Assembly (NCBI GenBank): GCA_022600535.1
Contig: JAHZKE010000043.1
Coordinates: 1-39,000, forward strand
DNA from: Pseudomonadota bacterium
GTDB lineage: Bacteria; Pseudomonadota; Gammaproteobacteria; Tethybacterales; Persebacteraceae
Direction: 5' to 3'
Length of the DNA stretch: 39,000 nt
A program made the translations under genes and the position numbers. Within the stretch, counting starts at the first letter, position 1; each line of letters starts with the position of its first letter. The notes below the pieces were generated by a model. The model was not told the origin of the DNA. It searched no databases and saw only the letters and a list, made by a program, of their open reading frames with translations. This document shows positions 1 through 39,000 of the stretch, piece by piece.

Positions 1-1
1 C

Positions 2-1117
2 ATGACCGCTTGCGCCACGACCGACCTCGCCGCCGATACCTTAGTTGTTGCCGCCCGCACCGCCGCCGGCAGTGCCGATGCTTACACACAACTGCGGCAA
101 CAAACCGGTACGATTATGTTGGAGGAAGTGATTAAAAAAGATATGCAAGCGTTAACTGTCGCAACGGATAGAATCAACTTTTTTTACGAAACCGAGTTAC
201 ACGATAACGGACAAGTCGCCGCCGCCATTGACACCCTGCAACAACGCCAACAACTCTACGAACAAGACGGCGCACTATGGTTTAAATCCTCCGATTATGG
301 CGATGAAAAAGATCGCGTTGTCTGCCGCGCCAATGGCGAGCTCACTTACTTTGCTGCCGATATTGCTTATCATGCCGATAAATTATCGCGCCCGCACCCG
401 CCGCAAAACCACTATCGCATTATTAACGTATTAGGGGCAGACCATCACGGTTATGTGCCGCGTTTATCTGCCGCCATGCAAGCGTTGGGCTTTAACGCGC
501 AAGATATGGAAACCGAGATTATTCAATTTGTCGCGCTGTTTGAAGGCGGGGAACGCTTAAAAATGTCCACCCGCGCCGGCGAGTTTGTTACCCTGCAAGA
601 GTTAGTTGCTTCCGTTGGCGCCGAAGCCGCGCGTTTTTATTATCTCAGTCGCAAAAATGATCAGCACTTAGATTTTGACCTCACCGCCGCCAAAGCGCAG
701 GAACGCAATAATCCGATTTATTATCTGCACTATGCCAATGCGCGTATTTTTCGCATTATAGAAAATTGGCAGGAAAATTTTCAAGGCGACACCGCAACAT
801 TGGCAACTGCCGACATTCAACCACTGGCACAAGATAGTGCTGCCATTGCTTTATGCGAGCAGTTGATTTTGTATCCCGAAACCATTGCCCGCGCTGCCGC
901 AGAACGCGCCCCGCATTTGCTCACCGCTTATTTGTCCGAATTGGCGACACAATTACATAATTATTACGAACAAAGCCGTATCCTCCCCGCCGCCGACGAT
1001 ACCAACGCTGCTACCGATAGCGGACTTGCCGCCCGTGTGGCGTTATTGTGGGCAACTTGCACTGTCCTCAATAATGCGGCGCGACTACTTGGATTAAAAT
1101 TACCAGAAAGTATGTAG
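2..1117 (+). CDS. argS: Arginyl-tRNA synthetase, C-terminal portion (5' truncated by window edge)
   Basis: Protein contains class I aaRS features typical of ArgS (YFAADIAYHADK, NVLGADHHGYVPRL, ERLKMSTRAGEFVTLQEL, DALBR-like C-terminus). Too short for a complete ArgS, so the first ATG is internal. Confidence 0.95.
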   Translation: MTACATTDLAADTLVVAARTAAGSADAYTQLRQQTGTIMLEEVIKKDMQALTVATDRINFFYETELHDNGQVAAAIDTLQQRQQLYEQDGALWFKSSDYGDEKDRVVCRANGELTYFAADIAYHADKLSRPHPPQNHYRIINVLGADHHGYVPRLSAAMQALGFNAQDMETEIIQFVALFEGGERLKMSTRAGEFVTLQELVASVGAEAARFYYLSRKNDQHLDFDLTAAKAQERNNPIYYLHYANARIFRIIENWQENFQGDTATLATADIQPLAQDSAAIALCEQLILYPETIARAAAERAPHLLTAYLSELATQLHNYYEQSRILPAADDTNAATDSGLAARVALLWATCTVLNNAARLLGLKLPESM

Positions 1118-1126
1118 AATCAGATT

Positions 1127-1639
1127 ATGGCAAAAAAGAAAGGTGGGTTTTGGCGCGGGATTCTGATATTTTTACTCGGAAGCGCCTGCGGCACGGGGAG
1201 CATTGCCGCCGTTAGCGTTTATCTCAATGATTTACACTTGCCCTTTGTTAAAGAGCAATCTAAAACACATTTACCCGTGTTATCTTCGGAGCGCAAGCGC
1301 AACGAACGCGAAGCGGTGGAGTTTCAAAGCATTCTGCGCCAGCAAAACCCCTTACCGATTACCGAAGAAGCCGCAAACACCAGCACACCGCGGCGCTTTG
1401 TTTATTATTTACAAATCGGTGCTTTTCAAGAAAATGCCATTGCCGAAGATTTACGCGGTAGAGTGATTTTAAACGGACATCAAGCCACCATCAACACCGG
1501 TACTTTAGCCGATGGCAATAGCATTTACCGCGTTTGGATTGGACCCTATAATGATGAAGACAGCGCGGAAGAAAAACGCGCCGAACTGACTTTAGAAGGA
1601 TATGCTGACGTGCATTTGTTGCAAACCGCGCAACAATAG
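1127..1639 (+). CDS. SPOR-domain membrane protein (FtsN-like / downstream of argS)
   Basis: N-terminal TM segment; C-terminal SPOR-like domain (YYLQIGAFQENAIAEDLRGRVILNGHQATI...YRVWIGPYNDEDSAEEKRAEL). Confidence 0.85.
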   Translation: MAKKKGGFWRGILIFLLGSACGTGSIAAVSVYLNDLHLPFVKEQSKTHLPVLSSERKRNEREAVEFQSILRQQNPLPITEEAANTSTPRRFVYYLQIGAFQENAIAEDLRGRVILNGHQATINTGTLADGNSIYRVWIGPYNDEDSAEEKRAELTLEGYADVHLLQTAQQ

Positions 1640-1646
1640 CCAGCAA

Positions 1647-2111
1647 TTATTGCTGCCCAGTAGAACCAAAACCCGCTAAACCGCGCGCGGTTTCGGCGCC
1701 AAACGTCTCCACTACTTTTAAAGTTGCCTGCACCACCGGTACAATCACCAGTTGACAGATACGCTCGCCGGGTTGCACGGTGTAATCGGTTGTGCTGCGG
1801 TTATGCAACGCGACCCGAATTTCATTTTGATAATCGGAATCAATAATCCCCACCGTGTTTGCCAGCACAATCCCGTGCTTGACCCCCAAACCCGAACGCG
1901 GCGCTAACATTGCCATGTAGCCAACATCGCGGATAGAAATTGCAATACCACTGCCCACCAAGTGCGTCGCCCCCGCCACAAGACACAGCGGTTGTTCTAA
2001 GCAGGCGCGTAAATCCATACCGGCGGCACCGGCAGTGGCATACGTTGGGAGGGGAAATTCCTTCCCAATCCGTTCATCAATAATGCGGGTTTCAATAATA
2101 CAAGCTGTCAT
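1647..2111 (-). CDS. dut: Deoxyuridine 5'-triphosphate nucleotidohydrolase (dUTPase)
   Basis: dUTPase motifs AGAAGMDLRAC, APRSGLGVKHGI, GIIDSDYQNEI, GERICQLVIVPV, RGLAGFGSTG. Confidence 0.96.
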   Translation of the reverse strand: MTACIIETRIIDERIGKEFPLPTYATAGAAGMDLRACLEQPLCLVAGATHLVGSGIAISIRDVGYMAMLAPRSGLGVKHGIVLANTVGIIDSDYQNEIRVALHNRSTTDYTVQPGERICQLVIVPVVQATLKVVETFGAETARGLAGFGSTGQQ

Positions 2112-2224
2112 TTGGTATATCCTTTTTATTAATTTTCTATTAATTTATTAATTATACTGATAATCAACGGTTCTGTGCAGCGGTTTATTTTGTATTCCTG
2201 CAATGAATACGGATAATAACGGGT

Positions 2225-2896
2225 ATGTTAACTCTTGCAATTTCAAAAGGACGACTACTGACGGAAACATTGCCGCTCCTTGCCGCTTGCGGTTGCGCCC
2301 CGATAGAAAATGCCGAAAAATCGCGGGCATTAATTTTGCCGACCGAAAACCCGCAAGTGCGGTTGCTGATTGTGCGCGCACAAGATGCCCCCACGTATGT
2401 CGCCTGCGGCGTTGCCGATGCCGGTGTTGTCGGCGGCGATGTAATTGCCGAAACCCCCAGCGATGATATTTATCAACCCTTAACCTTGCCGATTGGTAAA
2501 TGTCGCTTAGTAGTGGCAAGCCGTGCCGACTCCGTAGCAGGTAAAACAGAAAAGACAGAAAAGACAGAGAAGAAGAACAAACAACAACGTCAAATTACCG
2601 TTGCCACTAAATACGTTAATTTAGCACGACAATATTTTAACGAGCAAGGCATACACTGCAACATTATTAAACTCTACGGCAGTTTAGAACTCGCCCCCTT
2701 AGTTGGTATGGCGGATATCATTGTGGATTTAGCCGAAAGCGGCAACACTTTGCAGGCAAACGGCTTAGTGGAAACCACGGTGATTCGTCAAATTTCTGCC
2801 ATGTTTATTACCAACCGCGTTGCCACACGGCGCAAACCATTGTTATCTGCCCTGCAACAACAACTCAAAGATACCATTGACAATGCCGCTCATTAA
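2225..2896 (+). CDS. hisG: ATP phosphoribosyltransferase, short (HisZ-dependent type) form
   Basis: MLTLAISKGRLLTETLPLL, VATKYVNLARQYF, IIKLYGSLELAPLVGMADIIVDL; 223 aa, short-form length; followed by hisD. Confidence 0.93.
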   Translation: MLTLAISKGRLLTETLPLLAACGCAPIENAEKSRALILPTENPQVRLLIVRAQDAPTYVACGVADAGVVGGDVIAETPSDDIYQPLTLPIGKCRLVVASRADSVAGKTEKTEKTEKKNKQQRQITVATKYVNLARQYFNEQGIHCNIIKLYGSLELAPLVGMADIIVDLAESGNTLQANGLVETTVIRQISAMFITNRVATRRKPLLSALQQQLKDTIDNAAH

Positions 2897-4181
2897 CTTA
2901 TTAGACCGCAACAGCGACACCTTTGGCGCGCAATTACAAACACTGCTACTGCCCCCTGCCGATGATGCCCTCGTACGCCAGCGCGTGAGGGCGATATTAG
3001 ACGACATTGAACAACGCGGCGACGCCGCCCTGTTGGAATTGAGCGCGCGGTTTGATAATTTTTCCCCCGCGACTGCTGCCGATTTTGAAGTCCCCGCGGC
3101 AACATTAGCGGCGGCGAAGGAACAAATCCCCGCGCAATTATGTGCCGATTTACAACTTGCCGCCGAACGCTTGCGCGACTATCACCAACGGCAACTGCCG
3201 AAAAATTGGAATTACGAAGACCAACACGGCAACCACTTAGGCGAAAAAACCACCGCCGTAGAACGCGCCGTAATTTACGCCCCCGGCGGCACGGCGGCTT
3301 ATCCTTCTTCGGTGTTAATGGGCGGCATCCCCGCCACCATTGCCGGTGTGGACGAAATTATTTTAACCACCCCCGCCACCAACGGCATTTTGCCGCCCAT
3401 CACCTTAGCCGCCGCCGCCATTGCCGGCTACGATAGAGTATTTATGTTGGGCGGCGCGCAAGCCATTATCGGCTTTGCCATTGGGAGCGAAACCCTGCCC
3501 GTCGCCGATGTAATTGTTGGACCCGGTAACGCCTACGTTGCCGAAGCCAAGCGGCAAGTATTTGGCAGTGTCGGTATTGATTCCATTGCCGGACCCTCCG
3601 AAGTATTAATTATTAGCGATGGCAGTGCCGACCCCGATTGGATTGCTGCCGACTTAGCCGCCCAAGCCGAACACGACACCGTGGCGCAAAGCATTTTAAT
3701 TTCGGACAACCGCGAACACATCAACAAAGTAATTGCCGCCTTAGAAGCACTGGTGCCAACACTCGCCCGTGCCGATATTATTCGCGCTGCATTGAGCACC
3801 CGCGGGGCGTGCATTCTTGCTGACGATATAGACGATTGCTGTGTACTTGCCGATGACATCGCCCCCGAACATTTACAAATTATGACCGCCGACCCCGAAC
3901 AAGTGGCGCAAAACATTCGCAATGCCGGTAGTATTTTTCTCGGCAATTATGGCAGTGTTCCATTTGGCGACTACCTTGCCGGCACCAATCACGTCCTCCC
4001 CACTGCTGGCACGGCGCGCTTTTCGTCCCCGTTGGGAGTAGAGCATTTTATTAAACGCAGCAGCACCTTTTTTGCCAGTGCCGCGGGTGCCGCCGCACTC
4101 GCCCCCGTTGTCGGACGGCTCGCAGACGCCGAAGGATTATCCGCTCATGCGCATTCCGCACGCTTGCGACAAAAATCATAA
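2883..4181 (+). CDS. hisD: Histidinol dehydrogenase
   Basis: VERAVIYAPGGTAAYPSSVLM, IVGPGNAYVAEAKRQVFG, IDSIAGPSEVLI, AAQAEHD, NAGSIFLGNYGSVPFGDYLAGTNHVLPT. Start placed at ATG 2883, overlapping the hisG stop by 14 nt; ORF-track start 2820 is probably too far upstream. Confidence 0.95.
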   Translation: MPLINLLDRNSDTFGAQLQTLLLPPADDALVRQRVRAILDDIEQRGDAALLELSARFDNFSPATAADFEVPAATLAAAKEQIPAQLCADLQLAAERLRDYHQRQLPKNWNYEDQHGNHLGEKTTAVERAVIYAPGGTAAYPSSVLMGGIPATIAGVDEIILTTPATNGILPPITLAAAAIAGYDRVFMLGGAQAIIGFAIGSETLPVADVIVGPGNAYVAEAKRQVFGSVGIDSIAGPSEVLIISDGSADPDWIAADLAAQAEHDTVAQSILISDNREHINKVIAALEALVPTLARADIIRAALSTRGACILADDIDDCCVLADDIAPEHLQIMTADPEQVAQNIRNAGSIFLGNYGSVPFGDYLAGTNHVLPTAGTARFSSPLGVEHFIKRSSTFFASAAGAAALAPVVGRLADAEGLSAHAHSARLRQKS

Positions 4182-4230
4182 TGCGGGGAATTGCATTGTG
4201 CTGTAAAATGACGGTCTAAACAATCTCTGC

Positions 4231-4321
4231 GGAGGGATGGCCGAGTGGTCGAAGGCGCACGCCTGGAAAGCGTGTATATGGCAAAACCGTATCGTGGGTT
4301 CGAATCCCACTCTCTCCGCCA
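4231..4321 (+). tRNA. tRNA-Ser (anticodon GGA), CCA encoded
   Basis: GGAGGGA acceptor pairs with TCTCTCC; GCCGAGTGG D-arm, anticodon stem CACGC/GCGTG around CTGGAAA, long variable arm (class II), GGGTTCGAATCCC T-arm, G+CCA end. Confidence 0.95.
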
Positions 4322-4337
4322 CTTAACAATAGAAAAT

Positions 4338-4555
4338 AATCGCTGGCTGAGCTTGCCTGTGCTGAGCCCCGCCGAAGTATCGAAGCCCCAAGAAACAATC
4401 GCTGGCTGAGCTTGCCTGTGCTGAGCTTGTCGAAGTATCGAAGCCCCCCTATAGCTTGCAACCAATGTTATTAATATTAAAAACAAGTCCCTCATACTCC
4501 TTGACGACCCTTCGACAAGCTCAGGGAGCGACTGATCAAGAGCAGGGAGCGACTG
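4338..4555. repeat. Cluster of direct and inverted repeats containing CTGAGCTTGTCGAAG / CTTCGACAAGCTCAG
   Basis: Two ~50-bp direct copies of AATCGCTGGCTGAGCTTGCCTGTGCTGAGC....CGAAGTATCGAAGCCCC (from 4338 and 4397), an exact 15-bp inverted repeat (4421-4435 vs 4510-4524), and a 13-bp direct repeat CAGGGAGCGACTG (4522, 4543). Confidence 0.85.
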
Positions 4556-4684
4556 GTTTTTAGTTTATTAGTTACTAAAAAAATAATCATTCGGGGCTCC
4601 ACACCAAAGGAGAGGAATTTAATTAATCATTTAGACATAGATTAATTTTTGCAATGTATTATACTAAAAATAATACAAAAAAAC

Positions 4685-4713
4685 TTGTAAAATAATTTTT
4701 TAAGGTGTATAAT
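4685..4713 (+). promoter_or_regulatory. Sigma70-like promoter TTGTAA-N17-TATAAT before the restriction-modification operon
   Basis: -35 TTGTAA 4685-4690, 17-nt spacer, -10 TATAAT 4708-4713; ATG at 4720, about where transcription would start. Confidence 0.6.
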
Positions 4714-4719
4714 TGCTAA

Positions 4720-5328
4720 ATGCTACAAAATTTATCAGATGCAAAATTAAAAAATATTTCTAACCTACAAATCGGATTAAACCTGATGCGAAAAGAAGGC
4801 AAGCCCTACGATGAAAAGCAACATCCCTATAAACTGGTCATGTTAAAATCTTTTTGCCGGACAGGGAAACTAGTTGAACATTCGCTGGGTAAATTTATCT
4901 CCGATAAAACCATCGCAAACAGATACCTCACCCGCCAAGGCGATGTACTTGTGCGTTTGCGTACCCCAAATTTAGCCATTTGTATTGAAGACGAAAAACA
5001 TGAAGGATTATTAATTTCCGCTCTCATGGTAAAAATAACCCCCCATGAAAACATAAACGCCCGCTACCTAACCAACTATATTAACTCTGCCTTTATGCAA
5101 AAAAAAATCAGCAGAAAAATTGAATCCGTTACGATACCCATGCTAAATGTAAGAGAATTAGAAAATTTAACAATCATCGCTCCCCCTGCCGACAAACAAC
5201 AGACACTAAACAAAATAGTAGAACAATCACAAAAAGAAATAGCACTATTAGAACAACTCGCATCGCTAAAAAAACAACTTAATAATGCATATTTCAACCA
5301 ATTTATAAACAACGAGATAAAACAATGA
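4720..5328 (+). CDS. Short type I restriction specificity (HsdS-like) protein with a single target recognition domain
   Basis: 202 aa; one TRD-like region with NLTIIAPPADKQQTLNKIVEQSQKEIALLEQLASLKKQLNNAYFNQFI coiled-coil end typical of HsdS; overlaps hsdM by ATGA. Confidence 0.75.
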   Translation: MLQNLSDAKLKNISNLQIGLNLMRKEGKPYDEKQHPYKLVMLKSFCRTGKLVEHSLGKFISDKTIANRYLTRQGDVLVRLRTPNLAICIEDEKHEGLLISALMVKITPHENINARYLTNYINSAFMQKKISRKIESVTIPMLNVRELENLTIIAPPADKQQTLNKIVEQSQKEIALLEQLASLKKQLNNAYFNQFINNEIKQ

Positions 5329-6812
5329 CAACAACAAAAGAAACCATTAATAACGTCGTATGGCGAGCATGTGATAGTTTTAGAGGCACAATGGATAGTT
5401 CTCTGTATAAAGATTACATCCTGAGTATGCTCTTTGTTAAATATCTCTCTGATTTTTATCACGAAAAAGTATCCGCCTTAGAAGCAAAATATACAGGGGA
5501 TAAAGCCATGATACAAAAAGCACTGCAAAGAGAAAAATTTATCTTAGATGATCGTTGTACTTTTGAATATTTACTAAAAAATAAAGAAAGCGCCAACCTC
5601 GGCGAAGTCATTAACAAAGCATTGGAAAGAATAGAAGAAGACAACCCCGAAAAACTGAATGGTATTTTTAGAAATGTAGATTTTAACGATAGCAAAGTAT
5701 TAGGCGACACCAAAGAAAGAAACGCCACCTTAAAAAATCTATTAGAAGATTTTAGCGACCCAAAATTAGACCTAAGCCCGAGCAAGCTGGCGGGGCGTGA
5801 TGTTATTGGTGACAGTTACGAGTATTTAATCTCACATTTCGCTAGCGATGCCGGCAAAAAAGGCGGTGAATTTTATACCCCTAACGAAGTATCCACCCTA
5901 CTAGCTAAATTAGTCGCGCCGACAGAAGGCAACCGAATATACGACCCTACTTGTGGCTCTGCCTCATTGCTCATTAAAGCAGCAAAAGAAGTCGGCAATA
6001 ATAATTTTGCCATTTACGGACAAGAAAAAAACGGACAAACACACGCGTTAAGCCGTATGAACATGTACCTGCACGAAATCAACGACGCCAAAATTGAATG
6101 GGGCGATACCATCAGAAACCCGCTCCACCTTGAAAACGATAAACTAATGAAGTTTGATATTGTTGTCGCTAACCCGCCCTTTAGTTTAGACAAATGGGGC
6201 GTTGAAGAAGCCGAAACTGATAAGCACAACCGATTTAAAGACATAGGAATCCCACCTAAAAGCAAAGGCGATTATGCCTTTGTTATCCACATGATAAAAA
6301 GCTTAAATGAAAATGGAAAAATGGGCGTTGTACTACCGCATGGCGTATTATTTCGCGGGGCGAGCGAGGGGAAAATCCGCAAAAAATTTATTGACGACAA
6401 CCTACTGGATGCAGTTATTGGTTTGCCTGCCAACCTCTTTTTTGGCACCAGCATACCCGCAACAATCCTCATTTTTAAAAAGAACAGAAAAAATAAGGAT
6501 ATTTTATTTATTGATGCCAGCCGTGAATTTGACAAAGAAAAAAACCAAAACGCCATCACCGATGAGCAGATCAATAAAATTTGTGCCACCTATAGCAACC
6601 GCAAACAAATAGAGAAATACAGTTATAAAGCAAGTATAGAAGAAATACAAGAAAACGACTACAACCTCAATATCCCCCGCTATATAGACACCTTTGAAGA
6701 AGAACAACAAATAGACATCAAAGCAACCAAACAGCAAATAACCGCCATAGAAAAAGAATTAACCAAAGTAAAAAACCAAATGGACACCTACCTAAAAGAG
6801 CTGAATTTATAA
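5325..6812 (+). CDS. hsdM: Type I restriction-modification system methyltransferase subunit
   Basis: N-terminal HsdM helical domain, KKGGEFYTPNEVSTLLAKL, YDPTCGSASLLIKA, FDIVVANPPFSLDKWG (NPPF motif IV). Confidence 0.96.
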   Translation: MTTTKETINNVVWRACDSFRGTMDSSLYKDYILSMLFVKYLSDFYHEKVSALEAKYTGDKAMIQKALQREKFILDDRCTFEYLLKNKESANLGEVINKALERIEEDNPEKLNGIFRNVDFNDSKVLGDTKERNATLKNLLEDFSDPKLDLSPSKLAGRDVIGDSYEYLISHFASDAGKKGGEFYTPNEVSTLLAKLVAPTEGNRIYDPTCGSASLLIKAAKEVGNNNFAIYGQEKNGQTHALSRMNMYLHEINDAKIEWGDTIRNPLHLENDKLMKFDIVVANPPFSLDKWGVEEAETDKHNRFKDIGIPPKSKGDYAFVIHMIKSLNENGKMGVVLPHGVLFRGASEGKIRKKFIDDNLLDAVIGLPANLFFGTSIPATILIFKKNRKNKDILFIDASREFDKEKNQNAITDEQINKICATYSNRKQIEKYSYKASIEEIQENDYNLNIPRYIDTFEEEQQIDIKATKQQITAIEKELTKVKNQMDTYLKELNL

Positions 6813-6854
6813 ATAAAGTAAGAATATGGCAAAAATATTAACATATAGCAACCT

Positions 6855-6886
6855 ATCTGCTCAAAAAACCAATTTTTTGAGCAGAT
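6855..6886. repeat. Perfect 14-bp inverted repeat ATCTGCTCAAAAAA-CCAA-TTTTTTGAGCAGAT in the hsdM-hsdS gap
   Basis: Arms 6855-6868 and 6873-6886, 4-nt loop; near-copy of right arm TTTTTTGAACAGATG at 6914-6928. Confidence 0.9.
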
Positions 6887-6998
6887 GCCGTATGATATGT
6901 AACAAAACAACCCTTTTTTGAACAGATGAACACACTTAAACAAATTTTACAAACGACAACATTAGTTGCCATACTAAGTAACAGCAAGAGTTTAGCAA

Positions 6999-8153
6999 AT
7001 GATAAATAATACCCTCCCCAAAGGATACAAACAAAGCAAAGTCGGGGTTATTCCTCATGGATGGGAGCGGCATGAGTTGAAAAATTTAATTGAAATATCA
7101 AAAAATACATTTAATCCAAAAATCTCTAATGAAAATAAAAAATGTATTGAACTAGAACATATATCGCAAGAGACAGGGCAATTATTGGGATTTACAAACT
7201 CAAGTGAGCAGCAAAGTGTAAAAAATATATTCAAAAAAAATCAAGTGTTATTTGGAAAGCTCAGACCATATTTAAGAAAATTTTGGAAAGCCCAATTTGA
7301 TGGTGTATGTTCTAGTGAAATATGGACAATAAATGGAATTAAATTAACTAATGATTATTTATTCCAGTTTATTCAAACTAGTAAGTTTAATAAAATTGCT
7401 AATAAATCTAGCGGGTCTAAGATGCCTAGAGCCGATTGGAAATATATGTCTGAAATTCCTTTTAATGTTCCGCTTATAAAAGAACAAGAAAAAATAGCAA
7501 AAATTCTAACAACTTGGGACAACGCCATAGAGCAACAACAAGAATTAATTGATAAAAAACAGCAATTAAAAAAAGGATTAATGCAGCAACTCCTAACAGG
7601 AAAAACCCGCTTCCCCTGCTTTACCGGCAATTGGAAAAAATTAGAGTTTGAAAATATTTTTGAACGAATACCAAGCAAAAATTATCAAATTAATTCTACT
7701 GAATATTTAGAAAAAGGTGATTTTCCAGTAATTGATCAAGGAAAAAAATTTATTGTTGGATACACTAATGACAAAAATAAGTTATTTAATAATAATGGAG
7801 TAATAATTTTTGGTGACCACACTAGAAAATTAAAATATATTGATTTTGATTTTATCGTTGGGGCAGATGGCGTCCAATTAATTAGAACCAAAGTAAATTA
7901 TGATAATAAATTTTTTTACTATCAATTGCTATCAAAAAAAATACCGAACACTGGCTACAATAGGCATTTCAAATTTTTACTAAAAATAACTTTCTATGTA
8001 CCATCTGCTATCGAGCAACAAAAAATAACCGAAGTATTAAGCAATGCAGATAAAGAAATAGAATTACTTAATAAAGAACTATACGAAATAAAACAACAAA
8101 AAAAAGCACTAATGCAAAAATTACTAACTGGAAAGGTGAGGGTTAAATTATGA
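6999..8153 (+). CDS. hsdS: Type I restriction specificity subunit with two target recognition domains
   Basis: Two TRDs separated by conserved repeats KKGLMQQLLTGKTRFP and QKKALMQKLLTGKVRVKL; opens GYKQSKVGVIPHGWE. Confidence 0.95.
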   Translation: MINNTLPKGYKQSKVGVIPHGWERHELKNLIEISKNTFNPKISNENKKCIELEHISQETGQLLGFTNSSEQQSVKNIFKKNQVLFGKLRPYLRKFWKAQFDGVCSSEIWTINGIKLTNDYLFQFIQTSKFNKIANKSSGSKMPRADWKYMSEIPFNVPLIKEQEKIAKILTTWDNAIEQQQELIDKKQQLKKGLMQQLLTGKTRFPCFTGNWKKLEFENIFERIPSKNYQINSTEYLEKGDFPVIDQGKKFIVGYTNDKNKLFNNNGVIIFGDHTRKLKYIDFDFIVGADGVQLIRTKVNYDNKFFYYQLLSKKIPNTGYNRHFKFLLKITFYVPSAIEQQKITEVLSNADKEIELLNKELYEIKQQKKALMQKLLTGKVRVKL

Positions 8154-9184
8154 CATTACTAACTTATGAAGAAGTAAAAAATAAAATTGGAGATGACAAA
8201 AATAGAGCATTACTATTAGGAAATGGATTTAGCATGTCTTATGACGAAAAAAGATTCTCTTTTGCTAATTTGCTTGATAGTGCTATAAAAGAAGATTTGT
8301 TCGGAAAGAATAGCCCTGCCTATAAAACTTTTGAATATGTTAAAAGCGTAGATTTTGAAGAAGTAATTAAATTTTTAGAATCGCCAACAGCGATAGAGAT
8401 AATTAATTCAATTATAGTTGAAAATGGCAAGCAATTTAAAAATAAAGATGCAATAATAAAAAAATTAAAAAAAATTTTAGTAGATGTAATAACAATCAAT
8501 CACCCTGAAGGAATTATGAATCAAAAATCTCATCATGCTTTCTGCTTTATTGGCTACTACAAAAAAATTTATACACTAAATTATGATTTATTACTATATT
8601 GGTTATGCTTAAAATTATTAAACTTGAACGCTCTTGAAAAATATCACCTATTTGACGACAATAATCAAATTTTATTATTAAAAGTAAATGATGGTTTTTT
8701 CAAAGAACCGTATAATTTAGATACATATTTTTGTAATAACGAGACAAAGCAAACAATTTTTTATTTGCATGGCGGCTTACATATTTACAATAAACAAAAT
8801 AATATTATAAAGATAACACATAGCAAAGAACAACAAAAACTCAGCGATCAAATACGTCAAAATATCAAGCAAGACAATTACCCACTTTTCGTGTCAGAGG
8901 GAAGCAGTGATAACAAAAAAAATAAAATTACTAATAATAATTATCTTAATCATTGCTATAAAAATTTAGCTAATGGCGGAGGCGAAAATAGTCATTTGGT
9001 TATTTTTGGAACTAAACTGAAAACAAATGATAACCATATAAAAGATATAATCTTGAAAGGGAAATTTGAAAATATATACATTGGGATAAAAAATATAGAC
9101 GAAAAAGAATTATTCGCTGATTTTGAAGACAGTGGGAAAAATATAATTTACTATGATTACCAAACTGTAAAAGTTTGGGGATAA
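8150..9184 (+). CDS. DUF4917-like protein with SIR2-like motif pattern
   Basis: LLLGNGFSMSYDE, KIYTLNYDLLLYWL, FYLHGGLHIY, FVSEGSSDNKKNKITNNNYLNHCYKNLA, HLVIFGTKLKTNDNHIKDII; ATGA overlap with hsdS stop. Confidence 0.7.
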   Translation: MTLLTYEEVKNKIGDDKNRALLLGNGFSMSYDEKRFSFANLLDSAIKEDLFGKNSPAYKTFEYVKSVDFEEVIKFLESPTAIEIINSIIVENGKQFKNKDAIIKKLKKILVDVITINHPEGIMNQKSHHAFCFIGYYKKIYTLNYDLLLYWLCLKLLNLNALEKYHLFDDNNQILLLKVNDGFFKEPYNLDTYFCNNETKQTIFYLHGGLHIYNKQNNIIKITHSKEQQKLSDQIRQNIKQDNYPLFVSEGSSDNKKNKITNNNYLNHCYKNLANGGGENSHLVIFGTKLKTNDNHIKDIILKGKFENIYIGIKNIDEKELFADFEDSGKNIIYYDYQTVKVWG

Positions 9185-9220
9185 AAATTTATTCCCAATG
9201 AAAAAATTGATTACTCATTT

Positions 9221-9318
9221 AATAAAAGTTATAATAGCGGTAACACAACCGCCACGCCTACTCTACGATGCGAAACTTGGGCGGCTTTTCTATGCCTTAA
9301 TGGTAAGCATAATGCCTA
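9221..9318 (+). repeat. Direct repeat copy 1 of hsdR leader
   Basis: AATAAAAGTTATAATAGCG.TAACACAA..CCGCCACGCCTA...ACGATGCG.AAC.TGG.CGGCTTTT.TATGCC..AATGG.AAGCATAATG, matching 9422-9526 with substitutions and a 12-13 nt gap. Confidence 0.85.
9249..9289 (+). terminator. Degenerate copy of terminator-like hairpin upstream of hsdR
   Basis: CCGCC...GGCGG followed by CTTTT; first of two similar leader segments. Confidence 0.45.
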
Positions 9319-9421
9319 CCCTCCCCCATCAAAAGCAATATTTTACCGCTCAAAAGCCGGCAGCAATGGGGATAAATATACCTAATAATGCCAATACAGC
9401 AAAAAAGTTTATTTTTCCCAT

Positions 9422-9526
9422 AATAAAAGTTATAATAGCGATAACACAACAGTTAACACAGCCGCCACGCCTATCCACGATGCGCAACCTTGGCGGCTTT
9501 TTTATGCCCAAATGGGAAGCATAATG
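9422..9526 (+). repeat. Direct repeat copy 2 of hsdR leader, extending to the hsdR start codon
   Basis: See copy 1 (9221-9318). Confidence 0.85.
9461..9503 (+). terminator. Intrinsic terminator-like hairpin GCCGCCA...TGGCGGC-TTTTTT just before hsdR
   Basis: Perfect 7-bp stem followed by six T; ends ~20 nt before ATG 9524. Confidence 0.6.
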
Positions 9527-12500
9527 TCTAAAATCCCCAAGACGAGCGAGAATTACATCCAGCAAAATACCATTACTCTACTTGAGAGTATGGGCTATAT
9601 TTTTATTCGCCGCGAGCGAAACATCACACTGCGAGAGGGAAAACTTAATGAGGTGGTATTTAAAACTATACTGAGCCAACAACTCAAAAAAATAAATGGT
9701 TTTAATTATAAGGGTAAGAAATATAAATTTTCAGATAAAAATATCGCTAAAGCGATTGAGGCGTTAGATGTTCCGCTCAATGAAGGGCTAATAAATGCGA
9801 ACCAAAAAATAAGCGATAAGATAATATTGGGCAGTAGTTATGAGGAAGATCTGCACGATGGCGCTAAAAAAAGTTTTTCACTTAAATATATTGATTGGGA
9901 AAATATTGAAAATAATGTTTTTCATGTTAGCGAAGAGTTTTCGGTAGAAAGACAAACAAAGATAGAACGGGATAAAAACAGACGCCCCGATTTAGTGCTT
10001 TTTATTAATGGCATTCCGCTGGCAGTGGTTGAGCTTAAAAAATCCAGTGTCGCAACAGAAGAAGGTATTTCGCAGATGGTACGCAATCAGGGAAAGGACG
10101 AAATACCGCACCTGTTTAAATATATACAACTGACGCTTGCGGGTAATAGCCACGAACCAAAGTATGCAACAACGGGAACGAGTAGCAATTTTTATGCGAT
10201 ATGGAAAGAGGAAAACCCCAATAAAGAATTAAAACAGCTAATAACGAAAAGAAGTATCAGTGCATTGGATAAAATTGTCTATTCGCTTTTTAATAAAAGT
10301 CGGCTGATTGAAATTTTACAATCTTATATTCTCTTTGATAAAAAGGTAAAAAAAATAGCGCGCTATCCGCAATTTTTTGCTCTGCAAGCGATAATGAAGA
10401 AAATAGAAACTTTTGACAAAGCAGGAATACGCGGCGGTGGGCTTATTTGGCATACGCAAGGTAGCGGAAAATCGCTGACGATGTCTATGCTTACCAAGGT
10501 AATTATGAGAAATATCCCCGGGGCAAAGTTAATTGTTGTTACCGATAGAAAAGATTTAGATAAACAAATTAATCAGACATTTACCAATAGCGAAATAAAG
10601 GCGGGGCGTGCTACCAGTGGACACGATTTAATTGAAAAACTGCAATCGGGGATGAGTATCATTACAACGCTAGTACATAAATTTGAAACAGTAGCGAAAG
10701 AAAAAATAACGCTTGCTGACCCGAATATTTTTGTGATTGTGGATGAATCGCACCGAACACAAGGCGGCGATTTGCATAGAGCAATGAAAAAAGTGTTCAC
10801 GCATGGTTGCTATCTTGCATTTACGGGCACGCCGTTATTAAAAGAAAATAAAAATTCTATTGCTAAATTTGGCGGATTGCTTCATAAATATACAATTGAC
10901 CAAGCGGTGCAAGATAAAGCGGTACTCCCTCTGCTGTATGAGGGGCGATTAGTAGACCAATGGATTAGTGACCAAGATAGCTTAGATAGAAAGTTTGCGT
11001 TGATTTCGGCTAATCTTAATGAGAAGGAAACAGCTGACTTAAAACAAAAATGGGCGCGATTTACAAAGATCGCTTCTAGTGAGCAACGATTAGAAATGAT
11101 TGCCGTAGATATTGACGCACACTTCATTAAGCATATAAAAGATACGGGTTTTAAAGGAATGTTAGCAACCAGTAGTAAGTATGATGCGATTAAATATCAT
11201 TCTATTTTTGAAGAATTTGGACATATCAAAACGGCGTTTATTATTTCGCCACCGGATGCACGGGATGGTTTTGAGGAGGTGGACGAAGGGAATAAGCAGT
11301 ATGTAGCGGCAGCATGGAATAAACTGGTAAAAGAACATGGCGATGCAGAACAGTATTTAGAAAATATAAAAGATAAGTTTGTAGAAGGGGAAGAAATAGA
11401 TTTACTGATTGTAGTAGATAAATTGCTGACGGGTTTTGATGCCCCACGGGCGCAAATGCTCTATATAGATAAAGAGCTAAAAGACCATACGCTACTGCAA
11501 GCAATCGCAAGGGTGAATCGGCTTTATGATGGCAAACAATTTGGTATTATTATAGATTACCGCGGGTTGCTCGGTAATTTAGACCAAGCGTTAACTTCCT
11601 ATAGTTCTTTTGATGGTTTTGATGAACAAGATATTATCGGGGCAGTAATTGATATTAATAACGAAATCGCTAAGGTAAAGACGTCTTATTCGTATCTTAA
11701 AGAGTTATTTGCACCGGTAGAAAATAAGGAGGATAACGAGAGTTATGAGGTTTTTCTGGCAGCGGAAGAAAAAAGAAAAGAGTTTTACCAACTGCTTTCT
11801 CAATATGGTGTTGCATTGAAGTTAGCGCTTTCCAGCGACAAAGCTTACGAATTATTTACCACAAAAGAAATAGACAATTATAAAAAAGTAATGAAGTTTT
11901 ATAGTGAACTGAGGAAGAGTGTAAAAATACGCTATCACGAAGAAGTGGATTTTGGTTTGTATGAAAAACAAATGCAAAAACTATTAGATACTTTTATTTA
12001 TGCCAAAGATATAGACCAAATTACAAAATTAGTTAATGTTTTTGACGAGGGTTTTGAAGCTGAACTTGAGCGTGTTGTCGGCAATAATGCGCGAGCGGAT
12101 GTTATTTTAAGTGCGACAACAAAGGTGATTAGTGAAAAACGCGAACAAAACCCTGCTTATTATGACAAACTCTCAAAGCGTATCCAAAAGATATTAGATG
12201 AGTATAAAGAAAATAGGTTAAGTGATGATGAAAAGTTAGAACACGCCAAAGATATTCGCACCATGTTAATGGAAAAAAACAATGTTGATAAAGGCGAGTA
12301 TCCTGACGAGATTAAGCATAATCCCCCTGCGCGTGCTTTTTATGATAACTTGCAAGAGGCAATGCAAGAAGTGCCTCCTGAAGCATTTATTACCACGATA
12401 TTAGAAATAAATGCGATTTTTAAAGAGATCGCTAAAAAACCAGATTGGCAAATAAATACTGATGTTAAAAATGAAATAGACCAACAGATAGATGATATTT

Positions 12501-12601
12501 TTTGGACGCTTAAAGAAACGCATGATATAAAACTTGCAGATAGCGATGAGCTTATCGTACAAGTGCGTTCTATTGGTATTAGTAATTATGCAAGTAAATA
12601 A
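9524..12601 (+). CDS. hsdR: Type I restriction endonuclease subunit R
   Basis: RRPDLVLFINGIPLAVVELKKSS nuclease motif, GGGLIWHTQGSGKSLTM Walker A, VDESHRTQGG, LAFTGTPLL, VVDKLLTGFDAP, QAIARVNR. Start at 9524 preferred over 9512 (same frame). Confidence 0.96.
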   Translation: MSKIPKTSENYIQQNTITLLESMGYIFIRRERNITLREGKLNEVVFKTILSQQLKKINGFNYKGKKYKFSDKNIAKAIEALDVPLNEGLINANQKISDKIILGSSYEEDLHDGAKKSFSLKYIDWENIENNVFHVSEEFSVERQTKIERDKNRRPDLVLFINGIPLAVVELKKSSVATEEGISQMVRNQGKDEIPHLFKYIQLTLAGNSHEPKYATTGTSSNFYAIWKEENPNKELKQLITKRSISALDKIVYSLFNKSRLIEILQSYILFDKKVKKIARYPQFFALQAIMKKIETFDKAGIRGGGLIWHTQGSGKSLTMSMLTKVIMRNIPGAKLIVVTDRKDLDKQINQTFTNSEIKAGRATSGHDLIEKLQSGMSIITTLVHKFETVAKEKITLADPNIFVIVDESHRTQGGDLHRAMKKVFTHGCYLAFTGTPLLKENKNSIAKFGGLLHKYTIDQAVQDKAVLPLLYEGRLVDQWISDQDSLDRKFALISANLNEKETADLKQKWARFTKIASSEQRLEMIAVDIDAHFIKHIKDTGFKGMLATSSKYDAIKYHSIFEEFGHIKTAFIISPPDARDGFEEVDEGNKQYVAAAWNKLVKEHGDAEQYLENIKDKFVEGEEIDLLIVVDKLLTGFDAPRAQMLYIDKELKDHTLLQAIARVNRLYDGKQFGIIIDYRGLLGNLDQALTSYSSFDGFDEQDIIGAVIDINNEIAKVKTSYSYLKELFAPVENKEDNESYEVFLAAEEKRKEFYQLLSQYGVALKLALSSDKAYELFTTKEIDNYKKVMKFYSELRKSVKIRYHEEVDFGLYEKQMQKLLDTFIYAKDIDQITKLVNVFDEGFEAELERVVGNNARADVILSATTKVISEKREQNPAYYDKLSKRIQKILDEYKENRLSDDEKLEHAKDIRTMLMEKNNVDKGEYPDEIKHNPPARAFYDNLQEAMQEVPPEAFITTILEINAIFKEIAKKPDWQINTDVKNEIDQQIDDIFWTLKETHDIKLADSDELIVQVRSIGISNYASK

Positions 12602-13250
12602 TGTTGCGGTCATCTATAAAGATGTTAAACATGCCAATTTGAGAGTGCGCCCCAATAAAGAGGTAATATTAACGGTGCCTCTAAATATGACGAATGGGGA
12701 AATAAAGTATATTCTCAACAAAAGAGCAGATTGGATAAAAAAACAGTTGGTTCTATTTAATCAAAATGAACCTATTAAACGAGAGTTAGTCAGTGGTGAA
12801 AATTTTGTCTATTTGGGAAAAAACTATCGGCTCAAGGTGATAGAGGCACAAGAGGAAAGAGTCAAGCTAAATCGCGGTTATTTTGAGTTATATGTAAAGG
12901 ATAAACAGCACTATACGAAAAAAGAAAAATTAATTGAGAGTTGGTATAAAACAAAGGCGGCGGTGCATTTTCAAAAAACAATAGAAAAGTATCAACCGAT
13001 TGTTAAAAAGGATATAAAGACAATACGCATCCGTTCTATGAAAACACGCTGGGGGTCTTGCAATCCGAAAAAGTCCTATATTAATTTAAATCTTGAGTTA
13101 ATTAAAAAATCAAAGGCATCTATTGAATATGTTGTTTTTCACGAATTGACACACTTAATCCACCACAATCATAGTGCAAAATTTTATAATTATCTAACCT
13201 TACACATGCCAGATTGGAAAAAAAGAAAATTGATTTTAGATAATCAATAG
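12588..13250 (+). CDS. YgjP-like (DUF45/SprT-like) zinc metallopeptidase
   Basis: RSMKTRWGSCNPKKSYINLNLELI and HELTHLIHHNHSAKFY (HExxH). Start set at ATG 12588, overlapping the hsdR end. Confidence 0.85.
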   Translation: MQVNNVAVIYKDVKHANLRVRPNKEVILTVPLNMTNGEIKYILNKRADWIKKQLVLFNQNEPIKRELVSGENFVYLGKNYRLKVIEAQEERVKLNRGYFELYVKDKQHYTKKEKLIESWYKTKAAVHFQKTIEKYQPIVKKDIKTIRIRSMKTRWGSCNPKKSYINLNLELIKKSKASIEYVVFHELTHLIHHNHSAKFYNYLTLHMPDWKKRKLILDNQ

Positions 13251-13346
13251 TGATAACATAAAGAGGTAATTGGAAATGAAAGTATAAATTACCATGCCAA
13301 GCCCTGTTGCATTACAAACATTGACGGATTAGAAAAAATACTTATG

Positions 13347-13374
13347 CCGCCCAACCTACTGCGTAGGGCGTTTT
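13347..13374 (+). terminator. Putative intrinsic terminator after the restriction-modification operon
   Basis: CGCCCAACCTACTGCGTAGGGCG hairpin (CCTAC/GTAGG plus CGC/GCG) followed by TTTT. Confidence 0.45.
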
Positions 13375-13412
13375 GTAAGCCGGCGGTTTCTAAGTGATAA
13401 AAGTAATGATTA

Positions 13413-14795
13413 CTAATTGGTAACGATTTCGGGTCCCATTATCATATTTGGTAAGAACGTAGAGATAACGGGGACATAGGTGATGATTATCAAGAATACA
13501 AATAACACCATTAAAAATGGTGCTGCCGCTTTTACGACTGATAATATCGGCATATTTGCAACGCTTGATGTTACAAAAAGGTTGAGCCCTACAGGGGGAG
13601 TAATCATGCCAATTTCCATATTAACGACCATGATAATGCCAAGATGGATTGGGTCAATCCCCAGCTCTATGGCGATTGGAAAGACCAAAGGGGCGACAAT
13701 CACCAACAAACCCGAAGGTTCCATAAATTGCCCGCCAATTAATAAAATAACATTTACGATTATTAAAAAAGTTACCGCCCCTAAACCTGCGGATAGCATT
13801 AAATTTGCGACTTGTTGGGGGATTTGTTCATCCGTTAGCACATGTTTTAAAATCAATGCATTGGCTATCACAAATAATAATGTGATGGTTAGCTTGCCTG
13901 CTTCTAAAAATGTTTTTTTAGTATCTGCATGAAAGAAAGCAGTGAATATTAACCATGGTTTTCTAATCAAGGTTTGGCAAGATTCCTTGAAATTGTTGCT
14001 ATGCTTTAAGGGTCCTACATCGCAATAAATAAAAGTAACAATAAAGTAAGCATAAACGGCGGCAACGGCGGCGGCTTCTGTCGGGGTGAAAATGCCGCCA
14101 TAAATACCGCCTAAAATTATCACCACCAAAAGCAACCCCCACAGTGCATCTTTACCTGAGGCGATAATTTCGTCAACACCTTTCCATGTTCCGCGTGGCA
14201 AATTACGCACCCGTGCGATAACATAAATGGCTGTCATCAGCATAATTCCTGCCATTATGCCGGGGAGTATCCCTGCTAAAAACATTCTGCCAACCGACAC
14301 ATCAACGGCGGCGGCATAAACGACCATAACGATTGAGGGCGGGATTAAAATACCCAATGTGCCAGCATTACAGATGACACCGGCGGCGAATTCTTTACTG
14401 TAACCGACTTGCCGCATTCCGGCAATCACAATCGTACCAATCGCAACTACTGTTGCGGGGGATGAACCAGACAAAGCGGCAAACATCATACAGGAAAAAA
14501 CTCCTGCAATCGCGAGCCCCCCGGGTAAATGTCCGACACAGGCAATGGAAAATCGTATGATGCGCTGGGCGACGCCTCCGGTGGTCATAAAGCTGGAAGC
14601 AAGGATAAAAAACGGCACTGCCAATAGGGTGAAATGCCCTTCAAACGCGCTCAAGAATGTTTGTGCTACCGATGCCAAAGAGCTTTCAGAAAACCATAAT
14701 AAAAATAATACCGAAGAAAATCCTAATGCAACCGCAACAGGCACGCCGACCAATAATAAAAAAATAACCAATGAGAATAATAACGCGACTTCCAT
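13413..14795 (-). CDS. dctM: TRAP transporter large permease (DctM family)
   Basis: Multi-TM; FSCMMFAALSGSSPATVVAIG, GTLGILIPPSIVMVVYA, EIGMITPPVGLNLFV. TAATG junction with upstream dctQ. Confidence 0.93.
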   Translation of the reverse strand: MEVALLFSLVIFLLLVGVPVAVALGFSSVLFLLWFSESSLASVAQTFLSAFEGHFTLLAVPFFILASSFMTTGGVAQRIIRFSIACVGHLPGGLAIAGVFSCMMFAALSGSSPATVVAIGTIVIAGMRQVGYSKEFAAGVICNAGTLGILIPPSIVMVVYAAAVDVSVGRMFLAGILPGIMAGIMLMTAIYVIARVRNLPRGTWKGVDEIIASGKDALWGLLLVVIILGGIYGGIFTPTEAAAVAAVYAYFIVTFIYCDVGPLKHSNNFKESCQTLIRKPWLIFTAFFHADTKKTFLEAGKLTITLLFVIANALILKHVLTDEQIPQQVANLMLSAGLGAVTFLIIVNVILLIGGQFMEPSGLLVIVAPLVFPIAIELGIDPIHLGIIMVVNMEIGMITPPVGLNLFVTSSVANMPILSVVKAAAPFLMVLFVFLIIITYVPVISTFLPNMIMGPEIVTN

Positions 14796-15460
14796 TATTT
14801 TTGCGCCTCATTTGCGCCGATGTCAAAATCACCGACTTCTTCCTCATGGCTGGCAATCAAACTGCTTTTTGAGCCCTGCCAAATCTGCCATGCGAGCTGA
14901 CAAAAACGGAGCAGTAATAATGCCATTGAAATCGGCAACACAATGTAGGGAATTAACCGCGGGATTTTCTCGTACGGTTCGCCATCGTTGAAAATGTCTT
15001 TGAGAAAACTAAGCCATTGCGGCATGGGAATATCATTGACCTCATACCAACCTTTAGAGAGAAATTTATCCTGTAACCCGGTGGGAAACCACCGTCCCGT
15101 GCTGGCAGGGAGATTGGCAAAGTTCGCCCAATAATCCCATGCGCCTTTCACCAAGAGAAACGAAAACATGATGCACATCGTTACCGAAAATAACGCAAAA
15201 TATCTGCGCCAAAAAGGTGAGAGCAAATTGGTGATAATATCCACGCCCAGATGCAATTTATGTTTTACTGCATAGGAAGCCCCCAACAACACCAACCAGC
15301 CAAATAGAAATACTGTAGATTCTAAAGCCCATAACATGTTGCTGTTAAAAAAACTTCGTGCCACCACATTGGCGAAAGTAATCGCCAACATCAAAAACAT
15401 AATCCAGATGATAAGATTTTCTTCAATCTTATCAATAAATTCAGCAACAGGTTTTGTCAT
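14795..15460 (-). CDS. dctQ: TRAP transporter small permease (DctQ family)
   Basis: 4-TM pattern, VVARSFFNSNMLWALESTVFLFGWLVLLGASYAVKHKLHLGVDII; between dctP and dctM. Confidence 0.9.
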   Translation of the reverse strand: MTKPVAEFIDKIEENLIIWIMFLMLAITFANVVARSFFNSNMLWALESTVFLFGWLVLLGASYAVKHKLHLGVDIITNLLSPFWRRYFALFSVTMCIMFSFLLVKGAWDYWANFANLPASTGRWFPTGLQDKFLSKGWYEVNDIPMPQWLSFLKDIFNDGEPYEKIPRLIPYIVLPISMALLLLRFCQLAWQIWQGSKSSLIASHEEEVGDFDIGANEAQK

Positions 15461-15533
15461 TATTTGTTACGCAATAATAGAGGGTAGATAGCAACCTACC
15501 CTCAGATTATCAACCTGTTTACATTAACAATAA

Positions 15534-16538
15534 TTACGATTTTTTGTTAATGGCTTGTGCCGCATCAATATTGTCTTGCCCGACATCGTTGCGGAATTGA
15601 TCCCAAACAGGGCTCATGGTTTCAACCCATTCTGATCTTTCAGCGGGATTTAAAGTGCGAATAGTGCCGCCAGCATCTAAAATTGATTGACGGCTTTTCT
15701 GATTGACCTGATAGGCTTCTTTGTTCCGTAAGGCAGTAACTTCGTTCAAAATGGTTAGGAATTGCTGACGTACCGCAGGGTCTAAACCATCTAACCATTC
15801 TACCGAAGCAACGACCAAGTAATCTAAAATGCCGTGGTTGGTTTCGGTAATGCCATCTTGTACTTCAAAGAATTTTTTGCCGTAGATGTTTGACCAAGTA
15901 TTTTCTTGTCCATCTACAACACCTTGTTGCAATGATCCATAAACTTCTGAAAATGCTAATTTCTGTGGTGACGCACCCAACGCTTCCATTTGTGCGACCA
16001 ACACATCCGAAGATTGCACACGGAATTTCAACCCTGCAGCATCTTTTGGTGAGACCAGCGGCACATCTGCCGAAAGTTGTTTCATACCATTGTGCCAAAA
16101 TACTAAGCCCTGCAAACCACGCTTACGCATACTATTTTTCATTGCTTGTCCATTTTCCGATGCTTGGAAGGCATCCACTGCTTCAATATTTTTGAACATA
16201 AAGGGTAGGTCAAAAATACGGAATTGCTTGGTGAATTTTTCAAATTTTGACAAGGAGGGTGCTGCCAGATGTACATCGCCGTTTAGCATTGCCTCTAACA
16301 CTTTATTATCATTGTAAAGTGAGGAGTTTGGATAGACCTCCATACATGCTTTGCCATTCATTTCATCATTGATACGACTTTCCAATAATGTTGCGGCAAT
16401 GCCTTTAGGGTGCTTGTCTGTGTTAGTAACATGACTGAACTTAATAACGGTTTCTCCAGCATCGCAAGCTGCCATTGCTGAAGGAGCGGTTAATAAAAGC
16501 ATACTGCTAAAAGCAGAGTATAGTAAGATTTTTTTCAT
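15534..16538 (-). CDS. dctP: TRAP transporter substrate-binding protein (DctP family)
   Basis: Signal peptide; VIKFSHVTNTDKHPKGIAA, LKFRVQSSDVLVAQMEALGASPQKLAFSEVYGSLQQGVVDGQENTWSNI. Confidence 0.94.
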   Translation of the reverse strand: MKKILLYSAFSSMLLLTAPSAMAACDAGETVIKFSHVTNTDKHPKGIAATLLESRINDEMNGKACMEVYPNSSLYNDNKVLEAMLNGDVHLAAPSLSKFEKFTKQFRIFDLPFMFKNIEAVDAFQASENGQAMKNSMRKRGLQGLVFWHNGMKQLSADVPLVSPKDAAGLKFRVQSSDVLVAQMEALGASPQKLAFSEVYGSLQQGVVDGQENTWSNIYGKKFFEVQDGITETNHGILDYLVVASVEWLDGLDPAVRQQFLTILNEVTALRNKEAYQVNQKSRQSILDAGGTIRTLNPAERSEWVETMSPVWDQFRNDVGQDNIDAAQAINKKS

Positions 16539-16782
16539 TTGGTTGTATTCCTTCTAAAATATTTTAAGTTATAAACTACGTCTCATTATATATTAATGAG
16601 ACCAATTACAAGCATTTTACAATAGATTAGAGTGAATATCATGGGGATATTGCATTTTTCTAAAAAAAACCTGATTAATGGCTCAACAATTTCCCTCCGG
16701 TGGAGGAAAATTTAAATAACCCTAACTCTATTTTTAGGTCACAACGGCATTAGCGAAAAAACGCTTAATGCCGTATCAAAAA

Positions 16783-17178
16783 TTACATGCTTATATTTAG
16801 CATCGCTCCTTCACCAAGAGAGATAAACGGAGCGCGAAAACCTTCTTTAATGAAGTAATAAATTTGCTGCTCTTCGTCTAATACAACTTTATAACAACCC
16901 CAGTCGCTACCAAAGTTAGAACAATAACTGTTGTTTTCAACTTTCCATTGCCCTTCAGATGGTTTGGCATCGCCGTCTTTTATCCACAATGTTAACCCCG
17001 ATTCTGAAAAATACTGCAATGTTCTGCTCGCGTAATGTACGCCCGCGATACTTTTCCCGTTTAACAGAGATTTTATCTCCGCATCAGAAAGATTTTTTTC
17101 AGCTGCAACCGCCGGGGTAGCAACTAAAAGCAATGCAGTTAGTAAAGAAATTAAGTAAGTTTTGATTGTTGTTTTCAT
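16783..17178 (-). CDS. Small secreted/periplasmic protein of unknown function
   Basis: Signal peptide MKTTIKTYLISLLTALLLVATPAVAAEK; three Cys; start at ATG 17176-17178. Confidence 0.7.
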   Translation of the reverse strand: MKTTIKTYLISLLTALLLVATPAVAAEKNLSDAEIKSLLNGKSIAGVHYASRTLQYFSESGLTLWIKDGDAKPSEGQWKVENNSYCSNFGSDWGCYKVVLDEEQQIYYFIKEGFRAPFISLGEGAMLNISM

Positions 17179-17295
17179 AAGATATGCCTCCAAATTGTTG
17201 GTTTTAATCGTGTCATTGTATAACAAGTTATTGATTTTATTTTTAATAAAATCATCGCAAAGTGCTATTTTAATAATGACTTTTCCAATTATTTT

Positions 17296-18444
17296 TTACT
17301 GAATGAGTGGAGGATAAGGGTAATCTGGCGCACGGTTTTGAAACGACAAAATAGAGGAATCCTTAATTATGCCGGCATCAATACTAACGGCTCGGCGAAT
17401 AGTTTCATTTTGCTGCCAACTGTCAAAGCCCGCCAGTATAGTCGGTAAATATACTACAAGAGCAGCAGAAATTGAACGTGTGGCGCTTTCCCAAAGATAA
17501 CTCGGTGTATGGTCTACCGCATAGTAATCTATGGTTTCATATTTAAACATGGGTTCCTTAAAGGTCGTTGGTTTGGCAAAAAAGAAACCCATCCCTTCAT
17601 CGCAACTAACATCAATAATTAAACTGTTGGGCTTGAGGCATGAAACTTCCGCTTCTGTCACAAAGTGGGTAGGGCTTTCTGGTTCTTGAAAAGTTCCGTT
17701 TATAATAATATCCGCTTCACTGATGAGATCATTCAATGGTCGCTTCGTTCCGTCGTGTTCCACCACCAACATGCGCGCCTCCCCGGCATCGCCCTCTTGA
17801 ATGCGGGCATAATGACAATCCAGCACTTCTTCACGTACCTCGTGGTCGGGGCGTTGAATGCAGATTGTAATATCTCTAAACCCATGCGCTTTAAGAGCGT
17901 ATATCGCCCCACGACTAACGGCACCAAAACTAAAAATAATAGATTTACGCTGATCGCCATAATGCCCATCAATACCTTTAAGTTGTAGGGCATGCAATAC
18001 CGCACAATAGCCAGCCATTTCGTTGTTTTTATAAAACGTATGGCGACCAATTTGACCTTGCGGCGTCCAAACAAACATTTCCTCAAAAGCGATAAGTGTC
18101 AGCTTATTATCAATCGCTGCTTGCGTGATATCGCGTTGCTGCACACAATGCACATAGCCCCAAAGCGTTCCACCTGTGCGCAGGTCTTGTAAATCAGATA
18201 ATACCGGCTTGGTAACGATAACGGAGCCAATATCAGCCAATAATTCGTGACGCGGGGCAATGCCACCAGTCTGTGCGGCAATTTCTGCGTCTGCGATACC
18301 AAATGGTGCTCCGTAGCCCTCTTCAAAAACCAGCTGCCGCCGAAATTTTTCAGACAGACGAGATAAATGCTTAGGATGAATTGGAACACGTTGTTCATCT
18401 TCTTTTTTGGAAGTCCCAATGACTCCAAATGTTAATTCGTTCAT
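17296..18444 (-). CDS. Alanine dehydrogenase/PNT-family protein, N5-(carboxyethyl)ornithine synthase-like
   Basis: MNELTFGVIGTSKKEDEQRVPIHPKHLSRL, ALKAHGFRDITICIQR, ADIIINGTFQ, LIIDVSCDEGMGFFFAKPTTF; overall resemblance to CEO synthase rather than AlaDH. Confidence 0.65.
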   Translation of the reverse strand: MNELTFGVIGTSKKEDEQRVPIHPKHLSRLSEKFRRQLVFEEGYGAPFGIADAEIAAQTGGIAPRHELLADIGSVIVTKPVLSDLQDLRTGGTLWGYVHCVQQRDITQAAIDNKLTLIAFEEMFVWTPQGQIGRHTFYKNNEMAGYCAVLHALQLKGIDGHYGDQRKSIIFSFGAVSRGAIYALKAHGFRDITICIQRPDHEVREEVLDCHYARIQEGDAGEARMLVVEHDGTKRPLNDLISEADIIINGTFQEPESPTHFVTEAEVSCLKPNSLIIDVSCDEGMGFFFAKPTTFKEPMFKYETIDYYAVDHTPSYLWESATRSISAALVVYLPTILAGFDSWQQNETIRRAVSIDAGIIKDSSILSFQNRAPDYPYPPLIQ

Positions 18445-18795
18445 ATTGTTTGTAGCTTAGTGGATCGTTTTAATTATTGGTGGCATTTTTCTAAGGATAA
18501 ATATCAAACAGAATCGATTGATGTACTATACAGCTGACATTCGGTATAAAGCAATGCACAATAAAGTTCTGCCCAACCCATCTTGGGCAATTGTGACTAG
18601 TTTCTAACGCCAGCTCTGTTTTTATAATAAGAATATAAAGATACTAAGCTGTTTCATTATAACAAAATGCTATGCAAAAGCAGGTATAAATTGTAACTTC
18701 CAGTCGTTATCCTCTGTAACAAGAACCAAATAAAAGGTGCGGATAATTCTCTTTAGACAATATTTCTTAAAGCAGAAAAAAGCAAAAAGAGGTAT

Positions 18796-19545
18796 TTATT
18801 TTTTCATTTTTTTCGTGAGAAAAAATTTTAAGCGATAAGGCAATAGCGATAATAATTTTAAAATCAAAGTTAATTTCTTAGGGAAATGAATTTCATACGC
18901 CTCTTTCCCTAACCCCTCAATGATAGTACGCGCCGCTTGTTGCGGTGTTGTAATCAGCGGCATTTCAAATGTATTTTTTTCTGTGAGCGGTGTATGCACA
19001 AAGCCCGGGCTAATTAGTTTTACATCAATATAGTCGGGGGTTTCTGCATATAAGCTTTCGGCAAAATTTGCAAGTGCTGCTTTCGTTGCGCTATAGGGTT
19101 GCCCATTGGGTAACCCCGTGTAGCCGGCAACACTTCCGCATAAGACAATTTGCCCTGCTTGTTGTTTTTCAAATATCGGCAAAATACCATGCGTTACATA
19201 AAAGGCGCCTTTAATATTTACATCCACCATTTTAGAAGCAAATGCTAACTCCATATTGGCGATTGAGGCGGGTTGATAAAGTGCCGGCAGGTAAAGCACG
19301 CAATCCAAATGACCCGTTTGTTGCGCGATTTTTTCGCAGACCTCTTTTACGTCGTTGGACTTTGCAACATCCAGCGGATAAACCAAATGCCCGTCGCCTA
19401 ATTCTTGTTGTAAGGTTTGCAATGCTTCTTCGCGCCGTGCCGATAATATTAACTGCGCTCCCAAACCCGCCAACGCAACGGCAAGCGCGCGACCAATGCC
19501 ACTACTCGCGCCGATAATCCAAATTGTTTTATTGTTAAAAGTCAT
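18796..19545 (-). CDS. Short-chain dehydrogenase/reductase
   Basis: IWIIGASSGIGRALAVALAG, LCGSVAGYTGLPNGQPYSATKAALANFAESL (YxxxK). Confidence 0.93.
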   Translation of the reverse strand: MTFNNKTIWIIGASSGIGRALAVALAGLGAQLILSARREEALQTLQQELGDGHLVYPLDVAKSNDVKEVCEKIAQQTGHLDCVLYLPALYQPASIANMELAFASKMVDVNIKGAFYVTHGILPIFEKQQAGQIVLCGSVAGYTGLPNGQPYSATKAALANFAESLYAETPDYIDVKLISPGFVHTPLTEKNTFEMPLITTPQQAARTIIEGLGKEAYEIHFPKKLTLILKLLSLLPYRLKFFLTKKMKK

Positions 19546-20081
19546 CCACTTTGTTTCTGCATAAATAAAGTAAGCTCGGCTACGGTAATACCAAATTTTT
19601 TCAAATAAGAACGATTAATCAGCACATCGTCATTCATCTGCCACATCCAGTCATCCAGCGTTAATCGGTAAGTTTTACCATCAACGGGTATATCCATCAC
19701 ATACGACCAATTCACGCTGCTTCCTTCCGCTCTTCCTGTCGCTTTTCCGATGATATCGCCGGCGCTTCCTTCATACGTTCCATTTTCATTTTTAGTAATT
19801 GTCCAGACACGTTTTTGTATTTTTCCATCATAGTAATTAAAGCTTTCTTCTAACCTGCCGGCATTCCCCTCCCAAGAGCCGACCATCTCAACATCAAAGC
19901 GCGTAACGACACGCCCGCGCCAATCCTGCACTAATCCCCATGCTTTAATCGGCCCATTAAAGTAATTTTGAATATCCGCCTTCGGCGTTGTTCCTTTGTA
20001 GTAATCTAATTTGTTTGCACATCCGCTAAGCATTATGAGAGCTCCTGTTAATAGTGTGAGTAATTTGAATTGTTTTGTCAT
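19542..20081 (-). CDS. DUF3833-family lipoprotein
   Basis: Lipobox LSGC; YFNGPIKAWGLVQDWRGRVVTRFDVEMVGSWEG typical of DUF3833. Confidence 0.85.
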   Translation of the reverse strand: MTKQFKLLTLLTGALIMLSGCANKLDYYKGTTPKADIQNYFNGPIKAWGLVQDWRGRVVTRFDVEMVGSWEGNAGRLEESFNYYDGKIQKRVWTITKNENGTYEGSAGDIIGKATGRAEGSSVNWSYVMDIPVDGKTYRLTLDDWMWQMNDDVLINRSYLKKFGITVAELTLFMQKQSG

Positions 20082-21342
20082 TGATAATCCTTGATAAAAG
20101 ATAAATTGAGATGAGTTTAATCAAGCAAGGAATTGCCGCATAAGAAATGCTCAACGCTTGCAAAGAGTGCTCTGTATTTTGCGCGGCGGGCGTGAACTCT
20201 GCGCCTTCTAAAAATAAAAAGGAGAGGGCAGCGGCAAGTGCTAATGCTAGCTTTGCTAAGAAGGCAAGAATACCATAATGAAAGGCGGCGTGCTCTTGTT
20301 TTTGTTGCGCGTGTATGTGGTCGGCTAATATGGAAGCGGGCAGCACCAACTCGGCACCGAAAGCAATGCCAGACATTAGACAGATGATGAGATATTGCGC
20401 CAGCGCTCCTTCGCCTAAAAAATACGCCCAAATAAAGCTCACAATGGCTAATGCCATCGCACTTAACCATGTTTTATATTTACCCACCTTTTTACTCAAC
20501 TGCTGCCATATTGGGATGCCAACGGCTGCCGATAAAAAATAGACAAGCAAAAATAAACCTGTGTAATTTTCTAAATTCAATTTATCGCGGATAAAAAATA
20601 AAACAAGAACCGCAGGAATGCTGGAAGCCAACATGCTGACGCCATAGACAACAAAAAAATGCTTGCTGTGGCGAGAGAGTGTGTGAAAACTTTGGCGGGC
20701 GAATGGTTGCACCGGGCGCGGTTGATTGAGAAAACTATATTTTTTTTGCCACCACAAAAACACCACTGCACAAGGAAACAAAATAACCGCCAGTAAAAAA
20801 CTTAGCTGTCCAAAAGCTTCTGCTTTAGACATTTCGTTTTGCAACACACTGGGGAGAATAACCGCCAAAATAAGCCCCAACAAACCAAATGCTTCTCTAT
20901 AGCCGGCAATGGTTGTTTTTTCATTTTCATCCTGCCGCCAAATGCCGCCCAGTGTGTTTAAGTTAATAGTTAATACGCTAAATGCGGTTGTTGCGATAAG
21001 AACGCAAACGGCAAACCACAGCAAGTAAGAATAAACAAAGGGGTTAAACAATAAAGCAAAGCTCGCGGCTAATATCACTGCGGCGACAAGCATAATGCGA
21101 GGGCGGTGTTTGCAATATTGATCACTCCAATAACCAATGAGGGGGTCTTGTATGGCATCAATACAACGCAACGCAAGCAAGACGAAGCCCAAACTCGCCA
21201 GCGAAATTCCAAATTCAGTCGCATAAAAATCCGGCGCATGCAGATACAGCGGAATACCGGCAAAAGCCAATGGCATGGCAAGCATTCCATAAGCGACTAA
21301 CTCTTTTTTACCAATCGGGTTATTTGCTGTCATTAGAGCCAC
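20026..21342 (-). CDS. MFS transporter, GPH (melibiose-like) type
   Basis: Multi-TM; ALRCIDAIQDPLIGYWSDQYCKHRPRIMLV. True start may be internal (e.g. MTANN). Confidence 0.88.
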   Translation of the reverse strand: MALMTANNPIGKKELVAYGMLAMPLAFAGIPLYLHAPDFYATEFGISLASLGFVLLALRCIDAIQDPLIGYWSDQYCKHRPRIMLVAAVILAASFALLFNPFVYSYLLWFAVCVLIATTAFSVLTINLNTLGGIWRQDENEKTTIAGYREAFGLLGLILAVILPSVLQNEMSKAEAFGQLSFLLAVILFPCAVVFLWWQKKYSFLNQPRPVQPFARQSFHTLSRHSKHFFVVYGVSMLASSIPAVLVLFFIRDKLNLENYTGLFLLVYFLSAAVGIPIWQQLSKKVGKYKTWLSAMALAIVSFIWAYFLGEGALAQYLIICLMSGIAFGAELVLPASILADHIHAQQKQEHAAFHYGILAFLAKLALALAAALSFLFLEGAEFTPAAQNTEHSLQALSISYAAIPCLIKLISIYLLSRIINDKTIQITHTINRSSHNA

Positions 21343-21838
21343 CCAGTAATTGTTGGCGCAGTGCCGGCACGCTTGTATTTTTATTTAACCAAATACCAAA
21401 AAACCATTGTCCAAATTCGGCGTCATTGATGGTGCCCACTTCTTTTTCATCCGCATAAAAAACGGTTGCCTGATTCGGCTGATAAATTCCAGTCAGTGAG
21501 CTGCCTGCTTCTACATCCGGAAAAATAGCACGCATTTGCAAATACCAATCCGCCAGCTTGGCTTCATCGCTAAAGCCCAATTTGCGGATTTCTTCTACCG
21601 AACGGTCGGCGATTTTTTCTCCCTCTAAATCTATCTTATAGTTAAGGGTTAAGAAAAATGGCTTGTCAAATGAAAACGCCCCCGCCGCATGAAGGCTGAT
21701 GTCATAGATATGCCAAATAAAGTAAGATAATTTGCCCGCCCCAATTTGCTGCGCATCGGGGATAAAATTTTTTGCATGTACTAACCCAGAAAAAAATACA
21801 GCCAGCAACGCAACTATAATTAATTTAGGCATGCACAA
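21320..21838 (-). CDS. Chalcone isomerase-like secreted protein
   Basis: Signal peptide; IGAGKLSYFIWHIYDISLHA, FFLTLNYKIDLEGEKIADRSVEEI, FGQWFFGIWLNKNTSVPALRQQLLG. Confidence 0.8.
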   Translation of the reverse strand: MCMPKLIIVALLAVFFSGLVHAKNFIPDAQQIGAGKLSYFIWHIYDISLHAAGAFSFDKPFFLTLNYKIDLEGEKIADRSVEEIRKLGFSDEAKLADWYLQMRAIFPDVEAGSSLTGIYQPNQATVFYADEKEVGTINDAEFGQWFFGIWLNKNTSVPALRQQLLGGSNDSK

Positions 21839-22982
21839 GTTCAGCTTGAATTACATTGGTTCTGCCAACGGTAAAACTTGCGATACATGTTGATAAATAA
21901 AAGCGCCAAATACGGATAAATTTATCATCAAATCCCATCGCTTGTACCTTCGGCAGGTTCGCTTCAAAAGCAGTCAACCAATGCTCCAATGTGCGCGCAT
22001 AATCTTTACCAAAATCAAAACTATCTACAATTTTCAAATCCGCCTTAGTGGCAGCGGCTTTAAATTTTTCCGCCGAAGGTAACATCCCTCCGGGGAAAAT
22101 AAAAGTACGAATCATGTCTCCGGTTTTTCTATAGCGGTCAAAATATTGCCCGTCAATTGTAATCGTTTGTACAACGGCTTTTCCTTTTTCTTTTAACAGC
22201 GATTTCATTTTATCAAAATAGACAGGCCAGAATTCCTCCCCCACCGCTTCAAACATCTCTATAGACACAATACTGTCATATTTTCCATTTTGTTTGCGAT
22301 AGTCCTCTAAAGCTAAGTGTGCTTTTTTGTTCAGCCGCCTCTTGGCAAAATTATATTGCGCGTTTGATATTGTTATCCCTTTGATATTCATATCGTGTTT
22401 TTCGGTCGCTCTATCGGCAAACCCACCCCAACCACAACCCACTTCAAGCAAGTTTCCCGCAGGCGTATTTAACCTGTCAATAATTCGGTCATATTTATTA
22501 TGCTGTGCTTGCAGCAACGATTCATTCTCGTTTTTAAATATTGCCGCCGAATAGGTCATTGTTGAATCTAACCAGAGAGAATAAAAATCATTTCCTAAAT
22601 CGTAGTGCGCGTGGATATTACGTTGACTGCCTTTAATTGTATTTGACTGCAAATAATACATGACTTGTGAAATCCAGCCGGCGATTGAGCTGCCATAAAT
22701 ATATTGATCAAACAGATGTGCATTTTTTAGTGCCAAGGTACATAAATTTGCTAAATTGTCTGTTTCAAACAATCCATCACGGTAACTTTCGGCAAAGCCG
22801 ACATCGCCTTTGGCAATGATATTGGTAACGACATTCCAGTTTTTAATAGAAATCGTTGCTTGTATTTCAGCGGAACCAAAGAAAGTATGTGTCTTTGCAT
22901 CCGGCATGACTAAGGTGAGTGTGCCGTGTTCAATTTTTTCTAGTGTTTTTAAAAAATTACTTATAATATATTGTTTAAACAT
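21825..22982 (-). CDS. Cyclopropane-fatty-acid synthase-like SAM-dependent methyltransferase
   Basis: NIHAHYDLGNDFYSLWLDSTMTYSAAIF, LLEVGCGWGGFADRA, ISNAQYNFAKRRL, SIEMFEAVGEEFW, FIFPGGMLPS. Confidence 0.93.
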   Translation of the reverse strand: MFKQYIISNFLKTLEKIEHGTLTLVMPDAKTHTFFGSAEIQATISIKNWNVVTNIIAKGDVGFAESYRDGLFETDNLANLCTLALKNAHLFDQYIYGSSIAGWISQVMYYLQSNTIKGSQRNIHAHYDLGNDFYSLWLDSTMTYSAAIFKNENESLLQAQHNKYDRIIDRLNTPAGNLLEVGCGWGGFADRATEKHDMNIKGITISNAQYNFAKRRLNKKAHLALEDYRKQNGKYDSIVSIEMFEAVGEEFWPVYFDKMKSLLKEKGKAVVQTITIDGQYFDRYRKTGDMIRTFIFPGGMLPSAEKFKAAATKADLKIVDSFDFGKDYARTLEHWLTAFEANLPKVQAMGFDDKFIRIWRFYLSTCIASFTVGRTNVIQAELVHA

Positions 22983-23033
22983 TTATTTGCCTAACTTTTT
23001 TATTGAGACATTCCATTATAACACCTGCATCCC

Positions 23034-23858
23034 CTATTGCTTGTCAATTACATCTTCATTATCGGATTGGCTCAACTTTTGTGCAATTTGCTTAGGTTTT
23101 GCAATATAGCGCACTCCTTTTGCCACTAATTTCAGTGCCTGCCAATGAATTAAAAGAATGGTTTTTACAGTAACGAGAGGATGCTTTAAAAATGCTTTTC
23201 GCAACGATGAGGGAGTCAGCGGCGTTAACTCACCAATCAGTGATGTTATCAGTTGCTTCTTGCCCGCTTCATTATAAAAATCAATCCCTATGTCAAGTTT
23301 GTCTTTTTTTATTGAAAAACGGAATTTATAACTGCCCTCCCGTTTTAGAAATGGCGAGACATGAAATAATTTTTTCGCCGTAATCCAATCTTCATTGTTA
23401 ATGATTCGTCCCGCTTCATGCGCGCATAAATAACTGTGCGTTTCTCCAAAAGTATTATTCACTTCACACAACACCGCCCGCAAATTGCTTTCTTTATCCA
23501 GACATAACCATATACTAATCGGGTTGAAAACATATCCCAACACTCTAGGCATACTGATTAAAATAATTTCATTGCTTATTTCATTTAATGAATTTTCGCA
23601 TAAGATATTTCTAATCCATTGTTCGCTCATACCACGATTTTCGCGATTCTCGCAATTTCCATCGTGCCCGCTATGATCTTTTTCATAAAAACTCAACACA
23701 CCAAATTTATTGACCGCAAGCGCGTTGAAGGTTTCTGCCGAATAAAGTTTTGACAGCGGCAGTGCTAAATAATAAACGCCATACGTGAACCCGTTCACCT
23801 GCGGAAATAAACGTTTGTGCATTACCTTCGCGGTAAAAATTTGCGGGATTATTTCCAT
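23034..23858 (-). CDS. DUF1365-family protein
   Basis: KVMHKRLFPQVNGFTYGVYYLALPLSKL, LISMPRVLGYVFNPISIWLCLDKES, EVNNTFGETHSYLC, KLFHVSPFLKREGSYKF. Confidence 0.92.
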   Translation of the reverse strand: MEIIPQIFTAKVMHKRLFPQVNGFTYGVYYLALPLSKLYSAETFNALAVNKFGVLSFYEKDHSGHDGNCENRENRGMSEQWIRNILCENSLNEISNEIILISMPRVLGYVFNPISIWLCLDKESNLRAVLCEVNNTFGETHSYLCAHEAGRIINNEDWITAKKLFHVSPFLKREGSYKFRFSIKKDKLDIGIDFYNEAGKKQLITSLIGELTPLTPSSLRKAFLKHPLVTVKTILLIHWQALKLVAKGVRYIAKPKQIAQKLSQSDNEDVIDKQ

Positions 23859-25099
23859 GGAATTGTGACTCCCATTTTTTCAGCCACCGTCACCGCACTC
23901 AATAGCCCATCTTCATGAAACCCATAGCGCTGCCAAGCTCCCGTATACCATATTCTATCCACGCCTTGAATCGTCGCTAATTTTTCTTGCGCCGCGACTG
24001 TCTTTTTATCAAACAGCGGATGACGGAATGTATATTTATCGTATATCATCTCGGCGGCGGGTTGGCGCCCAGGGTTGAGCGTAACAATAATTGGTTTTTG
24101 CGTGGCTAGCGGTTGCAAGTTATTCATCCAATAACTCAAGCTAACCGATTGGCTATTGTCCCGCCTTGCCTCCGATAAATAAACCCAACTTGACCATGAT
24201 TTTTTTCGCTTTTGCATGAAGCTAATATCCGAATGCAAAACCATTTCATTCGCTTGATAGTGAATTGCTCCGATAATTTCTTGTTCCGCCGGCATCGGGG
24301 CATCTAATATTTTTAACGCTTGGTCGCTATGACAAGCAAAAACAACTTGGTCGTAGGATGCGCAATTTCCCTCTGTATCAATTACTATAACCTGATTAGA
24401 TTCTCTAATCACTTTTTCTATTTCACAGTCGAGTTTGATTTTATTTATAAACGCGGCACTAATGCGCTTGACATATTCTTGACTACCGCCGGCAACGGTA
24501 TACCATTGCGGTTGGTCACTGATTGTTAACAAACCGTGGTTATCAAAAAATCGGATAAAACGACTTGCCGGAAAATCTAACATACCCACTGCCGGAGTGC
24601 TCCAAATAGATGCCCCCATTGCCAGCAGGTAATAATCACGAAACCACTCCCCTACTTTTAGTTCTTCCAAACAAGCACCCATACTTAAATCGCTGGCTAA
24701 ATAATTTTTTGCTTTTGCATTAAACTTTAATAAGTCCGCCAACATTTTCCAGAATTTCGGGCGAAAAAAATTACTCTTTTGGGCAAATAGGTCTAAGGGG
24801 CGTCTTGTTCCATATTCTAACCAACCCTGATCTATACTCACTCCAAAAGACATATCGCTTTTTACTACCGGCACTTTTAAATGCTCAAATAAACCAACAA
24901 GATTAGGATAATTACGATCATTAAATACGATAAATCCCGTATCTACCGGAACATTTTTATTATCTACGCCTACTTCAACGGTGCGACTATGCCCGCCAAT
25001 ATATTCATTTTTTTCATAAACAGTTATATCGTGGTCTTTATTTAGCAGGTAAGCACTCCCTAAACCAGATATTCCGGAGCCGATAATCGCAATTTTCAT
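23849..25099 (-). CDS. NAD(P)/FAD-dependent oxidoreductase (amine-oxidase-like)
   Basis: MKIAIIGSGISGLGSAYLLNKDHDITVYEKNEYIGGHSRTV, PVDTGFIVFNDRNYPNL, WYTGAWQRYGFHEDGLLSA. Confidence 0.93.
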   Translation of the reverse strand: MKIAIIGSGISGLGSAYLLNKDHDITVYEKNEYIGGHSRTVEVGVDNKNVPVDTGFIVFNDRNYPNLVGLFEHLKVPVVKSDMSFGVSIDQGWLEYGTRRPLDLFAQKSNFFRPKFWKMLADLLKFNAKAKNYLASDLSMGACLEELKVGEWFRDYYLLAMGASIWSTPAVGMLDFPASRFIRFFDNHGLLTISDQPQWYTVAGGSQEYVKRISAAFINKIKLDCEIEKVIRESNQVIVIDTEGNCASYDQVVFACHSDQALKILDAPMPAEQEIIGAIHYQANEMVLHSDISFMQKRKKSWSSWVYLSEARRDNSQSVSLSYWMNNLQPLATQKPIIVTLNPGRQPAAEMIYDKYTFRHPLFDKKTVAAQEKLATIQGVDRIWYTGAWQRYGFHEDGLLSAVTVAEKMGVTIPWK

Positions 25100-25227
25100 C
25101 GTTGCGCTAAATTGACGACATCGCCAAGAGATAAGACAAATAGGACAATAAGGTGCGTTTCAATAATCAGCACTGAAGCCCTCCTCTTATTGTCTTTGTT
25201 ATTCACAATTAATTTTTTGTATGTCAT
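25096..25227 (-). CDS. Candidate 43-aa small protein directly upstream of the FAD oxidoreductase
   Basis: Reverse-strand AGGAGG-6 nt-ATG, then MTYKKLIVNNKDNKRRASVLIIETHLIVLFVLSLGDVVNLAQR*; TGA overlaps the next ATG (ATGA). Below the ORF-track length cutoff. Confidence 0.5.
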   Translation of the reverse strand: MTYKKLIVNNKDNKRRASVLIIETHLIVLFVLSLGDVVNLAQR

Positions 25228-25400
25228 TATAGGCCTCCTGTTAAAGAGGCATTCATCGCAGGGAATACCGTTACCTGGACATTCGTTAACAGAGAATAAC
25301 TATCTACAGTAAAAATGATTATATCACTTATCAATTATTCTAAAAGTGCTATGGATGCCTGCCCCCATTGGCAGCAAATTACTTGGCGATGAATGAATTA

Positions 25401-26957
25401 TCACTTTGGCTTTGAATGATTTTGATAGTGTTTGATTAACCCTTGTGTTGAGGAATCTTGTTTGCTATTGTCGGGGGATGTTTCTAATTGCGGGCGTAGT
25501 TGTTTTGCCATTGTTTTGCCAAGTTCTACCCCCCATTGGTCAAATGGATTAATTCCCCAGATAATGCCTTCTACAAAGGTGCGGTGTTCGTATAATGCTA
25601 ATAATCGCCCTAATGCGTACGGGGTTAGTTTTTCGTACATAATGGTTACCGAGGGACGATTGCCGGGGAAATGACGGTATTTTTCTGCTGCGCTTGCATC
25701 ACCTTGCATTAATGCGGCGGTTTGTGCGAGTGCGTTGGCAACTAATAATTTATGTTGTTCAGCATCGGCGGCAATGGGTTGTGCCGCAATCATAAATTCC
25801 CCCGGGACAATATCGCTGCCTTGGTGTAACATCTGAAAATAGGCGTGTTGGGCGTTGGTGCCTGCCGAACCCCACACCACCGGAACAGTTGCCAGTGTAA
25901 GGTCTTGGTTATTGTTGGCGACACATTTGCCGTTGCTTTCCATTTCTAATTGTTGCAGGTAAGCGGGTAACAAATGTAAGCGTTGGTCGTAGGGCAAGAT
26001 AGCACGGGTGGGATAACCGCAGATATTGCGATGCCAAATACCAACTAAAGCAAATAATAAGGGCAGGTTGTCTATTGCGGCTGCGGTGCGAAAATGGGTA
26101 TCCATTGCCGCCGCCCCGCGTAAAAATTCTGCAAAATTCTGTTTGCCTATCGCTAACGCAATCGGCAAGCCGACTGCCCCCCATAACGAATAACGCCCAC
26201 CGACCCAATCCCAATACGGAAATATACGCCCGATGCCAAATGTTTGTGCTTTTTCGCTGGCGGCGGTGATAGCGATGGTTTGTTGATTCGCGGCGGCTTC
26301 GCCCAATGCGTCCATTAGCCATTGTCGTGCTAGTTGCGCGTTGTTGATGGTTTCAGTGGTGGTAAATGTTTTGGAAGAGATAATCACTAAGGTGCGTGCT
26401 GCCTGTACTGTCGCCAACGTATCTGCCAAATGCGCCCCGTCCATGTTAGAAACAAAGTGCAAGCGCAAATCACCGCGATAAGGGGCAAGCGCGGCAACTG
26501 CCATTGCCGGACCCAAATCCGAACCGCCAATACCAATGTTGATTACATCTGTATAGGCAGCGCCGTCAGCAGCATTAATGTTGCCGTTTCTACATTGTTC
26601 GGCAAATTCCAGCATGTCGTCTCTGCTACGGTGCACTTCTTCTATTATAGAGGGGTCTATTGTGGCGCTGTCGGCATTTGCCCGCAAGGCGGTATGTAAC
26701 ACTGCCCGCCCTTCGCTATGGTTAATTTTTTCACCACGAAACATTGCCTCTCGGTATTTTTCTACTTCGGTAATTTCAGCGAGTTTTAATAGCTGTTGCA
26801 GGTCATCGGGGCGAATGCTGGTTTTAGAAAAATCCAACAGTAAGTCGTCAAGATTACGCGAAAAGGCACTAAAACGATTAGCGTCGGCAGCAAACAGCGC
26901 AGGAATATTGCTGCGCGGTTGTTGCTGTAATGTGGTAATCAGGTGTTGTGTTGTCAT
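25401..26957 (-). CDS. pgi: Glucose-6-phosphate isomerase
   Basis: YTDVINIGIGGSDLGPAM, ISSKTFTTTETINNA, WDWVGGRYSLWGAVGLPIAL, NPFDQWGVELGK. ATG at 26957; ORF-track start is a TTG one codon upstream. Confidence 0.96.
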   Translation of the reverse strand: MTTQHLITTLQQQPRSNIPALFAADANRFSAFSRNLDDLLLDFSKTSIRPDDLQQLLKLAEITEVEKYREAMFRGEKINHSEGRAVLHTALRANADSATIDPSIIEEVHRSRDDMLEFAEQCRNGNINAADGAAYTDVINIGIGGSDLGPAMAVAALAPYRGDLRLHFVSNMDGAHLADTLATVQAARTLVIISSKTFTTTETINNAQLARQWLMDALGEAAANQQTIAITAASEKAQTFGIGRIFPYWDWVGGRYSLWGAVGLPIALAIGKQNFAEFLRGAAAMDTHFRTAAAIDNLPLLFALVGIWHRNICGYPTRAILPYDQRLHLLPAYLQQLEMESNGKCVANNNQDLTLATVPVVWGSAGTNAQHAYFQMLHQGSDIVPGEFMIAAQPIAADAEQHKLLVANALAQTAALMQGDASAAEKYRHFPGNRPSVTIMYEKLTPYALGRLLALYEHRTFVEGIIWGINPFDQWGVELGKTMAKQLRPQLETSPDNSKQDSSTQGLIKHYQNHSKPK

Positions 26958-27115
26958 CAATTGTTTTCCGTATCAATTGTATCAATATTAAGCCGTTTTC
27001 TCGCCCGTTGCGTTTTTTCAGACAAACCCAACGGTATCGCGGGTTGTCCGACACTTCCTCTATTACGGCGTTCTTTCTTTTTTATTCGCCCCGCCGTTAT
27101 CAAGCGGCAACTCAA
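26957..27115 (-). CDS. Possible 52-aa basic small ORF between the dprA-like gene and pgi (TTG start)
   Basis: MSCRLITAGRIKKKERRNRGSVGQPAIPLGLSEKTQRARKRLNIDTIDTENN*; start overlaps the dprA-like stop, stop overlaps the pgi ATG (TGATG). No convincing Shine-Dalgarno. Confidence 0.25.
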   Translation of the reverse strand: MSCRLITAGRIKKKERRNRGSVGQPAIPLGLSEKTQRARKRLNIDTIDTENN

Positions 27116-28092
27116 TCAAAAAGGTTCGGTGCTTCCTGCTTTGTTACTGTGGATTTGCTTGCTAAGTCCGACAGATGTTGCCGAAAGTCCTCGCTGTTAA
27201 TAAGTTCGGTTAATGGGGCTGCCCCATAATGCACTAATTGACTATTGCCCGGCGGCGTATTATCTCCTGCTCTAACAAAAACGGGTAATGAATTTTCATG
27301 TTTAAGGGCTTCAACTGCACCTGTCCATGTTCCGCCTTTTTTATACTCAGCACTCACTACCAAAGCATAATCTGATAGGGCATAGATTAGTTTGTTTCTG
27401 TTCATTGCGCCGCCCGCAGTAAAGTGTGCGTGCGGGTGGTAGGGAGAGATTAATAATAAACGCCCCTCAGCAATTGCCCCGCGTGCTTCGCGCTCTACGC
27501 TTTTCGCTAACAAATTATCGGCAATAATTCCTACGCTTGCGCCGCCTGCTGCTAATGCTGCGGTCATCGCAATTTGGTCAACTCCTTTTGCCCCTCCCGA
27601 AACAACGGGCATATTATTTTTCGCACAAATCTCGGCAATGTTGCGGGCAAAATCTGCACCTGCTTCATCTACCATACGCGAACCGACAATGCTTAACCCG
27701 CCGCCCTTTAATAAATTACGATTGCCAACACCGAATAATAATGGTGGGGATTTTTCTCCAAGATATTTTTTATAACGCGCGGGATAATCTGCATCACTTC
27801 TGCTGATGATCCATATTCCGTTGCGTTGCCATTGTTCTACTGCAAAGCCAAGTTGCACGCCTCTTGCAAGCAAGTGTTGCAAACGTTTTTCGTCTATTTT
27901 GGTATCAATAGATGCTTTAAAAATTCGCTCTCCCTGCAATAAATCACTTGGGCGCATTGCTAACTCTTTAAGCCGTCGCACAAGGGCAGAATATTCGCTT
28001 TGTGATAGCGGTTTTTCACTCTCTCTTGCCCCGAAAACACCACAAAGCAAAAGGATTGCTTTTGTATCTTCGGTTAAAGAGTTGACTGGCAT
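27112..28092 (-). CDS. Divergent DprA/Smf-like Rossmann (SLOG) protein
   Basis: LSIVGSRMVDEAGADFARNIAEICAKNNMPVVSGGAKGVDQIAMTAALAAGG, GAMNRNKLIYALSDYALVVSAEYKKGGTWTGAVEALK, NSQLVHYGAAPL. Start at ATG 28090-28092 overlapping the RecQ-like stop (TAATG); ORF-track start 28236 lies inside recQ. Confidence 0.88.
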   Translation of the reverse strand: MPVNSLTEDTKAILLLCGVFGARESEKPLSQSEYSALVRRLKELAMRPSDLLQGERIFKASIDTKIDEKRLQHLLARGVQLGFAVEQWQRNGIWIISRSDADYPARYKKYLGEKSPPLLFGVGNRNLLKGGGLSIVGSRMVDEAGADFARNIAEICAKNNMPVVSGGAKGVDQIAMTAALAAGGASVGIIADNLLAKSVEREARGAIAEGRLLLISPYHPHAHFTAGGAMNRNKLIYALSDYALVVSAEYKKGGTWTGAVEALKHENSLPVFVRAGDNTPPGNSQLVHYGAAPLTELINSEDFRQHLSDLASKSTVTKQEAPNLFD

Positions 28093-30212
28093 TAGTCCAT
28101 CTTGGGTGAGTTTAGAGCTAATGCCATAGGCAGAACGGCAAAACAATCCGATTGTTGCAGTAGGGCAGCGGCGACTGTAAATGTCCAACGCGAATCGACC
28201 ATATCGTCTATTAATAGGCAGGTGCCTTCTCGGCATTGTTCGTTTATATAAAATGCGCCGTCAAGATTTTTTGCTTGTTGATAGCTATTTTTCATCTCTT
28301 TTTGCGGCGGGTTTGCACAATGTTTTTCAATGCACGGGATGAAGGGTAAATTAAGTGCGTGAGCTAAACGTTGCGCAAAGTCGGGGACTAATTCGGGATG
28401 ATTAAGCGAAGGGATGCAACTCACCCAATCGGGGGCTGGTTTAGGTTTCCATCGTTTTAACATTTCTACACAAGCGGCAACGAGTTTATCCGAAAATATC
28501 CCTGATGTATCTTTTCCATCGGCTACCATCGCCCCCCAACCGGCATCGCGCCACAGGCTCAATACCCTACCTTCGCGAGGGCGGAGAGATTGGGGGATGG
28601 TAAAACTATCAAATCTATAGCAATCAAACATATTGGTTTTTGCCCATTGTTTTCTGGGTTTGATTTTATGATGGCTTTGACAAAGAAATAATTTTGCTTG
28701 CTTGTTTAGCTCTTCATCTATCGTTTCATCTAATAATAATTCTGGTTTGCAGTTTTTGCATTGTCCGCAATCGGTGGGAGAGGTATCGTCTAAGGCATCT
28801 TGCAAAAATTTCATTAGACATGTTGAACATTCCATATAGTCCCGCATCTGTCGTTGTTCTTCTCGCCTGATATTGCTGATGTTATCAATGTGTTCTTGAT
28901 TGACCTGATAGGAAGCAGCAGCGACAGTAACTTGCCACTTCGCTGCCCCTTTGTTAAGAGCAATTTTTGTAATTGGCGATGGCGATTCAATGGTCAGAAA
29001 TTTTAAAGTTTTTCTCAGTTGCCCCTCCGTTAAATTTAAAATACTTTGCATTTCCGGCACCGAGAGACCACTGTCTGCTTCATCTAAAGCGGTGAGTATT
29101 TTTGTAATGTCCTGTTGCGGCGGGAAGGCATTTTTAATAAAATAATCGGAAATGTGCTCATCTTCTTTTCCGCAAAGTAGTACGCCGCGGGCTTCATCCA
29201 CTGCCCGCCCTGCCCGTCCCACTTGCTGATAATAATGCACGACTGATGCGGGGCGTTGATAGTGAATCACAAAACCTAAATCGGGTTTATCAAAGCCCAT
29301 ACCTAATGCAACGGTTGCGACTAATACTTTAATTTCATTATTGAGTAGTTGCTGTTCTAAATCTTCTTTAACCGAGCTGCCGTCTTCTCGGTTGGGGATG
29401 TCCGAATGATACGCTTCTGCTTTAATATTATTTTCCACCAACCATTTTGCGACTTGTTCGGCGTCGTGTTTAGTCAGTGCATACACAATACCGCTACCGG
29501 TCAGGGTGGGAATGGTTTTTGCCAACCATGCCATACGCGTAGCTTGGTCGGGGATATTGATGTTTTGTAGCTTCAAACTTTTACGAACTAACGACCCTCT
29601 TTGTACAATAATATTCTCTCCCAACTGTTGTTCTACATCTTCAACAACACGGTTATTTGCTGTTGCTGTGGTTGCCAAAACGGGGACATTAGACGGCAAT
29701 GCTTCTATGATACGCCCAATACGGCGGTAATCCGGTCTAAAGTCATGTCCCCAATCAGAAATACAATGGGCTTCATCAACAACAAATAAACCAATGTCAT
29801 TGCTCATCTTTGCTAATGTGTTTTGGACAAATTTTTCATTTGCTAAACGTTCAGGGGAAATTAACAAAATATCCACTTCGTTCGCGGCTAATTCTTTTTC
29901 AATTTGTATCCACTCATTAGGATTCGTGCTGTTAATTGTGCGCGTGACTAATCCTATTTTTGCCGCTGCTTCCAGTTGGTTACGCATGAGCGAAAGTAAG
30001 GGCGAAATTAACAGGGTTGGACCCTCCCCCTGCTCACGCAATAACTTTGCCGCAAGAAAATAGACCATGCTTTTCCCCCAACCGGTGTGCTGCACGACCA
30101 AAACACGCTTTTTATTTAGTAATTGTTCAATGCTTTCCCATTGCCCGGCGCGAAAATCTGCGTTGGGATTATCTAATGCCTGTTGCAGATATTCTTTTGC
30201 TTGTTGTTTCAT
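28092..30212 (-). CDS. RecQ-like ATP-dependent DNA helicase fused to a C-terminal phosphoribosyltransferase-like domain
   Basis: HTGWGKSMVYFLAAKLL (Walker A), FVVDEAHCISDWGHDFRPDYRRIG, ATVALGMGFDKPDLGFVIHYQRPASVVHYYQQVGRAGRA, CSTC...CGQCKNC zinc motif; C-terminal GTCLLIDDMVDSRWTFTVAAALL resembles a PRPP loop. Confidence 0.9.
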   Translation of the reverse strand: MKQQAKEYLQQALDNPNADFRAGQWESIEQLLNKKRVLVVQHTGWGKSMVYFLAAKLLREQGEGPTLLISPLLSLMRNQLEAAAKIGLVTRTINSTNPNEWIQIEKELAANEVDILLISPERLANEKFVQNTLAKMSNDIGLFVVDEAHCISDWGHDFRPDYRRIGRIIEALPSNVPVLATTATANNRVVEDVEQQLGENIIVQRGSLVRKSLKLQNINIPDQATRMAWLAKTIPTLTGSGIVYALTKHDAEQVAKWLVENNIKAEAYHSDIPNREDGSSVKEDLEQQLLNNEIKVLVATVALGMGFDKPDLGFVIHYQRPASVVHYYQQVGRAGRAVDEARGVLLCGKEDEHISDYFIKNAFPPQQDITKILTALDEADSGLSVPEMQSILNLTEGQLRKTLKFLTIESPSPITKIALNKGAAKWQVTVAAASYQVNQEHIDNISNIRREEQRQMRDYMECSTCLMKFLQDALDDTSPTDCGQCKNCKPELLLDETIDEELNKQAKLFLCQSHHKIKPRKQWAKTNMFDCYRFDSFTIPQSLRPREGRVLSLWRDAGWGAMVADGKDTSGIFSDKLVAACVEMLKRWKPKPAPDWVSCIPSLNHPELVPDFAQRLAHALNLPFIPCIEKHCANPPQKEMKNSYQQAKNLDGAFYINEQCREGTCLLIDDMVDSRWTFTVAAALLQQSDCFAVLPMALALNSPKMD

Positions 30213-30380
30213 ATTAATGACCGTATCCCAGTTTGTTTGTGTTTTGCTTGTTGTTGTTTTTATGCTATTTGTTATTACTAAATAAATGATTATTCTACTA
30301 ATAAATCAGCATTTTATCATTTATAATCAATTCCTGTTTTAGTAAAAACGAAGTAGCGCACTAGCAAAAAAAGGTTTATA

Positions 30381-31394
30381 ATGTATTTTATGTTTTCTCG
30401 TGTTCTTTTCTTTTTGGTTGCTGTGTGGTTTGCTGCTGTTGCCGTTGCGGCAGAGGGGAAATCTATTGGCACGGAAAGTTTTAAAATTCCTGAGTGGTTT
30501 AAAAATAGCTTTTTAGAGATAGAGGAGGATGCGGCAGAAGCGGGCGAAGAAAATAAACATTTACTGCTGTTTTTTCACTTAGATAATTGCCCGTATTGCG
30601 CGAAAATGTTGAGTGATTCTTTTTCTGCCGAGGGCGATAATGAAAAGTTTATTCGCCAACATTTTGATAGCGTAGAGATTAATATTCGCGGGCAGCGTGA
30701 GGTGAACTATCAAGGCAATAGCACCACCGAAAAACAATTTTCCCGCAATATTGGCGTGCAGTACACTCCGACTTTGCTTTTTATTGATGCCGGCGGTAGC
30801 GCTGCGCTTACGGTGAGCGGCTATCGCTCCCCCGCCGCCCTGCGCCACGCGCTCAATTATGTCAAGGATGCCGCCTATCGCCGAATGTCGCTCACCGAAT
30901 ACAACCAACACACTCCCGCCAACACGCCTTATCGGTTGCGCGCCCATCCTGATTTTTCTGCGCTTACTGATTTATCTAATGTGCAAGGTCCGTTGATGTT
31001 GATTTGGGAGGATGCCACTTGCGATGAATGCGATTGGGTGCATGAGCGTGTTTTCAATCAGCCCGATGTCCGCGCCGAATTGCAAAAAATAACGGTTGTG
31101 CGTTTTGATGCCCGCGCCAATACGCAAATTATCACCCCCGCCGGGGCGCCAATGTCTATGGCAGAATTTGCCCGCCAGCTTAATATTTCCTATCGCCCCG
31201 GGGTGATTTTTTTTGAAGATGGCAAAGAAATTTTTCGCATTAGCGGTTTGCTCAATCGCTACCATTTTCGCGAAGCAACGCGTTATGTCGCCCTCGGGCA
31301 TCGCCGCCTTTATCCGCGGTGGGGGGCGTATTTGTCCGCAAGACGAAAAGAATTGCTAATTAGTGGCGAAACGATTGATTACTCTATACAATAG
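30381..31394 (+). CDS. Secreted protein with two thioredoxin-like folds (SoxW-like)
   Basis: Signal peptide; [21 protein letters not shown]...[14 protein letters not shown] and second [21 protein letters not shown]...[22 protein letters not shown] 30390 is an alternative start. Confidence 0.8.
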
Positions 31395-31399
31395 CGTTT

Positions 31400-32797
31400 A
31401 TGACAGTCAGTGTTTTTGAATTATTTAAAATCGGCATTGGTCCTTCCAGCTCGCACACAGTAGGGCCCATGGTTGCCAGTTGCCGTTTTGTGCAATCGCT
31501 TGCCGATGCCGGCAGTTTGTCGCAGGTGCACCGAGTGCGTGCCGAAATGTACGGCTCCCTCGGCACGACTGGACGCGGGCATGGTTCCACAAAAGCGGTG
31601 TTATTGGGGTTAGAGGGCGAATTGCCGCACTCCTTAAATGTCGCGACAATTCAGGCACGACTGGACACCATCCGCAATGAAAAGCGTTTAAATTTACTCG
31701 GGCAGCATAGCGTTGCCTATAACGAAGCGACCGACTTAATCTTACACAAACGTAAATCATTGCCCTACCACCCCAATGGAATGATTTTTCGTGCTTTTGC
31801 TGCCGATGGCAGCGAGCTGGTTACCCGCGCTTATTATTCTATCGGCGGCGGTTTTGTTGTGGACGAAGAAGATGCCGAAAAACCCGTCATTGCTGCCCCG
31901 ACAAAAACAATTCCCTATCCCTACAGCAGCGGTAAAGAATTACTGGCATTGTGCGAGCAAACGGGTTACAGTATTAGCCGTTTAATGCTGGAAAATGAAA
32001 AGGCACTGCGCCCGGAAGAAGAGATTCGGCGCGACTTATTAGAAATTTGGCAGGTGATGCAAGAATGCGTGAAAAGTGGTTTTGCCAATGAAGGAATCCT
32101 CCCCGGTGGCTTACAAGTGAAGCGCCGTGCCCCGTTTTTGTATCGCCGCCTATGCTGCAATGCAAATAAACAACAAGATCCGTTAGCGGTGATTGATTGG
32201 GTTAATGCCTACGCGATTGCGGTAAATGAAGAAAATGCTGCCGGTGGTCGGGTAGTGACTGCACCAACCAATGGCGCTGCCGGTATTGTGCCCGCCGTGT
32301 TGCATTATTATTGGCACCACCAACACGGCGCGAATGAAGACGGAGTGGTGCGCTTTTTGCTTACCGCGGCTGCCATCGGCTCGCTGTATAAAGAAAATGC
32401 GTCTATCAGCGGTGCCGAAGTCGGATGTCAGGGCGAGGTCGGTTCGGCTTGCTCTATGGCGGCTGCCGGGCTTGCCGAGGTTAGCGGGGCGACTCCGCAA
32501 CAGGTTGAAAATGCCGCCGAAATTGCCATGGAACACAACTTAGGGCTCACTTGCGACCCCATCGGCGGTTTGGTGCAAATCCCCTGTATTGAGCGCAATG
32601 CGGTGGGGGCAAACAAGTCCATTAACGCGGTGCGTTTAGCCCTTGCTGGCGATGGCACGCACTTTGTATCGTTAGATAAAGTAATCAAAACCATGCGCGA
32701 AACCGGACGCGATATGAAGGATAAATACAAAGAAACCGCCCGCGGCGGATTGGCGACAAATGTTGTAGAAGTGCCAATTAATATTGTTGACTGCTAA
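31400..32797 (+). CDS. sdaA: L-serine ammonia-lyase (iron-sulfur, single chain)
   Basis: [92 protein letters not shown]. Confidence 0.95.
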
Positions 32798-32922
32798 AAT
32801 AAGTTGCAACTTATTAAAATATTTTAATGATATACGCTACAATAAACACATTGATGAATCGTGTTAAATTAGAGTATATATTTTAACATTCTTATTTTTT
32901 TCTTTTTATAATAATTACCAGC

Positions 32923-34413
32923 ATGTCTGATGATATTCGTACTGCGCGTATTAATAAATTACACGCATTACGCCAACAAGGGGACGCCTACCCAAATGAC
33001 TTTCGGCGCCAACACTTAGCAGGTGATTTACTTGCTACCTACAGCGAACAATCACGCGAACAGCTTGCCGATGCACCGATAACTGTTACCATTGCTGCCC
33101 GTATTATGTTGCAGCGCAATATGGGGAAAAGCACTTTTTTGACCGTGCAAGATATGTCGGGGCGGATTCAAGTATTTTTTAACAACAAAATAGAAAATCT
33201 CGCCGTTGACGAGCTTGCTGCTGCCGAAGATTGGGATTTAGGCGATATTATCGGCGTGTGCGGTACGCTATTTAAAACCAAAACCGATGAACTGACAATT
33301 CGCGCGACTTCCTTGCGCTTACTCACCAAAGCATTGCAGCCGTTACCGGAAAAATTTCACGGCGTAACCGATCCTGCAATCCGCTACCGTCAACGTTATG
33401 TCTCGTTAATGACCAACCCCGAAGAACGCAATGTATTTGCTTGCCGTTCTGCAACGGTGCGCTATTTACGTGATTTTTTTCACGACCGCGGCTACTTAGA
33501 AGCCGAAACCCCGATTTTACAAAATATCCCCGGCGGGGCGGCGGCGCGTCCGTTTGTTACGCATTGCAATGCACTGGGGCACGATTTTTATTTACGCATT
33601 GCCCAAGAGTTGCATCTCAAGCGTCTGATTGTTGGCGGATTTGAAAAGGTATTTGAAATTAACAAAAATTTTCGTAACGAAGGGCTGTCCCCGCGTCATA
33701 ATCCAGAATTTACCATGTTGGAGTTTAACGCCGCTTATGAAGATTGCGAAAGTTACCTCAACTTTGTTGAAGAATTATTGCACGGTTTAGTCGTACATAT
33801 CACTGGCGGTGAAACCATTAATTATCAAGGGCAGGATATTTCTTTTCAACGTCCCTTTGCCCGTTTGTCACCATTACAAGCCCTGTTAGCGCATCAGCCC
33901 CAATTTAGCGAACAACAGTTACAACAAAAAGATTTTCTCTTGCAGCAACTCGCCACACAAGAAGGCGAGCGCGTGCAACAGATTGATGATTCACCTGTAG
34001 AAGAATTACAATTATTACTATTTGAAAAAATAGCAGAACATTTATTAATACAACCGACTTTTCTCGTGGACTATCCCGCGGGGGCATCGCCACTGGCAAA
34101 ACGGAGCAACAAACAACCGCACCTTGCCGAACGTTTTGAATTATTTATTGCTGGTCGTGAGTTAGTTAATGGGTTTTCGGAGCTCAATGACCCCGAAGCC
34201 CAAGCCGCTATTTTTCAACAACAGGCAGAACAAAAAGAATCTGGCGATTTAGAAGCCATGCACTATGACGCCGATTATATTCACGCATTAGAATGCGGGT
34301 TGCCCCCCAATGCTGGCGGCGGCATTGGTATTGATCGCCTCGTCATGTTACTAACCGACCAAGCGGCAATTCGCGACGTCATTTTATTTCCACAACTGCG
34401 CCCCTCTGAATAG
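32923..34413 (+). CDS. lysS: Lysyl-tRNA synthetase (class II)
   Basis: KFHGVTDPAIRYRQRYVSL, KVFEINKNFRNEGLSPRHNPEFTMLEFNAAYEDC, ASPLAKRS, GIGIDRLVMLLTDQAAIRDVILFPQLRP. Confidence 0.97.
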   Translation: MSDDIRTARINKLHALRQQGDAYPNDFRRQHLAGDLLATYSEQSREQLADAPITVTIAARIMLQRNMGKSTFLTVQDMSGRIQVFFNNKIENLAVDELAAAEDWDLGDIIGVCGTLFKTKTDELTIRATSLRLLTKALQPLPEKFHGVTDPAIRYRQRYVSLMTNPEERNVFACRSATVRYLRDFFHDRGYLEAETPILQNIPGGAAARPFVTHCNALGHDFYLRIAQELHLKRLIVGGFEKVFEINKNFRNEGLSPRHNPEFTMLEFNAAYEDCESYLNFVEELLHGLVVHITGGETINYQGQDISFQRPFARLSPLQALLAHQPQFSEQQLQQKDFLLQQLATQEGERVQQIDDSPVEELQLLLFEKIAEHLLIQPTFLVDYPAGASPLAKRSNKQPHLAERFELFIAGRELVNGFSELNDPEAQAAIFQQQAEQKESGDLEAMHYDADYIHALECGLPPNAGGGIGIDRLVMLLTDQAAIRDVILFPQLRPSE

Positions 34414-34502
34414 CAAACGCGCCTCTTCTGTTGGACAATTTTGTTCACTACTCGCAAATTTATTTATGTTCTGTTCTTTCTCACTTTAAAAATCTACTCA
34501 TT

Positions 34503-35354
34503 ATGTCGTATCCGCAATTATCACAACGTGGTTTAAAAACAGGCGTCTTTATTGACGTTTCTAACATTATATTAAATGGGGGCTACGGCATGCGCTACGA
34601 CGTATTACGTAAGTTCGCCTCGCGCAATGCGGCGCAACTCCTACGCTTAAATGCTTATGTCAGTTACGATCCACAACGTTCTGAAGTGGATAACGACTAT
34701 CGCATCGGGCAGCAACGTTTTCATTCAGTTTTGCATGATTTGGGCTATAAGGTGATTATTAAAGAAGTGCGCTGGTACGAAGACGATGAAGGCAATAAAG
34801 TCGGGAAAAGTAATATTGATATGGATCTCGCTGTTGATGCGCTGGCACAATCGGAAAATTTAGATCGCGTGCTATTGGTTACCGGCGATGGCGATTTTGT
34901 TCAAGTGATTCGTGCGCTACAAAATAAAGGGCGTCGTGTCGAAGCCGTCGCCTTTAGTAATTCCTCTGGTGCCCTGCGGCGCGAAGCCGATTCGTATGTA
35001 TCAGGTTATCTCATCCCCAACTTATTGCCAATCAAGTCGCAAAACAGCGATGCCGAATGGGGCGAGGTTAATTCATACGTCCGCGGCATTTGTTTATCGT
35101 ACGATCTGGTTAAAAATTACGGCTTCTTTCGTTATCAAAAAACATTAGAGAGTGAGTTGTGGCGCACGGATTATCGCGACGAACGTACCCCATACGGCAC
35201 GATATTTTTCCATGATTCTGAAATCATTGATAAAGACATTGATTTAAGTAAAATCACGCATCGTAAATATGTGATGGAATTTGAAATTGCCCCGGGGCAA
35301 GAAAAAGGACAATTCAAAGCGATTAATATTCGCAGTATCTCAGCGCCGTTTTAA
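34503..35354 (+). CDS. NYN-domain (LabA/DUF88-like PIN) protein
   Basis: GVFIDVSNIILNGGYGMRYDVL, KSNIDMDLAVDALAQ, RVLLVTGDGDFVQVIRALQNKGRRVEAVAFSNSSGALRREADSYV. Start at ATG 34503 (MSYPQLSQRG). Confidence 0.88.
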   Translation: MSYPQLSQRGLKTGVFIDVSNIILNGGYGMRYDVLRKFASRNAAQLLRLNAYVSYDPQRSEVDNDYRIGQQRFHSVLHDLGYKVIIKEVRWYEDDEGNKVGKSNIDMDLAVDALAQSENLDRVLLVTGDGDFVQVIRALQNKGRRVEAVAFSNSSGALRREADSYVSGYLIPNLLPIKSQNSDAEWGEVNSYVRGICLSYDLVKNYGFFRYQKTLESELWRTDYRDERTPYGTIFFHDSEIIDKDIDLSKITHRKYVMEFEIAPGQEKGQFKAINIRSISAPF

Positions 35355-35372
35355 CCGTCTTAGATTCTGGTC

Positions 35373-36044
35373 TTAGTTTCTATTGAGTATCGTTTTATCT
35401 ACGCACTGCAACTTGCTATCTAAGCGGTAACAGTGCGGGGTTGCTGTCGGCACTTCCACTTGCATAATCGCTTCATCGCTAATGCCTTCTATGATTTTCA
35501 TTAAGGCACGTAGCGAATTACCGTGGGCGACGATTAACACACTTTGTTGTTGTTGCAATAAAGGCACGATACGCTGCTGATACACTTCCTGCACCCGCGG
35601 AATAATATCTTTTAAACTCTCGGAAGCGGGAGCAACAATACCGGCGGCGGTGGTATATGCCTCGGTTGTCGGTGGCGGTGGCACGGCGTAGCTGCGGCGC
35701 CATTGCCGCACTTGTTCTTCGCCGTATTTTTGCGTTGTTTCTGTTTTATCTAACCCTTGCAATGCACCGTAATGACGTTCGTTCAAGCGCCAATCACTGC
35801 ACTGCGGCAGCCACATCAGTTCCATTTCTTCTAACACTACCCACAACGTTGCCAAGGCGCGTTTTAAGTGCGAAGCATAAGCGGCATTAAAGTGTAACCC
35901 CGCTTGTTTCATTGCGGCGGCGGCGGCGGCGGCTTCTTGTCGTCCCGCTTCGGCTAAATCAACATCCACCCAACCGGTAAAACGATTTTCTTGATTCCAA
36001 ACACTTTTCCCGTGCCGCAGCAGGGTGAGTTGTGCGTCGCTCAC
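35373..36044 (-). CDS. gpmA: 2,3-bisphosphoglycerate-dependent phosphoglycerate mutase
   Basis: LTLLRHGKSVWNQENRFTGWVDVDLAEAGRQEA, LNERHYGALQGLDKTET, VLIVAHGNSLRALMKIIEGIS, IMQVEVPTATPHCYRLD. Confidence 0.95.
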   Translation of the reverse strand: MSDAQLTLLRHGKSVWNQENRFTGWVDVDLAEAGRQEAAAAAAAMKQAGLHFNAAYASHLKRALATLWVVLEEMELMWLPQCSDWRLNERHYGALQGLDKTETTQKYGEEQVRQWRRSYAVPPPPTTEAYTTAAGIVAPASESLKDIIPRVQEVYQQRIVPLLQQQQSVLIVAHGNSLRALMKIIEGISDEAIMQVEVPTATPHCYRLDSKLQCVDKTILNRN

Positions 36045-36910
36045 GCGGGTTCAGTTTCTAAAAGTAAATTTTGCCGCACTGCTGCGGTTACTTTTTTGAA
36101 AGCAATGCCTTCTATCTGCCGCACCCGTTCAATAGAAATCCCATGTTTTTTCGCCAACTCTTGTAATGTGCTGGGAGGGTCTTGCAAGCGGCGGGCAGAT
36201 AAAACATCACGCTCACGCGCGTTAATGCTACCGAATGCCTGCGTTAATGCTTGCCGTTTGGATTTTTCTTCTAACGCGTCTTCCACCCCCAAAACACCTG
36301 ATTCATCTTTAAGGTGAGTATCCGCACCAGGATGTTCGTCATCATCGGTCTCCGACATCACCACCATATCGGTGTTGTGCAACCGCTGGCGCATTTCTAC
36401 CACCTCCTCGGCACTCACATTGAGTTCTTTCGCCAGTGCAGCATTATCGGCTGCTGCGCCGGTGTTTTTTTTCAACAACCGCCCTTTATGAAAAAATAAT
36501 TTACGTTGCGCTTTGGTGGTGGCAATTTTAACAAGCCGCCAGTTACGAACAATAAATTCTTGCATTTCTGCTTTAATCCAATACGTTGCAAATGTTGCTA
36601 AGCGCGCTCCGCGTTGCGGGTCAAATTTACGCACTGCTTTTAATAACCCCAAATTTCCTTCTTGGATTAAATCACTTTGGTTCAAGCCGTAACCGCTATA
36701 GCTACGCGACACACTCACGACCAAACGTAAATTTGCCAGCACTAACTGACGTGCCGCTTCGGTATCATTTTCTTCTTGCAGGCACAATGCTAATCGCTGT
36801 TCTTCCGCTTCCGATAAAATCGGAAAGGCGTTAACGGCGCTAATATAAGCACTCAAGCGGTCGCTAATAGACGGCAGTGTTGCCATGGTGGATGTTGTTA
36901 ATACTGTCAT
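36041..36910 (-). CDS. rpoH: RNA polymerase sigma-32 factor
   Basis: LVLANLRLVVSVSRSYSGYGLNQSDLIQEGNLGLLKAVRKFDPQRGARLATFATYWIKAEMQEFIVRNWRLVKIATTKAQRKLFF; region 4 LQELAKKHGISIERVRQIEGIAFKKV. Start at ATG 36908-36910. Confidence 0.95.
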   Translation of the reverse strand: MTVLTTSTMATLPSISDRLSAYISAVNAFPILSEAEEQRLALCLQEENDTEAARQLVLANLRLVVSVSRSYSGYGLNQSDLIQEGNLGLLKAVRKFDPQRGARLATFATYWIKAEMQEFIVRNWRLVKIATTKAQRKLFFHKGRLLKKNTGAAADNAALAKELNVSAEEVVEMRQRLHNTDMVVMSETDDDEHPGADTHLKDESGVLGVEDALEEKSKRQALTQAFGSINARERDVLSARRLQDPPSTLQELAKKHGISIERVRQIEGIAFKKVTAAVRQNLLLETEPA

Positions 36911-36924
36911 TGGGTTCCCTGTAA

Positions 36925-36951
36925 TTAGCACTCTATACGATAGAGTGCTAA
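36925..36951. promoter_or_regulatory. CIRCE operator (HrcA binding site) upstream of rpoH
   Basis: TTAGCACTC-tatacgata-GAGTGCTAA: exact match to the CIRCE consensus TTAGCACTC-N9-GAGTGCTAA. Confidence 0.95.
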
Positions 36952-36952
36952 A

Positions 36953-36981
36953 ATTATAACAATTTTGCATTATAAATGCAA
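36953..36981 (-). promoter_or_regulatory. Sigma70-like promoter for rpoH: TTGCAT-N17-TATAAT
   Basis: On the minus strand -35 TTGCAT (36976-36981), 17-nt spacer, -10 TATAAT (36953-36958), directly abutting CIRCE. Confidence 0.8.
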
Positions 36982-37048
36982 ATCTTGTGTGCACTGCATA
37001 TAAATTACACGTTTTTAACTTGTCATTCGTGTTAAAATGCGTTTTTTG

Positions 37049-37124
37049 GGGTCGTTAGCTCAGTTGGTAGAGCAGCGGACTTTTAATCCGTTGGTCCAGG
37101 GTTCGAGCCCCTGACGGCCTACCA
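37049..37124 (+). tRNA. tRNA-Lys (anticodon TTT), CCA encoded
   Basis: GGGTCGT/ACGGCCT acceptor, GCTCAGTTGGTAGAGC D-arm, CTTTTAA anticodon loop, CAGGGTTCGAGCCCCTG T-arm, ACCA end; 76 nt. Confidence 0.96.
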
Positions 37125-37138
37125 CCTATAAATAAATC

Positions 37139-37576
37139 ATGTTACCGGAAGATATTTTTAATGCTGCCGCCGATACTGCTTCTGAAGTAGAATATAGTGG
37201 TGCACTGACGCCCGCTTCGGCACATACCTTACAAAATGCCGGTGCTGCGGTTATTGTAGATGTACGCACTACTCCCGAACTCGCCTATGTCGGACGCGTT
37301 CCCGATTCGATAGAAATAGAATGGTTGATGTTTCCGGATATGCAAATTAATCCGCAATTTTTAGCACAATTACAACAACACATCAAGCCCGAAACCCCGG
37401 TATTATTTATTTGCCGCAGTGGCGCCCGTTCTCATTATGCGGCGACTGCCGCCGCCGGTATCGGCTATCGCGCCTATAATGTACTAGAAGGGTTTGAAGG
37501 CGATTTAGACGATAAGCAGCAACGCAATACCGTCAATGGTTGGCGGATGCGCGGATTGCCGTGGCAACAATCTTAA
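37139..37576 (+). CDS. Rhodanese-like domain protein
   Basis: AAVIVDVRTTPELAYVGRVPDSIEIEW, PVLFICRSGARSHYAATAAAGIGYRAYNVLEGFEGDLD (CRSGARS active loop). Confidence 0.9.
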   Translation: MLPEDIFNAAADTASEVEYSGALTPASAHTLQNAGAAVIVDVRTTPELAYVGRVPDSIEIEWLMFPDMQINPQFLAQLQQHIKPETPVLFICRSGARSHYAATAAAGIGYRAYNVLEGFEGDLDDKQQRNTVNGWRMRGLPWQQS

Positions 37577-38892
37577 CGACTGCCACCGCCGCGACTGCCC
37601 ACCGGCGACAAGCACTGGCAAAAAAAATAAAAAATGGTATTGTCGTTATCACTGCCACTGCCGAAGCAGTACGCAGTCGCGATACTTTCTATGCTCCTTA
37701 TCGGCACAATAGTTATTTATATTATTTAAGCGGTTGCATTGAACCGCACACGGCGTTAATTCTCACTGCCGATAATGGCGAACTCACTAATGAGTATTTT
37801 CTCTGTCGCGCTCCCGATGCCCACGCTGCCCGCTGGGAAGGCAAACGCTTGCACGCGAAAACCGCTAAACGTCAGCTGGCAATTGCCGACACCGCTGATA
37901 TTGAACGCCTCCCCCCGTTTCTTGCCGAACACGCCGCGCGTTACGAAACCCTGTTTTATATCCCGGGGAGCGATACGGCTCTGGACAACACAATTATCGG
38001 CGGCATGCAACAGCGCCGCGCCAATAACCGCAGGGGCGCACGCTTTCCGCATACCTTAGTTGATGTCAGCACGTTGTTAGATGAAATGCGGCTGATTAAA
38101 GACGAATACGAAATAACCCAAATGCGCCATGCCGCTGCCTTATCTGCCGCCGGTGCAATGGCGGCAATGCAAGCTGCCGCTGCCGGGGCGCGTTACGAAC
38201 ACGAAATAGAAGCCGCGATTATCCACCGCTATCGCAGCGGCGGCGGCGAACATGCCTTTGCCCCGATTGTTGCCGCCGGAAAAAATGCCTGCGTATTACA
38301 TTATCGCCACAACAACGCCCGCATTAAAGCAGAACAAGGGGTTTTAGTGGATACCGGTTGCGAATTTGCCGGCTATGCTGGTGATATTACCCGTTGCTTT
38401 CCGCAAAATGGAGTTTGGCAGGGCGGTTTTCGCGAGGTTTATGCGGTGGTATTGGCGGCACAAAAAAGTGCGTTGCGCGCTGCCGTTGCCGGCGTTTCAT
38501 TAGAAAAATTAGAAACCATCGCGACTAAAAAATTGGTCGCAGGATTACGCGCGTTAAAACTATGCCGCGGCAGTGCGGATACTATTTTACGCAAACAATC
38601 GTATCGGCGTTTTTATATGCACTCCCTCGGGCATTGGCTCGGTATGGATGTGCACGATGTCGGCAGTGTTCGCGAAGCAAACGGGAACTCCCGTTGTTTG
38701 CGTCCGGGAATGGTGCTGACCATAGAACCCGGTTTGTATATTCCCGATGAAGACGATATTCCCCCGGCACTGCGCGGGATTGGCATTCGCATTGAAGATG
38801 ATGTTCTCATTACTCGCCAAGGGCAAGAAGTACTCACCGCCAGCGCCCCCAAATTACCGCAGGAAATTCGCGCATGGATGCGCGGCAACTAA
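37540..38892 (+). CDS. pepP: Xaa-Pro aminopeptidase (M24 family with AMP_N domain)
   Basis: APYRHNSYLYYLSGCIEPHTALIL, GGEHAFAPIVAAGKNACVLHYRHN, VLVDTGCEFAGYAGDITRCFP, HSLGHWLGMDVHDVG, LRPGMVLTIEPGLYIP. Confidence 0.94.
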   Translation: MADARIAVATILTTATAATAHRRQALAKKIKNGIVVITATAEAVRSRDTFYAPYRHNSYLYYLSGCIEPHTALILTADNGELTNEYFLCRAPDAHAARWEGKRLHAKTAKRQLAIADTADIERLPPFLAEHAARYETLFYIPGSDTALDNTIIGGMQQRRANNRRGARFPHTLVDVSTLLDEMRLIKDEYEITQMRHAAALSAAGAMAAMQAAAAGARYEHEIEAAIIHRYRSGGGEHAFAPIVAAGKNACVLHYRHNNARIKAEQGVLVDTGCEFAGYAGDITRCFPQNGVWQGGFREVYAVVLAAQKSALRAAVAGVSLEKLETIATKKLVAGLRALKLCRGSADTILRKQSYRRFYMHSLGHWLGMDVHDVGSVREANGNSRCLRPGMVLTIEPGLYIPDEDDIPPALRGIGIRIEDDVLITRQGQEVLTASAPKLPQEIRAWMRGN

Positions 38893-39000
38893 AACAACAC
38901 TGCGATATTGGTATCATCGGCGGTAGTTTAGCGGGGTTGGCATTTGCTCGCTTACTGCAAGCGCAACTGCCCCAATGCACCATTAGCGTGTTAGATGATA
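38874..39000 (+). CDS. Start of a UbiH/VisC-like FAD-dependent monooxygenase (truncated by window end)
   Basis: ATG at 38874 overlapping the pepP end: MDARQLKQHCDIGIIGGSLAGLAFARLLQAQLPQCTISVLDD, a GxGxxG-like FAD motif; pepP-ubiH order is common. Confidence 0.75.
   Translation, partial: MDARQLKQHCDIGIIGGSLAGLAFARLLQAQLPQCTISVLDD

What the first reader, a model, noticed from the sequence alone, without database searches (positions are those of the whole stretch)
27112..30212. Two-gene module: RecQ-phosphoribosyltransferase fusion plus divergent DprA/Smf-like protein (candidate conflict/defence system)
The sequence shows a RecQ-like helicase with a C-terminal PRTase-like domain whose stop codon overlaps the start of a DprA-like gene (TAATG at 28090-28094), so they should be translated together. 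A helicase plus an ssDNA/nucleotide-binding SLOG protein plus a PRPP-type nucleotide-processing domain is not a normal competence or housekeeping set. It could sense foreign or damaged DNA and produce or consume a nucleotide signal. I recall SLOG/DprA and PRTase domains being discussed in nucleotide-centred conflict systems, but cannot verify a named system here.
Basis: partly seen in the sequence, partly recalled or inferred. Interest (0 to 1): 0.85.

Follow-up and report, generated by a model that had tools for sequence, protein, structure and literature searches.

The report
PsyrTA (RqlHI) toxin–antitoxin defence pair
The two overlapping genes are a complete, intact copy of PsyrTA/RqlHI, an already described bacterial toxin–antitoxin pair counted as a phage-defence system, in which a DNA helicase carries a toxic nucleotide-enzyme domain held in check by a DprA-like partner; it is a real but ordinary new member.

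Summary
In detail: a RecQ-type helicase with a C-terminal PRTase domain (28092-30212, minus strand, 706 aa) overlaps a DprA-like gene (27112-28092, 326 aa) at TAATG 28090-28094. The pair is not an unnamed system. It matches PADLOC PsyrT (E 1.7e-291, residues 2-702) and PsyrA (2.7e-119); other names are RqlH/RqlI. The PRTase fold was confirmed by an AlphaFold2 model (pLDDT 95.6) that matches APRT, ComF, PurF and ShosT in the PDB. All residues shown to matter in E. coli RqlH are kept: Walker K47, DEAH D146 and the PRPP-loop D673. The host keeps separate canonical dprA, recQ and comF genes. The pair is patchy in relatives, and elsewhere sits on plasmids and inside type I R-M, BREX, type ISP R-M and Abi neighbourhoods. 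The most likely mechanism is a PRTase toxin restrained by PsyrA binding and by the helicase, and released on infection or DNA damage. The antitoxin lacks the C-terminal HTH of most relatives, matching the RqlI 1-320 truncation that still neutralises the toxin in E. coli. PsyrT chemistry remains open; phage defence by this copy is inferred, not shown.

The parts
28092..30212 (-). PsyrT/RqlH toxin gene, RecQ-like SF2 helicase with C-terminal PRTase domain, 706 aa
   Evidence: PADLOC PsyrT PDLC03928 E 1.7e-291 over residues 2-702; 69% identical over the full length to a Kistimonas MAG protein
29139..30161 (-). RecQ-type helicase core (residues 18-358)
   Evidence: TIGR00614 265.6 bits, cut-off 219.8; profile match to solved RecQ 1oyw E 3.1e-66
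30069..30083 (-). Walker A GWGKS (residues 44-48), K47 corresponds to RqlH K49
   Evidence: K47 kept in all 37 paired and 34 unpaired homologues with letters there
29766..29777 (-). DEAH box (residues 146-149), D146 corresponds to RqlH D148
   Evidence: D146 invariant in the aligned homologues
28749..28820 (-). RecQ-type zinc cysteines C465, C482, C485, C488
   Evidence: present in 27-28 of 38 paired homologues, lost in the rest; Pfam RecQ_Zn_bind only sub-threshold, 0.0012
28095..28700 (-). ComF-like phosphoribosyltransferase domain (residues 505-706), the toxic domain in E. coli RqlH
   Evidence: AlphaFold2 pLDDT 95.6, pTM 0.92; Foldseek hits APRT, ComF 7p0h, PurF, ShosT 8zvd/8zvc; hhalign to the genome's own ComF 97.7%
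28182..28217 (-). PRPP loop LLIDDMVDSRWT (residues 666-677); D673 corresponds to RqlH D663, whose replacement removes toxicity
   Evidence: conserved DDxxDSxWT in orthologues; RqlH mutagenesis in PMC4670107
28090..28094 (-). TAATG: psyrT stop overlapping psyrA start
   Evidence: read directly; close or overlapping junctions in many relatives
27112..28092 (-). PsyrA/RqlI antitoxin gene, DprA-like, 326 aa, without the C-terminal HTH tail of most relatives
   Evidence: PADLOC PsyrA E 2.7e-119; AlphaFold2 pLDDT 91.9 matching DprA 3uqz and ShosA 8zva, both 2.4e-15
27208..27831 (-). DprA-type Rossmann domain, motifs VGSR, SGGAKGVD, RNKLIYAL
   Evidence: PF02481; key motif residues invariant in 25 sequences

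Best explanation
This is an intact PsyrTA (RqlHI) toxin-antitoxin pair of the anti-phage class. PsyrT is a RecQ-type helicase that is expected to move on DNA and carries a ComF-like PRTase domain; that domain is the toxin and probably consumes PRPP or makes an abnormal nucleotide product. PsyrA, a DprA-like Rossmann protein translated from the overlapping start, binds the PRTase domain and keeps it off, together with the working helicase. When invading or damaged DNA disturbs the complex, the PRTase is freed, nucleotide and DNA metabolism are damaged, and the cell stops growing or dies, which limits phage spread. Shown here: gene order, overlap, both predicted folds, conserved catalytic residues, patchy distribution and defence neighbourhoods of relatives. 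Shown by others for E. coli RqlHI: PRTase-dependent toxicity, neutralisation by RqlI and physical interaction. Inferred: the trigger, the chemical reaction, and the defence role of this copy.
For: PADLOC PsyrT 1.7e-291 and PsyrA 2.7e-119. Catalytic residues K47, D146 and D669/D670/D673 intact. PRTase and DprA folds predicted with high confidence and matched to solved structures, ShosT (8zvc, 8zvd) and ShosA (8zva) among them. 38 of 80 named PsyrT loci carry PsyrA directly downstream, across many phyla. Defence or mobile contexts: E. coli IncF plasmid with the pair between hsdS and hsdR, Acinetobacter plasmid with the pair between pglX and a DUF262 gene followed by pglZ of BREX, Nostoc plasmid, same-family genome next to a type ISP R-M gene and AbiD. 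Patchy: 6 of 274 class genomes at a strict limit. Canonical dprA (C14), another recQ (C74) and comF (C105) are separate in the same genome. Literature: RqlH toxicity needs the PRTase and D663, RqlI binds the PRTase region, RqlI 1-320 suffices (PMC4670107). The related ShosTA acts by disturbing purine metabolism (PMC12593503).
Against: A PsyrTA from E. coli NILS69 gave no detectable phage protection in the assay reported (PMC12409345), so not every copy defends, or the right phage was not tested. Nearly half of the PsyrT homologues retrieved, mostly from Actinomycetota, lack a detectable PsyrA, so the helicase-PRTase can exist without this antitoxin. The immediate flanks here (pgi, a thioredoxin-like gene) are not defence genes, and the window's R-M island is about 14 kb away.
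Confidence: 0.85

Rival explanations
1. A DNA repair or recombination module rather than defence: helicase, ComF-like PRTase and DprA work together on single-stranded DNA, as ComFA, ComFC and DprA do in natural transformation; the toxicity seen in E. coli is a by-product of unbalancing it.
For: The PRTase is ComF-like (TIGR00201 in 41 of 50 orthologues; hhalign 97.7% to the genome's own ComF; ComF 7p0h among the best structural matches). ComFC binds ssDNA and PRPP, and ComFC of two species interacts with DprA (PMC9005727). The partner is DprA-like. Actinobacterial PsyrT occurs alone.
Against: Patchy occurrence and plasmid, R-M and BREX contexts; separate dprA, recQ and comF in this genome; the harm from losing RqlI is cured by deleting RqlH (PMC4670107), as for a toxin and antitoxin.
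Confidence: 0.1
2. A toxin-antitoxin pair kept by addiction or for stabilising a mobile element, with no real phage defence.
For: Overlapping toxin-antitoxin gene order; found on plasmids; one published test without detectable defence (PMC12409345).
Against: Located inside other defence loci in several genomes; PsyrTA is listed as an abortive-infection system in surveys (PMC10855318); here it lies among housekeeping genes on a contig without visible plasmid genes next to it.
Confidence: 0.15
3. A decayed or silent remnant: the antitoxin was truncated and the pair no longer works.
For: PsyrA lacks the 100-plus residue tail of its nearest relatives.
Against: Both frames are open, all catalytic residues are intact, the antitoxin ends at the domain boundary with no trace of a tail downstream, HTH-less forms occur next to PsyrT in other lineages (L046, L061, L089, L060, L041), and RqlI 1-320 is functional.
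Confidence: 0.04

Closest known systems
PsyrTA of Pseudomonas syringae (Sberro et al. 2013; PADLOC and DefenseFinder PsyrTA)
   Same: Both genes match the family models; same order, RecQ-PRTase then DprA-like; overlapping genes.
   Different: Antitoxin ends at about position 324 of the 398-position PsyrA model, so it has no C-terminal HTH region.
RqlHI of extraintestinal E. coli (Russell and Mulvey 2015, PMC4670107)
   Same: Same domain plan; K49, D148 and D663 correspond to K47, D146 and D673 here; an E. coli plasmid homologue of PsyrT is 52% identical over the full length.
   Different: RqlI has 400 residues with an HTH; the window's antitoxin resembles the functional 1-320 truncation.
ShosTA (structures 8zva, 8zvc, 8zvd; Pu et al. 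2025 as summarised in PMC12593503)
   Same: PRTase toxin plus DprA-like antitoxin; both predicted folds match the solved ShosT and ShosA.
   Different: ShosTA is a PRTase with a DprA-like protein, without the RecQ helicase fusion; the window's antitoxin scores 396.8 bits with PsyrA and 101.4 with ShosA.
ComFA-ComFC-DprA set of natural transformation
   Same: Helicase, ComF-like PRTase and DprA; ComFC contacts DprA in two species (PMC9005727).
   Different: Helicase here is RecQ-type and fused to the PRTase; PRPP loop is DDMVDSRWT instead of DDxxTTGTT; the genome has its own comF and dprA.
Orphan RqlH/SftH-like proteins of Actinomycetota
   Same: Helicase-PRTase proteins about 40% identical over the whole length.
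   Different: No PsyrA detected next to them. That these include the M. smegmatis protein studied earlier is from PMC4670107 and memory, not tested.

Membership tests
PsyrTA / RqlHI | Toxin is a RecQ-type helicase with a C-terminal PRTase domain | tested here: met
   PsyrT model 1.7e-291 over residues 2-702; PRTase fold by AlphaFold2 and Foldseek
PsyrTA / RqlHI | DprA-like antitoxin gene directly downstream | tested here: met
   PsyrA model 2.7e-119; TAATG overlap
PsyrTA / RqlHI | Catalytic residues for ATPase and PRPP binding intact | tested here: met
   K47, D146, D669, D670, D673 present and conserved in the family
PsyrTA / RqlHI | Antitoxin with C-terminal HTH (common, but not treated as defining) | tested here: not met
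   Absent; dispensable in RqlI and absent in other paired homologues
PsyrTA / RqlHI | Toxicity of PsyrT relieved by PsyrA | not testable with these tools
   Needs expression in a laboratory strain
PsyrTA / RqlHI | Phage defence | not testable with these tools
   Needs a phage panel; other copies have mixed published reports
ShosTA | PRTase toxin without a fused helicase | tested here: not met
   PRTase is fused to a RecQ-type helicase
ShosTA | ShosA-type antitoxin | tested here: not met
   ShosA model 101.4 bits against 396.8 for PsyrA
Canonical housekeeping DprA | Reaches the curated dprA equivalog cut-off | tested here: not met
   TIGR00732 100.2 bits, cut-off 191.15; a much better DprA match (E 1.2e-78) is on contig C14
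Canonical RecQ | Reaches the curated recQ equivalog cut-off | tested here: not met
   TIGR01389 299.8 bits, cut-off 640.2; another RecQ-like frame of 615 aa is on contig C74
DpdF of the Dpd system | Match to NCBIfam DpdF at its cut-off | tested here: not met
   NF041063 141.9 bits, cut-off 550
DpdF of the Dpd system | dpd partner genes nearby | not tested
   No partner models were run on all neighbours; none is evident on reading the ORF list

The most novel reading that the evidence does not exclude
PsyrT acts chemically on DNA: while the helicase unwinds its substrate, the ComF-like PRTase with its altered PRPP loop (DDMVDSRWT) transfers phosphoribose from PRPP to bases in the exposed strand, and PsyrA blocks or reverses this. 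That would be a DNA-modifying toxin built from competence-type parts, in line with the speculation in PMC4670107.
Probability: 0.12. Interest if true: 0.7.

Novelty: new member of a known kind. Interest (0 to 1): 0.2.

Why it matters
It adds an intact PsyrTA from a small (1.6 Mb) genome to a widespread toxin-antitoxin and defence family whose biochemical reaction is still unsettled. Its naturally HTH-free antitoxin mirrors the RqlI 1-320 laboratory truncation, so nature has repeated the experiment and the core antitoxin can be predicted to suffice. The close match of the PRTase to ComF and of the partner to DprA supports the idea that such systems were assembled from parts that handle single-stranded DNA in transformation.

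Tried and rejected
(1) Pfam and phmmer with the window's PRTase domain alone found nothing useful; the domain had to be shown through orthologues, profile and structure. (2) Search for a lost HTH tail downstream of psyrA: no remnant; the one match, E 0.013, lies inside pgi and is taken as chance. (3) Empty-site test in relatives failed: pgi and the thioredoxin-like gene are on different contigs in the two same-family genomes, so no clean before-and-after site exists. (4) PsyrA in phage records: no match at 1e-10. (5) Promoter-like sites were not above chance; terminator-like sites were about twice the shuffled mean, but nearly all lie on the opposite strand inside the genes, so no transcription claim is made. 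(6) Filing under ShosTA or Dpd rejected by scores and missing features. (7) Idea that PsyrT without PsyrA has lost its PRPP loop: not supported, the loop is kept in most. (8) The PsyrT family tally of 76 of 76 genomes is caused by ordinary helicases; only three genomes, own included, match over the full length.

Full report
WHAT IS THERE. Two minus-strand genes overlap exactly as reported. The first, 28092-30212, encodes 706 residues; the second, 27112-28092, encodes 326 residues, and the stop and start share TAATG at 28090-28094. The second frame is open further upstream (to 28236), but alignment to relatives places the true start at the overlap. The first protein has a RecQ-type helicase core (TIGR00614, 265.6 bits, above its cut-off), but falls well short of the recQ equivalog cut-off. 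The second has a DprA domain (PF02481, 8.2e-40) but not a canonical DprA score.

WHAT IT IS. PADLOC models name the pair at once: PsyrT E 1.7e-291 covering residues 2-702, and PsyrA E 2.7e-119. PsyrTA and RqlHI are two names for the same kind of system. psyrTA is cited as a validated toxin-antitoxin family (Sberro et al. 2013, quoted in PMC8790059). RqlHI was studied in E. coli (PMC4670107). PsyrTA is counted among abortive-infection defence systems in surveys (PMC10855318). The nearest proteins found are 69% identical (PsyrT, Kistimonas MAG) and 69% identical (PsyrA of the same locus), so the pair appears to have travelled together.

THE PRTASE DOMAIN. Pfam sees nothing in the window's own C-terminal 202 residues, but 37 of 50 aligned domains match PF00156 and 41 of 50 match TIGR00201 comF. 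A profile of the 50 matches solved PRPP synthetases and PRTases. The AlphaFold2 model has pLDDT 95.6 and pTM 0.92. Its structural matches include APRT, H. pylori ComF, PurF, and the toxin ShosT. TM-scores are moderate (about 0.4-0.53), so this is a divergent member of the fold. hhalign against the genome's own ComF protein gives 97.7% probability, and the PRPP loops align: LLIDDMVDSRWTF against LLVDDVMTSGATL.

ACTIVE SITES. In E. coli RqlH, deletion of the PRTase domain or D663A removes the growth-inhibiting and SOS-inducing effects, and helicase mutants K49A and D148A behave abnormally in a PRTase-dependent way. The corresponding residues here are D673, K47 and D146. K47 and D146 are present in essentially all aligned homologues; D673 is present in 33 of 38 homologues that have PsyrA. 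Nothing suggests decay.

THE ANTITOXIN. The model (pLDDT 91.9) matches DprA of Streptococcus pneumoniae and ShosA of E. coli, both at 2.4e-15. Most paired relatives carry a further 100-plus residues with a conserved C-terminal segment, which I take to correspond to the HTH of RqlI; the window's protein stops before it. No remnant lies downstream. Short forms occur in several other lineages and in a second genome of the same family, where the PsyrA frame ends at about the same place. In E. coli, RqlI 1-320, which lacks the HTH, neutralises RqlH in both assays (PMC4670107). The 326-residue PsyrA is therefore predicted to be functional; what it may have lost is regulation or DNA binding (inference).

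CONTEXT AND DISTRIBUTION. The genome (1.6 Mb, 116 contigs) has a canonical dprA on C14, another RecQ-like frame of 615 residues on C74 and a comF on C105, so the pair is additional to the housekeeping set. Among 76 genomes searched, the window's own included, only three have full-length PsyrT; PsyrA passes a strict limit in 6 of 274 class genomes. The same-family genome with a pair has it in another gene context, next to a type ISP restriction-modification gene and an AbiD/Abi_2 gene. On an E. coli IncF plasmid the pair lies between hsdS and hsdR; on an Acinetobacter plasmid it follows pglX and precedes a DUF262 gene and pglZ of a BREX locus; it is also on a Nostoc plasmid. Of 80 named loci, 38 have PsyrA directly downstream, 34 have none within at least 2.8 kb (mostly Actinomycetota), and 8 are cut by the contig end. 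The missing PsyrA in the 34 could in part be a sensitivity limit of BLAST.

MECHANISM. Best supported: a toxin-antitoxin pair in which the PRTase is the toxin, restrained by PsyrA binding to it and by a working helicase, and released when invading or damaged DNA engages or disturbs the complex. Toxicity, neutralisation and binding are shown for RqlHI, not here. The trigger and reaction are inferred. The closest biochemical guide is ShosTA, where ShosT is reported as a PRTase and pyrophosphatase that disturbs purine metabolism and ShosA binds DNA (PMC12593503). A useful rival view is that helicase, ComF-like PRTase and DprA mirror the transformation proteins; ComFC binds ssDNA and PRPP and contacts DprA in two species (PMC9005727). 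These views may both be true, one for origin and one for present use. A caution: a PsyrTA of E. coli NILS69 gave no detectable phage protection (PMC12409345).

VERDICT. It is a new, intact member with a naturally HTH-free antitoxin. Interest is low to modest.

Noticed in passing
window 4231-13250: A type I restriction-modification island (half HsdS 4720-5328, HsdM 5325-6812, HsdS 6999-8153, HsdR 9512-12601) starts just after a tRNA-Ser gene (4231-4321); GC falls to 0.27-0.37 against 0.39-0.55 around it, so it looks recently acquired.
   Followed up: partly
window 8150-9184: A DUF4917 protein (PADLOC candidate PDC-S21, E 2.1e-81) sits between hsdS and hsdR; its function is unknown.
   Followed up: partly
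window 9201-9538: Imperfect tandem duplication before hsdR: 49 nt at 9201 and 9402 (84%) and 65 nt at 9262 and 9474 (82%), the second copy running into the hsdR start.
   Followed up: no
window 4334-4426: A 34-nt direct repeat (97%) at 4334 and 4393, directly after tRNA-Ser.
   Followed up: no
L019 8022-9412: In Sinorhizobium meliloti Ak57 pSymB the PsyrA homology is spread over two overlapping frames and no gene is annotated there, while psyrT is intact; possible frameshift or sequencing error.
   Followed up: partly
L069-L101: Many Actinomycetota carry full-length PsyrT homologues with a largely conserved PRPP loop but no detectable PsyrA downstream; how their PRTase is restrained is unclear.
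   Followed up: partly
PsyrT residues 465-488 in homologues: The RecQ-type zinc cysteines are missing in about a quarter of PsyrA-paired PsyrT homologues, including L005, L006 and the Sinorhizobium sequence L019, but kept in nearly all unpaired ones.
   Followed up: no
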